DNA of 64,000 nt from Prauserella aidingensis (GTDB lineage: Bacteria; Actinomycetota; Actinomycetes; Mycobacteriales; Pseudonocardiaceae): assembly GCF_024171865.1 (NCBI RefSeq), contig NZ_JAMTCN010000003.1:124001-188000 (forward strand). The letters are read 5' to 3'. Under the pieces are notes generated by a model. That model saw nothing but the letters and a program-made list of their open reading frames with translations, had not been told where the DNA came from and did not search any database. The position numbers and the translations under genes were made by a program. Below, piece after piece: positions 1-64,000 of this stretch; position 1 is the first letter of the stretch; each line of letters begins with the position of its first letter.

Positions 1-706
1 GGCACTGCACCGCGTACTGCAGCGGTTCCGGATACACCGACAGCGGGTAGAACGTCGTGGACAGCAGGAACATCGGCATCACGGCGAGCTGGACGAAGTC
101 GAACTGCGCCGGCGATTTCAGGAACGTCGCGCACACCATCCCGATGGCGGCGAACGCGAACGACACCAGCAGCGCGACCGGCACGAGCAGCAGCGCCCAC
201 GGCGAGGTGGCGAGTCCGAACCCGGCCATCACGCCGAGGAACGCCACCGCGTACAGCCCGCCGCGCAGCACGGCCCAGCCGATCTCGCCGAGGGCGATGT
301 CGAGCGGGCCGAGCGGCGTCGCGAGCATCGCGTCGTAGGTCTTGTTGTAGCGGAACTTGAAGAAGACGTTGAACGTCGAGTCGAACACGGCGCCGTTCAT
401 CGCGGAGGCGGCCAGCAGTGCCGGTGCGACGAACGCGACGTAGCTCATCGGCTCACCGCCGGGGCCGGTGACCTCCTCGACGAGTTTGCCGAAGCCGACC
501 TGGAACGCCAGCAGGTACAACAGCGGTTCGACCACGCCGGAGACGAACACGAGCCAGGCCCGCGAGTACACCATCGCCGAGCGTTCGAGCAGCGCCCGCG
601 CACGCCCGGTGTACAGCGGCGCGGGCAGCATCCGCAGCAGCAGACCGCGCCGTGCGGGTGCCGCTGCGGTGGCGTCAGGGGTCGTCGCCGAGGTCGTCGG
701 GGCCAT
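1..706 (-). CDS. ABC-2 type exporter permease (3' end outside window)
   Basis: Membrane subunit of an ABC exporter, the second permease of the operon. About 235 codons are visible from the ATG at 706, and the 3' end lies beyond the window. A cytoplasmic N-terminal tail of about 45 residues is followed by hydrophobic spans, a conserved loop containing FKFRYNKTYDAML, and a late STTFYPLSVYPE motif before the last spans. This is the usual ABC-2 pattern ([FS]GTFFP-like motif). The ATG lies 5 nt past the stop of the upstream permease, so the two are translationally linked. It probably pairs with that permease and the ATPase as a DrrAB-like or Rv2686c-2688c-like drug or lipid exporter. The substrate cannot be read from sequence. 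Confidence 0.88.
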   Translation of the reverse strand, partial: MAPTTSATTPDATAAAPARRGLLLRMLPAPLYTGRARALLERSAMVYSRAWLVFVSGVVEPLLYLLAFQVGFGKLVEEVTGPGGEPMSYVAFVAPALLAASAMNGAVFDSTFNVFFKFRYNKTYDAMLATPLGPLDIALGEIGWAVLRGGLYAVAFLGVMAGFGLATSPWALLLVPVALLVSFAFAAIGMVCATFLKSPAQFDFVQLAVMPMFLLSTTFYPLSVYPEPLQYAVQC

Positions 707-711
707 CCGCG

Positions 712-1545
712 TCACACCACCAGTCGCCGGTAGAAGTAGCGCCGCGCCAGCGCCGCGCTGACCCCGAGCAGTGCGCCGAGGAACGTCAGGTGCCCGAGCG
801 CGGGCCACACGTCGAGTCCGCCGAGCGTCACGCCGCGTGCGAGTTCGGTGCCGTGCCACACCGGTGAGATCCAGGCGAGCCACCGCACCGCGGCGGGGAT
901 CTGCTCGATCGGGAAGAACGTGCCGGAGAACAGGATCATCGGCATGACGAGGAACCGGAAGATGGCGGCGAACCGTTCCCCTTCGTTGTACGTCGTCGCC
1001 GCGACGGCCATGATCGCCGCGCCGCACGCCACGGCCGCGAACACACCGATCGGGACGACGAGCAGCGCCCCGGCGTTCAACCAGGCGCCGAACAGCAGCG
1101 CCACGAGGGTGTACACCACGCACGCGATGCCCACTCGCAGTGCGATCCAGATGATCTGCCCGCCGAGCAGTTGTCCCGCCGTCACGGGCGTCGCCGTCAC
1201 CGCGTAGTAGTCCTGTTGCCATTTGAAGCCGGACAGCACCGGATAGCTCGACTCGCCGATGGCGTTCTGCACCGCGCCCGCGACCAGCAGCGCGGGCGCC
1301 ACGTAGTGCACGTACGCCAGCCCGCCCGTGGCAGGGCCCGCCTCGACCTGGGAGCCGAAGCCGAGGCCCATCGCCGCGAGGAACAGCACCGGCTGCAGGC
1401 CGGACGAGTACAGGCTCGACCGCCAGTACCGCCGGTACCACGTCCAGTGCGCCTCCACGCGCAGCCAGGCCGCGCGCCACGATCCGACCACCCGGCCGGT
1501 GGCGCGGGAACCGGTGGCGGCCCTCGTCTCTGCTCCGGCGGCCAT
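712..1545 (-). CDS. ABC-2 type exporter permease
   Basis: A 277-residue membrane protein with about six predicted transmembrane spans after a 50-residue cytoplasmic N-terminus. It carries the family motif FSGTFFPIEQIP before the last spans and an aromatic-rich amphipathic N-terminal stretch (HWTWYRRYWRSSLY). The ATG at 1545 is 1 nt past the ATPase stop (1547-1549), and the following permease starts 5 nt after this stop, so all three are one operon. By family (DrrB, Rv2687c) it forms the export channel of an ATP-driven pump for drugs or lipids. That assignment rests on family and context. Confidence 0.9.
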   Translation of the reverse strand: MAAGAETRAATGSRATGRVVGSWRAAWLRVEAHWTWYRRYWRSSLYSSGLQPVLFLAAMGLGFGSQVEAGPATGGLAYVHYVAPALLVAGAVQNAIGESSYPVLSGFKWQQDYYAVTATPVTAGQLLGGQIIWIALRVGIACVVYTLVALLFGAWLNAGALLVVPIGVFAAVACGAAIMAVAATTYNEGERFAAIFRFLVMPMILFSGTFFPIEQIPAAVRWLAWISPVWHGTELARGVTLGGLDVWPALGHLTFLGALLGVSAALARRYFYRRLVV

Positions 1546-1546
1546 G

Positions 1547-2515
<969 letters not shown>

Positions 2516-2598
2516 GTGGTCTCACCGCTCACCCGCCGAACATTGCCACAACCCACCGACAGGAAACGACGGATCCGGAGACAGCGGGGCACGAACGA

Positions 2599-2634
2599 CG
2601 GTGGCGGCTTCCTCGCGGGAGGAAGCCGCCACCG
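2599..2634 (-). terminator. Strong hairpin terminator after ndk
   Basis: A perfect 14-bp inverted repeat (CGGTGGCGGCTTCC and its complement) with an 8-nt loop, 40 bp past the ndk stop and 84 bp before the ABC exporter operon. It lacks a long T tract, as is common in actinobacteria. Confidence 0.8.
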
Positions 2635-2673
2635 TGTCTCGAATACTCGGCGTGCCTCAGCCACGCCGACAGC

Positions 2674-3105
2674 TCAGAGGCTGCCGAACCAGAGCTTCAG
2701 CTCGCGCTCGGCCGACTCGGGCGAGTCCGAGCCGTGCACCAGGTTGAACTGCACCTCGAGGGCGTAGTCGCCGCGGAGCGTGCCCGGCGTCGCCTTCTCG
2801 ACGGGGTCGGTGCCGCCCGCCAGCTGGCGGAACGCCGCGATCGCGCGCGGCCCCTCGACGGTCATCGCCACGAGCGGACCCGAGGTGATGAAGTCGACGA
2901 GCTCGCCGAAGAACGGCTTGTCCTTGTGCTCGGCGTAGTGTTCCTCGGCCACGGAACGCTCGACGGTGCGCAGGTCCATCGCGGCGAGCGACAGTCCCTT
3001 GCGCTCGATGCGCGAGATGACCTCACCGACCAGGCCCCGCTTGACGCCATCGGGCTTGACCAGAACCAACGTGCGCTCAATCACGGGGTATTTCTCCTTC
3101 GACAC
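2674..3105 (-). CDS. ndk: Nucleoside diphosphate kinase
   Basis: A 143-residue cytosolic enzyme that transfers phosphate from NTPs to NDPs through a phosphohistidine. The start region [18 protein letters not shown] and the active-site segment NLVHGSDS (His about 124) are both present, and the length fits the bacterial family. A short Lys/Glu-rich extension precedes the core. In many actinobacteria ndk follows folC and DUF4233 directly. Here a PhoD-type phosphatase gene lies between them. A perfect hairpin follows the gene. Confidence 0.97.
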
Positions 3106-3178
3106 AAAACGGCAGTGGAAAAAGCGTAGCGGCCTCTCCCCGCGCCTTTTCGCGAGGGCGGGAGGCCACCCGTCCGGC

Positions 3179-4762
3179 TCATTCCGGCTGCAGGGTCTTC
3201 GACCACAGGGAGGCGCCGGTGCCGTCGCGCAGGTCGACGGTCAGCGCGCCGCTCGGTCCGTCCACGTTGATCTCGCCGAAGTGCTGGAAGCCCTCCATCG
3301 GCGAGGCGTTCTGCCCGTCGGCGGGCGGCGAGTGGGTGAACACGGCTTCGGGGCCGAACGTCCCGTCGAGGTCGCTGGGGCCGAACGCGCCCGCGTGCAG
3401 CGGGCCGGAGACGAATTCCCAGAACGGGGCGAAGTCGGTGAAGCTCGCGCGCTGCGGGCTGTAATGGTGCGCGGCGGTGTAGTGCACGTCGGCGGTCAGC
3501 CACACGACGTTGCGGACCTGCCTTCGGGCGATCTCCGACAGCACCCACGCCAGTTCGGTCTCGCGGCCGCCCGGCGCACCGCCGACGCCGTTGGACACGC
3601 CTTCCATGTCACCGGAGTCGCCGTCGGCGACGACGAGGCCGATGGGCAGGTCCGCCTGCACGATCTTCCACGTCGCCTTGCTGCGGGCCAGTGCACGCAC
3701 GAGCCACGCCGCCTGCCGCTCACCCAGCACGGAACCGTCGCGGTGGGCATCGCCGTCGTTGCGGTCCTTGTAGCTGCGCATGTCGAGCACGAACACCTCG
3801 ACGTGGTCGCCGTAGGCGAAGTTGCGGTACACCCGCCCGTCCTCGGCGGCCTTGGGGTCGATCGGGTGCCACTCGTGGAACGCCTGGAACGCCCGTTGCG
3901 CCAGCACGTCGACGCGCTTCTCGGTGTACTCGGGCAGGTCCAGGATCTCGCCGGGGTACCAGTTGTTGACGACCTCGTGGTCGTCCCACTGCACGTAGCT
4001 CGCGGTGGTGGCGTAGAACTCGCGCACGCTGTCGGCGAGCAGGTTGTAGGCGAACTGGCCGCGGTACTCGTCCAGGGTTTCGGCGACCTTCGACTTGGCC
4101 TCGGTGACGAGGTTGCGGTAGACGCGGCCGTCGGGCAGCGTCACCGACTCCTCGAGCGGGCCGTCGGCGTAGACGGTGTCGCCGCTGTGCAGGAACAGAT
4201 CCGGACTGCGCTCGGCCATCGCCGTGTAGGCGGGCATGCCGCCGATGTCGGCGTTGATGCCCCACCCCTGCCCCGCGACGTCGCCGGACCAGGTGATGCG
4301 GACGTCGGAGCGGCCCTTCGGGGCGGTGCGGAACCGGCCGGTGAGCGGTTCGGAGGCCACGCGGCCGTCGAGATCCTCGGCGGTGACGCGGTAGTGCACG
4401 TCGGCACCGGTGGGCAGGCCACGCACCCGCAGTTTGCCGGTACCGCCGGTCTCGGGGCTCAGCACGGGACCGCGCACGACGCGGCTGCGGCGGAACGACG
4501 GGTCGGCGGACACCTCGACCCGCATGCGTGACGGACGGTCGGCGCGCGTCCACACCATCGCCGAGTGCTTGTCGACGTCGCCGGACTGCACGCCGTGGGT
4601 GAGCACAGGACGACCGGAACGGGTGAGGCCGGCGGCCGTACCGCCGGTGAGTGTGGTGGCGGCGAGGACGCCCGCGCCGACGGCACCCGCCTTCAGCAGA
4701 CTGCGGCGCTCGAAACCGTCGCTCGTCAGGGACACGTCGTGGTGGGGAGGAAGATCAGTCAT
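3179..4762 (-). CDS. PhoD-like alkaline phosphatase, Tat-exported
   Basis: A 527-residue secreted phosphatase. The N-terminus has a twin-arginine signal (ERRSLLKAG, residues 18-26) followed by a hydrophobic Ala/Gly/Thr stretch. A PhoD N-terminal domain (HGVQSGDV, about 55-62) and a calcineurin-like catalytic domain follow, with [21 protein letters not shown] and [16 protein letters not shown] as the metal-binding segments. PhoD enzymes use Fe and Ca to release phosphate from mono- and diesters outside the cell, so a role in phosphate scavenging is likely. It sits between DUF4233 and ndk, which are usually adjacent. No PHO box was recognised upstream. Confidence 0.93.
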
Positions 4763-4840
4763 GCCGCACTTCTACCGCGCGGGCGGGGCCACCGGATCAA
4801 CGCGGCGTGGCCGGACGGTGAACGACTCCCGCGGCGGTGG

Positions 4841-5281
4841 CTACTCCGGCTGTTGCTGTTGGCCGGGCAGCGTTCCCCTGGCCATGCGCCGGGCGACGTC
4901 GCGGCGCAACCACAGCAGCCACAGCCACACCCCGAGAAAGATCAGCCCGATCACGGCGATCGACGGCAGGGCCACCACGAACGCCAACAGCACGACGTGC
5001 ACGCCCAGGATCGCCCACACCGACCAGGGCTGCTTCAGCAACCCGCACAGCACGAGCAACGCGGCAACGACGGCCATGACGGTCCAGCCCTGGAAGCTCG
5101 TCACGCCGTCCCCGAGCGTGCCGACGACCGGCAGCGCCAGCGCCACGACGACGGCCTCGATGACCAGCGTGCCGGCCTGCACCCCGCGGAAACCTTTCAT
5201 CGGGTCGGTCGCCGGCGCCGGAGCGTCGCCGCCCGGTCCCGCGCCCGCCGTGCCCGCGGAGGGGGTGCCGTCGTCGCTCAT
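4841..5281 (-). CDS. DUF4233 membrane protein
   Basis: A 146-residue integral membrane protein with about four hydrophobic spans (for example LVIEAVVVALALPVVGTL, VMAVVAALLVLCGLL, LGVHVVLLAFVVALPSIAVI) after an acidic Ala/Gly/Pro N-terminal tail. It overlaps folC by 4 bp (ATGA). The folC-DUF4233 pairing is conserved in actinobacteria, but the biochemical role is not known to me. The C-terminal tail is Arg and Gln rich. Confidence 0.85.
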   Translation of the reverse strand: MSDDGTPSAGTAGAGPGGDAPAPATDPMKGFRGVQAGTLVIEAVVVALALPVVGTLGDGVTSFQGWTVMAVVAALLVLCGLLKQPWSVWAILGVHVVLLAFVVALPSIAVIGLIFLGVWLWLLWLRRDVARRMARGTLPGQQQQPE

Positions 5282-6762
5282 GCGGGCTCCTTGCCGAACA
5301 GGGTGCGGGCCTCCCCCGCGGTGACCACGGAGCCGGTGACCAGCACACCGCCGCCCGAGAGGGGTTCCTCGGGGTCGTCGGGCTGTTCGACGAGGCTGAT
5401 GGCGGTCTCGATGGCGGTGTCGAGCGCGGGCTCGACCGTGACCCGCTCCTCGCCGAACACGGCCATGGCGAGTTCGGCCAGCTGTTCGGCCTGCATGGCC
5501 CGCGGCGAGGAGTTGACGGTGATGACGACCTCGTCGACGACCGGGTCGAGCGCCTCCAGGATGCCGCGGACGTCCTTGTCCTCGAGGACGCCGATGACGG
5601 CGACGAGCCTGCGGAACGCGAACTCCTCGTCGATCGTGGCGGCCAGCGCGGCGGCACCGTGCGGGTTGTGCGCCGCGTCGACGAGCACCGCGGGCGCGGC
5701 GCGGACACGTTCCAACCTGCCCGGCGTGACGATCTCGGCGAACGCCTCGCGCACCGACTCGCCGACGAGCTGCCGCTCCTTGCCCGCGCCGAAGAACGCC
5801 TCGACCGCTGCCAGTGCCAGCGCGGCGTTGTCGGCCTGGTGCTTGCCGTGCAGCGGCAGGAACACTTCCTCGTACACGCCGCCGAGACCCTGGATGGTGA
5901 GCATCTGCCCGCCGACGGCCTTGGTGCGCTCGAGCACGGTGAACTCGCTGCCCGCCCGCGCGACGGCGGCGTCGACCTGGACGGCGCGTTCCAGCAGTGG
6001 GCGTTCGGCGTCGTCCTCCTGCTCGGCGATCACGGCCACGGAGTCGGCCTTGATGATGCCCGCCTTCTCGCCCGCGATCGTCGCGCGGTCGTCGCCGAGG
6101 TACTCGGCGTGGTCGATGCCGACCGGTGTGATGGCCGCGACCTGACCGTCGGCGACGTTCGTGGCGTCCCAGGCGCCGCCCATCCCGGCCTCGAGCACGG
6201 CCACCTCGACGGGCGCATCGGCGAACGCGGCGAACGCCATACCGGTGAGCACTTCGAACTTGCTCATCGGCGGCGCGTCGGCACCGCCTGCCTGGTCGAC
6301 CATCTGCACGAACGGGGCGACGTCCCGGTAGGTGTCGACGTAGCGTTCGGCGGAGATCGGCTGCCCGTCGATGCTGATCCGTTCGGTCACGAGCTGCAGG
6401 TGCGGGCTGGTGTACCGGCCGACGCGCAGGCCCATCCGCGTCATGAGCGCCTCGATCATGCGTGAGACCGAGCTCTTGCCGTTGGTGCCGGCGACGTGGA
6501 TCACCGGGTACGTGCGGTGCGGGTCACCGAGCAGGTTCATCAGCGCGGAGATGCGCGTCAGCGACGGCTCGAGCTTCGTCTCCGGCCACCGCTCGTTCAG
6601 CTCGGCCTCGACGATCTGCAGCTCGCGCCGGGACTGCTGCTCGATGGCGGCCTCGTCCTCGTCACTGGGCGGCTCGGGATCGTCCGGCAACGGACCGGCG
6701 ATGAAGTTGTCGCCCTCGGTGAGTTCGGGCGGAAACTCCTGCTCGTCGTCCGACACGCACAC
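5278..6762 (-). CDS. folC: Folylpolyglutamate synthase / dihydrofolate synthase
   Basis: A 494-residue Mur-ligase-family enzyme that adds glutamate to dihydropteroate and tetrahydrofolate. It shows the ATP-binding loop HVAGTNGKSSVSRM (about residues 88-101), the family segment VLEAGMGGAWDATN, GIDHAEYLGD and a C-terminal ligase domain with DAAHNPHGA. The N-terminal 50-60 residues are acidic and Pro rich and precede the conserved core, so the true start could lie a little downstream. The 3' end overlaps DUF4233. The upstream intergenic space holds a three-unit 21-bp repeat, and dapF lies before it. Confidence 0.95.
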   Translation of the reverse strand: MCVSDDEQEFPPELTEGDNFIAGPLPDDPEPPSDEDEAAIEQQSRRELQIVEAELNERWPETKLEPSLTRISALMNLLGDPHRTYPVIHVAGTNGKSSVSRMIEALMTRMGLRVGRYTSPHLQLVTERISIDGQPISAERYVDTYRDVAPFVQMVDQAGGADAPPMSKFEVLTGMAFAAFADAPVEVAVLEAGMGGAWDATNVADGQVAAITPVGIDHAEYLGDDRATIAGEKAGIIKADSVAVIAEQEDDAERPLLERAVQVDAAVARAGSEFTVLERTKAVGGQMLTIQGLGGVYEEVFLPLHGKHQADNAALALAAVEAFFGAGKERQLVGESVREAFAEIVTPGRLERVRAAPAVLVDAAHNPHGAAALAATIDEEFAFRRLVAVIGVLEDKDVRGILEALDPVVDEVVITVNSSPRAMQAEQLAELAMAVFGEERVTVEPALDTAIETAISLVEQPDDPEEPLSGGGVLVTGSVVTAGEARTLFGKEPA

Positions 6763-6824
6763 ACTCCCTGCTGGTACTGCAACCGCTGCTGGTACTACAA
6801 CTGACGACTCCGAGTCTACGTCCC

Positions 6825-6887
6825 CGCGCGTCCTGCACTCGGACCCGCGTGTCCTGCATTCAGCACCGCGTGTGCTGCACTCGGACC
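6825..6887. repeat. Three-unit 21-bp tandem repeat, copy A
   Basis: Three imperfect units start at 6825, 6846 and 6867, each of the form CGCGTGTCCTGCACTCGGACC. They fill the gap between the dapF stop and the folC start. A related array with the same 21-bp period lies at 41110-41172. Confidence 0.8.
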
Positions 6888-6897
6888 CGGAGCGAGA

Positions 6898-7740
6898 TCA
6901 GGCCAGGGAGGCCCACCAGCCCGCGTCGAGTTCGCCGCGGGCGACGAACTCGGCAGGCCCGGTCAGCGTCGAACCCTCGGGGTCGACCGTCACGGTCACC
7001 CTCCCACCCGGGATGTCCACTGTGGATGTTCCGGTGTCGGTACCCGAGAGGTGCAGGGCAGCCGCGACGGCGGCCACGGTGCCGGTGCCGCAGGCGCGGG
7101 TCTCCCCCACGCCCCGTTCGTACACGCGCATCCGCAGCGCGCCGGGCTCGACCGTGTTGACGAACTCGAGGTTGACGCCACCGGGGAAGAACTCGCGGTC
7201 GAACCGAGGCTGCTCGCGCAGGTCCAGGCCCGCCACGTCGTCGTCCAGTGTGGACACCAGGTGCGGGTTGCCGACGTCGACGGCGACGCCGGACAGCTCA
7301 CGCCCGTCGACCACGGCGACCGAGGCGCCGGTGATCCGCGCCGGGCCCATCGCCACGGTCACCGACAGGTCCGGGTGCACCTGCACCGGCCGGTCACCCG
7401 CGCGGGTGCCGACGGCGAACTCGCGGCGCGTCTCCAGTCCGGATTCGACGAGGTAGCGCGCGAACACGCGCACCCCGTTGCCGCACATCTCCGCCACCGA
7501 ACCGTCGGCGTTGCGGTAATCCATGAACCACTCGGCGGCCGAGTCCTCGGTGCCCGCGACGTCCCCGGACAGGGCCGACGAGCGCACGACCCGCAGCACA
7601 CCGTCGGCGCCGAGCCCGCGCTGCCGGTCGCACAGCGCGGCGATCCGCTCCGGCGTCAACTCCACCCCGCCGGCCGCGTCGGGCAGGATCACGAAGTCGT
7701 TCTGCGTGCCGTGCCCTTTGAGGAACTCGATTCCACCCAT
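6898..7740 (-). CDS. dapF: Diaminopimelate epimerase
   Basis: A 280-residue cytosolic enzyme converting LL- to meso-diaminopimelate for lysine and peptidoglycan. The two catalytic cysteines are visible in NADGSVAEMCGNGVR (Cys86) and in ETRACGTGT (about residue 228). The N-terminal substrate loop GHGTQNDFVILPD is typical. It lies 10 bp after miaA on the same strand, as in mycobacteria, so miaA-dapF are probably cotranscribed. Length and motifs are normal. Confidence 0.97.
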   Translation of the reverse strand: MGGIEFLKGHGTQNDFVILPDAAGGVELTPERIAALCDRQRGLGADGVLRVVRSSALSGDVAGTEDSAAEWFMDYRNADGSVAEMCGNGVRVFARYLVESGLETRREFAVGTRAGDRPVQVHPDLSVTVAMGPARITGASVAVVDGRELSGVAVDVGNPHLVSTLDDDVAGLDLREQPRFDREFFPGGVNLEFVNTVEPGALRMRVYERGVGETRACGTGTVAAVAAALHLSGTDTGTSTVDIPGGRVTVTVDPEGSTLTGPAEFVARGELDAGWWASLA

Positions 7741-7750
7741 GCCGTCCAGA

Positions 7751-8659
7751 TTACGGCGTCACCAGGCGCCGGACGCGGTCACCCAGCTCCGGGTCGGCAC
7801 CGTCGAACCAGTGGATGCGGGTGTCGCGGCGGAACCACTTGCGCTGTTTGCGCACGAACCGTCGCGTCGCCTGCGCCGTCTCGTCCGCGGCCTGCGTGAA
7901 GTCGTCGGTTCCGGTCTCGAGCGCCGCGAGCACCTGCTGGTACCCGAGTGCCCGCGACGCGGTCCTGCCCTCCCGCAGCCCCTGCCGTTCCAGCGCGCGC
8001 ACCTCGTCGACGAGCCCGTCGGCGAACATCTGCTCCACGCGCAGGTCCACGCGCACGTCGAGTTCGGCGACGTCGCGGTCGACACCGACCAGCACGGTGC
8101 CGTACCGCGGCTCGCCCGGCGTCGGCAGGTTCGCCGAGAACGGCTCGCCGGTGATCTCGATGACCTCCAGTGCACGCACGATGCGCCGCACGTTCCCCGG
8201 AAGGATCGCCGCGGCCGCGTCGGGGTCGCGTGCCGCCAGCCGCTCGTGCAACGCCTGCGCGCCGAGCCGCTGCGCCTCGTCCTCCAACGAGGCCCGCACC
8301 TCGGGGTCGGTGCCGGGGAAGCGCAGGTCGTCGACCACCGCCTGCACGTACAGGCCCGATCCGCCCACCAGCACCGGCGGCCGACCCTCGGCGAGCAGCC
8401 GCTCCACCTCGCCGCGCGCGTCACGTTGGTAGGCCGCGACCGACGCGGTCTCCGTCACGTCCAGCACGTCGAGCAGGCGGTGCGGCACTCCGCGGCGTTC
8501 CTCCACGGTCGCCTTCGCCGTGCCGATGTCCATCCCGCGGTACAGCTGCATCGCGTCGGCGTTGACGACCTCGCCGCCCAGGGACAGGGCCAGTTCCACG
8601 CCGAGCGCCGTCTTCCCCGTGGCCGTCGGGCCGACGACCGCGACCGGCCTGACGCTCAT
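7751..8659 (-). CDS. miaA: tRNA dimethylallyltransferase
   Basis: A 302-residue enzyme that prenylates A37 of tRNAs reading UNN codons, the substrate later thiomethylated by MiaB (encoded at 11.4-12.9 kb). It shows the P-loop GPTATGKT (residues 10-17), NADAMQLYRGMDIGTAK and VGGSGLYVQAVVDDL, and ends with the RKQRKWFRRDTRIHWFD region. Its ATG overlaps the stop of the upstream dioxygenase-like gene by 4 bp (ATGA), so the two are coupled. Confidence 0.97.
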   Translation of the reverse strand: MSVRPVAVVGPTATGKTALGVELALSLGGEVVNADAMQLYRGMDIGTAKATVEERRGVPHRLLDVLDVTETASVAAYQRDARGEVERLLAEGRPPVLVGGSGLYVQAVVDDLRFPGTDPEVRASLEDEAQRLGAQALHERLAARDPDAAAAILPGNVRRIVRALEVIEITGEPFSANLPTPGEPRYGTVLVGVDRDVAELDVRVDLRVEQMFADGLVDEVRALERQGLREGRTASRALGYQQVLAALETGTDDFTQAADETAQATRRFVRKQRKWFRRDTRIHWFDGADPELGDRVRRLVTP

Positions 8660-9360
8660 GCACCCTCCCAGTGGGCGACGTGGTAGCCCACGCCACGGGG
8701 AGCCTCCGAGTAGAGCAACTCACCGCGCCACGCGCCGCCACGGGCGAAGCCGGCGAGCACCTGCCAGGGGGCGCGGCCCGCCACCCGGAGTTCGGCGGCC
8801 AGTGCGGGGTCGATGTCGAGCAGGGCCTGCGTGTCGGCGCGGGCCAGCGCGGTGGCGACGGCCGCGTCGAAGCCCTCGGCCCGCGGGTCCTCCTCACCGG
8901 GTGGCGCGGTGTCGCGACGGGCCGAGCCGTCGCCGACCACCAGCAGACCGACCGGCTCGCCGTCGTCGAACGCGGCCAGCTTCTCACCGAGCGTCACACA
9001 GTCGGCGGGGCTCGCGTCGCCGGCGATCAGCTCCGTGCGCACCGACTCCGCACCCGCTCGCACGCGCAGCCACGCGGCGACGAGCGCGGGAAGGGGCAGG
9101 TCCTCGGGCTGCCCCGCGGCGTGCGCGCCGAGCGGCACGACCACCTCGGCGCCGAACGCGCGGAACGTACCCGCCCGGTCGGCGTCGACCGTCACGGGCG
9201 CGCTCCCGGCGTCACCCGCACCCACCGCGACCCAGCGCGACGGCAGGCGGGACGCCGCGTCGACGGCGGCGGGGCGCACCTCGTCGGCGAGCCGCGTACC
9301 CGGGACGAGCTCGGGCACCAGAAGCGGCGCAGCGGGAACCACGACGGCACACGAGATCAC
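8656..9360 (-). CDS. Extradiol dioxygenase-like protein (Rv2728c type)
   Basis: A 234-residue protein resembling the class III extradiol ring-cleavage dioxygenase fold found next to miaA in actinobacteria (Rv2728c position in Mycobacterium). It begins with CAVVVPAAPLLVPEL and has GLLVVGDGSARR near the middle. The GTG at 9360 is taken as start because the codons before it (GTA and others) are not starts. Metal ligands of true dioxygenases are not obvious, so enzymatic activity is uncertain. It is divergent from the DUF349 gene and coupled to miaA by a 4-bp overlap. Confidence 0.8.
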   Translation of the reverse strand: MISCAVVVPAAPLLVPELVPGTRLADEVRPAAVDAASRLPSRWVAVGAGDAGSAPVTVDADRAGTFRAFGAEVVVPLGAHAAGQPEDLPLPALVAAWLRVRAGAESVRTELIAGDASPADCVTLGEKLAAFDDGEPVGLLVVGDGSARRDTAPPGEEDPRAEGFDAAVATALARADTQALLDIDPALAAELRVAGRAPWQVLAGFARGGAWRGELLYSEAPRGVGYHVAHWEGA

Positions 9361-9572
9361 GCGTCCAGAGGTTACCGGCCACCCCTTCCGCGGGACGTGG
9401 TGAGGCATTCTTCCGGCAACGGAGTACCGAGAACCGCGCTGACCTGTTTGAATGCGGACAACACGACCCACCGGATCGCGCGCGATCCCAGGAAGCGACA
9501 CCGACAGCACCACCCGGCCCCGCCCGCGGCGGGGCGCCCGCACCCACGGGCCTAGGTGAGAAGGAGCCGGCC

Positions 9573-10883
9573 ATGGCCGAGCAGGACACCCCGGAGAACA
9601 CGACGCACGTCCCGGCACCCAGCGAGGTGCCGCACACGCAGGCCGCATCCACGGTTCCCGCAGCGGAGCCGCATCCCGAACGCTGGGGCCGCATCGACGA
9701 CGAGGGCGCGGTGTTCGTCCGCACCTCGGAGGGTGAGCGGCGGGTCGGCGTGTGGCAGGCGGGCACCGCCGAGGAAGGCCTGGTCCACTTCGCGCGGCGG
9801 TTCGACGACCTGCGCACCGAGGTGGAACTGCTCGAGACCCGCCTCTCCTCCGGCGCCGGCGACCCGAAGCAGGCACTGAGCAGCGCGACCCAGCTCAAGG
9901 ACGGGCTTCCCGACGCGGCGGTCGTCGGAGACGTCGACGCGCTGGCCGCGAAGCTGGACGCCGTGATCGCCCACGCCGAGCACGCGGTCTCACAGGTCAA
10001 GGAGAAGCGGGAGCAGGCACGCGCCGAGGCCGTCGCCAGGAAGCAGGAGCTCGCCGCGGAGGCGGAACAGATCGCCGCCGAGTCGACCCAGTGGAAGTGG
10101 GCGGGCGACCGGCTCAAGGCGATCCTCGACGAGTGGAAGACGATCAAGGGCATCGACCGCAAGACCGACGACGAGCTGTGGAAACGGTTCTCGAAGGCAC
10201 GCGAGGCGTTCAACCGCAGGCGGGGTTCACACTTCGCCGAGCTGGACAAGCAGCGCGCCACGGCGAAGCGGCGGAAGGAAGAGCTCATCGCCGAGGCCGA
10301 GTCGATGACCGAGTCGACCGACTGGGGCCCGACGGCCGCGCGGTACAAGCAGCTCATGGCGGACTGGAAGGCAGCGGGCCGGGCGCCGAAGGACTCGGAC
10401 GACGCGTTGTGGCAGCGGTTCCGTGCCGCGCAGGACGCCTTCTTCTCGCGCAGGGCGGCGGCGTTCTCCGAGCGGGACGCCGAGTTCGCCGAGAACGCCT
10501 CCCGCAAGGAGGAGCTGCTGGCCGAGGCGGAGAAGATCGACCCGTCGGCGAATCTGGAGGCGGCTCGCTCTCAGCTGCGCCGCATCCAGGAGCAGTGGGA
10601 CGAGATCGGCAAGGTGCCGCGGGAGCGCATCCGCGAGCTCGACGGCAGGCTCAAGGCGGTGCAGGATCGCGTGCGCGGCGCCGAGGAGGCGAAGTGGCGC
10701 CGGACCGACCCCGAGGCGCAGGCGCGCGTCGACCAGTTCCGGGAGAAGGTCGCGCAGTTCGAGGACCAGGCCGCCAAGGCCCGAAGCGCGGGCGACGAGA
10801 AGCGGGCAACGAAGGCCGAGCAGCAGGCGGCGCAGTGGCGCGAGTGGCTGTCGGCCGCGGAGGCCGCGATCGCCGACCGCTGA
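9573..10883 (+). CDS. DUF349 domain protein
   Basis: A 436-residue, highly charged, mostly alpha-helical protein. After an N-terminal Thr/Pro/Ala region and a small RWGRIDDEGAVFVRTSEGERRVG domain come three or more DUF349 repeats marked by recurring W(K/D)xxG and LWxRFxxAxxAF patterns (ILDEWKTIKGIDRKTDDELW, then MADWKAAGRAPKDSDDALW, then QWDEIGKVPRERI). These predict a long coiled-coil-like rod. AAGGAG lies 8 nt before ATG 9573 and fixes the start. Homologues are common in actinobacteria, and I know of no firm function. It converges with the membrane gene at 10960. Confidence 0.9.
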   Translation: MAEQDTPENTTHVPAPSEVPHTQAASTVPAAEPHPERWGRIDDEGAVFVRTSEGERRVGVWQAGTAEEGLVHFARRFDDLRTEVELLETRLSSGAGDPKQALSSATQLKDGLPDAAVVGDVDALAAKLDAVIAHAEHAVSQVKEKREQARAEAVARKQELAAEAEQIAAESTQWKWAGDRLKAILDEWKTIKGIDRKTDDELWKRFSKAREAFNRRRGSHFAELDKQRATAKRRKEELIAEAESMTESTDWGPTAARYKQLMADWKAAGRAPKDSDDALWQRFRAAQDAFFSRRAAAFSERDAEFAENASRKEELLAEAEKIDPSANLEAARSQLRRIQEQWDEIGKVPRERIRELDGRLKAVQDRVRGAEEAKWRRTDPEAQARVDQFREKVAQFEDQAAKARSAGDEKRATKAEQQAAQWREWLSAAEAAIADR

Positions 10884-10959
10884 GCCGATCCGTGTCCGGT
10901 GACACGTCCCGTGTCAGGCGGGGCGCGTCACCGGCCGCGCCGGGCGGGTGGATGTCCGA

Positions 10960-11442
10960 TCAGGTACGCGACCAGGCGAGGCGCGTCCACTGCACGGCCA
11001 GGACGACCACACAGATCCACATGAGGATCATGCCCAGGCCCGGGCCGGTGCCGGGGTGGCCGCTCACGGGTGACGACTGCTGCGACCAGATCGCCAGCAG
11101 CCCGTCCACCGACGACACCCAGCAGCCGACGGTGCAGACCCAGCTGAGCCCCCAGCGGCGGGTGACGAGCGCCGCGGCGGAACCGAGCACGCCGAACAGC
11201 GCGCTGGTCGATGCGAACAGCAGCGGGATCGCGCCGCCGTCGCCCGCGAACATGCGCCAGCCGGGTTCGCCGCCCGCCCACGGCAGCAGCAGCGCGATGA
11301 GCGCCACGAACACGACGACGGCGATCGCGAACCCGGACCGGCCGGGCTCGATGGTCTTCGCCGCCTTCGACACCGTGGCGTCGACGTCGGCTCCCAGCTC
11401 TTCGATCGCCTGGTCACGTTCCTCGTCGGTCACAGTCCGCAT
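10960..11442 (-). CDS. Membrane protein, Rv2732c-like
   Basis: A 160-residue integral membrane protein with four likely spans ([78 protein letters not shown]) after a charged N-terminus ([19 protein letters not shown]). It overlaps the miaB 3' end by 13 bp and is likely cotranscribed with it, matching the miaB-Rv2732c order in Mycobacterium. No function is known to me. It is convergent with the DUF349 gene. Confidence 0.85.
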
Positions 11443-12914
11443 CCCGTCGCCGTGGTGGCCGCGACCGGTTCGGCGGGTGCGCCGAAGCTCGGCAGGCCGA
11501 GGCTGACGCCGTCGGTCTTGGGCCGCTGTCCCGCCTCTGCGTTGTCGCCCGCGCGGGTTCTGCGGTGGCTGAGCAGGTCGCCGTCGGCCACGAGGTGGTG
11601 CGGCGCGGCGTAGGTGACCGTGGTCTCGACGATGTCGCCGGGGCGCACGGCCGTGTCGATCTCGGGGCCGGTGGGCGTGAAGTGCACGAGCCTGCCGTCG
11701 CGGGCACGCCCGCTCATGCGCTGTGTCTCCGCGTCCTTGCGGCCTTCGCCGGTGGCGACGAGCAGTTCGACGCGCCTGCCGACCTGCTTGCGGTTCTCCT
11801 CCCAGGAGATCTCGTCCTGCAGGGCGACGAGGCGTTCGTAGCGCTCCTGGACGACCTCCTTGGGCAGCTGACCCTCGAGCTCGGCCGCCGGCGTGCCGGG
11901 CCGCTTCGAGTACTGGAACGTGAACGCGCTCGAGAAACGGGCCCGGCGCACCACCTCGAGTGTCTGCTCGAAGTCCTCCTCGGTCTCCCCGGGGAAGCCG
12001 ACGATGATGTCGGTGGTGATCGCGGCGTCGGGCATCGCGGCGCGCACCTTGTCCAGGATGGACAGGAACCGTTCCGAGCGGTACGAGCGGCGCATCGCCT
12101 TGAGGATCCGGTCCGAGCCGGATTGCAGCGGCATGTGCAGCTGGTGGCAGACGTTGGGCGTCTCGGCCATCGCGTCGATCACGTCGTCGGTGAACGCGGC
12201 CGGGTGCGGCGAGGTGAACCGCACGCGCTCCAGCCCCTCGACCGAACCGCACGAGCGCAGCAGCTTGCCGAAGGCGTGCCGGTCGCCGAATTCGACCCCG
12301 TAGGAGTTGACGTTCTGGCCGAGCAGCGTCACCTCGAGCACGCCCTCGGCGACGAGCGCCTCGACCTCGGCCAGGATCTCGCCCGGTCTGCGGTCGCGTT
12401 CCTTGCCGCGCAGCGACGGCACGATGCAGAACGTGCACGTGTTGTTACAGCCGACGGAGATCGACACCCAGCCCGAGTAGGCCGAGTCGCGCCGGGCGGG
12501 CAGCGTGGACGGGAACGTCTCGAGTGCTTCGAGGATCTCGACCTCGGCCTCGGCGTTGTGGCGGGCGCGCTCGAGCAGCGTGGGCAGCGACCCGATGTTG
12601 TGGGTGCCGAACACGACGTCGACCCAGGGGGCGCGCTTGACGATGTCGCCGCGGTCCTTCTGGGCGAGACACCCGCCGACCGCGATCTGCATGCCGGGGT
12701 TCTCGTTCTTGCGGGCGCGCAGGTGACCGAGGTTGCCGTACAGTTTGTTGTCGGCGTTCTCCCGCACGGCACACGTGTTGAGCACGACGACATCGGCGGC
12801 GTCGCCCTCGGCCGCTGCGACGTACCCCGCGTCCTCCAGTTGTCCCGCGAGACGCTCGGAGTCGTGGACGTTCATCTGGCAGCCGAAAGTGCGGATGGAG
12901 TACGAGCGGGTCAC
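11430..12914 (-). CDS. miaB: tRNA-2-methylthio-N6-dimethylallyladenosine synthase
   Basis: A 494-residue radical-SAM methylthiotransferase acting on i6A37 made by MiaA. The N-terminal UPF0004 domain has three cluster cysteines (FGCQMN at 10-15, [16 protein letters not shown]). The radical-SAM motif CNNTCTFC is at about 155-162, and a C-terminal TRAM domain follows ([14 protein letters not shown] to ETTVTY). The last 50 residues after TRAM are not conserved in the family core. The start [15 protein letters not shown] matches the family closely. It is divergent from gluA. Confidence 0.97.
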
Positions 12915-13127
12915 GCCTTCCAGGGTAAACAGCCCCTCGACTCAGCGCCGAGGGCCCGGTGGCTTAGGCTCTCCGCCCAGCGACTCCGGTCACGCGCAGT
13001 AGGCAAAGCCGGGTGAAAGATTGCGATTTGACTTAAATGGCGCACCGGGATTGGCCCCATGGTGTTCAATTCCGGGGTTGCCGGACATGCTCGTCGAACC
13101 GGCAGCTCACCGTTATGGAGGCAAGAT

Positions 13128-13910
13128 TTGAGTACCGAGGCGTCCGGCTCCGGCGACGCGGCCACGGCCACCACCCCGCCGATGATCAAGGCGGAGTCCG
13201 TGGACAAGTACTTCGGCGACCTGCACGTGCTGAAGGACATCGACCTCGAGGTCCCGCGTGGGCAGGTCGTGGTCGTGCTGGGGCCGTCCGGGTCGGGTAA
13301 ATCGACCCTCTGCCGCGCCATCAACCGTCTCGAGCCGATCGACTCGGGTTCGATCGAGGTCGACGGCGAACCGCTGCCCGCCGAGGGCAAAGCCCTCGCC
13401 GCGCTGCGTGCCGACGTCGGCATGGTGTTTCAGCAGTTCAACCTGTTCGCACACAAATCGATCGTCGAGAACGTCACGCTCGGCCCGGTCAAGGTCCGCA
13501 AGGTGTCGCAGAGCGAGGCGCGCACCACCGCGATGGAACTGCTCGAACGCGTGGGCATCGCCGACCAGGCCGACAAGTACCCGGCACAGCTCTCCGGCGG
13601 TCAGCAACAGCGTGCGGCGATCGCCCGCGCACTGGCGATGAAGCCGAAGGTCATGTTGTTCGACGAGCCGACCTCCGCGCTGGACCCCGAGATGGTGCAG
13701 GAGGTGCTCGACACGATGACCTCGCTCGCCGACGAGGGCATGACGATGGTCGTCGTCACGCACGAGATGGGCTTCGCCCGGCGGGCGGCCCACCGCGTGA
13801 TCTTCATGGCCGACGGCGAGGTCGTCGAGGATTCGACCCCCGAGGACTTCTTCTCCAACCCGAAGTCCGACAGGGCGAAGGACTTCCTCGGCAAGATCCT
13901 CACCCACTGA
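13128..13910 (+). CDS. gluA: Glutamate ABC transporter ATP-binding protein
   Basis: A 260-residue ATPase of the polar amino acid family. It shows Walker [10 protein letters not shown], the Q-loop [12 protein letters not shown], signature LSGGQQQR, Walker [16 protein letters not shown] and the switch VTHEMGF. TTG 13128 is preferred because GGAGG ends about 8 nt upstream, and an ATG further up lacks a Shine-Dalgarno. It is the first gene of gluABCD, which imports glutamate in Corynebacterium and relatives. Upstream (12915-13127) is an AT-richer stretch with TTGACT at about 13029 that could be a -35 element, without a clear -10. Confidence 0.95.
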
Positions 13911-13961
13911 TCACCTGCACGTCCCGACCCCGAGGCACCGCCGAGCGGGTCCTGTCCGGAA

Positions 13962-13978
13962 CCCCGCCACAAGCGGGG
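13962..13978 (+). promoter_or_regulatory. Intercistronic hairpin gluA-gluB
   Basis: A 6-bp perfect stem (CCCCGC/GCGGGG) with a 5-nt loop in the 92-nt gap between gluA and gluB. It could shape relative expression or mRNA stability. The role is inferred. Confidence 0.4.
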
Positions 13979-14002
13979 CGAACCACATGGAAGGAACACG
14001 AC

Positions 14003-14860
14003 ATGCGTTTCAGCCGAGTACTGCGTACCGGCGCCCTGGTGGCGGCGGTCGGCCTGACGCTCGCGGCCTGCGGTCAGCCCAACAGTGAGGAGGACGCGAA
14101 CAAGTCGCTCGTCCAGCGTGCCGAGGACAACGGTGCCCTCACCGTCGGCATCAAGATCGACCAGCCCGGGCTCGGCCTGAAGAAGCCCGACGGCTCGTAC
14201 GAGGGCTTCGACGTCGACGTCGCGAAGTACGTCGCCAAGGAGCTGGGTGTCGAGGAGGGCGACATCGAGTTCACCGAAACCCCGTCCGCTCAGCGCGAGA
14301 ACATGATCCAGAACGGCGACGTCGACATGATCGTCGCCAGTTACTCGATCACTCCCGAGCGGGACGAGGCGGTCGACTTCGCGGGCCCGTACTTCCTGGC
14401 CCACCAGGACCTGCTCGTCCGGAAGGGCGACAACTCGATCCAGAGTGCCGAGGACCTCAACAAGAACAAGAAGCTCTGCTCGGTCCGCGGCTCGACCTCG
14501 GCGCAGAACGTCAAGAACGATTTCGCGCCGAACGCGCAGCTGCAGGAGTACGGCGGCTACTCCGAGTGCCTCACCGGCCTGGAGAACAAGGCCATCGACG
14601 CGATGACCACCGACGACACCATCCTCGCGGGCTACGCGGCCCAGCAGCCCGGCAAGTTCCAGCTGGCGGGCGCCGAGCTGAGCAACGAGAACTACGGCAT
14701 CGGCCTGCGTGAGGGCGACTCCGAGGGCAAGCAGGCGCTCGACGAGGCGATCCAGAAGATGATCGACTCCGGTGAGTGGAAGAAGGCCGCCGAGAAGCAC
14801 TTCGGGCCTGCCGGTTACGAGGTCCCGGAGGCGCCGACCGTCGGTGAAGTGGTCGAGTAA
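14003..14860 (+). CDS. gluB: Glutamate-binding lipoprotein
   Basis: A 285-residue periplasmic-type binding protein anchored by a lipid: the signal peptide ends in the lipobox LAAC (Cys23). A family 3 solute-binding domain follows, with LTVGIKIDQPGLG, YEGFDVDVAKYVAKEL, TPSAQRENMIQNGDVDMIV and YFLAHQDLLV as the recognisable strands. An acidic/Ser linker follows the lipid-anchored Cys. GGAAGGA lies just upstream of ATG 14003. It delivers glutamate to GluCD. Confidence 0.95.
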   Translation: MRFSRVLRTGALVAAVGLTLAACGQPNSEEDANKSLVQRAEDNGALTVGIKIDQPGLGLKKPDGSYEGFDVDVAKYVAKELGVEEGDIEFTETPSAQRENMIQNGDVDMIVASYSITPERDEAVDFAGPYFLAHQDLLVRKGDNSIQSAEDLNKNKKLCSVRGSTSAQNVKNDFAPNAQLQEYGGYSECLTGLENKAIDAMTTDDTILAGYAAQQPGKFQLAGAELSNENYGIGLREGDSEGKQALDEAIQKMIDSGEWKKAAEKHFGPAGYEVPEAPTVGEVVE

Positions 14861-14883
14861 CTGACCTGAGACAGCAACCGGAT

Positions 14884-14922
14884 CGAGCTCGGGCCCGCCT
14901 CAACCGGGTCGGCCCGGGCTCG
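14884..14922 (+). promoter_or_regulatory. Intercistronic hairpin gluB-gluC
   Basis: A 12-bp stem with one mismatch (CGAGCTCGGGCC against GGCCCGGGCTCG) and a 15-nt loop between gluB and gluC. A stem here fits the common pattern of higher expression of the binding protein than of the permeases. The role is inferred. Confidence 0.5.
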
Positions 14923-14945
14923 TTCGGTGTCCGGAGGAGCACCAC

Positions 14946-15614
14946 GTGTTCGATTTCCTGACCGAGTACGACGTACTCGGCGCCTTCTGGGTCACCGTGC
15001 AGCTCACCGTGTACTCGGCGATCGGTTCGCTGATCTGGGGGACGATCCTCGCCGGGATGCGGGTCAGCCCTGTCCCCATCATGCGGGCGTTCGGCACGGC
15101 GTACGTCAACATCGTGCGGAACATCCCGCTGACCCTGGTCATCATCGCGATGTCCCTCGGTCTGTACCAGACGCTGAACATCGCGCTGGGCGGCGGCACC
15201 ATCACGACGACCAACTTCCGGCTGGCCGTTCTCGGTTTCGTGCTGTACACGTCGACGTTCGTGTGCGAGTCGCTGCGCTCGGGCATCAACACCGTCCCGG
15301 TCGGACAGGCCGAGGCGGCGCGGGCGCTGGGCCTCAATTTCGGCCAGGTCCTGCGCATGATCGTGCTGCCGCAGGCGTTCCGGTCCGTGATCGGCCCGTT
15401 GACCAGCGTGCTGATCGCCCTCACCAAGAACACGACGGTGGCCAGCACCATCGGAGTCGCCGAGGCCTCGCTTCTCATGAGTGAGATGACCGAGAACGAG
15501 AGCGACGTCATCGGGCTGGTGTTCATGGTCTTCGCGATGGGCTTCGTGATCCTGACCCTGCCCGCCGGACTTCTGCTGGGCCGGCTCGCCAAGAAAGCGG
15601 CGGTGAAACGATGA
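14946..15614 (+). CDS. gluC: Glutamate ABC transporter permease
   Basis: A 222-residue inner-membrane permease of the HisMQ family starting at GTG 14946 after CGGAGGAGC. About five spans, with the EAA loop EAARALGLNFGQVLRMIVLPQA, which docks on GluA, at about residues 123-145. It overlaps gluD by 4 bp (ATGA), so the two permeases are made together and probably form a heterodimer. Confidence 0.95.
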   Translation: MFDFLTEYDVLGAFWVTVQLTVYSAIGSLIWGTILAGMRVSPVPIMRAFGTAYVNIVRNIPLTLVIIAMSLGLYQTLNIALGGGTITTTNFRLAVLGFVLYTSTFVCESLRSGINTVPVGQAEAARALGLNFGQVLRMIVLPQAFRSVIGPLTSVLIALTKNTTVASTIGVAEASLLMSEMTENESDVIGLVFMVFAMGFVILTLPAGLLLGRLAKKAAVKR

Positions 15615-16486
15615 GCGCTCCCTCCGTCCTCTACGACGTACCGGGACCGAAGGCCAAGGCACGCAACGCCGTCTACACGGTGCTGTTCCTCGCCGCCCTC
15701 GCCGGCGTCGCTTGGTGGATCATTGCGACGCTGGCCGAGAAGGACCAGCTCACGTGGGAGAAATGGGGGCCGTTCTTCACCGACGGACAGGTGTGGACGA
15801 CCTTCATCTTCCCGGGACTGCTGAACACTCTGCTCGCCGCAGGGCTGGCGATCGTGATCGCCCTGCCCCTCGGCTCGCTGTTCGGCATCCTCCGGCTGTC
15901 GGATCACGTGTGGGTCCGCGTGCCGGCAGGGACCGTGGTGGAGTTCTTCCGCGCCGTCCCCGTGCTGATCCTCATGGTCTTCGCCGACCAGTTCTACTCC
16001 GAGTACACCGACATCGACTCGGACTACCGGCCGCTGGTGGCCGTGGTCACGGCGCTGGTGCTGTACAACGGAGCCGTGCTCGCCGAGGTGGTGCGTGCGG
16101 GCATCCAGTCGCTGCCAGCGGGCCAGACCGAGGCGGCCAAGGCGATCGGCATGCGCAAGACGCAGACCATGACGAACGTGTTGTTGCCGCAAGCGGTCAC
16201 CTCGATGCTGCCCGCGATCGTCAGCCAGCTCGTCGTGATCCTGAAGGACACCGCGCTGGGTGGTGCGGCGCTGGGCTTCGCGGATCTGTTCAACCAGATC
16301 CGGCCGATCGCGAACAACTACTTCGCGAACACGATCGCCACCATGACGATCGTCGCGCTGATCTACATCGTGCTGAACAATGTGCTCACGTTCGGCGCGG
16401 GCTGGCTGGAAAAGTGGTCTCGGCAGCGCAAGACGAGCACGGGCGCCGTGGTGAAGCCGGTCGACGACAACGGCCGCAACGTGTAG
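15611..16486 (+). CDS. gluD: Glutamate ABC transporter permease
   Basis: A 291-residue permease, partner of GluC. The N-terminal 25 residues are cytoplasmic, followed by a first span and a soluble segment (LAEKDQLTWEKWGPFFTDGQ), then the HisMQ core with the EAA loop TEAAKAIGMRKTQTMTNVLL (about 174-193). The C-terminal tail is basic. The last gene of the operon, followed by a strong hairpin. Confidence 0.95.
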   Translation: MSAPSVLYDVPGPKAKARNAVYTVLFLAALAGVAWWIIATLAEKDQLTWEKWGPFFTDGQVWTTFIFPGLLNTLLAAGLAIVIALPLGSLFGILRLSDHVWVRVPAGTVVEFFRAVPVLILMVFADQFYSEYTDIDSDYRPLVAVVTALVLYNGAVLAEVVRAGIQSLPAGQTEAAKAIGMRKTQTMTNVLLPQAVTSMLPAIVSQLVVILKDTALGGAALGFADLFNQIRPIANNYFANTIATMTIVALIYIVLNNVLTFGAGWLEKWSRQRKTSTGAVVKPVDDNGRNV

Positions 16487-16516
16487 CCGGTCCGACCGGT
16501 TCGGGTTCCGACGAAG

Positions 16517-16560
16517 AAGGGTCGGCCGCCTCGTCGATGGCGAGGCGGCCGACCCTTTCT
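16517..16560 (+). terminator. Terminator of gluABCD
   Basis: A perfect 17-bp stem (left arm 16517-16533, right arm 16541-16557) with a 7-nt loop, followed by TCT. One of the strongest hairpins in the window. Between it and recX (16561-16719) a 15-bp motif (AGCCGATGGCGAGGC-like) is repeated about three times at 16617-16661. Confidence 0.88.
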
Positions 16561-16719
16561 CATACGCCTCGAGTTCTCGTTCGCCTCGAGTCGCCGCCGA
16601 AACAAGGCACCGATCGCGAGGCCGATGGCGGAGCAGCCGATGGCGAGGCAGCCGACGGCGATGTACCGGACCGCCTGTGCTCGGGGCGGTCCGACGGGGC
16701 AGGCGTTGGCCCGCCGCGG

Positions 16720-17292
16720 TCAGTCCGGGGTGGCGTCGTCGAGCGGGGTCGATTCGGCTCCGGCGTTGCGGAGTTCCTCGCGGACGACGCCGTAGGACAG
16801 CCCCTGCGGGTAGCCCTTGCGCGCGAGCATGCCCAGCAGCCGGCGCGTGGCCTTCTGCTCGTCGACACCCGTCATCGTTCGCAGCTTCTTGCGGACGAGT
16901 TCCCGCGCGCGTTCCTCCTCGGCGTTCGCGTCGATCTCCCCCGTCGCCTCGGCAGCCACCTCGCTGTCGACGCCTTTCCTGCGGAGCTCGGCGACCAGCG
17001 CCCGCTTGGCCAGGCCCTGGTAGGTGTGGCGCGAACGCACCCAGGTCTCGGCGAACGCCGCGTCGTCGATCAGTCCGGCGTCGTCGAGCTTGCGCAGCAG
17101 CTCGTCGCAGACCTCGCCGTCGAAGCCCTTCCGCACCAGCGCCGACCGCAGTTCCTGCTTGGTGCGAGGCCGGGCGGCCAGCAGGTCGAAGCAGACCTCC
17201 TTGGCCTTCCGCCTCGCTTCCTCCGGCGGCAGCTCGGGCACGGGGGCACGAGCGCGCGAACGCCCCGCACCCTCCGCATCCGGTTCGTTCAT
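16720..17292 (-). CDS. recX: Regulatory protein RecX
   Basis: A 190-residue helical protein that binds RecA filaments and limits their growth. It shows the three-helix RecX repeats (ARPRTKQELRSALVRKGFD, then DDAAFAETWVRSRHTYQG, then ATRRLLGMLARKGY). ATG 17292 is chosen over GTG 17298 because AGGGA sits 7 nt before the ATG and only 1 nt before the GTG. It begins 12 nt after the recA stop, so the two are cotranscribed and would be induced together from the LexA-controlled promoter. Confidence 0.94.
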   Translation of the reverse strand: MNEPDAEGAGRSRARAPVPELPPEEARRKAKEVCFDLLAARPRTKQELRSALVRKGFDGEVCDELLRKLDDAGLIDDAAFAETWVRSRHTYQGLAKRALVAELRRKGVDSEVAAEATGEIDANAEEERARELVRKKLRTMTGVDEQKATRRLLGMLARKGYPQGLSYGVVREELRNAGAESTPLDDATPD

Positions 17293-17303
17293 CGACACGT
17301 CCC

Positions 17304-18449
<1,146 letters not shown>

Positions 18450-18483
18450 GGAACCCACCTCATTGGCCTTCGCGGTTGCTGTA

Positions 18484-18545
18484 TCCGACGTTGCTGTGTG
18501 TCCGACGTTGCCGGGTCCGACATTGCCGGGACCGACGTTGCCGTG
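18484..18545. repeat. 15-bp tandem repeat in the recA leader
   Basis: Three exact-register units (18501, 18516, 18531) of TCCGACGTTGCCGGG with one or two substitutions, preceded by a related 17-bp unit at 18484. They lie 35-97 nt upstream of the recA ATG, inside its probable 5' leader. Confidence 0.75.
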
Positions 18546-18699
18546 TCCGGGTCGTGCTCGCGGCGGCACCGGGTCGGTGCACGCATGCCGGGGTCACGTG
18601 TGCCGGTCGCCGGGGGCCGACACTACGGGCGGGGTCCGACAGTCGGCGCGAGTCACGCTGAATCTGTGGACAGCCAACCCCGATGTGGACAACATCCTA

Positions 18700-18715
18700 G
18701 AGAACATCTGTTCGA
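18700..18715. promoter_or_regulatory. LexA (SOS) box upstream of recA
   Basis: GAGAACATCTGTTCGA matches the actinobacterial SOS consensus TCGAAC-N4-GTTCGA at the GAAC and GTTCGA core. It lies in the 308-bp gap between recA and the DUF3046 gene, 251 bp before the recA ATG. LexA control of recA is established for the family. The site call is from sequence only. Confidence 0.85.
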
Positions 18716-18756
18716 GATCGGAAGCGACACCCCGATGCGGTAAGATCTTTCGCCCC

Positions 18757-18951
18757 TCACCGGCGCTCGGCGGGGACCTCGAACTCCGTGCAGACCTGCT
18801 TCCAGATCTCCTTCGCGGGCACGCCCGCCTCGAGCGCCTGCTCGACGGTCCGGCCGTCGAGACCACTCAGCACGTGGTCCTTGGCCAGCATCTCCGCCCT
18901 GGTGGCGCCGAACTCGTCGGCCATCAGCCGACGAAACACCGTGATCCGCAT
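18757..18951 (-). CDS. DUF3046 protein
   Basis: A 64-residue small protein found directly upstream of recA in many actinobacteria (Rv2738c position). The sequence begins MRITVFRRLMADEFG and contains LAKDHVLSGLDGRTVEQALEAG and a C-terminal WKQVCTEFEVP segment. It is helical, with no transmembrane span. The ATG at 18951 gives exactly the family length. Function unknown to me. It is divergent from the small membrane ORF at 18995. Confidence 0.88.
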   Translation of the reverse strand: MRITVFRRLMADEFGATRAEMLAKDHVLSGLDGRTVEQALEAGVPAKEIWKQVCTEFEVPAERR

Positions 18952-18994
18952 CGAGGCCAGCGTAGTCGCGGGCCGGCGTCGTATCGTGGGCGCC

Positions 18995-19108
18995 ATGCCA
19001 CCTGACTCCGGCCTGGGCTCCACCGCACTCACGCTGGCCGCCATCGCCACGGTGACGGCCACACTCGTCGTACTGCTCGTACAGGCCCGGCGTAACCGGC
19101 GGAAATGA
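18995..19108 (+). CDS. Small single-span membrane protein
   Basis: A 37-codon ORF encoding a hydrophilic start, one hydrophobic stretch (LTLAAIATVTATLVVLLVQA) and a basic tail RRNRRK, i.e. a typical tail-charged single-span peptide. Third codon positions are strongly GC biased, as in real genes here. It lies between divergent DUF3046 and the helicase gene, 90 bp before the latter. No homologue recognised. No convincing Shine-Dalgarno, so confidence is moderate. Confidence 0.45.
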   Translation: MPPDSGLGSTALTLAAIATVTATLVVLLVQARRNRRK

Positions 19109-19198
19109 CCGCCGCAGGAGGTGCGGGCCCACGGGCCGGACTCCCGGCCGCACCCGGCCCGCACCCGGAATGTCGGTGACCCGCCGCATCATGGAGAC

Positions 19199-22100
19199 GT
19201 GACCACCCGCGCACTCGACCTCTTCTCCCCCGCGACCAGGGACTGGTTCGCGGGGGCCTTCGCCGCGCCCACCTCCGCGCAGGAAGGCGCGTGGCGGGCC
19301 GCACACGCGGGTGAACACTCGCTGGTCATCGCACCCACAGGGTCGGGCAAGACGCTCGCCGCCTTCCTCTGGGCCCTCGACCGACTGGCCACCACGCCAC
19401 CGCCCGAGGAGACCCGGCACCGGTGCCGGGTCCTGTACGTCTCCCCGCTCAAGGCCCTCGCCGTCGATGTCCAGCGCAACCTGCGCTCCCCGCTCACCGG
19501 CATCGCGCAGGCCTCGCAACGCCTCGACCTGCCCGCACCCGACATCACCGTCGGCATGCGCACCGGCGACACCACGCCCGCCGAACGCCGGTCCTTCCAA
19601 CGCACCCCGCCCGACGTGCTGGTGACCACGCCGGAATCCCTGTTCCTGCTGCTCACGTCGTCGTCGCGGGAGTCGCTGCGGGGCGTGGAGACGGTGATCG
19701 TCGACGAGGTGCACGCCGTCACCGGCGGCAAACGCGGTGCACACCTGGCGCTGTCGCTGGAACGCCTGGACGACCTGCTGCCGACACCGGCGCAGCGCAT
19801 CGGACTCTCGGCCACCGTCCGCCCCGTCGACGAGGTGAGCTCGCTGCTCGCGGGCGGCAGGCCGGTCACGGTCGTCCAGCCCGACGCGGCGAAGACCGTC
19901 GAGGTGCGCGTCGAGGTCCCGGTCGAGGACATGGCCGAACTCGACGGCCCGGCCCCGGCCGCCGAACCCGGCTCCCTCGAGGACGAGGTGCCGGCCGCGG
20001 CCCCACCGAAACCGTCGATCTGGCCGTCGGTCGAAGGGCGCGTGCTGGACCTGGTGCGCGCCCACCGGTCGACCATCGTGTTCGCCAACTCCCGGCGGCT
20101 GGCCGAACGGCTCACCGCCCGGCTCAACGAACTCGCCGCCGAACGCACCGAACTCGAACCCGGCGACGAATTCCCCGCCGAGGCCATCGGCGAATCCGGG
20201 CTCACCACCGGAGCCGAACCGACCGTGGCGAAAGCCCACCACGGCTCCATGTCCCGCCAGCAGCGCACGCGCGTGGAGGAGGAACTCAAGACCGGCAGAC
20301 TGCCCTGCGTCGTGGCGACCTCGTCGCTCGAACTCGGCATCGACATGGGCGCGGTCGACCTCGTGGTGCAGATCGAGGCGCCGCCCACGGTCGCCTCCGG
20401 CCTCCAGCGCGTCGGCCGCGCAGGACACCACGTCGGCGCGGTCTCCAGCGGCGTGATGTTCCCCAAGTTCCGCGGCGACCTCGTCTCCTGCGCCGTCACC
20501 GCCGAGCGCATGGCATCCGGCGCGATCGAAGCGACCCGCTACCCGCGCAACCCGCTCGACGTACTCGCCCAGCAGATCGTGGCGATGGTGGCGCTCGAAC
20601 CGCGCACCGTCGACGACGTGGCCGCCACCGTGCGCCGCGCGGCACCGTTCACCGCACTGCCGGACGACGCCCTGCACGCCGTGCTCGACATGCTCGCCGG
20701 GCGCTACCCCAGCGAGGAGTTCGGCGAGCTGCGCGCCCGCATCACCTGGGACCGCGTCACCGGCGAACTGCACGGCAGACCCGGCGCGCAGCGACTGGCC
20801 GTCACCTCGGGCGGCACCATCCCCGACCGCGGGCTCTTCACCGTGACCACGCCCGGCGAAGGCGGCGCCTCCACGGACGGCCCGGGCAGTAACTCCGTGC
20901 CCTCGGCGGGAAAACGTACCTCGGGCAGTGGCCCCGTGCCCTCGGCGGGAAAACGTACCTCGGGCAGTCGCGTCGGCGAACTCGACGAGGAAATGGTCTA
21001 CGAGTCCCGCGTGGGCGACACCGTCCTGCTGGGCACGTCGTCGTGGCGGATCACCGACATCACCCACGACCGCGTCATCGTCGTCCCCGCCCCCGGCGTG
21101 CCCGCACGGATGCCGTTCTGGAAAGGCGACGCCCCGGGCAGACCGCTCGAACTCGGCAGAGCCCTCGGCGCGTTCCTCCGCGAGGTGTCCGGAGCCCGCG
21201 AGGAGACAGCCCTGCGCCGCGCGGCCGACGCGGGCCTCGACGACCGTGCGGCCTCCAACCTGCTCACCTACCTGCGCGAACAACGCGAAGCCACGCGCCA
21301 CGTCCCCAACGACCGGACCCTGTTGCTCGAACGGTTCCGCGACGAGCTCGGCGACTGGCGCGTCGTCGTGCATTCCCCGTTCGGTGCGCAGGTCAACGCA
21401 CCCTGGGCGCTGGCGATCACGGCGCGGCTGCGCGAAACGCGGGGCGTCGACGTCCAAGCGGCGCACTCCGACGACGGCATCGTGCTGCGCCTGCCCGACG
21501 CGCTCGACGCCGACGGCCAGGAGGTCACCCTGACCGGCGAGGACGTGCTGCTCGACCCGGACGAGGTCGACTCACTCATCGTCACCGAGGTCGGCGGATC
21601 GGCGCTGTTCGCCGCACGGTTCCGCGAGTGCGCGGCGCGGTCGCTGCTGCTGCCGCGGCGCAACCCCGGCAGGCGCAGCCCGCTGTGGCAACAACGCCAA
21701 CGCGCCGCCCAGCTGCTCAGCGTGGCGGCCAAGTACGAGCGCTTCCCCGTCGTCCTGGAAGCGATGCGGGAATGCCTGCAGGACGTCTACGACGTGGACG
21801 GCCTGCGCGAGCTGATGGCCGACGTGCGCAGCCGCACGGTGAAACTCGTCGAGGTGGAGACGCCGTCGGCATCGCCGTTCGCGCGCAGTCTGCTGTTCGG
21901 CTACGTCGGCATGTTTCTCTACGAGACGGACGCCCCGCTGGCCGAACGCAGGGCGGCGGCGCTGTCGCTCGACTCCACGTTGCTGGCGGAACTGCTCGGC
22001 ACCGAAGCGGTCAGGGAACTGCTCGACCCGGAGGCCGTCGCGAACGTCGAACGCGGACTCCAACGCCTCGACGAGGACCGCCACGCCCGCGGCCCCGAGG

Positions 22101-23875
22101 ACACCGCGGACCTGTTGCGTTTCCTCGGCGACATGACGGCCGACGAGGCCGCGGAGCGCGGAGTGCGCCCCGAGTGGCTGACCGAGCTGGTCGACAGCCG
22201 CCGCGCGATCGTGGTGCGCATCGCAGGCGAGGACCGATACCTCGCGATCGAGGACGCGGGGCGGGTGCGGGACGCACTGGGAGCGGCGCTGCCCGTCGGT
22301 GTCCCCGAGACGTTCACCGAACCCGTCGACGACCCGCTCGGCGACCTCGTCACCCGCTACGCACGCACCCACGGGCCGTTCGCGGCCGGGCAACTCGCCG
22401 CACGGTTCGGCATCGGCACGGCCGTCGCCACGGGCGTCCTCGACCGGTTCACCGCCGACGGCAGGCTCGTCCGCGGTGAACTCAGCCCGCAACCCCTCGA
22501 ACCCGGCGGAGTCGAGTACTGCGACGCGGCGGTGCTGCGGCGGCTCCGGCGCGCGTCGTTGGCGAAGCTGCGGGCCGAGGTCGAACCCGTCGAACCGGCG
22601 GCACTCGGCCGGTTCCTGCCCACCTGGCACGGCATCGGTGCACGGCTGCGTTCGGCTCCGACGGCCGACGACGTGCTGTCGGTGGTCGAGCAGCTGGCCG
22701 GGGCGCCGCTGCCCGCGAGCGCACTCGAATCGCTGATCCTGCCGAGCCGACTGCCCGGTTATCACCCGGCGCTGCTCGACGAGCTGACCACCGCGGGCGA
22801 GGTGGTCTGGGCGGGCTGCGGCGCGCTGTCCGGCGGGGACGGCTGGGTCGCACTCGCGCCGGCCGACGTGGCCGACCTGCTGCTACCCGAAGCGGACCAC
22901 GACGTCGGCGAGACCGGCCCGGTCCACCGAGCCGTGCTGGCGGCGGTCGAACACGGCGCGCTGTTCTTCCGGCAGCTCGTCGACCGGGTGACGCCGCTGC
23001 TCGACAGCCCACCCGACGACGCCACGGTCGTGGCCGCGCTCTGGGATCTCACCTGGGCGGGTCTCATCACGGGTGACACGCTCGCGCCGCTGCGGGCACA
23101 GGTCTCCGGGGGCGGTGCGGCGCACAAGGCGCGGCGGTCCGCACCGCGGGGCCGCTACGCACGTATGCGGGCGAGCAGACCTGCGATGCCGTCGCGGACC
23201 GGGCCGCCGACCGTCGCGGGCCGGTGGGGCCCGACACCGCCGCGGGAGACCGACCCGACCCGGCGGGCGCACGCGCGCACCGAGTCGTTCCTCGAGCGCC
23301 ACGGCGTGCTGACCAAGGGCGCCCTCGACACCGAACGCGTCACGGGCGGCTTCTCCGGCATCTACAAGGTGCTGCGCGGCATGGAGGACTCGGGGCAGGT
23401 CGTCCGCGGCTACGTCGTCGACGGGCTGGGCGCCGCACAGTTCGCCGCGCGCGGGGCGGTCGACCGGCTGCGCGCGGCGAGCGACACCTCGGGGACACGG
23501 GATGCCCAGGGTGCGGTCGTACTCGCGGCGAGCGACCCCGCCCAGCCCTACGGTGCGGCGCTGCCGTGGCCGCAGCCGCTCGGCAGCACGAAACACCGGC
23601 CCGCCCGTAAGGCCGGTGCCCTGGTGGTGCTGGTCGACGGTGTTCCCGCGTTGTACGTCGAACGCGGCGGCCGGTCGCTGCTGTCGTTCACCGAACACAC
23701 CGAGCCGCTGCGGCAGGCTGCCGAGGCGCTCTCGACCGCGGTCCGCGAGGGCTGGCTGGGCAAACTGCAGGTGCAGCGCGCCGACGGCGAACAGGCTCTG
23801 ACGTCGCAGCTCGCGGACGTGCTGCGCGAGGCCGGCTTCCGCGCTACCCCGAAGGGCCTGCGGCTACGGGCCTGA
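19199..23875 (+). CDS. lhr: Lhr-type ATP-dependent helicase
   Basis: A giant superfamily 2 DNA helicase of 1558 residues. The N-terminal RecA-like domains carry the Q-motif region, Walker A APTGSGKT (about 45-52), VDEVHAV (motif II, DEVH) and SATVRP (motif III). The second domain has [15 protein letters not shown] and QRVGRAGHH (motif VI). A winged-helix and the long Lhr C-terminal domain follow. GTG 19199 is the best in-frame start after the upstream small ORF. Lhr proteins in mycobacteria act in DNA repair (mitomycin response). An in-frame 39-bp tandem duplication is present at 20895-20972. Proximity to recA may be incidental. Confidence 0.93.
20895..20972 (+). repeat. 39-bp in-frame tandem duplication within lhr
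   Basis: Two nearly identical 39-bp units start at 20895 and 20934 and encode [13 protein letters not shown] then [13 protein letters not shown]. They contain an AT-richer GGGAAAACGTACC core unlike the surrounding codons and lie in a variable Gly/Ser-rich loop. Confidence 0.85.
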
Positions 23876-23981
23876 CCGGCGGCGGGCGCGGTCGCCGAGA
23901 GCGGCGGCCCTAAGCTGGCCCCGACCCCGCGGCGCGGCCTGCGCCGCATCCGACCACGAGCTCGGCGGAGGACGACTGGCG

Positions 23982-24482
23982 ATGGCCGTGCGCGAACTGC
24001 GGTATTTCGGTGACCCGGTGCTGAAGACCGTGGCCGATCCGGTGACCCGGTTCGACGACGCGGTGAAACGGCTGGTCGACGATCTGCTGGACACGGTGGA
24101 CATGCCCGGTCGTGCCGGGCTGGCCGCACCGCAGATCGGGGTCGGACTGCGCGCATTCAGCTACCGCCTCGACGGCACGGTCGGCTACGTACTGAATCCC
24201 GAGATCGTCGAACTGGCCGAGACCACCCACGACATCGACGAGGGCTGCCTCTCCGTACCGGAACTGCGGTACCCGGTGCGGCGCGCCACCTACGCCGTCG
24301 TGCGTGGTGTGGACCTGCGCGAACAACCGGTCACGGTGGAGGGCGACGGAGTGACGGCGCAGTGTCTGCAACACGAGGTGGACCACCTCGACGGCATGCT
24401 CTACCTGGACCGGTTGGAGGCCGACCGGCGTCGCACCGCGCTGCGGGACATGCGTTCCCGCGACTGGTTCCGCCTCCGCTGA
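23982..24482 (+). CDS. def: Peptide deformylase
   Basis: A 166-residue metalloenzyme removing the formyl group from nascent proteins. All three family motifs are present: GLAAPQIG (46-53), EGCLS (87-91) and HEVDH (131-135), the Cys and two His binding the metal. It is short for the family and ends shortly after the last helix. ATG 23982 begins [14 protein letters not shown], a normal N-terminus. It stands alone after lhr and is followed by a hairpin. Confidence 0.96.
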
Positions 24483-24543
24483 ACCAGTCCGGAATCCGCC
24501 GGCCACACCCTCACCCGGGTCAAGCCGACACGCCCGGAGTCTC

Positions 24544-24578
24544 GGTCTCCCGCCCGGTGGTGCGCACCACCGGAGACC
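24544..24578 (+). terminator. Terminator after def
   Basis: A perfect 20-bp palindrome (CCGGTGGTGCGCACCACCGG, 24554-24573) extended by GGTCTCC/GGAGACC arms with a 3-nt bulge, 62 bp after the def stop, followed by a T/C-rich stretch. Confidence 0.7.
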
Positions 24579-24725
24579 TTCCTTCACCTTTCTGACCAGC
24601 GATGATCGGAAAGGTTGTCTCGACCTGCTGTGCGCATTGCCACTCGCACGTGACGCGCCCGTTGCCGGTTCGTAACCTGTCCCCACCCCGATAGCCCACC
24701 CCGAGCAACCCCGAGGCAGGTCCCC

Positions 24726-25496
24726 ATGGCAGGCCGACACCGCGCGGCCAATCCGCGCGCCCGGAAATCCCGAAGACCCACCCCCGGCGACATCCCGACG
24801 CCGCACCCCCGCGGAACCGAGCGATCCCGACGCTCGTGGCCGCTCCCCGTCGGACTGGGCCTGGCCGCCGCCGCTCTGCTGGGCGGCACCGTGTCGATCA
24901 CGGAAGGTCTCGCCGGCTCCGACACCGACCCCGCGAACGCCGCACTCGCCATGAGTGCGCCCACCACGTCCTCGACCACATCGACGACCACGACGTCGAG
25001 GAGGTCGACCGACAAGCCCATCCCGAGCAGCACCACGGCGAAACCGACCCCCGAGCCGACACCGAAGCCGTCCACGACGACGCCGACGACGACGCGCAAG
25101 CCGTCCCCTCCGCCCCCGCCGCCGACGCCGGAGCCCGAGCCGTGCTCGACGGAACTGGAGGGCACGCAGCCGCACGTGGCGCAGGTCGGAAACCACGTGC
25201 TGACGAAGTTCGACGTCGACTCGGTCGGTGGCGTCGCCAGCCGGTCCGGGGCGAGCGACCACCCGAGCGGCCTCGCACTGGATTTCATGACGACCGGCGC
25301 CACCGGCGACCAGATCGCCGAGTACATCCTCGCCAACCAGTCCGAGTTCGGCGTGACATACGTGATCTGGGAGCAGCGGTACAACGACGGCAGCGGCTGG
25401 TCGTACATGGAGGACCGCGGCAGCGACACCGCGAACCACTACGACCACGTGCACGTGTCGTTCGAGGACTACGCGGACGTGGACGTCACCTGCTGA
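24726..25496 (+). CDS. Exported M15-like (ARB_07466 C-terminal domain) protein
   Basis: A 256-residue surface protein. A basic N-terminus of about 40 residues precedes one hydrophobic segment (PVGLGLAAAALLGGTVSITEG) acting as signal or anchor. A long Thr/Ser/Pro linker (about 75-138) probably spans the wall. The C-terminal domain (about 140-256) has DHPSGLALDF and YDHVHVSF, i.e. the His, Asp and His spacing of LAS/M15-type peptidases acting on peptidoglycan peptides. Two Cys flank the domain (EPCSTE and the terminal DVTC) and may form a disulfide. GAGG precedes ATG 24726. Enzymatic activity is inferred. Confidence 0.82.
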   Translation: MAGRHRAANPRARKSRRPTPGDIPTPHPRGTERSRRSWPLPVGLGLAAAALLGGTVSITEGLAGSDTDPANAALAMSAPTTSSTTSTTTTSRRSTDKPIPSSTTAKPTPEPTPKPSTTTPTTTRKPSPPPPPPTPEPEPCSTELEGTQPHVAQVGNHVLTKFDVDSVGGVASRSGASDHPSGLALDFMTTGATGDQIAEYILANQSEFGVTYVIWEQRYNDGSGWSYMEDRGSDTANHYDHVHVSFEDYADVDVTC

Positions 25497-25533
25497 TCCG
25501 CCACTCCGGGCGTCGACGACACCGGCCCCCTCA

Positions 25534-25570
25534 TGACGCCGCGGTGGGCCCCGAGCCGACCGCGGCGTCA
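25534..25570. terminator. Bidirectional terminator
   Basis: A 12-bp perfect stem (TGACGCCGCGGT and its complement) with a 13-nt loop between two convergent genes. The right arm includes the stop codon of the ACT-GNAT gene. Confidence 0.75.
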
Positions 25571-26686
25571 GAGTGCGATGCGGAGCGGGCCGTCCTGATC
25601 CCGGCCTGCCGGTGAGAGCCCGGCCCGCTCGGCCACACGCGCGATCTCGGCGTGAGGGGACACCTCCGGCGTCGTGGCGCCGTGCGGCGCGGGTGGTGTT
25701 CTGATCTCCCGGTACCCGTCGGACGCGGCGAGGGCGGCGATCCGCCGCAGCAGGGCGGTGCCGACGCCGTTGCATTGCCACCCGTCCTCGACGAGCAGCG
25801 TGAACTCGGCGGGCCGGCCGCGGGTGGTGATCAGCTGCCCGAGAGCGACGATCTCGCGTCCGCACACCGCCACCACACTCCTGCCGTGCGGCGGTCCGAG
25901 CAGCCCTCGGATCATGCGGCGCGGCACGGAACCCGGTTCGGTGCCGTAGCGGTGGCGCAGCGTGTCGGCCGAACAGTTCTCGTGCAGGAGCGCGACCGCG
26001 TCGGTGTCGGCGAGTGTGCCCTCGCGCAGGACGAGCGCCGCACCGTCGTCGCAGGTCGCCACCGCGGGACCGGCGAGGTTCGTGCGAACGGCCGCGAGCA
26101 ACGCGAGCAGGGCTTCCGCCCTGGCGAGCTCCTGGCCGAGGAACGGTGCCCAGCGCCTGCGCGCGACGAGCGCGCGGCCGTCGCCCACCGGCAGGACCGC
26201 GCGGTGCCCGGACTCGTCACGTCCGGGGGCGGCCTCGTCGACGGGAACGACCGTGACGACGTCGGCGGGGAGGAGGTCGCGGACCGCGTCGGCGAGCTCG
26301 TCAGGGGCGTCGACGGCGCGGGTGGCGGCTACCAGGCTCGCGGTCGGTGCGTCGACGAGTTCCCGCACCTCCGCGTCGGTGACGGCGAGGCACGCGCAGT
26401 CCTCGTGGCCGAGCGCGGTGACGAGGTCGTCGCGGAGGAGGCCGGCACCGGGCCGGACGACGAGCTCGTCCAGCACGCCGCCGGGCACCGGCAGAACGTT
26501 GACCGCCAGGATGTTGCAGCCCAGGTCCGCCAACCTGATGGCGACCCTGGCCAGAGTGCCCGGACGGTCGTCCATACGGATCCGCAGGCGCCAGGTGACC
26601 GCCGCCGGATCCTCCCCGGCCGCGCCGGCTGGGGAGGCCCGGACCGTCTCCTGCCGCGCGGGCAGGGGTTTCCGACTCGTGTTCAT
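25568..26686 (-). CDS. ACT domain-GNAT acetyltransferase fusion
   Basis: A 372-residue two-domain protein. The N-terminal part (about 30-95) is an ACT domain (DRPGTLARVAIRLADLGCNILAVNV-type fold). The C-terminal part (about 210-350) is a GNAT acetyltransferase with VAVCGREIVALGQL and the acetyl-CoA loop region WQCNGVGTALLRR (Q-x-x-G-x-G-T/A). ACT-GNAT proteins of actinobacteria are known as amino-acid-regulated protein lysine acetyltransferases (Micromonospora and Streptomyces examples). The catalytic target here is unknown. ATG 26686 has GGAAG about 10 nt upstream, and GTG 26695 is an alternative. Its upstream region carries GTGTGGCAGTGACC-like repeats. Confidence 0.85.
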   Translation of the reverse strand: MNTSRKPLPARQETVRASPAGAAGEDPAAVTWRLRIRMDDRPGTLARVAIRLADLGCNILAVNVLPVPGGVLDELVVRPGAGLLRDDLVTALGHEDCACLAVTDAEVRELVDAPTASLVAATRAVDAPDELADAVRDLLPADVVTVVPVDEAAPGRDESGHRAVLPVGDGRALVARRRWAPFLGQELARAEALLALLAAVRTNLAGPAVATCDDGAALVLREGTLADTDAVALLHENCSADTLRHRYGTEPGSVPRRMIRGLLGPPHGRSVVAVCGREIVALGQLITTRGRPAEFTLLVEDGWQCNGVGTALLRRIAALAASDGYREIRTPPAPHGATTPEVSPHAEIARVAERAGLSPAGRDQDGPLRIAL

Positions 26687-26747
26687 GTCGGCCACACTTC
26701 CGCAGCGGTGTTGCCGGTCGGCGGCGCCGGTGTTTCACCTCTGTCAG

Positions 26748-26799
26748 CACACGGCCGGGCGGGCAACGCTCCGGAAACGCCCCGCCACCCGGCCGTGTG
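26748..26799 (-). terminator. Terminator of the HEPN-DinB-VOC block
   Basis: A 12-bp stem CACACGGCCGGG/CCCGGCCGTGTG extended by a GCGGG/CCCGC pair with a small bulge, about 180 bp after the VOC gene stop at 26978. Confidence 0.65.
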
Positions 26800-26868
26800 A
26801 CAGCGACAGCCACCGCGCGGCAGAGACCCGTGTGGCAGTGACCGCGTGGCGGCGACACGTGAGGACGC
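26795..26868 (+). repeat. Short imperfect repeats upstream of the ACT-GNAT gene
   Basis: About four units spaced 14-20 bp (starting about 26795, 26815, 26830, 26844) of the type GCGTGGCAGAGACCC. They resemble the minus-strand reading of the 16-bp repeats at 32670-32733. Confidence 0.5.
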
Positions 26869-26977
26869 CACGCACCACGGCGCCGCACGTCACCGAGATC
26901 GCGTGTCTTCGGCTCCGCCTGCGCGGCCAGGACGTCGGACGGCCGTACGCCGGCACCGGCGACACCGCCAGGTGGGG

Positions 26978-27742
26978 TCAGCGGCCGGGGACGAGGTCGA
27001 TCACGGTGCCGTCCGGGTCGACGAGCCGCCCGGCACCGCGGCGGGTCGCACCGAGCAGGCGCAGCCGGTCCGCCTCGGCGGCGAACTCCCCCGGAGCCGC
27101 GGGCGACGACGCGGTTCCGGCCGCGGAGTTCCCGTCGCTCGCCGGGACGGCCAGTTCGAGCCGGCAACGCGGAGTCACCGGCGGACACGGATCGGCCGAC
27201 AACAGTTCCAGCCACGGACCGCGGCCGTCGGCGGCGCGCAGGCTCACGAACTCCGGCTCGGTCCGCACGATCGGCCACCGGGTGGCACCGGACCAGAACT
27301 CGGCCAGCCGGTGCGGGTCCGGTGAGTCGATCACCACGGCGGCGAGGGCCCCGGTGGCGGCGTACTCGGGACGCGGTTCGAGGACGCAGAACTCGTTTCC
27401 CGCGGGGTCGGCCAGCACCTGCCACGGCACCGGGACCGCACCCGCGTACTGCCCGATGTCGACACGGGCCGCGCCGAGCCGGATCGCTCTGTCCACAATG
27501 GCGTTCTGCGTCCCCGGACCGGGGGTGTCGTCGTCGCCGGAGGCGAGGTCGAGGTGAATCCGGTTCTTGGTCGTTTTCCCCGCCGTGGCACCGACGAGGT
27601 GGATCGTCGGACCGTCCGGGAGCCGGACTCTCCACCCGCCGCCGTCGTCTCCGGCGAGGTCGCCGACGAGCAACGTGGCCCAGAACTCCGCAACCACCCG
27701 CGGCTGTTCGGCTTCGAACACCACTCCGGGCATACCGTTCAC
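26978..27742 (-). CDS. Two-domain VOC (glyoxalase-fold) protein
   Basis: A 254-residue protein of two vicinal-oxygen-chelate halves: FEAEQPRVVAEFWATLL with NRIHLDL and PAGNEFCVLEP in the first (1-125), and VIDSPDPHRLAEFWS with PRCRLELAV and DPDGTVIDLVPG in the second (130-254). The HLDL/EFCVLE pattern is that of metal- or ligand-binding glyoxalase/bleomycin-resistance relatives. GTG 27742 follows GGAGG by 6 nt. It lies 62 bp after the DinB-fold gene on the same strand. Substrate unknown. Confidence 0.85.
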   Translation of the reverse strand: MNGMPGVVFEAEQPRVVAEFWATLLVGDLAGDDGGGWRVRLPDGPTIHLVGATAGKTTKNRIHLDLASGDDDTPGPGTQNAIVDRAIRLGAARVDIGQYAGAVPVPWQVLADPAGNEFCVLEPRPEYAATGALAAVVIDSPDPHRLAEFWSGATRWPIVRTEPEFVSLRAADGRGPWLELLSADPCPPVTPRCRLELAVPASDGNSAAGTASSPAAPGEFAAEADRLRLLGATRRGAGRLVDPDGTVIDLVPGR

Positions 27743-27803
27743 CGTGCACCTCCGTCCCGGTGGCACCCGCAGCACAGGCCGGCGCCGGGTGGTCGCAACA
27801 TCA

Positions 27804-28571
27804 TCATCGCGTCGCCAGCCGCATGAGCGCCAGCAATTGCCCGGCCGCGTCCTCGTCACCGGCCACGTCGACCGCTCCGGGCCGATTCCGGCCCCACAGC
27901 CACAGGTAGACCGCCTCGGGCCCGCCCGACACCACGGCCGCGGCGTCACGCGCCTCCGACTCGCGGCAGCGGCGCACGGCCGTCTCGTCCGGCCCCGCGG
28001 ACACGAGCCAACCGCGCCCACCCGTGCACACACCGACCTCTCCCGCACGCGTTCCCCGGAGTCCGAGCCGGGGCAGCCGGTGGCCGAACCACAGCATGAG
28101 CGCCTCGTCGACCCCGTCGCGCGCCACATCGGCGGCGACCCCGGACCAGGTCATTCCTCCGGCACCTTCGACGTCGACCCGGTGGACCGTGGTGTCGTGC
28201 GCCATGCGCCTGCACCAGAAGCCGTAGGTGCGGTCCTCGGGCCACCAGGTCGCCGCGGGCCTGTCCGGACCGTGGAAGTCGAGGATCTCGCGCAGGTCCG
28301 CGTACCCCTGCCGGACGTAGCTCTCCTCGCTCTGCCCCGGAGCCGGGACACGCTGCCATTCCCGTGGTCGCTGGCCGTCGATCAGCCACGCCTGGGCCAC
28401 GCGGTAGATGCTGCCGACGTGCCGCACCGTGTCCGCGACCGTCCACCCCGGACACGTCGGCACCGGCGTCTCCGGTGCGAGACCTCGCGACGCCTCGATC
28501 AGCAGTGTGACCTCGGCGCCGAACGCCTCGGCGAGCCGCCGGTGATCGACCACCGGGCCGCCACCCGCCAC
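27804..28571 (-). CDS. Maleylpyruvate isomerase-family (mycothiol-dependent, DinB-fold) protein
   Basis: About 255 residues. The N-terminal four-helix domain has PVPTCPGWTVADTVRHVGSIYR (the CPGWTV signature of the MDMPI_N family) and RMAHDTTVHRVD with metal-ligand His positions. The C-terminal sterol-carrier-like MDMPI_C domain has YLWLWGR. Relatives are mycothiol-dependent isomerases or S-transferases. Several GTG starts compete (28577, 28571, 28553); 28571 has GGAG 9 nt upstream. The 5' end touches the stop of the HEPN gene (28574), so the two are translationally coupled and share any SOS control. Confidence 0.85.
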   Translation of the reverse strand: MAGGGPVVDHRRLAEAFGAEVTLLIEASRGLAPETPVPTCPGWTVADTVRHVGSIYRVAQAWLIDGQRPREWQRVPAPGQSEESYVRQGYADLREILDFHGPDRPAATWWPEDRTYGFWCRRMAHDTTVHRVDVEGAGGMTWSGVAADVARDGVDEALMLWFGHRLPRLGLRGTRAGEVGVCTGGRGWLVSAGPDETAVRRCRESEARDAAAVVSGGPEAVYLWLWGRNRPGAVDVAGDEDAAGQLLALMRLATR

Positions 28572-28573
28572 CG

Positions 28574-29098
28574 TCACCGTCTCCGCGACCGCGGCCACGG
28601 CACCGTGGCGTCGCACTGCGTCGCAGCCCCGTGTCCACCCGGCCCGGACTGCCCGCGCACGAGCACGTCGGCGATCGCGAGGAATTCGCCCGCCCGCTGC
28701 ACCAGCTCGTTCGCCGACTCCTCGTCCGCACCACGGGACACGCCCGACTGGAGCGCGGCGTGCCGCGCCGAGAACGCTGCGAAGTAGGCGGCCCAGCCTG
28801 CCAGTTCCGGAGCAGCCGTCTCCAGCAGTGACCACGTGCTCTCCGGCTTGGCGCGGCCCCGGTGCGGCCTGCCCCGCGCCGTCAGCACCGCCGCCGCGGC
28901 CCGCAATGCGGACAGGTACGCACCCGTGAACCGCTCCACCAGATCGGACTCCCGTCGCGCCTCCTGGACGCCGCGGCGGGCCTGAGCCAGCAGCGGAGCG
29001 GTCGCAGGCGCGGCGGGTGGTGCCTGCGCAAACGGCAGCGCGGGCTGCGCGGCCTGCTTCCGCACCGACGGATCCTGCGGCGTCATGGCAACCGACAC
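28574..29098 (-). CDS. SAV_6107-family HEPN domain protein
   Basis: A 174-residue helical protein with LLAQARRGVQEARRES followed by ERFTGAYLSALRAAAAVLTARGR and STWSLLETAAPELAGWAAYFAAFSARHAALQ, the pattern of the SAV_6107 HEPN family of actinobacteria. GTG 29098 follows AAGGGGG at good spacing. A longer frame reaches ATG 29242 but would place the SOS box inside the gene. Its promoter region contains a near-perfect LexA box (29205-29220), so DNA-damage induction is likely. HEPN proteins are often RNases or nucleotidyltransferase partners, but the usual R-x4-6-H motif is not obvious, so activity is open. Confidence 0.8.
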   Translation of the reverse strand: MSVAMTPQDPSVRKQAAQPALPFAQAPPAAPATAPLLAQARRGVQEARRESDLVERFTGAYLSALRAAAAVLTARGRPHRGRAKPESTWSLLETAAPELAGWAAYFAAFSARHAALQSGVSRGADEESANELVQRAGEFLAIADVLVRGQSGPGGHGAATQCDATVPWPRSRRR

Positions 29099-29204
29099 GG
29101 CCGCCCCCTTCCCAGTTCTGCCGCTCGTGCACTCCCCGCTCGAGCGGCGTCCGGCACGGGATGCTTCCCCCATCCACGTGCCGGACGCCCGGGGATCCCC
29201 GATG

Positions 29205-29220
29205 CCGAACATCTGTTCGA
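29205..29220. promoter_or_regulatory. LexA (SOS) box upstream of the HEPN gene
   Basis: CCGAACATCTGTTCGA differs from the ideal TCGAAC-N4-GTTCGA palindrome by one base. It is 107 bp upstream of GTG 29098 and 96 bp upstream of the divergent YbaK start. It shares the same 12-base core as the recA box, which supports the call. Confidence 0.85.
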
Positions 29221-29315
29221 CACCTTCACGGTAGCGCGCCATCGGCTTCCCGACAAGCGCCGCCCACGAGCGATCTGCGTCGCACCCCGGACCGCCGACG
29301 TGATCTCATGAAGTC

Positions 29316-29837
29316 ATGAGCACCCTCGACCATCCGTCGGTCGCGAAGGTCGCGGCCGCGCTCTCCGAGGCCGACCAGGGCGCCGCTGCGCAGGGAATCC
29401 GTCTTCTCCCGGACGACGCCCGCACGGCCGAGCTGGCAGCCGCGGCGCTGGGCATCGAGGTCGGCGCGATCGCCAACAGCCTGGTGTTCCGCGCCACGCT
29501 GCCCGACGGCACCGACCGCGCGCTGCTCGCGCTGACCTCCGGGGCGCACCGGGCGAACACGACGACGCTCGCCGAGCTCGCCGGCGCCGAGAAGGTCGGC
29601 AGGGCCGATCCGGAGTTCGTCAAGGCCGCGACGGGACAGACGATCGGCGGCGTCGCCCCGGTCGGCCACCCCCAGCGCATCCTCACGTTCGTCGACACGG
29701 CCCTGGCCGCCCACGACGTCGTGTGGGCCGCGGCGGGGCATCCGAAGTCGGTCTACCCCACCACGTTCGACGGACTGCTCGCGGCGACCGGCGGCACCGC
29801 GGCGGACGTCGCGGCCGAACCGGGACAGCACCGATGA
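29316..29837 (+). CDS. YbaK/EbsC-family tRNA-editing protein
   Basis: A 173-residue free-standing editing domain related to the prolyl-tRNA synthetase insertion domain. It has NSLVFRATLPDGTDRALLALTSG, the invariant Lys region EKVGRADPEFVKAATGQTIGGVAPVGH and VWAAAGHPKSVYPTTFDGLL. It probably hydrolyses mischarged tRNA (for example Cys- or Ala-tRNAPro). ATG 29316 is 17 nt after an in-frame stop. The stop overlaps the next gene's start (ATGA), so the GNAT gene is coupled. It is divergent from the HEPN gene, with the SOS box between them. Confidence 0.92.
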   Translation: MSTLDHPSVAKVAAALSEADQGAAAQGIRLLPDDARTAELAAAALGIEVGAIANSLVFRATLPDGTDRALLALTSGAHRANTTTLAELAGAEKVGRADPEFVKAATGQTIGGVAPVGHPQRILTFVDTALAAHDVVWAAAGHPKSVYPTTFDGLLAATGGTAADVAAEPGQHR

Positions 29838-30397
29838 CGGCGATGCCGAGCGCGCAGCGCTACGTCCGGCTCTCCGGCGAGGAGTTCCGGATGCGGCTGC
29901 GGGAGGCGCTCGACATCTACGTCGCCGCGATGAACTACCCGCCGGGTACGGCCGAGCAGCGCGCCCCGATGTGGCTCACCCACGTGCTCCGCGAGGGCTG
30001 GCGCGCGGTCGCCGCCCTCGACGACGACGATCGCCTCGTCGGCATCGCCTACGGCTACCGCGGCATGCCCGGTCAGTGGTGGCACGAACAGGTGCGCCGC
30101 GGCGTCACCGACCGCGAGGGCGAGCAGACCGCCCACGCGTGGCTGGACGACTACTTCGAGCTCACCGAGATCCACGTGCGCCCCGGCGGTCAGGGGCGCG
30201 GAACCGGCGAGGATCTGCTGCGCATGCTGCTCGACGGCGTCCCGGACGGGCGCGTCCTGCTGTCCACCCCGGAAGGCGACAGCCGCGCCTGGAAGCTCTA
30301 CCGCCGGGTCGGATTCGGCGACGTCCTGCGGCAGTACCGCTTCGCGGGCGACCCGCGACCGTTCGCGGTGCTGGGCCGCACCCTCCCGCTGGACTGA
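29834..30397 (+). CDS. GNAT family N-acetyltransferase
   Basis: A 187-residue single-domain acetyltransferase. The fold is seen in WRAVAALDDDDRLVGIAYGYRG (strands 2-3), then YFELTEIHVRPGGQGRGTGEDLLRMLL, which holds the acetyl-CoA loop (R/Q-x-x-G-x-G), and LLSTPEGDSRAWKLYRRVGFGDV near the end. Substrate unknown. The start overlaps the ybaK stop (ATGA), so they form an operon, ended by a hairpin. Confidence 0.9.
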   Translation: MTAMPSAQRYVRLSGEEFRMRLREALDIYVAAMNYPPGTAEQRAPMWLTHVLREGWRAVAALDDDDRLVGIAYGYRGMPGQWWHEQVRRGVTDREGEQTAHAWLDDYFELTEIHVRPGGQGRGTGEDLLRMLLDGVPDGRVLLSTPEGDSRAWKLYRRVGFGDVLRQYRFAGDPRPFAVLGRTLPLD

Positions 30398-30419
30398 ACC
30401 GGCGCAGGCACCGGCCCCA

Positions 30420-30453
30420 CCCGGGTTCGCGGAGTGGGCACCGCGAACCCGGG
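30420..30453 (+). terminator. Terminator after the GNAT gene
   Basis: A perfect 13-bp stem CCCGGGTTCGCGG/CCGCGAACCCGGG with an 8-nt loop, 22 bp after the GNAT stop. Confidence 0.8.
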
Positions 30454-30526
30454 GCGGCGTCACCGCCGTTCGCGACACCCGGCGAGCAGTTGACCTTCAC
30501 GCCACACGAAGCCCGACGCTGCGCGG

Positions 30527-31753
30527 GTGACCCGCACTGATTCGGCTACGGGCCGTTCCTCCGGAATCCCTCCACGCTATTTCGGCTGGCTCGGCGCCGA
30601 CCTGGTGTCGAAGCTCGCCGACGCCGTCGTCATCTTCGCCGTGGGATGGACGGCGACCGCGTACGGTGCCGGCATCGCTGCTGTCGCACTGTCGGCGATC
30701 ACGCTGCCCCGCACGGTCCTCACCGTGGTGGGAGGCGCCGTCAGCGATCGCTGGTCACCACGAGCAACGATGCTCTGCTCGTGTGCGGTACTGATCCCGC
30801 TGTACTCGGCCGCTGCCGCGATCACGGGTTTCGGCGGGACGCCGCTCTGGTTCCTGATCGCCCTCGGAACGGTCATGGGCTCCGTCGGTGCGTTCTACCT
30901 TCCGGCAGCCGATTCGATGCCCCGCCGGCTCGTCGATTCCGCGTCGTTGCCCCGTGCGCTCGCCGTGAGGCAGACCGGGAGTCAACTGATTCAGCTGGTG
31001 GGCGCTCCGATCAGTGGCGCGCTGCTCGGGTGGACCGGAATGGCCGGAACGGCTGTGCTGGCCGCACTCGCCTTCACCGTCGTCGCCGTCGCGCTACTGC
31101 TGATCGGCGCGCCGGCGAAGGACGTGCCTGCACCGTCGGACGGCAACGTGTTGTCCGACATGCGCGCCGGAATCCGACTGGTCGGCCGCCATCCGGTTCT
31201 CCGTCCGGGCCTGATCGTGCTGGGAGTGACGGCTGCGGCGGCCCTGCCGGTCCCGACGCTGCTCGTGCCGCTTCTGGCCCGACAGGCCGGTCTTGCCGCC
31301 GACGTCACCGGTCTGTTCGTCGGGTGCCAGGCGGTGGGATCGATCCTCGTCGCAGTACTGGTCGCACGGCTCGGCACGACCCGCCTTCCCGGTCTCGCAG
31401 CGCTGATCGGCGTGGCCGTCGCGGGTTTCGGCGTTGCGACGATCGCCGTCGCGCCAGGTGTGGTGTCACTGGCAGGCGGGGCGATGCTGGCGGGTCTCGG
31501 CCTGGGGCTCTTCGTCTCGCATCTCGCGCCACTGCTCATCAGTCGGAGTCCAGCGGGCTATGTCGGAAGGGTCCAGGCGGGCATGCTCGTGGTGCAGAGC
31601 GGTTCGCTGCTGCTCGCGAACAACGTCCTCGGCCTGCTCGCAGCCGCCGTCGGCCCGCCCGTAGCGACGCTCACGTGCGCGGCGTTGTTACTGGCCACAG
31701 CCATGATCGCGTACCGCTCGCGGTCGTTCCGGTACAGCACCATCGCGGGCTGA
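30527..31753 (+). CDS. MFS transporter
   Basis: A 408-residue membrane transporter with about 11-12 spans. The first is LGADLVSKLADAVVIFAVGW, followed by the MFS loop GGAVSDRWSPRATML (motif A-like, residues about 65-79). The centre loop after span 6 carries GAPAKDVPAPSDGNVLSDM. It belongs to the MFS_3/enterobactin-exporter-like family, i.e. a probable drug or siderophore exporter. GTG 30527 starts VTRTDSATG. It converges with the degraded EamA gene, with no spacer. Confidence 0.87.
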   Translation: MTRTDSATGRSSGIPPRYFGWLGADLVSKLADAVVIFAVGWTATAYGAGIAAVALSAITLPRTVLTVVGGAVSDRWSPRATMLCSCAVLIPLYSAAAAITGFGGTPLWFLIALGTVMGSVGAFYLPAADSMPRRLVDSASLPRALAVRQTGSQLIQLVGAPISGALLGWTGMAGTAVLAALAFTVVAVALLLIGAPAKDVPAPSDGNVLSDMRAGIRLVGRHPVLRPGLIVLGVTAAAALPVPTLLVPLLARQAGLAADVTGLFVGCQAVGSILVAVLVARLGTTRLPGLAALIGVAVAGFGVATIAVAPGVVSLAGGAMLAGLGLGLFVSHLAPLLISRSPAGYVGRVQAGMLVVQSGSLLLANNVLGLLAAAVGPPVATLTCAALLLATAMIAYRSRSFRYSTIAG

Positions 31754-31759
31754 ACACCC

Positions 31760-32582
31760 TCCAGCACGGTCCCAGGCTGACTGCCTGTGCGCCCCGGGGA
31801 CTGCGATGGCAGTCAACGTGACCACAGTCCCCGAGGCACCGCTCGGCCGAGGAGTAGGCCGCGTACGCCAACGCCGTCGGCACGGCGCCCAGGTAACAGG
31901 CGAGGGCGAGCACGTCCCAGTGCAGCGGGATCGACAACCCCGACCACACGGCCGCGGGCAGCAGCAACACACCGCCGAGCAGACAGCCGAACCCGGTCGT
32001 CCGCACCGGATCGAGCCCGGCCACCCGGGACCGCGTGGCAAGCGTCAACGTTGCGAACCCGGCGCCGGACACCAGCGCCGCGACGAGCCCGGCCACGAAC
32101 CGGCCGCGATCCGCGGCCGCCTCCGGCGACCACGTCAGCAACACCAGTCGCGTGACGGCACCGGTGACGCAGAGCGAGGTGACGACGTCCGGCAGCCGTC
32201 GCTGCCGCACCGCGGAGGCGCCGGCGACGAACACCGGCACACTACCGATCGTCGCCATCGTGGCGATGCCGACCGAGGTGGCCGCCACCGATGCGAAGTA
32301 GCACGCCTGGAACAACGCCAGGAGCGCACCGGTGACCACCACGCGGCGCGCCACGGCCGACGTGCGCGGCACACCCCGCAACCGGCCCAGCGCACCGAGC
32401 GCCGCGACGGTGAAGAGACCGCCCAGCACGAGACGGCACGCCGCCACCGACAGCGACGACAGACCGGTCGTGGCGGCGAGGACCGAACCGGCGATCCCGC
32501 CGGTGCCCCACAGCACCCCGGCCGCCAGCAGATTCACAGTGCCCGCACGAGGACGCGCGGACGTGGAAACGACAACAGACAT
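31760..32582 (-). pseudogene. EamA/DMT transporter with a lost C-terminus
   Basis: The first 225 residues or so are a good EamA (drug/metabolite transporter) protein with about eight spans, two EamA repeats started by NLLAAGVLWGTGGIAGSVLA and GLVAALVSGAGFATLTLATR, and LALACYLGAVPTALAYAAYS. The reading frame then runs into a Cys/Arg/Trp-rich tail (ERCLGDCGHVDCHRSP onward) unlike the family and finally antisense to the MFS gene, ending at 31671. The last two spans are missing. A one-base shift gives TVVTLTAIAVP, which looks like a family remnant. ATG 32582 follows GGAG by 7 nt. Function is probably lost or altered. Confidence 0.7.
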
Positions 32583-32669
32583 GAACACGCTCCAGCGTCG
32601 GAACAGAGAAGGGGAACTCTTCGACGCGGGGCGCTTCGGCCTCGGGAACCGTCGGAGGCGGCGAGGTCG

Positions 32670-32733
32670 CTACACCGCGGTGTCGCTACGTCACGGTGTC
32701 TCTACGCCGCGGTGTCTCTGCGCCGCAAGGCTT
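32670..32733. repeat. 16-bp tandem repeat, four units
   Basis: Units start at 32670, 32686, 32702 and 32718 with an exact 16-bp period, consensus CTACGCCGCGGTGTCT. They lie between the EamA start and the leader hairpin. Confidence 0.8.
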
Positions 32734-32780
32734 CGTCATGACACGGCAACCTCGCTCCGACGGGAAACGGCACACGTTGG

Positions 32781-32818
32781 CCGCGCGGGCAGCCCTCGAT
32801 CAGGGCCTTCCCGCGCGG
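32781..32818 (-). terminator. Attenuator-like hairpin after the leader peptide
   Basis: A 9-bp outer stem (CCGCGCGGG/CCCGCGCGG) with an inner GCCCT/AGGGC stem, starting 13 nt after the leader ORF stop on the minus strand. No T tract follows. Confidence 0.6.
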
Positions 32819-32831
32819 CGTGCCTGCACGC

Positions 32832-32885
32832 CTACGCCCCGCGAACGGGGCGGGGCGGCGGAGTGATCGGGAACAGCCGGTGCAT
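32832..32885 (-). CDS. Putative leader peptide (17 aa) upstream of the EamA gene
   Basis: A short ORF encoding MHRLFPITPPPRPVRGA, with a PPP stretch followed by Arg-Pro, the kind of sequence that stalls ribosomes. The -10-like TAGGAT (32892-32897) is 6 nt before the ATG, so a leaderless transcript is plausible. A GC-rich hairpin follows 13 nt after the stop, then 16-bp repeats and the EamA start. The layout resembles ribosome-mediated attenuation. No database support is available here, and the call is inference from architecture. Confidence 0.5.
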   Translation of the reverse strand: MHRLFPITPPPRPVRGA

Positions 32886-33087
32886 GCCGCGATCCTAATG
32901 AGCGCCCGGGCTCCGGGACACCGGATTCCCGCCCGTGCCGCCCTACCGTGCCGACACGCCATGTCGGTCCCTGGCACGCCGTGGCTGTTCACCGAGGTAG
33001 CACGTCACACTGCCTTCCCCGCGTCGAGCGTGTTCGTCGTGGCAGCAACGCGTTCACGACGGCGCGTGAGCGCGATTCACAGTCCGG

Positions 33088-33495
33088 TCAGCCGATCGGC
33101 GGCGGTTGATCCGGCTCGACCAACGCATACGCGCACCATCGGCAGTCGAAACGCACGTATGTCTCGGCACGCCGCGGGGCGATGTACTGGGCGCCGCACA
33201 ACAACGTAACCATTTCGCCCCGCTGTAGCTCGACATCGGTGCGGGCAAGGTGCCGCACGCCGCCACTGACGATTTTGACGCCGGGCACGCCATCGAAGCA
33301 TGGCCATTCCGGGTCGACGACATGCCCGGTCTCCACGACAACACTTCGGCACGTGAGCCGGGACAACGCGCTCGGGCGGGCGCCGTGCTCGTCGTCCGGC
33401 GCGCTCGACTCGCCGCCGTGCTCGTCGGACCCGTCAATGGGCACCGTCCAGCCGCGCTCGGTGATCCAGTACACCCGCCCGGATGCGGCCAGCAT
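33088..33495 (-). CDS. Hypothetical protein, possible frameshift near N-terminus
   Basis: 135 residues from ATG 33495, which follows a G-rich Shine-Dalgarno-like run. Visible features are SGRVYWITERGWTVPIDGSD, an acidic centre, and a C-terminal half with RGEMVTLLCGAQYIAPRRAE and FDCRWCAYALV (CxxC). It may bind a metal. It is divergent from the XRE regulator, a common arrangement in this family. A second frame upstream (ATG 33560, MGNAREMPDDDTPEHDGY) would join it if the seven-C tract at 33499-33505 had one more base, so the gene may be frameshifted or phase variable. Function unknown. Confidence 0.6.
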   Translation of the reverse strand: MLAASGRVYWITERGWTVPIDGSDEHGGESSAPDDEHGARPSALSRLTCRSVVVETGHVVDPEWPCFDGVPGVKIVSGGVRHLARTDVELQRGEMVTLLCGAQYIAPRRAETYVRFDCRWCAYALVEPDQPPPIG

Positions 33496-33592
33496 GAGCC
33501 CCCCCGGTAGCCGTCGTGTTCGGGCGTGTCGTCGTCCGGCATTTCACGTGCGTTCCCCATGCGCACGGACGTTAAAGACGATCAACAACGGC

Positions 33593-33614
33593 AAGTACTC
33601 ACGAAGTACTCACG
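33593..33614. promoter_or_regulatory. 11-bp tandem repeat, candidate XRE operator
   Basis: AAGTACTCACG occurs twice in perfect tandem (33593-33603 and 33604-33614), each containing the palindrome AGTACT. A -10-like TACGAT follows at 33616-33621. The repeat covers the likely -35 and spacer of the XRE promoter. Confidence 0.55.
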
Positions 33615-33659
33615 CTACGATGAGCCTGGACGCAGCCCCACGGAGCCGGGAGCCGACGC

Positions 33660-34850
33660 ATGGACGATGCCCAACCCGCCGGGGTCGGTCCGCGCGTCGC
33701 CCGTGCCCGCCGTCTGGCCGGTCTCACGCAACGCCGGCTCGCCGACCGCGCGCACGTCGGACTCGGCACCATTCGCCACGTCGAGCAAGGGCGCATCCCC
33801 GCATCGGCGTCGTTCGTGGCATCCGTCGCTCGCGCCTTGGGGGTCACCCCGGCACACCTGTACGACACCCACGCAGAAGACGTCGTCGAGCAACCGAGCA
33901 CGCTCGCCGCCGTCGTGACCGAACTGCGCATGGCGCTCGATGCCTACGACGACCCCCGCCCGGAAGGGCGCCCGCTCACGCTCGGCGCGATCGCGACCCG
34001 GCTCGACACGCTCGCCGGGAACTTGCGTGCGGACCGGATCACCGACATCGCATCGGCCCTGCCGCCGTTGCTGCACCACTTGTACCCGCTGGCCGACGAG
34101 CCCGGCGCCAACGGCGACGCAGCCCGAGCCGCACTCCACGACGCCTACCGACTCACCGGCAGCGTCGCCGGACAACTCCGGCAAGCCGATGTGGCAGCGC
34201 TGGCGTCCGAACGCCACATCGCACTGGCCCCGCGCACCGGCGACCCGCTCCGCGTCGCCGTCTCGGCATGGCACCGGGGCGCCCGGTACCTGCAACACGG
34301 CGACTTCCGCGCCGGGCTGCGCATGCTCGACCGCGCCCGCGACCACATCGACGACAGCCCCGCCGGACACGCCATGGCCATCCAGCTCAACCTACGATCG
34401 GCCATGCTCGCAGCCCGCGCCGGAGACGTCCGCGAGGGCGACGAGTGGGTCGGGGAAGCCCGCGCCATCGTCGGCGAGCACCAGCCGCCCCAGCGGCCGT
34501 ACTACAACATCGACGCATCCGCGCTGAACGTCACCGTCCACTGGTGCGCGCTACCGGTCGAGCAATACGACGGCGCTGAAGCGGCCCGCCGGGGCGAGAG
34601 CGTCCGCGTCAGCGACCGCGCACGCCCCGAGCGGGTCGGGCACCATCACATCGACCAGGCTCGCGCCTGGACGCTGCACGGCGACCGTGAACGGGCTCTC
34701 AAGCACCTGCAGCACGCTCGCCGCGTGTCACCCCGGCGCACCCGCCAACACCCCGGCGTCCGGGAAACCGTCATCGCACTGGCCGAACGCGAACGCCGCC
34801 GCGACGACACACTCGCGGGCTTCGCCCGCTGGGCGGGAATCCGCGTCTGA
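33660..34850 (+). CDS. XRE-family regulator with TPR-like C-terminal domain
   Basis: A 396-residue protein. The N-terminal HTH (about 12-70) reads RVARARRLAGLTQRRLADRAHVGLGTIRHVEQGR. The remaining 320 residues are helical, with TPR-like repeats (PLRVAVSAWHRGARYLQHGDFRAGLRMLDRARDHI, then SAMLAARAGDVREGDEWVGEA, then DQARAWTLHGDRERALKHLQHARR), as in actinobacterial XRE regulators with signal-sensing TPR domains. It is divergent from the 33088 gene, sharing an intergenic region with a tandem repeat that could be its operator. Target genes beyond these two are unknown. Confidence 0.87.
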   Translation: MDDAQPAGVGPRVARARRLAGLTQRRLADRAHVGLGTIRHVEQGRIPASASFVASVARALGVTPAHLYDTHAEDVVEQPSTLAAVVTELRMALDAYDDPRPEGRPLTLGAIATRLDTLAGNLRADRITDIASALPPLLHHLYPLADEPGANGDAARAALHDAYRLTGSVAGQLRQADVAALASERHIALAPRTGDPLRVAVSAWHRGARYLQHGDFRAGLRMLDRARDHIDDSPAGHAMAIQLNLRSAMLAARAGDVREGDEWVGEARAIVGEHQPPQRPYYNIDASALNVTVHWCALPVEQYDGAEAARRGESVRVSDRARPERVGHHHIDQARAWTLHGDRERALKHLQHARRVSPRRTRQHPGVRETVIALAERERRRDDTLAGFARWAGIRV

Positions 34851-34929
34851 CGCCCGGTCGGTCCCGGACGGATTCGGGACAGTCCGAGCACGGACACGCA
34901 CGTCCGGATGCAGGACCTCCCCCGCCAGG

Positions 34930-36585
34930 TCAGCCGACGAGGAGTTCGCGGAGGGTGCCCAGGCCCATCCCGCCCATGCGGAGTGCGCGGCGGTGGAAGG
35001 CGGCCAGGTCGAACGCGTCGCCCTCACGGCGCCGGGCCTCCTCCCGCGCTTCCAGCCACAGCTTCTCGCCGAGCTTGTAGGACGGCGCCTGGCCGGGCCA
35101 GCCGAGGTAGCGGTCGATCTCGTCGCGCACGTGGTCGGCGTCGGTGATCGTGCGGGTGAGCATGAACTCCAGGCCCAGGTCCGGGGTCCACCGCTCGCCC
35201 TCGTGGAACCCGGTCCCCGCGGGGATCTCCAACTCGAGGTGCATGCCGATGTCGACGATCACACGTGCGGCGCGGAACAGGTGCGCGTCGAGCATGCCGA
35301 GCAGGTTGCCGTCGTCGGACAGGTAGCCGAGGTCGCGCATGAGCCGCTCGGCGTACAGCGCCCAGCCTTCGGCGTGACCCGAGGTGAAGGCCATGAGCCG
35401 CTGGTAGCGGTTCAGCGACTGCTCGGCCACCGACGAGGCGATCTGCAGGTGGTGACCGGGGACGCCCTCGTGGTAGACGGTCGTGACCTCACGCCACGTG
35501 GAGAAGTCCTCCTTGTCCGGCGGCACCGACCACCACATCGTGCCGGGACGGGAGAAGTCCTCGCTCGGCCCGTTGTAGTACGCGCCGACGCCGCCGCCGG
35601 GCGGGGCGATGCGGCAGTCCAGCGCCATCAGTTCGTCGGGGATGTCGAAGTGCGTGCCGCGCAGCGACCGCAGCGCCTCGTCGGACAGGTTCTGCATCCA
35701 CTCGCGCAACGCCCGCTGCCCGGTGACGCGGTACTTCGGGTCGGCGTCGAGCGCCGCGGCGGCCTCGGCCAGCGTGGCGCCCGGCTTGATCCGCTCGGCG
35801 ACCTCCTTGGCCTCCCGTTCGACGCGCGAGAACTCCTCCCAGCCCCACTCGTAGGCCTCCCGCAGGTCCAGGTCGGCGCCGACGAAGTTGCGTGACGACA
35901 GCCGGTAGACGTCCTCGCCCACGGCATCCTTCTCGCGTGCCTCCGGGGCCAGCTCGGCGCGGAGGAACCCGGCGAACTCGGCGTAGGCCTCCTGGGCCGC
36001 CTGCGCCGCGTGGTCGAGCTCGCCGCGCAGCGAGTCGGGCACGTCGGCGTCGGCGACGAGGGTCCGGAAGTACCCGTCACCACTCATCCCGGCCCACGTC
36101 TCGGCCTGCTCGGCGACCTTGCTCACCTGGCGGATGGCGGGCACGCGCCCGGCGTCGGCGGAGGCGAGCAGGGACGCGCGCACGCCGTCGAGCGCGTCGG
36201 GCACCCCCGCCATGCGCTTGGCGACCGTCTCCCACTGCTCCGGTGTCTCCTGCGGCATCAGGTCGAACACCTGGCGGATGTCCTGCACGGGACTCGCGAT
36301 GACGTTCAGGTCGGCCAGGTCCAGACCCGCCTCGTGGGTGTCGACGCCGACCCGGCCCCGTTCGGTGAACACGGCCTTCGCCACGCGTTCCGCCTCGTCG
36401 GCGGGTTCGGCGGCCTCCATGTCGCGCAGCGCACGGCGGGTCAGCGCCGCACGGTTCGCGTGCCCCTCGGGCGAGTAGTCGGTCAGCTGGTCGTCGAACC
36501 CGACGATCCCCATCGCGGTCGCACCGATCGGGTCGGCGGCCGCGTAGTCGTCGACGTACTGGTTGGCAATGTCGTGCACGCTCAT
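34930..36585 (-). CDS. DUF885 metallopeptidase-like protein
   Basis: A 551-residue protein of the DUF885 family. The zinc-site region VYHEGVPGHHLQIA (H-E-G-x-P-G-H-H) is in the C-terminal half, with HAEGWALYAERLMRDLGYL downstream supplying the third ligand. No signal peptide, so cytosolic. ATG 36585 (MSVHDIANQYVDDYAAADP) has the typical family start, and the frame open further upstream is antisense to the prenyl synthase gene. Relatives are presumed carboxypeptidases. The substrate is unknown. It is divergent from crtE. Confidence 0.9.
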   Translation of the reverse strand: MSVHDIANQYVDDYAAADPIGATAMGIVGFDDQLTDYSPEGHANRAALTRRALRDMEAAEPADEAERVAKAVFTERGRVGVDTHEAGLDLADLNVIASPVQDIRQVFDLMPQETPEQWETVAKRMAGVPDALDGVRASLLASADAGRVPAIRQVSKVAEQAETWAGMSGDGYFRTLVADADVPDSLRGELDHAAQAAQEAYAEFAGFLRAELAPEAREKDAVGEDVYRLSSRNFVGADLDLREAYEWGWEEFSRVEREAKEVAERIKPGATLAEAAAALDADPKYRVTGQRALREWMQNLSDEALRSLRGTHFDIPDELMALDCRIAPPGGGVGAYYNGPSEDFSRPGTMWWSVPPDKEDFSTWREVTTVYHEGVPGHHLQIASSVAEQSLNRYQRLMAFTSGHAEGWALYAERLMRDLGYLSDDGNLLGMLDAHLFRAARVIVDIGMHLELEIPAGTGFHEGERWTPDLGLEFMLTRTITDADHVRDEIDRYLGWPGQAPSYKLGEKLWLEAREEARRREGDAFDLAAFHRRALRMGGMGLGTLRELLVG

Positions 36586-36744
36586 AGCCCGGCACGCTAC
36601 CCGCACGCCCGCGCGCGTCGCGCGGCGTTTCGGGCCGATTCTCCTGGCGCGCGCCACCTGCCCGGTGCCCGGTTCGTCGTTCCGCGCGCCACAGTCGGCG
36701 ATCGCACCGCACGGTCCGCCGGCGGCGCCTGGAACGATGGGGCC

Positions 36745-37830
36745 ATGACCCAGCCCGACTTCGACGCCGACCTGCCCGCGGCCATCGGCGAGGCGCTGAC
36801 CGAGTTCCTCCGCGACGCGAGCGAGTCGATCGGGCGGACCGAACCCGCGTTCACCGGCGCCACCGACGCGTTGCGGGCGTTCGTGCTCGGCGGCGGGAAG
36901 CGGCTGCGCCCGACGTTCTCCTGGTGGGCCTGGCGCGGGGCAGGCGGCGCGGCCTCCGGCGACGACGCGGTGGGCGTGCTCCGCGCCGTGTCGAGCCTCG
37001 AACTGATCCAGGCGTGCGCACTGATCCACGACGACGTGCTGGACTCGTCCGATTCCCGTCGCGGGTCGCCGACGGTGCACGTGGCGTTCGCGGGCGAGCA
37101 CGCCCGGGGCGGCTGGCTCGGCTCGGCCGAGCAGTACGGGCTGGCCGCGGCGGTGCTGATCGGCGACCTGGCGCTCGCGTGGGCCGACGACATGTTCGCC
37201 GACGCTCCCCTGCCCGCCGACGTGCTGCACCGGGCCCGGCCCGCGTGGCGGGCGATGCGCTCGGAGGTCCTCGCGGGCCAGTACCTCGACGTGCGCACCC
37301 AGGCGACGGGCGACGCGTCGGTGGACGCGGCGCTGCGCATCGACCTGCTCAAGACGGCCGCCTACACGGTGCAGCGGCCGTTGCACCTCGGCGCGGCGCT
37401 GGCGGGCGCGGGCGACGACGTGATCGACCCGCTGCTGTCGTTCGGCGGCGACCTCGGCGTGGCGTTCCAGCTGCGTGACGACCTGCTCGGCGTGTTCGGC
37501 GACCCCGAGGTCACCGGCAAACCCGCAGGCGACGACCTGCGTGAGGGCAAGCGGACACTGCTGGTCGCGCTCGGCCTGCAGCACGCGGGCGCGGGGTCCG
37601 CGGCGGCGGGCGTCATCGACTCGGCACTCGGCGACGCCCACCTGACCGACACCGCCGTCGAACGGGTGCGCGAGGTGCTGACCGAGGTCGGTGCCGTCGC
37701 CGAGGTGGAACGTCGCATCGAGACACTCACCGACTCGGCGCTGACCGCGCTCGACACCGCGGGCCTGGCCGACCCCGCACCGAAGCGGCTCACGGACCTG
37801 GCCGTCAAGGCGACCCAGCGCTCCCACTGA
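36745..37830 (+). CDS. crtE: Polyprenyl (geranylgeranyl) diphosphate synthase
   Basis: A 361-residue trans-isoprenyl synthase making the C20 precursor. The first Asp-rich motif DDVLD is at residues 96-100 with the LIHDDVLDSSDSRRG context, and GGGKRLRP is at 50-57. The second motif is RDDLLGVFGDP with Gly in the place of the last Asp, as in many actinobacterial enzymes. ATG 36745. It begins a cluster with crtI and crtB (gap 85 bp, then overlaps), so geranylgeranyl diphosphate for carotenoids is the likely product. Confidence 0.9.
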   Translation: MTQPDFDADLPAAIGEALTEFLRDASESIGRTEPAFTGATDALRAFVLGGGKRLRPTFSWWAWRGAGGAASGDDAVGVLRAVSSLELIQACALIHDDVLDSSDSRRGSPTVHVAFAGEHARGGWLGSAEQYGLAAAVLIGDLALAWADDMFADAPLPADVLHRARPAWRAMRSEVLAGQYLDVRTQATGDASVDAALRIDLLKTAAYTVQRPLHLGAALAGAGDDVIDPLLSFGGDLGVAFQLRDDLLGVFGDPEVTGKPAGDDLREGKRTLLVALGLQHAGAGSAAAGVIDSALGDAHLTDTAVERVREVLTEVGAVAEVERRIETLTDSALTALDTAGLADPAPKRLTDLAVKATQRSH

Positions 37831-37915
37831 TGCGACGCACAACCATGACGAACCGCTCGACGACATGCAGGCCGGATGCGCTTCGGCCTGCGCACGTGAC
37901 GGCGGCGAGGCACTG

Positions 37916-39430
37916 ATGCGGACGGTGTCCGGGGCCACCGACCGGGTGGTCGTGGTCGGTGCGGGCCTGTCCGGCCTGTCGGCGGCGTTGCACCTGACCG
38001 GTGCGGGCAGGCGCGTCACGGTGCTGGACAGCGCGCCACAGCCCGGCGGCCGCGTGGCCACCGAGGAGATCGGCGGGCACGCGTTCGACACGGGTGCCAC
38101 GGTGCTGACGATGCCGGAGCTGCTCGACGAGGCGTTCGCGGCCGTCGGCGAGAAGACGGCCGACCGGCTGACCCTCACGCGGCTCGACCCGGCGTACCGG
38201 GCACACTTCGCCGACGGTTCGTCGCTGAACCTGTACACCGAGCCCGAGGCGATGGAGGCCGAGCTGCGCGCCGTCGTCGGGCCGCGGGAGGTCGACGGGT
38301 ATCGCAGGCTGCGCCGGTGGATGACCGAGCTGTACACGGCCGAGGCGGAACACTTCATCGGCGGCAACTTCGACAGCCCGCTGGACCTGTTGCGCGCCGA
38401 GGCGCGGCCCGCGCTCGCCCGGCTCGTCGCGCTCGGTGGGTTCGGCAGGCTGTGGCCGAAGGTCGCCGGGTTCGTGACCGACGACCGGGTGCGGAGGCTG
38501 TTCTCGTTCCAGGCGCTGTACGCGGGGCTCGAACCGCGGTGGGCGCTCGGGGCGTACGGCGCCATCCCGTTCATGGACACCGTGGGCGGCGTGTCGTATC
38601 CGGAAGGTGGGATGGGCGCCATCGCCACCGCGATGGCCGACGCGGCCGACCAGGCCGGTGCCACCGTCCGTACCGGCACCCACGTGGCGTGGCTCGAACG
38701 CGTCGGCGACCGGGTGCGCGCGGTCCGCACCGGCGACGGCGAACGCATCGCATGCGACACCGTCGTGCTCGCGACCGAGCCGACCACAGCCCACCAGCTG
38801 CTCGGCATCCGGCCGCGCAGGCTCGTCCGGCCGCGGTACTCGCCGTCGGCGGTCGTCCTGCACGGCGAGACCTCGCGCACCTGGGACGCGCTGGACCACC
38901 ACACGATCTTCTTCGGCGCCGCCTGGCACGACACGTTCCGCGAGATCGTCCGCGACGGCAGGCCGATGGCCGATCCGTCGCTGCTGGTCACCCGTCCCAC
39001 GGCGACCGACCCTGCGCTCGCCGCCGACGGCAGGCAGCTCGTGTCCGTGCTCGCGCCCGCGCCGAATCTGCACACGGGGCCGCTGGACTGGCCGCGCCTG
39101 GCCCCGGCCTACCGCGACGAGCTGCTGCGCACGTTGCAGGCCCGTGGCCTCGACGGGTTCGCCGACGAGTTCCACCTCCATCGCATGGACACCCCGCACG
39201 ACTGGGCCGCCCGCGGCATGGCGGCGGGGACGCCGTTCTCGCTCGCGCACACGGCGGCCCAGACCGGGCCGTTCCGGCCGGGCAACCTCGTACGCGGCGC
39301 GGCCAACGTCGTGCTGGCGGGATCCAGTACCCGGCCCGGCGTGGGCATCCCACCGGTGCTGATCTCCGGGCGGCTCGCCGCCGAGCGCATCACGGGCCGC
39401 GCGACGTCGGAGCGGGCCGGACGACCGTGA
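37916..39430 (+). CDS. crtI: Phytoene desaturase
   Basis: A 504-residue FAD enzyme that desaturates phytoene. The dinucleotide site VVVVGAGLSGLSAALHLTGAGR is at 11-33. The conserved CrtI segments TGATVLTMPELLDEAF, GLEPRWALGAYGAIPFMDTVGGVSYPEGGM and the C-terminal AGSSTRPGVGIPPVLISGRLAAERI are present. The last matches the carotenoid oxidase signature. ATG 37916 is used, and an in-frame start at 37865 adds 17 unconserved residues. Its stop overlaps the crtB GTG start (GTGA). Confidence 0.93.
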   Translation: MRTVSGATDRVVVVGAGLSGLSAALHLTGAGRRVTVLDSAPQPGGRVATEEIGGHAFDTGATVLTMPELLDEAFAAVGEKTADRLTLTRLDPAYRAHFADGSSLNLYTEPEAMEAELRAVVGPREVDGYRRLRRWMTELYTAEAEHFIGGNFDSPLDLLRAEARPALARLVALGGFGRLWPKVAGFVTDDRVRRLFSFQALYAGLEPRWALGAYGAIPFMDTVGGVSYPEGGMGAIATAMADAADQAGATVRTGTHVAWLERVGDRVRAVRTGDGERIACDTVVLATEPTTAHQLLGIRPRRLVRPRYSPSAVVLHGETSRTWDALDHHTIFFGAAWHDTFREIVRDGRPMADPSLLVTRPTATDPALAADGRQLVSVLAPAPNLHTGPLDWPRLAPAYRDELLRTLQARGLDGFADEFHLHRMDTPHDWAARGMAAGTPFSLAHTAAQTGPFRPGNLVRGAANVVLAGSSTRPGVGIPPVLISGRLAAERITGRATSERAGRP

Positions 39431-40323
39431 GTACCGCACGCCCCGCCGTCACGGGCCGGTCCCTGCCGCCCGCGTTCCGTGTCTGCAGACGGATCGCAGC
39501 GCGGCACGGCCGCACCTACTTCCTCGCCACGTTGCTGCTGCCCGCCCACGCCAGGCCGGCCACGTACGCGCTGTACGCCTTCGCGCGGCAGGTGGACGAC
39601 GCCGTCGACCTGCCCGGCGGCGATCCGCACCGGGCCCTCGACGACGCCACGCGACTGCTCGACGACGTCTACGCGGGCCGCGACGTCACCGGGCCCGTCG
39701 CGACGGCACTGGCCGACACGGTCCGGCGTTACCGCCTCCGGCGCGCCTGGTTCGACGCGTTCCTGCACTCGATGCGGATGGACCTGCACATCACCGAGTA
39801 CCCGACGTTCGACGCGCTCGGCGAGTACGTCCACGGCTCGGCGCGTGTCATCGGACTGCAGATGCTGCCGGTGCTGGGTACGGCCGCCCCGCGGGAGGAA
39901 GCCGAGCCGTACGCCGCCGCGCTGGGCGAGGCGTTCCAGCTGACGAACTTCCTGCGCGACGTGGGCGAGGATCTGCGCCGCGGCCGCGTGTACCTGCCCA
40001 CCGAGGAACTCGCCGCGTTCGATGTGGACCGTCCCCTGTTGGAGTGGTCCGCCGCGACCGGCCGCACCGACGCCCGCATCCGCCGCGCATTGCGCTGGTT
40101 CGTGGCCCACAACCACGCCGTCTATCGGCGCGCCCTGCCCGGTGTCGCGTTGCTACGGCACGAGTCGAGGCCGTGCGTGAGAACGGCACTGACTCTCTAC
40201 CGCGGAATTCTCGACGAGATCTCGCGAGCCGATTACGACATCGTGAACAGGAGAGTGGTCGTGGGGAAAGCCCGCCGCAGCGGCGTTGCCGCACGGGCGT
40301 TGGCGACTAGGCTGGTGACATGA
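39427..40323 (+). CDS. crtB: Phytoene synthase
   Basis: A 298-residue head-to-head prenyl synthase joining two geranylgeranyl diphosphates. The two Asp motifs DDAVD (57-61) and RDVGED with TNFLRDVGEDLRRGRVYLP (about 175-195) are both present. GTG 39427 overlaps the crtI stop by 4 bp. The stop overlaps the next gene (ATGA), so the F420 oxidoreductase is in the same operon. No lycopene cyclase is visible in this window. Confidence 0.94.
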   Translation: MSTARPAVTGRSLPPAFRVCRRIAARHGRTYFLATLLLPAHARPATYALYAFARQVDDAVDLPGGDPHRALDDATRLLDDVYAGRDVTGPVATALADTVRRYRLRRAWFDAFLHSMRMDLHITEYPTFDALGEYVHGSARVIGLQMLPVLGTAAPREEAEPYAAALGEAFQLTNFLRDVGEDLRRGRVYLPTEELAAFDVDRPLLEWSAATGRTDARIRRALRWFVAHNHAVYRRALPGVALLRHESRPCVRTALTLYRGILDEISRADYDIVNRRVVVGKARRSGVAARALATRLVT

Positions 40324-41099
40324 CCTCCAGGAACGTCCGAATTGGACTGCAGCTGCAGCCACAGCACGCCGACTACGACACGATGCGCCGGACCGCCGCC
40401 GCGGCGGAGGAACTCGGCGCGGACATCCTGTTCAACTGGGACCACTTCTTCCCCCTCACCGGCGACGCGGACGGCAAGCACTTCGAGTGCTGGACGATGC
40501 TCGGCGCCTGGGCGGAACAGACGTCGGAGATCGAGATCGGCGCGCTCGTCACGTGCAACAGCTACCGCAACCCGGAACTGCTCGCGGACATGGCCCGCAC
40601 CGTCGACCACATCTCCGGCGGCCGGCTGATCCTCGGCATCGGCGCGGGCTGGTTCCAGAAGGACTACGACGAGTACGGCTACGAGTTCGGCACCGCGGGC
40701 AGCCGCATCGCCGAGCTGGGCGAGGCACTGCCTCGGATCGAGAGCAGGCTCGGCAAGCTCAACCCGGCCCCGACCCGCGACATCCCGATGCTGATCGGCG
40801 GTGGCGGTGAGAAGAAGACGCTCCGCCTGGTGGCCCGGCACGCGGACGTCTGGCACGGCTTCGGCGACGTCGAGACGGCCAAGCACAAGCTGTCGGTGCT
40901 CGACGGCCACTGCGCCGACATCGGCCGCGACCCGTCGACGATCGAACGTTCCGTCGGCGTCCAGGGCGCCCCCGAGGACTCGGGTGACCAGCTGCTGGAC
41001 CTGGGCATCACCATGTTCACCGTCAGTGCCGGCGGGCCGGACTACGACCTGTCGACCCTCAAGAAGTGGCTGGCCTGGCGCGACGCGCAGAACGGCTGA
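40320..41099 (+). CDS. LLM-class F420-dependent oxidoreductase
   Basis: A 259-residue TIM-barrel enzyme of the luciferase-like F420 family, with ADILFNWDHFFPL, the ISGGRLILGIGAGWF segment and IPMLIGGGGEKKTLRLVARHADVWHGFG. It probably uses F420H2 for hydride transfer. It is translationally coupled to crtB (ATGA), which hints at a link with carotenoid or prenyl chemistry, but a simple polycistronic neighbour is equally possible. The 3' end is followed by a 21-bp repeat array. Confidence 0.88.
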   Translation: MTSRNVRIGLQLQPQHADYDTMRRTAAAAEELGADILFNWDHFFPLTGDADGKHFECWTMLGAWAEQTSEIEIGALVTCNSYRNPELLADMARTVDHISGGRLILGIGAGWFQKDYDEYGYEFGTAGSRIAELGEALPRIESRLGKLNPAPTRDIPMLIGGGGEKKTLRLVARHADVWHGFGDVETAKHKLSVLDGHCADIGRDPSTIERSVGVQGAPEDSGDQLLDLGITMFTVSAGGPDYDLSTLKKWLAWRDAQNG

Positions 41100-41109
41100 C
41101 CTCTCCACT

Positions 41110-41172
41110 CGCGTGTTCCGCACCCGGCCACGCGTGTTCTGCGTTCGGGCTCGCGTGTTCTGCGCCCGGCAT
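41110..41172. repeat. Three-unit 21-bp tandem repeat, copy B
   Basis: Units start at 41110, 41131 and 41152, consensus CGCGTGTTCTGCGTTCGGGCT. It lies between the F420 gene stop and the convergent methyltransferase stop. It is related to the array at 6825-6887. Confidence 0.8.
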
Positions 41173-41198
41173 TCCTCCGACCACCTCTCGACGACGCG

Positions 41199-41993
41199 TT
41201 ACGGCGCGGCGGGGTCCTCGCGGGTGGCCTGCACGATGCTGACGCGCCCGAACGAGCGGTCGACGTGGGCGACCTCTCCGGCGTCGGCGAACCCGGCGCC
41301 GGAGAGCAGGTCGACCAGGGCGTTGCCGTAATTGCGCGCCGTTCGTGGCTCTTCCTCGGCCGTCGCGCGCAGCAGCCGTGTCAGCCGCCGCACGGCCTGC
41401 ACCGGGCTGCGGCCGTGCCCGTGGCCGTGCCCGTGGTCGTGCCCGTGGTCGTGTGCGTGGCCGTGTTCGTGCCCGGCGTCCTGCGGGCCGGGTGACGGAC
41501 CGCCGAAGTCGACGATCGTCACGGTGCCGCCCGGCCGCAGCACGCGGAAGGCCTCGCGGGCGAACGCCGTGCGGTCCTCGTCGGCGAGGTGGTGCAGCGC
41601 CAACGCCGAGACGACGTGGTCGAACGAACCGTCGCCGGAGGGCAGCCGGTCGGCGTAGCCCTGGGCGAGGGTGAGCGACGCCCGCCGCCTGCGGGCCTTG
41701 CGGGCCGCCCGGCGCAGGGCACCGGCGTCGGGGTCGAGTCCGGTGACCGCCGCCGTCGGTGTGGCCTCGAGCAGCGTCAGCGCGAGGTTTCCGGTGCCGC
41801 ATCCGACGTCGAGCACCGCCTGACCGGGTGCGACGCCCGCGGCGTCGACGCCGCGCCGGTGCAGCTCGCCGACGCCCAGCGCCCGCGAGAAGAGGTCGTA
41901 GATCGGCATCAGCCAGGTCTTGCCCATTCCCGGCAGGAACGGGCGGCCGTGTTCGTCGGTGGTGCGTTCGTCGACGATGCGTACGTCGGTCAT
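41199..41993 (-). CDS. Class I SAM-dependent methyltransferase with His/Gly-rich loop
   Basis: A 264-residue methyltransferase. Motif I VLDVGCGTGNLALTLLEA (about 60-77), GLDPDAGALRRAARKA, the FDHVVSALALHHL region and FRVLRPGGTVTIVDFGG define the fold. After this an insertion of about 20 residues alternates His with Gly, Asp or Ala, a putative metal-binding tract. The C-terminal part continues the domain (SGAGFADAGEVAHVDRSFGRV). ATG 41993. It is divergent from the AraC regulator and may be its target. Confidence 0.88.
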   Translation of the reverse strand: MTDVRIVDERTTDEHGRPFLPGMGKTWLMPIYDLFSRALGVGELHRRGVDAAGVAPGQAVLDVGCGTGNLALTLLEATPTAAVTGLDPDAGALRRAARKARRRRASLTLAQGYADRLPSGDGSFDHVVSALALHHLADEDRTAFAREAFRVLRPGGTVTIVDFGGPSPGPQDAGHEHGHAHDHGHDHGHGHGHGRSPVQAVRRLTRLLRATAEEEPRTARNYGNALVDLLSGAGFADAGEVAHVDRSFGRVSIVQATREDPAAP

Positions 41994-42081
41994 GGCGGCG
42001 CTCCCCGTGTCGGCGTGTGTGGTGTACCGATCCCAGGGTTGGACATTTCGCGGCCACGAGGCAGGACATACCTTGGTGGGC

Positions 42082-43092
42082 ATGGCACATTCGTCGGGCG
42101 ATGCGGAATCCGCCGCGGCCTCCACCACGTCGACGGCCGACGCCGCGGGCCGACAGGTGGGCGGCACCCGACGGCTGCGGACCGTGCGCCCGGACGGCAC
42201 GCCCGTCTACCGCCACGAGCAGCCGCCGAGCATGCCCGCCGTCACGGTGACCCGGCTCGGATCCCCACCCCCGTGCGACCCCGCCGACGGCGATCCGGGC
42301 TCTCACGACACGGCCGCCCCTCCGGAGCACCGGCACGCCCACGACTTCCTCGTGCTGACGTACGTCGAGCGGGACGTCGGCGCGATCGAGGTCGACGGCG
42401 TCGTCCGGCCGCTGCGGACCGGCGAGGTGCTCGCCCTGGCACCGGGGCGGGCCGTGACCCCGGTCGCGGGATCCGCGCCCGCGGACGGCAGTGCGTGGTC
42501 GGTCTCGTTCACGCCGGACGCCGTGCCCGCACTGGCGTCGGTGTCCCCACTGACGTGGAGCGGACATCCGCTGCTCGCCCTGTTCACACCGGACGCACCG
42601 ACCGCTCTCGTCCCCGAACGCGACCGCGACCGCTGGTCACGGCACCTGGCGGAGCTCGCCGCCGAGTTGGCCGCCCCGGAATGTCTCGGCGCGCGCGAAG
42701 CGGTCACCAGCCTGCTCACGCAGGTACTGATCGACGCGGCCCGCCTGGCCCCGCCGCAGCCCGACACGCGGGACGCGCTCGTGGAGCGGGTGTTCGACCG
42801 CATCGAGCAGACGTTCCGGGAGCCGGTGTCGGCGGCCGACGTCGCGTCCGCACTCGGGTACACGCCGGGACATCTGACCACGCTGATGCGTGAACGCACC
42901 GGCAGACCGCTGCTGGAGTGGATCACCGAGCGAAGGCTGACGGAGGTGCGCCGGATGCTCCGGGAGACCGACCTGCCGCTCGGGGTGGTGGCGGCACGGA
43001 CCGGCCTGCGCGACGCGTCGTACCTCGTGCGCCGCTTCCGCCAGCGCTACGGCATCACCCCGCAGCGCTGGCGCGAGTCCCAGACCGGGTAA
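42082..43092 (+). CDS. AraC-family transcriptional regulator
   Basis: A 336-residue regulator. The central cupin-like domain (about 75-170) has HRHAHDFLVLTYVERDVGAIEVDG. The C-terminal double HTH (about 235-336) has VSAADVASALGYTPGHLTTLMRERTGRPLLEWITERRL and GVVAARTGLRDASYLVRRFRQRYGITPQRWR. The N-terminal 50 residues are low-complexity Ala/Ser/Thr. Two direct GGACAT repeats 23 bp apart (42041 and 42064) lie before its start and could be its half-sites. It may control the divergent methyltransferase. It converges with the MFS gene with a 46-bp overlap of coding ends. Confidence 0.88.
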   Translation: MAHSSGDAESAAASTTSTADAAGRQVGGTRRLRTVRPDGTPVYRHEQPPSMPAVTVTRLGSPPPCDPADGDPGSHDTAAPPEHRHAHDFLVLTYVERDVGAIEVDGVVRPLRTGEVLALAPGRAVTPVAGSAPADGSAWSVSFTPDAVPALASVSPLTWSGHPLLALFTPDAPTALVPERDRDRWSRHLAELAAELAAPECLGAREAVTSLLTQVLIDAARLAPPQPDTRDALVERVFDRIEQTFREPVSAADVASALGYTPGHLTTLMRERTGRPLLEWITERRLTEVRRMLRETDLPLGVVAARTGLRDASYLVRRFRQRYGITPQRWRESQTG

Positions 43093-44240
43093 AGCCCGGC
43101 GGCCAGGAGCTGCGTCCCCGCCGCGACGAGGAGACACACCGTCAACGACCAGGCCAGCAACGCACCGGCGAGCGCGGTTCCCGCGGCGATCCCACCGATC
43201 TTCAGGCTCGCACCGAGCATGAACACGCGGGCGCGCACCTCCGCGTCCGCCTCGCGGTGCCGTACGGCGAACAACGCGGCCAGCTGCGGTCCCTCACCGA
43301 TCCCGCACACGGCCGCGGCCGCGATCGCGAAACCGGGGCCGGGTGCGACCGCCAGGAGGACACCGCCGCCGAGCACGAAGGTGCTCACCAGGAGCGTCGA
43401 ATCGGGCCGCGGCTGCCGTTTCAGGCGCGCCAGCACGGCGTTGGCGAGCAGTCCGGTCGCAGCGAGGACTGCCAGCAGCAGCGCGCCGCGGTCCGCGTCG
43501 CCGAACCACCGCATCCCCAGCACAGGACAGCACACGACGAACATGCCGACCCCGACGTACGACACGACCGACACGGTGGTCGCGCGCGACAGGGACGTGC
43601 TCCCCGCGATCGCGCGCAGCCCGGCGACGACCTCCGTGCGCACGCGGGAACCCGGCATCGACCCGCGCCCGCGACCGGCACTGGCGGACGGCAGCCCCAG
43701 GGCCGCAGGCACGCCGACGGCCACGACCGCCACCGACACCACGACGCCCGCCTGTCCGCCGACGAGGCCCGCCACCGCTGGGCCGGCGAGGCTCGCGACG
43801 CTGAAGGTCATCGCGTCGAGCCTGCTCGCGCGGTCGAGGCCGGATCCGGCGACGGCGGGCAGCTGCGACGACCAGCCACCCGCGACCACGGGGCTGAGCA
43901 GTCCGGCAGGCACCGCTGCGGCCACGGCGACGGGTGCGGACACGTGGCCGAGGCACAGGACCACGAGGCCGAGCCCCGCGGCGTAGCCCGCGAGAGCCCC
44001 GGCCAGCACGGGGCCGGGTCTGCCGGTGCGGTCCAGCAGTACGCCGATCACGGGACCGCCCACTGCCGCGGCCGCCGTCAACGCCGTCAGTACGGCCGGG
44101 CCCTGTGTGATCGAACCGGTCACGGCGACGGCCGCCAGCAGCAGCGCGGGACCGGACATCTCGTCGCCGGTGCGCGCCGCGAGCGCCCCGGCGAGGTACC
44201 CGGGCAGGCCACATCGAGGCCACGAGTAACGCCCTGACAC
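43047..44240 (-). CDS. MFS transporter
   Basis: A 397-residue transporter with about 11-12 spans. Small-residue-rich spans include TALTAAAAVGGPVIGVLLDRTGR, which contains a D-R-x-G-R motif A. A longer central loop (GLPSASAGRGRGSMPGSRVRTEVVAGLRAI) separates the two halves. A GTG at 44240 starts it, 17 bp from the divergent CGNR gene. -10-like TAACGT lies about 7 nt before, so a leaderless transcript is possible. The 3' end overlaps the AraC gene by 46 bp. Substrate unknown. Confidence 0.85.
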   Translation of the reverse strand: MSGRYSWPRCGLPGYLAGALAARTGDEMSGPALLLAAVAVTGSITQGPAVLTALTAAAAVGGPVIGVLLDRTGRPGPVLAGALAGYAAGLGLVVLCLGHVSAPVAVAAAVPAGLLSPVVAGGWSSQLPAVAGSGLDRASRLDAMTFSVASLAGPAVAGLVGGQAGVVVSVAVVAVGVPAALGLPSASAGRGRGSMPGSRVRTEVVAGLRAIAGSTSLSRATTVSVVSYVGVGMFVVCCPVLGMRWFGDADRGALLLAVLAATGLLANAVLARLKRQPRPDSTLLVSTFVLGGGVLLAVAPGPGFAIAAAAVCGIGEGPQLAALFAVRHREADAEVRARVFMLGASLKIGGIAAGTALAGALLAWSLTVCLLVAAGTQLLAAGLYPVWDSRQRCGVMP

Positions 44241-44257
44241 ATACGAGACGTTACACT

Positions 44258-44812
44258 GTGATCGTGCCAGGACGCGACGACCGACCACTCGGCAGTTCCG
44301 CACGCGCGGCCGCGACGCGGGCCGCCGATCTGGTGAACGTGCTTCTGACCGGCGAACCCGACGTGGAAGCGGTGCGCGCGGTTCTCGTGTCGCACGGCGA
44401 ACAGGAACCGCTCGACCTCACCGCGGCGGACCTTCCCCGCCTACGCGAGGCCGCACAGCGGTTGCGCACGGTGTTCGCGGCGACCACGGTCACGGCGGCG
44501 GCCGACGCTCTCAACGAGCTGCTCGTCCGTCACGCCCGTCCGCCGCGGCTGACCACTCACGAGGGAGCGCACCCGTGGCACGTGCACGTGGACTCCCACG
44601 ACGACGCGCCGTGGGACGAGTGGCTGATCGCCTCGTCCTGCCTGGCACTGGCGAACCTGCTCGCGGACCGGCAACACGCGCCGGGAGGACTGTGCGCCTC
44701 GGCGAGTTGCCGCAGGGCGTTCGCCGAACTCGGCGGCGGGAGTCCGCGGCGCTACTGCTCCACGCGGTGTGCGACCCGCGAACGTGTCGCGGCGCACCGC
44801 AGGCGCGAGTGA
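44258..44812 (+). CDS. CGNR zinc-finger protein
   Basis: A 184-residue protein: an N-terminal helical ABATE-type domain (ADLVNVLLTGEPDVEAVRAVLVSHG onward) and a C-terminal CGNR zinc finger with CASASCRRAF and YCSTRCATRERVAAHRRR, supplying four cysteines. CGNR proteins are predicted stress-linked transcription regulators in actinobacteria. The start is GTG 44258 or GTG 44264. TACACT at 44252-44257 is a plausible -10 for a leaderless start at 44264. It is divergent from the MFS gene, which is the natural candidate target. A bidirectional hairpin follows. Confidence 0.86.
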   Translation: MIVPGRDDRPLGSSARAAATRAADLVNVLLTGEPDVEAVRAVLVSHGEQEPLDLTAADLPRLREAAQRLRTVFAATTVTAAADALNELLVRHARPPRLTTHEGAHPWHVHVDSHDDAPWDEWLIASSCLALANLLADRQHAPGGLCASASCRRAFAELGGGSPRRYCSTRCATRERVAAHRRRE

Positions 44813-44813
44813 G

Positions 44814-44842
44814 GGCCGCGCGGCGCCGTCGTCCGCGCGGCC
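44814..44842. terminator. Bidirectional terminator
   Basis: A perfect 10-bp stem GGCCGCGCGG/CCGCGCGGCC with a 9-nt loop between the convergent CGNR and Rv2175c-like genes. Confidence 0.75.
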
Positions 44843-44858
44843 GGAGTGGAATCGCCCG

Positions 44859-45227
44859 TCAGAACGCCATCGCCTGGGCGCGGCGCTTGACCTCGGTGCC
44901 GTGACTGGTGCGCAGGGCGTTGATCGGTGTCGTACCGGGCAGCGACTCGTCTTCGGCGAACAGCCAGCGCAGCATCTCCGTACGGGTGAAACCGGCGTCC
45001 GACAGCACGGTGATCGTGCCGGCGAGGCCCTTGATCACGGCCCCGTCCCGCAGGAAATCGCCGGGAATCATCAGGTCGCCGTCCCGGCGGACGGCGATGA
45101 GGTGACCGTCCCGGAGCATCTGCCGAACCTTGTTCTGCGCCACGTTCAGCGTCTCCGCGACCTCGGCCACGGGTACGACCGCGACGTCGGCATCGAGCAC
45201 ATCGTCAGCCAGAGGGATTGCACTCAC
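44859..45227 (-). CDS. Rv2175c-family DNA-binding protein
   Basis: A 122-residue protein with an N-terminal winged-helix-like segment (VPVAEVAETLNVAQNKVRQMLRDGHLIAVRRDGDLMIPGDFL) and a C-terminal helical part FTRTEMLRWLFAEDESLPGTTPINALR. In Mycobacterium Rv2175c is a substrate of the kinase PknL encoded next to it, and phosphorylation alters DNA binding. The same adjacency exists here (pknL is divergent, 107 bp away). GTG 45227 follows GGTGGAG by 5 nt. Regulatory targets unknown. Confidence 0.9.
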   Translation of the reverse strand: MSAIPLADDVLDADVAVVPVAEVAETLNVAQNKVRQMLRDGHLIAVRRDGDLMIPGDFLRDGAVIKGLAGTITVLSDAGFTRTEMLRWLFAEDESLPGTTPINALRTSHGTEVKRRAQAMAF

Positions 45228-45320
45228 GTGCTCCACCCTGCCACACGCCACGCCGCGGAGGTGTCGTGCCAGGCTAATGGCGTAGCGGGGACACCGGACA
45301 CCACCGGCATCGCCCGGCCG

Positions 45321-45334
45321 TAGGATCCCACGGT
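45321..45334 (+). promoter_or_regulatory. -10 element of pknL, possibly leaderless
   Basis: TAGGAT at 45321-45326 is 8 nt before the pknL GTG (45335), where a transcript would start at or near the start codon. No clear -35 was found. Confidence 0.45.
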
Positions 45335-47350
45335 GTGACACGGACGGACGAAAATCTCGCCGGAGCGCTGCTCGACCGGCGGTACCGCCTGGACGGGCTA
45401 CTCGCCCGCGGCGGCATGTCGTCGGTCTACCGGGGGCTCGACACCCGACTCGACCGGCCCGTGGCCATCAAGATCATGGACTCGCGATTCGCCGACGACC
45501 GCAGCTTCGTCGAACGGTTCGAACGCGAGGCCCGATCGGCGGCGAAACTGCACCATCCGCACGTGGTCGCCGTCCACGACCAGGGGTTCGACGACACGCC
45601 GGGCGGTGAGCAGCGGCGCGCGTTCCTCGTCATGGAGCTCGTCGACGGCGGCACGCTGCGCGACCTGCTCGACGAACGCGGCGCCCTCACCCTGCCGCAG
45701 GTGCTGACGATCGCCGAGGACGTGCTCTCCGCGCTCGGCGCCGCCCACGCCGCGGGACTGGTGCACCGGGACGTCAAACCCGAGAACGTGCTCATCGGCC
45801 GGGGCGGCCAAGCGGGCAGCGGCGTGGTGAAGGTCGGCGACTTCGGCCTGGTCCGCGCGGTCTCCGCCACGGCCAACACGACGGGCAGCGTCATCCTCGG
45901 CACCGTCGCGTACCTGTCTCCCGAGCAGGTCACCAGCGGCTCGGCGGGCGAGCGCGGCGACGTCTACTCGGTGGGCATCCTGCTGTACGAGATGCTCACG
46001 GGGCACGTGCCCTACACCGCGGACACGCCGATCTCCGTGGCCTACCGCCACGTCAACGACGACGTCCCCGCACCGAGCGCGTCCCGCAGCGACCTGCCGC
46101 CCGCGCTCGACGAGCTCGTGCTCCGCGCGACCCGCAGGGACGCCGAGGCCCGTCCCGCCGACGCGACGTCGTTCCTGGAACAGCTCCGCGAGATCCGTGG
46201 TCAGCTGGGCATCCAGCGCACCGCGGTGCCCGTCCCTGCGCAGCGGCACCCCCAGCATCCGTCGTCGCCGTCGGCACAGGCCGCGCCCGAATCGGACGCC
46301 GAGCGCACCGTCCCCGCGATGCAGGCGGTGACCGCTCCGACGGCAGGCGGGCCGACCGGAACCCAGGCCCTTCCCCGGTCCGCGGCTGCCACGTCCCCCG
46401 CGGCCCCCGACGCTCCCGGGGAGGAGGAACCCGCGACGCCGCGGCGAAGCGGTGGGTGGCTCGCGCTCTGGCTCGTGGCGGCACTGCTGCTGGTGGCCGG
46501 CGTCGGAGCCGGAGGCTGGTGGCTGCTGTCGGGCCGCTACGTCGGCGTGCCCGACATCTCCGGCATGGACCGGCAGCAGGCCGCACAGGCTCTCCGCGAC
46601 GCGGAGCTGACGCCGACGTTCGAGGAGGAGCGGCACAACACGGTGCCGAGCGGCACGAGCATCCGCACCGACCCACCCGCGGGTGCGCAGGCCCTGCAGG
46701 GCGACCAGGTGACGGTGATGATGTCGCTCGGCAAGCCGGTGGTGCCGGACATTCAGCAAGGCATCTCCGTGGAACAGGCGCAGCAGGCGATCAAACAGGC
46801 CCAGCTGACGCCGACCCGCGACGAGAGCACCGACCAGTACAGCACCGACGTCCAGCAGGGCGCGGTCATCTCGGTGTCACCGCAGCCCGGCACCCAGGTC
46901 AACATCGGCACGAACGTCGCCATCGTCGTCTCGAAGGGCCCGGAGCCGCTGCCCGTTCCCTCGGTGGCCGGCATGCCCCGCGACCAGGCGTTCACGACGC
47001 TGCAGGAGGCCGGTTTCGAACCGTACGACGCGGGCGAGGAGTTCTCCGCCGACGTGGCGGGCGGGCACGTCGTGCGCACCGAGCCCGCGAACGGCGAGAC
47101 GGTCGACCAGGGCAGCCGCATCGGCGTGTACGTGTCCAACGCGGTCGACGTGCCGGACGTGAAGGGCAGGCCGCTGCGGGATGCGCGGCAACTGCTGTCC
47201 GACGCGGGGCTGAGGATCGCGGGCGATTCCGGCGGTGACGACGACGGCGGCCTCGGCGGCGGCCGGTTCGTGGTGGTCGTCGGCCAGAATCCCGAACCGG
47301 GCACGCGGGTCGAGCAGGGTTCCGAGGTGGCCCTCTCGACGCTGCCGTGA
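45335..47350 (+). CDS. pknL: Serine/threonine protein kinase with four PASTA domains
   Basis: A 671-residue membrane kinase. The kinase domain has the Gly-rich loop LARGGMSSVYRG, Lys46 in VAIKIMD, the catalytic loop HRDVKPENVLIG and a DFG loop (VGDFGLVRA), followed by a Pro/Ala juxtamembrane region. One transmembrane span (WLALWLVAALLLVAGVGAGGWWLL) follows at about 377-400. The extracellular part holds four PASTA domains, which bind wall fragments or muropeptides in family members. Mycobacterial PknL, next to the same Rv2175c partner, lacks PASTA domains, so this version is a longer form. The substrate is probably the divergent DNA-binding protein. Confidence 0.94.
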   Translation: MTRTDENLAGALLDRRYRLDGLLARGGMSSVYRGLDTRLDRPVAIKIMDSRFADDRSFVERFEREARSAAKLHHPHVVAVHDQGFDDTPGGEQRRAFLVMELVDGGTLRDLLDERGALTLPQVLTIAEDVLSALGAAHAAGLVHRDVKPENVLIGRGGQAGSGVVKVGDFGLVRAVSATANTTGSVILGTVAYLSPEQVTSGSAGERGDVYSVGILLYEMLTGHVPYTADTPISVAYRHVNDDVPAPSASRSDLPPALDELVLRATRRDAEARPADATSFLEQLREIRGQLGIQRTAVPVPAQRHPQHPSSPSAQAAPESDAERTVPAMQAVTAPTAGGPTGTQALPRSAAATSPAAPDAPGEEEPATPRRSGGWLALWLVAALLLVAGVGAGGWWLLSGRYVGVPDISGMDRQQAAQALRDAELTPTFEEERHNTVPSGTSIRTDPPAGAQALQGDQVTVMMSLGKPVVPDIQQGISVEQAQQAIKQAQLTPTRDESTDQYSTDVQQGAVISVSPQPGTQVNIGTNVAIVVSKGPEPLPVPSVAGMPRDQAFTTLQEAGFEPYDAGEEFSADVAGGHVVRTEPANGETVDQGSRIGVYVSNAVDVPDVKGRPLRDARQLLSDAGLRIAGDSGGDDDGGLGGGRFVVVVGQNPEPGTRVEQGSEVALSTLP

Positions 47351-47539
47351 CCGGCGATAGTGTGACGTCGCACCCACACCCCTCAAGTCGCGCGGTGGGA
47401 TGCGCCGACAACGTCGGCGGGGACCACGACCAGCCCTGCCGGACGTTTCCGGGTCGGTAACACCACGACCACGTCGGCGTCACGCGCGGCTGGTGCACTG
47501 AGACCCAGCCGCATGCACACCATCTTCCGGGAGACTCCT

Positions 47540-48859
47540 ATGGCACCGGAACGGCTCAGCGCACTCGACACGGCCTTCCTCTGCCTGGAAGGCGACGCGA
47601 CGCCGATGCACATGGGCGCGGTCGCGACGTTCCGCCCCAGGCGGGAGTGGGACGCCGACCACGTCGCGGGGCTGCTCGCCGAACGCGCCGCCCGCATGCC
47701 CCGGCTCCGCCGCCGGGTGCGGACCGGCCTCCTCCCGTTCAGCGGCGCCCACTGGGAGGACGACCCGGCGTTCGATCCGGGACGTCACGTCGCCGTCAGC
47801 AGCCTGTACGACCGGTACGCGCCCGATCCGCTCGCGACGTTCGCCGAACACTGGATCGCCGAACCGCTCGACCTCGACCGTCCGTTGTGGAGTGTCCAGC
47901 TCGTGACGGGCCTGCCGGACGGGGATTTCGCGCTGCTGGTGAAGTTCCACCACGCGCTCGCCGACGGCATGGGTGCGGTCGAACTCGCGCTGGCACTGCT
48001 CGACGACATCACGCTGCCGTGGCAGCGCAGGCCCGTCGACGAGGAGCCCGAGGAGAAGCCGCGGTCCCCGCTCGGCGCGGTGACGGAGTCGGCGACGGCG
48101 TTGCTCGGCCAGGCCGCCGAGTCGGCGAGCATCGCCGGGTCGATCGTGACGTCGGCGCGTCCGTATCCGCTGTCGCCGACGGCGACCGTCAACTCGCCGA
48201 GCCGCCGCATCGGCCTCGTCCGGTTGCCCGCGGGCGACCTCCGCGCGGTCCGCCGCGCGCACGGCGGCACCACCCACGACGTCGTGCTCGCCGTGCTCGC
48301 GGGCGCGCTGCGAGAGTGGATGATCAACCGGGGGCAGCGCGCGGACGCACGGTCGTTGCGCGCGCTCGTGCCGGTGAGCCTCCGCGGGCGCAACGGCGGG
48401 GATGCGGGCAACAGCCTGTCCGGCTATCTGTGCGACCTGCCCGTTGAGGTGGACGATCCGGTGGAGCGGCTGCGGCTGGTGCGCGAGGCGATGGCGCGCA
48501 ACAAGGAGGCCGGTCCGACGCGCGGCGCGGGTGCGCTGCCGGTGCTGGCCGGCAGGCTTCCGGCGGGGCTGCACCGGCTGGCCGCGAAGGCGGCGGGGCA
48601 GGCGGCGCCGCTGCTGTTCGACACGGTCGTGACGACCGTTCCGGTGCCGAGCATCCCGTTGTCGCTGGCGGGCGCGCGGCTGCGGGAGGTGTATCCGTTC
48701 GTGCCGTTGGCGCCGCACCAGTCGGTGGGCATCGCGGTGGCGACGTATCGCGACGGCGTGCACGTGGGCCTGCAGGCGAACGGGCACGCCGTCAGCGACG
48801 TGGGGTCGCTGGCCGACGCCGTGAGCAAGTCGATGACGCTGTTGCAGCTGGAGTCGTGA
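47540..48859 (+). CDS. Wax ester synthase/diacylglycerol acyltransferase
   Basis: A 439-residue WS/DGAT enzyme for triacylglycerol or wax ester synthesis. The active-site motif HHALADG is present near residue 140, with SALDTAFLCLEGDATPMHMGAV at the N-terminus and the conserved NSLSGYLCDLP and TTVPVPSIPLSLAGA segments later. ATG 47540 follows GGGAG by 7 nt; a longer frame from 47513 has no site. It is a single gene between pknL and aroG, with a bidirectional hairpin after it. Typical for storage-lipid-making actinobacteria. Confidence 0.94.
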   Translation: MAPERLSALDTAFLCLEGDATPMHMGAVATFRPRREWDADHVAGLLAERAARMPRLRRRVRTGLLPFSGAHWEDDPAFDPGRHVAVSSLYDRYAPDPLATFAEHWIAEPLDLDRPLWSVQLVTGLPDGDFALLVKFHHALADGMGAVELALALLDDITLPWQRRPVDEEPEEKPRSPLGAVTESATALLGQAAESASIAGSIVTSARPYPLSPTATVNSPSRRIGLVRLPAGDLRAVRRAHGGTTHDVVLAVLAGALREWMINRGQRADARSLRALVPVSLRGRNGGDAGNSLSGYLCDLPVEVDDPVERLRLVREAMARNKEAGPTRGAGALPVLAGRLPAGLHRLAAKAAGQAAPLLFDTVVTTVPVPSIPLSLAGARLREVYPFVPLAPHQSVGIAVATYRDGVHVGLQANGHAVSDVGSLADAVSKSMTLLQLES

Positions 48860-48865
48860 CCGGTT

Positions 48866-48896
48866 CCGGGCCGGGTGCGTGTCCGCCCCGGCCCGG
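48866..48896. terminator. Bidirectional terminator
   Basis: A 10-bp stem CCGGGCCGGG/CCCGGCCCGG with an 11-nt loop between the convergent DGAT and aroG genes. Confidence 0.7.
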
Positions 48897-48905
48897 GACG
48901 GCGAG

Positions 48906-50363
<1,458 letters not shown>

Positions 50364-50462
50364 CTACAGCACTTCGATCCGAACGTCGTGTCCGCTCGAG
50401 CGAGCCAACCGCGTGTCTCTGGTCAGCAGGGGGCCCTCCAGCGACTCGGCCAGCGCTACGTA
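50364..50462 (-). pseudogene. VapC (PIN-domain) toxin C-terminal remnant
   Basis: About 33 codons ending at TAG 50364 encode AYVALAESLEGPLLTRDTRLA and then RSSGHDVRIEVL, the C-terminal end of VapC-type PIN RNases (catalytic Asp in TRDTRLA). Nothing upstream in frame resembles the rest of the domain or a VapB antitoxin, so the gene is a fragment. The upstream end meets a membrane-protein remnant at about 50462. Confidence 0.7.
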
Positions 50463-50753
50463 GGCAACCGCTGGGCTGCTCTGTTCACCCTGCCGTTCCT
50501 GACGCTGATCGTCGTCGCCATGGCCACCGGGCGACTGCTGGGCGACGGTGGCACCACCGCGGCCGTGGTCGCCGGCATCTGGGTCGGGCTCGCCGAACTG
50601 GCGACGGTCGGCGTCGTCGGCCTGACGCGTGCCCACCGTCGCCGCAAGGCGAACCTCGCTCCCTACAAGCAGGCGTACGAGAAGGTCGCACACGCCGTCG
50701 TCCACGGCGGACACGGAATCGGCGACCGGTCCGCCGCGGACGACGCGCGCTGA
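50463..50753 (+). pseudogene. C-terminal fragment of a two-span membrane protein
   Basis: About 96 codons open on the plus strand encode two hydrophobic spans and a tail (NRWAALFTLPFLTLIVVAMA, then LLGDGGTTAAVVAGIWVGLA, then YKQAYEKVAHAVVHG). They parallel the C-terminal half of the protein at 51870-52520 (LFADGGTTALVLAVVCGLLL and EGYERVVAAVLQRG). The N-terminal half is absent, and no start with a Shine-Dalgarno is seen. Probably the remains of a duplicated copy of that gene, fused at its left end with the VapC remnant. Confidence 0.65.
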
Positions 50754-50760
50754 ACCCGCG

Positions 50761-51711
50761 TCAGGCCGCGGACGCCTTGTCGTACAGGGCCTTCGCCTCG
50801 TCACCGAAGTACGGACCGAACATCACGTTCGGCAGGAACGTGTAGCCGAAGCTGTTGACCGACTCCTGCACGCCCGTGCCCGTCTCCGGGTCGAAGCTGC
50901 TGAACCACGGACCACCGCTGGAGCCGCCGGTCATGTCGCAGTTCATGCCGTGGTCGTCGGTCAGCAGCGGATCGGTGAACGTGCCGCCGTTGCAGTAGGT
51001 CAACGTGCTGCCGTCGTACGGCTCGGCCGCCGGGTACCCGAACGAGTACATCTCCCGGCCGCGCTCACCGTTGAAGGCGATCTGCTGCGTGCCGACCGTG
51101 TCGGCGACGGTCCTGCCGTTCTTCTCCTCGACCACGGCCATGCCGACGTCGTGGTTCATGTCCTCGTCAGCTTCCCACTGCGGGGTGGTCATTGTCTGCT
51201 CGGCGGCCCACTCCCCGTGTGGCGCAGCGCCGTTGTCGTAGCCGGGGACGAACACCCAGTCGGTGTGCCACCCGCCCTGGTACTTCACGCAGTGGCCCGC
51301 GGTGACGACCACGCTGCCGTTACCGCTCTCCACGACGTTGCCGCTGCACGACGCGTCCTGCCCGTCCATCGTGAAGAACACCCGGCCCGCCGTCTTCGTG
51401 ACCGCGCCGCCGCCGGTCCACTCGTCGCCCGTCGACGTGGCGCCCGGGAGGAGGTCCGGCAGCGAGCCGAGGACCTCACTGGCCAGTCCCGTGGACAGCG
51501 AGAGCACCTTGTCCAGCGGCAGAGCCGCCCGCATCCGCTGCGGCGTCCAGTCCGCGGCATCGGCGTCCATCCGATGCACCGCGACGTCCCCGGGCTCGTC
51601 GTGTTCCTGCGGTGCGGCGGCCGCCGGTACCACCGCCGCCGACGTCACCATCGCCGCACCCGCCACCGCGGCGGCGACCCTTCGCACTCCTCGCGCCCAA
51701 CGCAACCGCAC
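50761..51711 (-). CDS. Secreted trypsin-like serine protease
   Basis: A 316-residue protein with a Sec signal (basic start, then VAAAVAGAAMVTSAAVVPAAAA). The peptidase domain has the triad His in VVVTAGHC, Asp in NHDVGMAVV and Ser in MTGGSSGGPW, a V8/glutamyl endopeptidase-like pattern, with an SCSGN to CVKY disulfide typical of the fold. GTG 51711 is chosen because GAGGAGG lies 7 nt before it and only 1 nt before GTG 51717. It lies beside, but is separated from, the type VII gene block (159 bp). Confidence 0.88.
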   Translation of the reverse strand: MRLRWARGVRRVAAAVAGAAMVTSAAVVPAAAAPQEHDEPGDVAVHRMDADAADWTPQRMRAALPLDKVLSLSTGLASEVLGSLPDLLPGATSTGDEWTGGGAVTKTAGRVFFTMDGQDASCSGNVVESGNGSVVVTAGHCVKYQGGWHTDWVFVPGYDNGAAPHGEWAAEQTMTTPQWEADEDMNHDVGMAVVEEKNGRTVADTVGTQQIAFNGERGREMYSFGYPAAEPYDGSTLTYCNGGTFTDPLLTDDHGMNCDMTGGSSGGPWFSSFDPETGTGVQESVNSFGYTFLPNVMFGPYFGDEAKALYDKASAA

Positions 51712-51869
51712 GATCACGCCTCCTCGTCGGAGATTCACAGAACTCCGCAAGAGTGACGTGGGCAACAGTCGTTTTGTACCGCCGAGTAACCCAGGTGCTC
51801 GGACGCCGTTCGGGCTCCCCTCTGACTCCGTACGGAGTAACCGACACCATGCAGGCAGAGGAATCGGCA

Positions 51870-52520
51870 TCAGCTGCCGCGCTGCAGCACCGCGGCGACG
51901 ACCCGTTCGTAGCCCTCGGTGAACGGCCGGACGGCGGCCTTGCGAGCGCGTTCGCGGCGGACGATGCCGATGGTGCCCACCACCGTCCCGACGAGCAGGA
52001 GGCCGCACACAACCGCGAGCACCAGCGCGGTCGTGCCGCCGTCGGCGAACAGCCTTCCGGCGGTCACCAACACGATCAGCAACGTCATCCCGCTGAGCAC
52101 GGCCAGCGCCACGGCACGGTTGGTCGTCTTCCGGTGCGCGTTGTGCGCCGCGCGGGCCTCGTTCAGTGCGACCTGCGACAACGGGTCCACCCCGAGCTCC
52201 CGCCGGACCTGCTCGGCGACCTCGCGGGCACGCGGGTACTGCCGCAGTTGTTCGAGCGGTGGCCCGGTGACGAACAGCGCATCACGCCGGTCGACGCTCT
52301 CCGTCCCGGGACGGGCGAGTATCCAGTGGTGCCCGCCGCGTTCCGGGGCCACGGTCTTGAACTCCCAGCCGTGCGCCTCGGCGAGTTCACGACAGCGAGG
52401 CCAGGACGCGCAGGGAATGTCGGACACGTCGATCCGAGCGGTACCACCCAGGTCGGCCTGCAGCGCGCTCAGCCGGGCGACGAACTCCGCCTCGGCGGCC
52501 GTTGAGTCGTGGTCCGTCAC
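51870..52520 (-). CDS. Two-span membrane protein of the WXG100 block
   Basis: A 216-residue protein. The N-terminal 110 residues are soluble (LGGTARIDVSDIPCASWPRCRE, then HHWILARPGTESV). Two spans follow (RAVALAVLSGMTLLIVLVTAG and TALVLAVVCGLLLVGTVVG) with a basic/aromatic tail (FTEGYERVVAAV). GTG 52520 overlaps the stop of the preceding small membrane gene by 4 bp (GTGA). No family recognised. Its C-terminal half is repeated as the fragment at 50463. Last gene of the block. Confidence 0.75.
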   Translation of the reverse strand: MTDHDSTAAEAEFVARLSALQADLGGTARIDVSDIPCASWPRCRELAEAHGWEFKTVAPERGGHHWILARPGTESVDRRDALFVTGPPLEQLRQYPRAREVAEQVRRELGVDPLSQVALNEARAAHNAHRKTTNRAVALAVLSGMTLLIVLVTAGRLFADGGTTALVLAVVCGLLLVGTVVGTIGIVRRERARKAAVRPFTEGYERVVAAVLQRGS

Positions 52521-52834
52521 GTCGGCCCCTGCCCAGGCAGGTCCCGCTGGAAGTTGAGCTGGCGATTGTTCAAGCCCGAATACCCGGTCCAGCGGTAGCC
52601 GTCCGCCTCGGCGACCTCGCGCACCGCGTCATCGTTCACCCCGCTCCGGAATCCGGACAGGATCGACGTCGTCCCGGTGGCCGTCTCCTCCTGGCGCAAC
52701 TTCTCCAGCACCTGCTGTTTGCGCTGCTCCATCGGCGTCCGCCGCTGCTGGACGGTCGCGTATCCGGCGACACCGATGACGGCGACCACCAGTGCGCAGA
52801 GCAGGCCGAAAAAGATCCAGAGCGCGATGTCCAT
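52517..52834 (-). CDS. Small membrane protein of the WXG100 block
   Basis: A 105-residue protein with one N-terminal span (ALWIFFGLLCALVVAVIGVAGYA) and a basic/acidic soluble part (TPMEQRKQQVLEKLRQEETATG, then SGVNDDAVREVAEADGYRW). ATG 52834 is 1 nt past the stop of the preceding gene (52836), so they are coupled. No homologue recognised. Confidence 0.72.
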   Translation of the reverse strand: MDIALWIFFGLLCALVVAVIGVAGYATVQQRRTPMEQRKQQVLEKLRQEETATGTTSILSGFRSGVNDDAVREVAEADGYRWTGYSGLNNRQLNFQRDLPGQGPT

Positions 52835-52835
52835 G

Positions 52836-53510
52836 TCACCCGTCCAACACGTTGCCGATCGCACCGGGCTCGTCGGCACCGTCCGCCCAGCGGATCGTCT
52901 TGCAGATCTCCGCCATCATCGCCACGTAGTCGTCCCAGTCCCAAAGACACTCCGTGCTCAGTGCGAAGAAGGCGATCTTTCCGCGGTCGACCAGAGGGAA
53001 GATGACCTGAATCTGGCGCACGTGGCGCATCGTGTCGGTAGGTTCACCCGTCACGTGCACCGGATTCCGGAACCGGTCGTCCTCCACGACGACGAGGCAC
53101 CGCCCTATCTCCAGGTCGACATAGCGAGCTTCTGCGTTCTTGCGCTCGCGCCGAATCGATTCGAGGACCGGTTCCAACGGCTGCCGAAGATGTCCGGGCA
53201 TATCCCTTGTGAGGACGCTGAACTGCGCCATCGACGCGGCGTCCGGCTCCCGCTCGGAACGTCCCAGGAACGTCGCCGCATACAGGACGCCCTCGTCGAT
53301 CATCCGCTCGACCGCGTACTGGTTGGCCATGATCACGTGGAGCAGCTGCTCACCGGACAGCCCCGGCAGACTCGATGCCAACTGCTCCTGCAGCCTCGCC
53401 GCGCGAGTGGCCGCGTCAGCGGAAAGGTCGACCGGCCGGAATTCGGCGGGTAACGCGAACGCCAACGGAAAACCTCGTTGGGGGCTCGGGGTCTCGGTAT
53501 CCAACGTCAT
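52836..53510 (-). CDS. Hypothetical protein of the WXG100 block
   Basis: A 224-residue soluble protein, no signal peptide. The body contains GFPLAFALPAEFRPVDLSAD, QFSVLTRDMPGHLR, CLVVVEDDRFRNP, QIQVIFPLVDRGKIAFFALST and a C-terminal WDDYVAMMAEICKTIRW. The strand pattern resembles the PsbP/Mog1 fold (as in LpqN), but this is only a visual match. It lies 30 bp after the large WXG100-like gene and directly before a membrane gene. Possible chaperone or immunity role, unproven. Confidence 0.72.
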   Translation of the reverse strand: MTLDTETPSPQRGFPLAFALPAEFRPVDLSADAATRAARLQEQLASSLPGLSGEQLLHVIMANQYAVERMIDEGVLYAATFLGRSEREPDAASMAQFSVLTRDMPGHLRQPLEPVLESIRRERKNAEARYVDLEIGRCLVVVEDDRFRNPVHVTGEPTDTMRHVRQIQVIFPLVDRGKIAFFALSTECLWDWDDYVAMMAEICKTIRWADGADEPGAIGNVLDG

Positions 53511-53540
53511 CCAACTCTCGTGCTGCGGCGATGCCGGGCC

Positions 53541-54836
53541 TCAGCCGACCGCACTGGCGAAACCTGCGAGCGAACTCCCCAGATCGCTGAGTGCCGAACC
53601 GGTCTGACCCCACTGCCCGACACTCTGCACGCCGGCCATTCCTCCCGCGGCGTAACCGGTGCCGCTTTTGATCGCGTTGGTGGTGTCGTTGCCGATCGCC
53701 ATGTCCAGACCGGTCGGCACCTGCGATCCCAGGCTGAAGGTGTTCTGCACCGTCTTGGCGATGGTGTCCGCGTTACCGCCGACCGTGCTCGCAACCTTTT
53801 CACCGAAAGAACTCATCAGTTGCGCGGGTTTGGCGACCTGGCCGGCTTCCTGGAGCAACACCTTGCCTCCGCTCATCGCTGCCGGAGCCAGGCCGTCGAC
53901 CACTTGCAGGGAGTCGGTGGCCATCGACATTCCCTTCGACACCGCTCCGACTCCCGGAAGCACACCGAGCGCGTCCGCCCCCAGTCCAACCCACGCGCCG
54001 GGCTCGTCCCACTTGTCTTCCTTGACCATCTCACCGCCGTGCGCGGCGAGAGCGACACCGCCCGCGGCAAGCGCGATCGGCCCGGTAACGGGGGCGAGCA
54101 CGGGAATGAACGACAACGCGCCCGCGACCGCAGAGATCATCCCGGCGACGTCGCCGATCTCACCGAGGTGGTCACCGATCCAGCTACCCGCAGCCGAGAA
54201 AGCGTCCCCGATCGACTCGAAGAACCCCTTGTCCGGTGCTCGGTCAGCGGCGGTTCGGAGCGTTTCGGCACAGCTGCGCGCGTCCTGTTCCCACGCGCTC
54301 CTCAGCTCACGTGCTTTCCGACGGATGTCTTCGACCTTGCCCCAGGCTTGCCCCGCAGCGCGCCTGGCATCGGCGGCGGCGTCCACATCTGCCTGCTGCT
54401 GTTGCCGTGCCGATTCGACCGAGGCGGGATCACTGCCACTGGCGACCGGAGTGTTGGCCTGTGTGGTCGCCTGTTGTGCCGCGGCATCGGCCTGTTCGGC
54501 GTTCTGGATGGCCTTGCGGCACTCTTCCTCGAGCTCCGTGGCGTTGCTCTGGTGCTCCTTCAGAGACTCTTTCCAGGTCGACAACGCCTTCCCCGCATCC
54601 CGCAATGAGGTGTGGGCGGCGTCGAGATATCCGGGGAGTTCGCCCACCTTGTCGGCGAACGCCTTCGCGGCCTCACCGATCCAGGTGTCCTTCTTGTTCT
54701 GGATCGAGGTGATGACCTCGTGGGCCTCTCTCGCGTAGACGCCGGTGTCGCTCATCTGCTTCGCCAGGCCCGCCACCGTTCCGGGGTTTCCGGGGGCGGG
54801 GTCGAAACCGAGAGAAGGGAACTGCTCGTCGCTCAC
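53541..54836 (-). CDS. Large WXG100-like type VII secretion substrate
   Basis: A 431-residue protein. The N-terminal 110 residues are a helical hairpin of the WXG100/T7SS type (AGLAKQMSDTGVYAREAHEVI, TWIGEAAKAFADKV and LPGYLDAAHTSLRDAGKALSTW). A Gln/Ala/Asp-rich coiled-coil region (about 110-190) and a hydrophobic, Gly/Ala-rich C-terminal region (AGMISAVAGALSFIPVLAPVTGPIALAAGG onward) follow. The hydrophobic part resembles pore-forming or toxin-carrier polymorphic proteins. GTG 54836 overlaps the stop of the frameshifted WXG100 gene upstream. Probably exported by an ESX system located elsewhere. Confidence 0.78.
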   Translation of the reverse strand: MSDEQFPSLGFDPAPGNPGTVAGLAKQMSDTGVYAREAHEVITSIQNKKDTWIGEAAKAFADKVGELPGYLDAAHTSLRDAGKALSTWKESLKEHQSNATELEEECRKAIQNAEQADAAAQQATTQANTPVASGSDPASVESARQQQQADVDAAADARRAAGQAWGKVEDIRRKARELRSAWEQDARSCAETLRTAADRAPDKGFFESIGDAFSAAGSWIGDHLGEIGDVAGMISAVAGALSFIPVLAPVTGPIALAAGGVALAAHGGEMVKEDKWDEPGAWVGLGADALGVLPGVGAVSKGMSMATDSLQVVDGLAPAAMSGGKVLLQEAGQVAKPAQLMSSFGEKVASTVGGNADTIAKTVQNTFSLGSQVPTGLDMAIGNDTTNAIKSGTGYAAGGMAGVQSVGQWGQTGSALSDLGSSLAGFASAVG

Positions 54837-55161
54837 GACTTCCCTCCGTTCAGTCCGGCGGATTCAATACCCTGCGCCATCTTGCCGAGACTGTCCTGCA
54901 GATCGCCTTCGACGTCCGCGTACGCCTTCTGCGCCTCGGAAAGCCCGTCCCGGACCTCGTCAACGGCTTCCCTCAGCTTGCTCAGCCTTCTTCCCAGTCG
55001 GACCGGAAGTTCTCACAGGCTTCGTCCAGCTCGGCCGTCCCGATCGAGTCCTCCGCCGCGTCAGCCAGCTTCTTGGTGGCCGTATCGATGTTGTCGCACG
55101 TTCGGTCCAAATCTTTGCCCAACGCGTCGAGACCGCCCACATCCACCGTGAAGTCCGTCAT
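54833..55161 (-). pseudogene. WXG100-type small protein with a frameshift
   Basis: ATG 55161 opens a typical WXG100-size helical protein (TDFTVDVGGLDALGKDLDR onward to CENFRSDWEEG), but the frame meets TGA at 54982-54984. The other frame continues without break from LSKLREAVDEVRDGLSEAQK to SAGLNGGKS and ends with a stop that overlaps the next gene's GTG by 4 bp. With the frames joined the protein is about 109 residues, the expected size. The TNxxN DWEE region carries the W-x-G-like turn. A real mutation, a programmed -1 shift at GAAGAAGG, or a sequencing error are all possible. Confidence 0.8.
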
Positions 55162-55207
55162 CCGCCCCCAACCTTTCCGGTGCCCGACACTGGCCTTCGC
55201 GGCGCAG

Positions 55208-55213
55208 ATCCTA
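55208..55213 (-). promoter_or_regulatory. -10-like TAGGAT of the WXG100 block
   Basis: TAGGAT on the minus strand, about 47 nt before ATG 55161, which is preceded by a G-rich ribosome site (GGTTGGGGGCGG). No clear -35. Confidence 0.35.
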
Positions 55214-55320
55214 ACGCTCGCACCTTGCCGCAGCGGAGTCCGTTCGACATCGAGGCGAGGACGCCTGCAGCGTCGTCCGATCGGCCCGAGCCCTCTGACG
55301 CTCACCCCGACCGGGAACCG

Positions 55321-55773
55321 TCAGTCCTGTTCGACGGCGGAGGAGTCGAGGCATGCGGCGAGTTCCTCCCGTATTCGGCGTTGCTGCTCTGGCGAGAGAG
55401 GCGAGAACAGCCGCTTCTCGGCGGAACGGACCTCGATACTGGCCTTACGCAGCAGCGCCCGTCCCTCTCGGGTGAGTTCGGTCGGCAGCGCCCGGCCCTG
55501 CGGTGCCTGCTCGGGTCGCGTGAGCAGGCCGCGCTCCTGCAGCCGCCGCAGGACGAGGTTCATCGACTGCCGGGTCACGAACGCGTGCCGGGCCAGTTCG
55601 GAGTTGGACAGGCCGGGGTTCTGACCGAGCAGTTCGAGACACGCGTACTGGGGAACCGTCAGTTCCAGCGGCCGCAACGCCTCGTCCATCGCCGTCCGCA
55701 GTGACGCGTGAACCTGCTTGAGGACGTAACCCACGGACAGTCCGAGGTCGCCGACCTGCTCCGCTTGCTCCAT
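55321..55773 (-). CDS. MarR-family regulator
   Basis: A 150-residue winged-helix repressor: QYACLELLGQNPGLSNSELARHAFVTRQSMNLVLRRLQERGLLTR covers the recognition helix and wing, and the flanking helices form the dimer. Five added N-terminal residues (a start at 55827) are possible but less likely. ATG 55773 lies on the edge of a perfect palindromic operator, which implies autorepression. The divergent VOC gene is the probable target. The ligand is unknown. Confidence 0.92.
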   Translation of the reverse strand: MEQAEQVGDLGLSVGYVLKQVHASLRTAMDEALRPLELTVPQYACLELLGQNPGLSNSELARHAFVTRQSMNLVLRRLQERGLLTRPEQAPQGRALPTELTREGRALLRKASIEVRSAEKRLFSPLSPEQQRRIREELAACLDSSAVEQD

Positions 55774-55794
55774 GTCAGCATTCTGACATACGAT
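55765..55794 (+). promoter_or_regulatory. Promoter of the VOC gene
   Basis: TTGCTC (55765-55770) and TACGAT (55789-55794) are spaced 18 bp, giving a start near 55800. Operator 1 occupies the spacer and operator 2 the start site, so MarR binding would block transcription. Confidence 0.6.
55773..55788. promoter_or_regulatory. MarR operator 1
   Basis: A perfect 16-bp palindrome TGTCAGCATTCTGACA (TGTCAG-N4-CTGACA) overlapping the MarR start codon and the VOC promoter spacer. Confidence 0.8.
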
Positions 55795-55797
55795 CGA

Positions 55798-55813
55798 TGT
55801 CAGGACATTGACA
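55798..55813. promoter_or_regulatory. MarR operator 2
   Basis: TGTCAGGACATTGACA, a TGTCA-N6-TGACA palindrome, 25 bp from operator 1, located at the predicted VOC transcription start. Confidence 0.75.
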
Positions 55814-55871
55814 TAGAGCACGAACACCGGAACACGAACACCACTGCACGAACACCACAGGAGGCGCCATC

Positions 55872-56210
55872 ATGAACGGACGGGTCACGTACTTCGAACT
55901 GCCCAGCAGCGACATCGACGCGACGCAGCGATTCTGGGGCTCACTGTTCGGCTGGACGTTCCAGGAGGGGAACTTCCCCGGCTACTCGATGATCCACGGG
56001 CCGGAACCGATGGGCGGGTCGCCGCACGACGACACGTCCCGGCACCCGAGGATCTACTTCGCCGTCGACGACATCGAGATCGCCGTGACCCGAGTGCGCG
56101 ACCTCGGCGGCACGGCAGGCGACCCGGTCACCATTCCGTCCGGCGCCTACGCCCACTGCACCGATGCCCAAGGCGTCGAATTCGGCCTCTCCCAGGAAGC
56201 CGGCCACTGA
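55872..56210 (+). CDS. Glyoxalase/bleomycin-resistance (VOC) family protein
   Basis: A 112-residue single VOC domain: VTYFELPSSDIDATQRFWGSLFGWTF opens the fold, RIYFAVDDIEIAVTRVRDLGG is the middle strand-helix and VEFGLSQ ends it. Such small proteins bind or modify toxic small molecules. AGGAGG lies 6-7 nt before ATG 55872. It is controlled by the divergent MarR through two palindromic operators, so expression likely depends on an inducer. Confidence 0.9.
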   Translation: MNGRVTYFELPSSDIDATQRFWGSLFGWTFQEGNFPGYSMIHGPEPMGGSPHDDTSRHPRIYFAVDDIEIAVTRVRDLGGTAGDPVTIPSGAYAHCTDAQGVEFGLSQEAGH

Positions 56211-56267
56211 GCCCATTCGTCGTTCGCAGCCAGGCACCCACACCGGCCACGGGCACCACACGAGAAC

Positions 56268-56297
56268 GGGAGGCGGAGCCGCACGGCCCCGCCTCCC
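56268..56297. terminator. Bidirectional terminator
   Basis: A 9-bp stem GGGAGGCGG/CCGCCTCCC with a 12-nt loop between the convergent VOC and gltD genes. Confidence 0.7.
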
Positions 56298-56324
56298 ATT
56301 TCCGGTCTACATCGGACGTCTACA

Positions 56325-57825
56325 TCAGACGACCGCGAGCGGCAGCGCCGTGGGGTGCACCGGCGACGGCAGCTCCGAACCACCCATCAGGTAGGCGTCC
56401 ACCGACGCCGCCACCGACCGCCCCTCGGCGATCGCCCACACGACCAGCGACGCGCCACGGTGGGCGTCACCGCACACGAACACCCCCGGCGCGTCGGTCT
56501 GCCAATCCGCACCGCACGACACAGTGCCGCGCCGGTTCAGCGACAGCCCCAGGTCGTCGATCAGCCGCATGTGCTCGACACCCTCGAACCCGATCGCCAG
56601 CAACACCAGGTCGACAGGCAGCTCCTGCACCTCGTCGCTGGTCGGCACGACCTCGCGGTGCCCCGTCTCCGGGTCCTTCTCCACGCGCACCGTGTGCAGC
56701 TCGACCGCCCTGACCCTGCCGTCCTCGTCACCGACGAACCGCTTCACCGCGACGGCGAACAGCCGCTCCCCCGCCTCCTCGTGCACCGGGTAGGTGCGCA
56801 GGATGTAGGGCCACGTCGGCCACGGCGAACGCTCGTCGTCCCGCGTGTGCGGCGGCTCCGGATACTGGTCGAGCTGCGTCACCGACAGCGCGCCCTGCCG
56901 GATCGCCGTGCCGTAACAGTCCGCACCCGTGTCACCGCCACCGATGATCAGCACGTGCTTGCCCTCGGCCGTGATCTCCGGCGGACCGTCGCCCTCACAC
57001 CACCGGTTCGCCGGAACCAGGTGCTCCATCGCCAGGTGCACGCCACCGAGCTCACGCCCCGGCGTCGCCGCGTCGTCCCGGCCGCGCAGCGCACCGACGG
57101 CCAGCACCACTGCGTCGTAACGCTCCCGCAGTTCCTCGACGGCGATGTCCACCCCGACCTCGCAGCCGGTGACGAACGTCGTGCCCTCACCGTGCAGCTG
57201 CGCCAGCCGCCGGTCCAGGACCTTCTTCTCCATCTTGAACTCGGGGATGCCGTACCGCAGCAGCCCGCCCAGCCGGTCGTCGCGCTCGAACACCGTCACC
57301 TCGTGCCCCGCACGCGTCAACTGCTGCGCCGCCGCCAAACCCGCGGGACCCGACCCGACGACCGCGACGTGCCTGCCCGTCGCCACCTCCGGGGTGATCT
57401 GCTCGACGTAACCCGATTCCCACGCCTGCGCGGAAATCGTCTCCTCGACCCGCTTGATCGCCACCGGGCCGCCCGACAACGGCGAGATCGACAGCGTGCA
57501 CCCCGCCTCGCACGGAGCCGGACACAGCTTCCCCGTGAACTCCGGGAAATTGTTCGTCGCATGCAGCCGCTCACTCGCCGCGAACCAGTCGCCGCGGCTC
57601 ACCAGGTCGTTCCACTCCGGGATCAGGTTGCCCAACGGGCACCCCGACCGCTCGTTGTGACAGAACGGAATGCCGCAGTCCATGCAGCGGCTCGCCTGCG
57701 TGCGCACCGCCTCGTTGCGCGCTTCCTGGCCCTGGTCCGCGTAGACCTCGTGCCAGTCCTGCGTGCGCTCGGACTTCGGACGCTTCGGCGGCTCGGAACG
57801 CTCGTACTTCAGAAAACCCGTCGGA

Positions 57826-57833
<8 letters not shown>
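56325..57833 (-). CDS. gltD: Glutamate synthase small subunit
   Basis: A 502-residue FAD/Fe-S protein that passes electrons from NADPH to GltB. The N-terminal Cys set CMDCGIPFC and ERSGCPLGN binds [4Fe-4S]. The FAD site is [15 protein letters not shown], and the NADPH site is [12 protein letters not shown]. The C-terminal FAD signature is [21 protein letters not shown]. It overlaps the gltB 3' end by 8 bp. A 13-bp direct repeat (GTCTACATC-type, 56305-56330) covers the stop codon. Confidence 0.96.
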
Positions 57834-62397
<4,564 letters not shown>

Positions 62398-62473
62398 GTC
62401 GGACCTCCTGCGTCGTCTTCGTGCTCGGTTCTTCGGGGCACGGGACGACGATGGCCCGCTTGTTATCGCGACC

Positions 62474-62489
62474 TTAACACCCGGGAAAC
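62474..62489. promoter_or_regulatory. GlnR-like box upstream of gltB
   Basis: TTAACACCCGGGAAAC matches the actinobacterial GlnR pattern gTnAC-N6-GaAAc at all but the first position. GlnR control of nitrogen genes is known in Streptomyces. The site is inferred here. Confidence 0.65.
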
Positions 62490-62650
62490 GTCCCGGTGCC
62501 GGATCAGCGGCCGATTTTTTCGCTCGAACCGTAACGATCCGACGACCCCGGACGACTTAGTTTCTGATGAGCTGATGGGTCGCGGCAAGAGCTCGCCTGC
62601 GAGCGTTCCTCACCCCGAGTGTACGTCGTGCGAACCCGGCATCCGCAGGG

Positions 62651-62800
62651 AACGCGGACGTGGGGCTGGTAACGTCGGCTCGACGCGGGCGGTAGCGAAG
62701 TCCGGTGCGAATCCGGCGCTGTGCCGCAACTGCGATGCCCACCGAAGCGGGACGACCTGGGGTTTTCCCGTTCCGGAGGGACGAGCCAGGTCGCCTTCGC
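62651..62800 (+). ncRNA. Cobalamin riboswitch
   Basis: The conserved core GAAGTCCGGTGCGAATCCGG, followed by a CGCTG stretch and the characteristic CCGCAACTG, lies at 62697-62740. It is followed by a GAGCCAGG B12-box-like segment near 62780-62795. A 5' GGTAACGTCGGCTC arm precedes it. This is the standard adenosylcobalamin riboswitch layout. Ligand binding would repress the downstream binding protein gene. The strand matches that gene. Confidence 0.88.
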
Positions 62801-62971
62801 CCGTGTCGACGCCTTGCCCACCTCCGGCGCAGAGGTGCGGCGTCAGGGACGGCCCTCCACCGCCGCCTCGGGCGCTCGAGGACTCCCCGCGGGTTCCGCA
62901 CCGGCGCGGGCCGCCGCCCCACGCGGTCGCCCGCCGCCTCCGCCGGCCGACCTGAAGACCCGAGGCCCCCG

Positions 62972-64000
62972 ATGGCTCACCAGCCGACTCCCCGACCCGG
63001 CGCGCACCTGCGCGGACCCCACCCGCACGGACCCCGCCTGCGCGCACTCGCAGCGCCGCCCGCGCCGGAACTCCGCGCGCACGCCCCGCGCGCCGCCGGA
63101 CGGCCCGCGCCGCACCGGCTCGTCCGGCTGCTGGCCCTGCTTCCCCTGCTGGGGGTGCTCGCCCTCGCGGGCTGCGCCCAGCGCGCCGACGACGACAGCG
63201 GCGGTGAGGCGGGCGCCGGCTTCCCGGTGACGATCGAACCCTCGGGTGCTCCCGCCGTGACCCTCGACGAGCGGCCCGAACGGATCGTCTCCCTCGTCCC
63301 GTCGGTCACCGAGACGTTGTACGAGGTCGGGGCGGGAGAGCAGGTCGTCGCCGTCGACGAGATGTCGACCCATCCCTCGAAGGCGCCGCGCACCGAGATG
63401 TCCGGCATCGACCCGGACCCGCAGCAGCTCGCGAGCCACGAGCCGGATCTCGTGATCGTCGGCTCCGACGCCGAGGGCAAGCTCGCCTCCGCCCTGAAGA
63501 AGACCGGCGTGCCCACCCTGGTGCTGCCCGCACCGAAGACGCTGCGGGACGCCTACGCGCAGTTCGCGCTCGTCGGCAAGGCCACCGGGCACGCGGGCGA
63601 GGGCAGGCGGCTCGCCGACGAGACCGAGCAGACCATCACCGACCTCGCCGACTCCGCCCCGGACAAGGACCTGAGCTACTACCACGAGGTCGATCCGACC
63701 TACTACACGATCACGTCGGCGACGTTCCTCGGCGAGGTCTACGAGTTGTTCGGCCTGCGCAACATCGCCGACCAGGGCGACCCGAACGCGATGGGCGGTT
63801 ACCCGCAGCTGTCGGCGGAGAAGATCGTCGAGGCGAACCCGGACCTGGTGTTCCTCGCCGACACGAAGTGCTGCGGGCAGAACGCCGACACGGTGGCGAA
63901 ACGCCCGGGCTGGGACACGATGACCGCGGTCGAGAAGGATCGGGTGCACCCGCTGGACGACGACATCGCCTCCCGCTGGAGCCCGCGGCTGGTCGAGTTC
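62972..64000 (+). CDS. Cobalamin-type ABC transporter binding lipoprotein (3' end outside window)
   Basis: At least 343 residues. The long, basic, Pro/Arg-rich N-terminus (about 52 residues) is unusual before a signal segment LVRLLALLPLLGVLALAGC, whose lipobox ends at a Cys. A BtuF/FepB-type helical-backbone binding domain follows: RPERIVSLVPSVTETLYEVG, LASHEPDLVIVGSD, YPQLSAEKIVEANPDLVFLADTKCC. The upstream cobalamin riboswitch makes vitamin B12 or a corrinoid the likely ligand. ATG 62972 has GAGG nearby. The gene is cut by the window end. Confidence 0.87.
   Translation, partial: MAHQPTPRPGAHLRGPHPHGPRLRALAAPPAPELRAHAPRAAGRPAPHRLVRLLALLPLLGVLALAGCAQRADDDSGGEAGAGFPVTIEPSGAPAVTLDERPERIVSLVPSVTETLYEVGAGEQVVAVDEMSTHPSKAPRTEMSGIDPDPQQLASHEPDLVIVGSDAEGKLASALKKTGVPTLVLPAPKTLRDAYAQFALVGKATGHAGEGRRLADETEQTITDLADSAPDKDLSYYHEVDPTYYTITSATFLGEVYELFGLRNIADQGDPNAMGGYPQLSAEKIVEANPDLVFLADTKCCGQNADTVAKRPGWDTMTAVEKDRVHPLDDDIASRWSPRLVEF

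Follow-up and report, generated by a model that had tools for sequence, protein, structure and literature searches.

Sequence comparison gives good support to the strong conservation of a predicted LexA operator in front of the actinobacterial HEPN_SAV_6107 gene, and we identified such an operator at positions 29205-29220 of the window (the whole 64,000-nucleotide stretch of Prauserella aidingensis DNA analysed here). We consider the following joint reading quite probable: LexA, bound where transcription from a minus-strand promoter is predicted to start, would repress HEPN_SAV_6107 together with the MDMPI gene behind it (perhaps also a VOC gene), a hairpin in the leader would add further control, and the HEPN protein would act in damage tolerance. 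DNA damage would release the operon through RecA-stimulated cleavage of LexA, and the transcript would open with a leader of about 135 nt whose conserved GGGGAAG-loop hairpin is probably a further layer of control, at the RNA level. The most likely role of the HEPN protein lies in actinobacterial damage tolerance, probably as a non-catalytic helical accessory of translesion polymerases, and the operon of Pseudonocardiaceae may have kept or gained MDMPI instead, possibly as a thiol-dependent detoxifier of genotoxic electrophiles. What was an orphan family would thereby become an SOS gene conserved widely in actinobacteria, with a specific link, open to testing, to the error-prone polymerases of damage-induced mutation, and the stretch from the LexA operator to the first gene would gain a conserved leader RNA.

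The box reads CCGAACATCTGTTCGA at 29205-29220, and its inner part, CGAACATCTGTTCG (29206-29219), is the sole match without mismatch to CGAACN4GTTCG within the 64-kb window. On the HEPN strand the predicted operator (SOS box; minus strand) reads TCGAACAGATGTTCGG, one base away from TCGAACN4GTTCGA, as the sequence-only reading had claimed. That reading had also noted a core common to this box and the box of recA (17304-18569, minus strand), and the recA-linked site, AGAACATCTGTTCG at 18701-18714, bears this out. The recA box sits between recA and a divergent Lhr-type helicase ORF on the plus strand (19121-23875); because it lies between the two divergent genes, the helicase may share the recA operator. 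The genome has one RecA match and two LexA_DNA_bind matches, and upstream of a lexA-like gene lie three boxes, each with one mismatch. The second protein with a LexA DNA-binding domain is encoded at G000:C28:65127-65312. The perfect 14-mer occurs at 24 places in the genome, against one for a reversed-pattern control. The surroundings of ten of the other 23 places were read (L001-L004 and L092-L097), and few of these places lay at a plausible promoter, so that a box by itself proves little and conservation becomes the decisive evidence.

A protein search of 60 genomes from the same family found HEPN homologues in 53, and 52 loci were used (G011 was left out; G032 is a weak partial match, and G019 is represented by the better of its two matches only). 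The 16-mer box with zero or one mismatch was located no more than 400 bp upstream of the HEPN match in 49 of the 52 loci and farther upstream, at -562 to -1005, in the remaining three, while the other ~595 kb of these loci contained two unrelated matches. In a second sample, of named Pseudonocardiaceae loci (the 80 best-scoring of 169 relatives; some assemblies are common to both samples, which are therefore not independent), the box with zero or one mismatch lay within 450 bp upstream of HEPN_SAV_6107 in 61 of 80, compared with a maximum of 1/80 for 179 permuted half-site decoys in the same 450 bp. The decoys and the conservation together rule out a chance match as the origin of the box. When the distance was extended to 1.4 kb, the box was present in 79 of the 80; the lone exception, L245, lies at a contig edge, where the sequence ends 476 bp upstream. 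Conservation upstream of SAV_6107-family genes, which the sequence-only reading had proposed to examine, was thus confirmed. The nearest named relative among those listed was Prauserella isguenensis. Among the far-box loci inspected, one Pseudonocardia locus has an extra gene, and in four of Amycolatopsis type the HEPN frame appears to be lengthened at its N-terminus by a long region of low complexity, or the sequence shows an open stretch. At the Amycolatopsis locus L244, an apparent long proline-rich N-terminal extension of the HEPN frame fills most of the gap to the box.

The box was also found in other families. It was present at two mismatches or fewer in all 28 best-scoring loci of a family read as Mycobacteriaceae (28 new loci of the best 30 from 186 matches; two are cut by contig ends, one of these with a shifted origin), and a box was likewise found in 26 of 27 new loci read from an order with polymerase operons (best 30 of 94 matches; L366 and L378 are cut by contig ends, and L365 is cut). 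In a Corynebacterium-like genus (best 30 of 41 loci), 20 loci had a box at two mismatches or fewer and 10 had no site at this threshold. Ten of 18 Streptomyces-like loci carried a degenerate two-mismatch CCGAAC...CGA site at -272 to -293, and the other eight had no site with two or fewer mismatches. The degenerate site fits the LexA consensus of S. venezuelae, tCGAAC-N4-GNNCGa, save for the first base (PMC9380542, available part), and the HEPN gene is not named in Table 1 of that paper as far as the available text goes. The assignment of family f1 to Pseudonocardiaceae rests on the named loci, and the labels f2, f5, Corynebacterium-like and Mycobacterium-like were inferred from gene order; gene calls were made by composition and our own profiles, with a Pfam check on representatives only. 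Judged by its match to the consensus and its conservation in the family loci, 29205-29220 is almost certainly the LexA operator of the minus-strand HEPN gene.

The geometry of the promoter indicates the direction in which the box works. Box-anchored alignment of the 52 family loci revealed enrichment on the HEPN strand of a TTGA-like element at -38 to -34 and of TAnnnT at -14; the latter stands exactly at -14 in 29 of the 52 loci and between -13 and -16 in 47, and at these offsets it occurs on the opposite strand in none of the 52. On this box-anchored composition, the window has a predicted minus-strand promoter at 29228-29256, with TTGTCG (29256-29251) as the -35 element, a 17-nt spacer and TACCGT (29233-29228) as the -10 element. 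The box therefore covers the predicted start site, and transcription is expected to start at the upstream edge of the box. A divergent gene for a tRNA-editing-domain (YbaK-like) protein (29316-29837, plus strand; PF04073 tRNA_edit) lies on the other side, and the sequence-only reading had the box shared with it. It could even be proposed that the box mainly serves this gene and the GNAT gene behind it, with HEPN as a bystander, since the tRNA-editing gene is divergent within 500 bp of the HEPN match in 25 of the 52 family loci. The fixed-offset -10 element, however, lies on the HEPN strand; of the 52 loci, 25 have the tRNA-editing gene at a distance of over 500 bp or show no such gene, and there the box stays beside HEPN; and the best tRNA-editing homologue in three genomes without HEPN (G005, G035 and G038; the G005 homologue is weak, E 5.7e-6) has no box. 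For these three reasons we reject an operator of the divergent gene as extremely unlikely, drop the sharing of the box and treat it as the operator of HEPN.

The HEPN gene (28574-29086, minus strand; start placed at a predicted ATG at 29086) encodes 170 aa and matches PF18726 (HEPN_SAV_6107) with 99.3 bits against a curated cut-off of 27.2. It is followed on the same strand by a gene for an MDMPI-type (mycothiol-dependent DinB/YfiT-fold) enzyme at 27804-28577 (TIGR03083, 55 bits; PF11716; PF07398), whose candidate GTG start at 28577 overlaps the HEPN stop codon (GTGA). MDMPI stands directly behind HEPN in 49 of 52 family loci, and by a nearest-start rule the two genes overlap in 39 loci, lie no more than 30 bp apart in eight and are farther apart in two. 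A VOC/Glyoxalase_6 protein (26978-27733, minus strand; PF18029) is encoded next and is a possible third operon gene, but a VOC gene was found downstream in 15 of the 52 family loci only, which leaves it unsupported as a fixed member. Of the SOS operon proposed by the sequence-only reading, the operator before HEPN and the coupling of HEPN to the MDMPI gene therefore stand, and membership of the VOC gene is doubtful. In MDMPI/DinB-fold enzymes, His and Glu are metal ligands. An HETTVHR-type motif is conserved in the MDMPI proteins of the family, and Asp replaces Glu in the window protein.

Seven of the 60 family genomes yielded no HEPN match, and four of them (L306-L309, three genera) have kept a perfect box together with MDMPI. 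Pfam recognised MDMPI domains in each of these genomes, with clear matches in two and matches close to the cut-off in the other two, and L307 retains a 13-bit remnant of the HEPN N-terminus. Because box and MDMPI persist there, we assign the operator to the operon and not to HEPN alone, and we regard HEPN as dispensable in these four genomes, which offer a natural experiment separating the roles of the two proteins. They also favour another reading, in which selection acts on the MDMPI enzyme as the SOS output, for its thiol-dependent detoxification of electrophiles that damage DNA, and HEPN is only a co-transcribed helper. A precedent for this is SiwR of M. smegmatis, under which DinB/YfiT-superfamily genes are raised by genotoxic stress and near some of whose loci Glyoxalase_6 genes lie (PMC10693628, available part). 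The resemblance extends to DinB-fold putative thiol enzymes, genotoxic stress and, in some genomes, Glyoxalase_6 neighbours; the SiwR system differs in using a WYL activator instead of LexA and in its DinB subfamilies, and HEPN was not found in the available part of that paper. By this analogy MDMPI may be a thiol-dependent detoxifier. As the sole selected output it is possible yet doubtful, because in the loci read from other families box and HEPN occur without an adjoining MDMPI gene.

Three settings of HEPN were found by our own profiles. In Pseudonocardiaceae the gene forms the HEPN-MDMPI pair. In the Mycobacteriaceae-like setting a GNAT gene is divergent, and HEPN is followed by DUF3040, mraZ and rsmH in this order. 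The third setting, seen in other families, has the box ahead of ImuB-C (DUF6504), HEPN and DnaE2, often with a methyltransferase and DinB, and in some other families HEPN stands before DinB under the same operator. One related order contains HEPN in 94 of 198 genomes and gave no HEPN match in the other 104. In its 27 new loci, HEPN is followed by DnaE2 or a Y-family polymerase in 26 cases and preceded by ImuB-C/DUF6504 in 24; L365 has almost no upstream sequence, and L378 is cut downstream by a contig end. Measured in 24 such loci, the gap between HEPN and the start behind it falls between -4 and +23 bp in 17 and between +60 and +123 bp in seven. Representatives of this synteny were confirmed by Pfam. 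Our assignment of HEPN to damage tolerance builds on this arrangement, in which the same operator stands before a HEPN gene that is flanked by ImuB-C and DnaE2 or followed by DinB. At the window locus no DnaE2, ImuB-C or Y-family polymerase gene adjoins HEPN, and the role proposed there thus rests on distant synteny. The ImuB-C-like gene before HEPN in Pseudonocardia-type loci scores weakly with our own model (15-16 bits in L305 and G004, less in G042 and G050), and the L305 gene has no Pfam match. The polymerase-adjacent HEPN proteins (L352-L377) carry a conserved VE..LGLP-like C-terminal stretch that was not seen in the MDMPI-linked ones (24 versus 51 sequences). Within the family sample that includes the Mycobacterium-like genus g47, 30 of 31 genera have HEPN, and g47 lacks it in 14 of 14 genomes.

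SOS-controlled toxins are known elsewhere, and HEPN might accordingly be an RNase toxin released by the SOS response, with MDMPI or another gene as its antidote. Many HEPN families are indeed RNases or toxins, but the SAV_6107 family is marked 'No' in what appears to be the catalytic-motif column (both from the available part of PMC3710099). No nucleotidyltransferase antidote was present among the six window proteins scanned, and elsewhere HEPN belongs to polymerase operons; we therefore set the toxin-antitoxin reading aside as very improbable. A loose Rx4-6H scan at any position matched 51 of 75 HEPN sequences, a pattern too loose to inform, and no solved structure was matched by sequence (best E 0.17).

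The preferred reading, an SOS-controlled HEPN gene, has a partial precedent, judging by gene order and family, in C. glutamicum. There cg2381, a conserved hypothetical gene, is listed in the LexA regulon and was induced by ciprofloxacin with an M value of 3.86, equal to that of recA (PMC5055667, available part). C. glutamicum, used as a control genome, carries PF18726; mraZ is cg2378, three gene numbers from cg2381, and mraW is cg2377 (PMC3890552, available part). The position of cg2381 fits the HEPN-DUF3040-mraZ-rsmH order of related loci, and cg2381 was matched to the HEPN gene by synteny and family only. The six Corynebacterium-like loci read have DUF3040 behind HEPN instead of MDMPI, and none has the GGGGAAG hairpin. 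The claim that the combination is not a described SOS operon consequently holds in part: it gives way at cg2381, and it stands for the HEPN-MDMPI pair and the leader RNA, neither of which turned up in the open-access searches. Among the open-access matches listed, no paper, judged by its entry, describes a link of HEPN to LexA/SOS or to translesion synthesis or the HEPN-MDMPI pair, and searches for mycothiol with LexA, for DUF6504/ImuB-C and for a leader RNA with dnaE2 returned, among those listed, no paper on the HEPN link or the leader. DnaE2-[ImuB-C] modules were found only in Actinobacteria in a 2026 survey, in whose main text, as available, HEPN has no occurrence (PMC12926913). The SOS-boxed HEPN genes of other families resemble these modules in their place between ImuB-C/DUF6504 and DnaE2 or before DinB, and the window locus differs from them in lacking these polymerase genes. 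In their available parts, PMC6511836 does not name HEPN and PMC3765255 contains no occurrence of HEPN. On the evidence of gene order and operator, HEPN_SAV_6107 is a candidate component, overlooked so far, of the machinery behind mutation in bacteria.

Between the box and the HEPN gene we found a leader RNA hairpin (29142-29192, minus strand) with a stem of 17-18 bp and the loop GGGGAAG at 29164-29170, identified by covariation and a covariance model. The window hairpin scored 51.5 bits and was the only match at E<=0.01 in its own genome (150 of 7654 first-look candidates scored), and the fold of the window leader has a z of -4.36. Simple pairing rules detected the hairpin in 44 of the 52 family loci and gave none in the other eight. 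Of the 80 named loci (best 80 of 169), 65 had it by these rules and 15 did not, and it was present in 16 of 45 Mycobacteriaceae-like loci; in one family the loop is AGGGAAG in place of GGGGAAG. The covariance model placed a sense-strand hairpin in 67 of the 80 named loci (best 80 of 169; 21 of the 67 were among the model sequences), each no more than 250 bp downstream of the box and before HEPN, and its sole other match in these loci was antisense at the same place. In a search of 13 genomes (150 first-look candidates scored in each), five had one match each and eight had none; in the own genome and three relatives with a located HEPN gene, the match was the HEPN leader. The hairpin was undetected in four of six same-genus relatives at the same depth of scoring, and the GGGGAAG hairpin was not found in the loci of families f5-f8 and the Corynebacterium-like loci examined.

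Long GC-rich inverted repeats can attenuate transcription without a specific partner, and the leader hairpin might accordingly be a DNA element or a mere terminator-like repeat instead of an RNA regulator. Its sequences were picked by the loop and by three inner pairs (69 of 97 distinct segments went into the model), so the invariance of the loop is partly due to selection, and the three inner pairs owe their pairing to it. In the 69-sequence alignment, however, 90.4% of cells pair. Changes on both sides occur at 15 of 17 pairs, and at 13 of 14 when the three inner pairs are set aside. Covariation scored 0.515, compared with 0.200 in shuffles and no more than 0.125 in slid controls. Under one common rule, the hairpin with its exact loop was present in 43 of 52 family leaders and in 4 of 2988 control segments. 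We therefore judge a hairpin without RNA-level function rather unlikely, and the leader probably acts as a second regulator behind the LexA operator. The [AG]GGGAAG motif occurs in 12 of 26 polymerase-type leaders, and some loci of this type gave weak model matches of 28-34 bits.

Some leaders have a second hairpin, with the loop CUUCCCC: 22 of the 52 from the family and seven of the 26 of polymerase type. By the common rule it is present in 20 of the 52 and in one of the 2988 control segments. It is absent from the window leader. In the 26 cases with both hairpins (from overlapping samples), the loops lie exactly 31 nt apart in 18. Rfam gave no family for the leader at gathering threshold in 14 related loci, and none of its relaxed-threshold matches in the window stretch reached the gathering score; the locus L068 (7800-7902) has a sub-threshold match to YrlA (Y RNA-like), with 52.2 bits against 69. 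The consensus loop of the mraW RNA (RF01746), CUUCCCC, is the exact complement of the leader loop GGGGAAG. This RNA differs from the leader hairpin in strand and in place, being opposite in strand and located between mraZ and rsmH in the loci read, and the window hairpin scored 19.6 bits against RF01746, on the other strand and below the gathering threshold of 50.

These loops suggest a bolder version of our model, in which HEPN_SAV_6107 would be a missing subunit or manager of the actinobacterial DnaE2/ImuB-C translesion machine, with a regulatory leader on its SOS transcript, and the GGGGAAG loop would pair either with the CUUCCCC loop of the second hairpin, which some genomes have roughly 31 nt farther downstream, or, in trans, with the mraW RNA belonging to the cell-division operon. 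We hold this full version to be improbable, and the GGGGAAG-CUUCCCC pairing is put forward as a hypothesis; if true, pairing with mraW RNA would tie DNA-damage mutagenesis to division control. By our reasoning, intramolecular kissing of the two leader loops would be sterically hard because their stems abut, and we keep pairing in trans or protein binding as options. The mraW RNA was matched at E<=0.01 in 29 of 30 genomes and above the gathering score in 23, and its loop reads CTTCCCC in 23 of 30 rows, a rough count in which any TTCCC in a 320-nt stretch was accepted. The mraW loop deviates in the window's own genus (L345, the own genome; the others read were L129, L133, L206, L207, L214-L216, L219, L221 and L223). 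In one of these genomes (G010), the best mraW RNA match falls on the HEPN leader itself, on its antisense strand.
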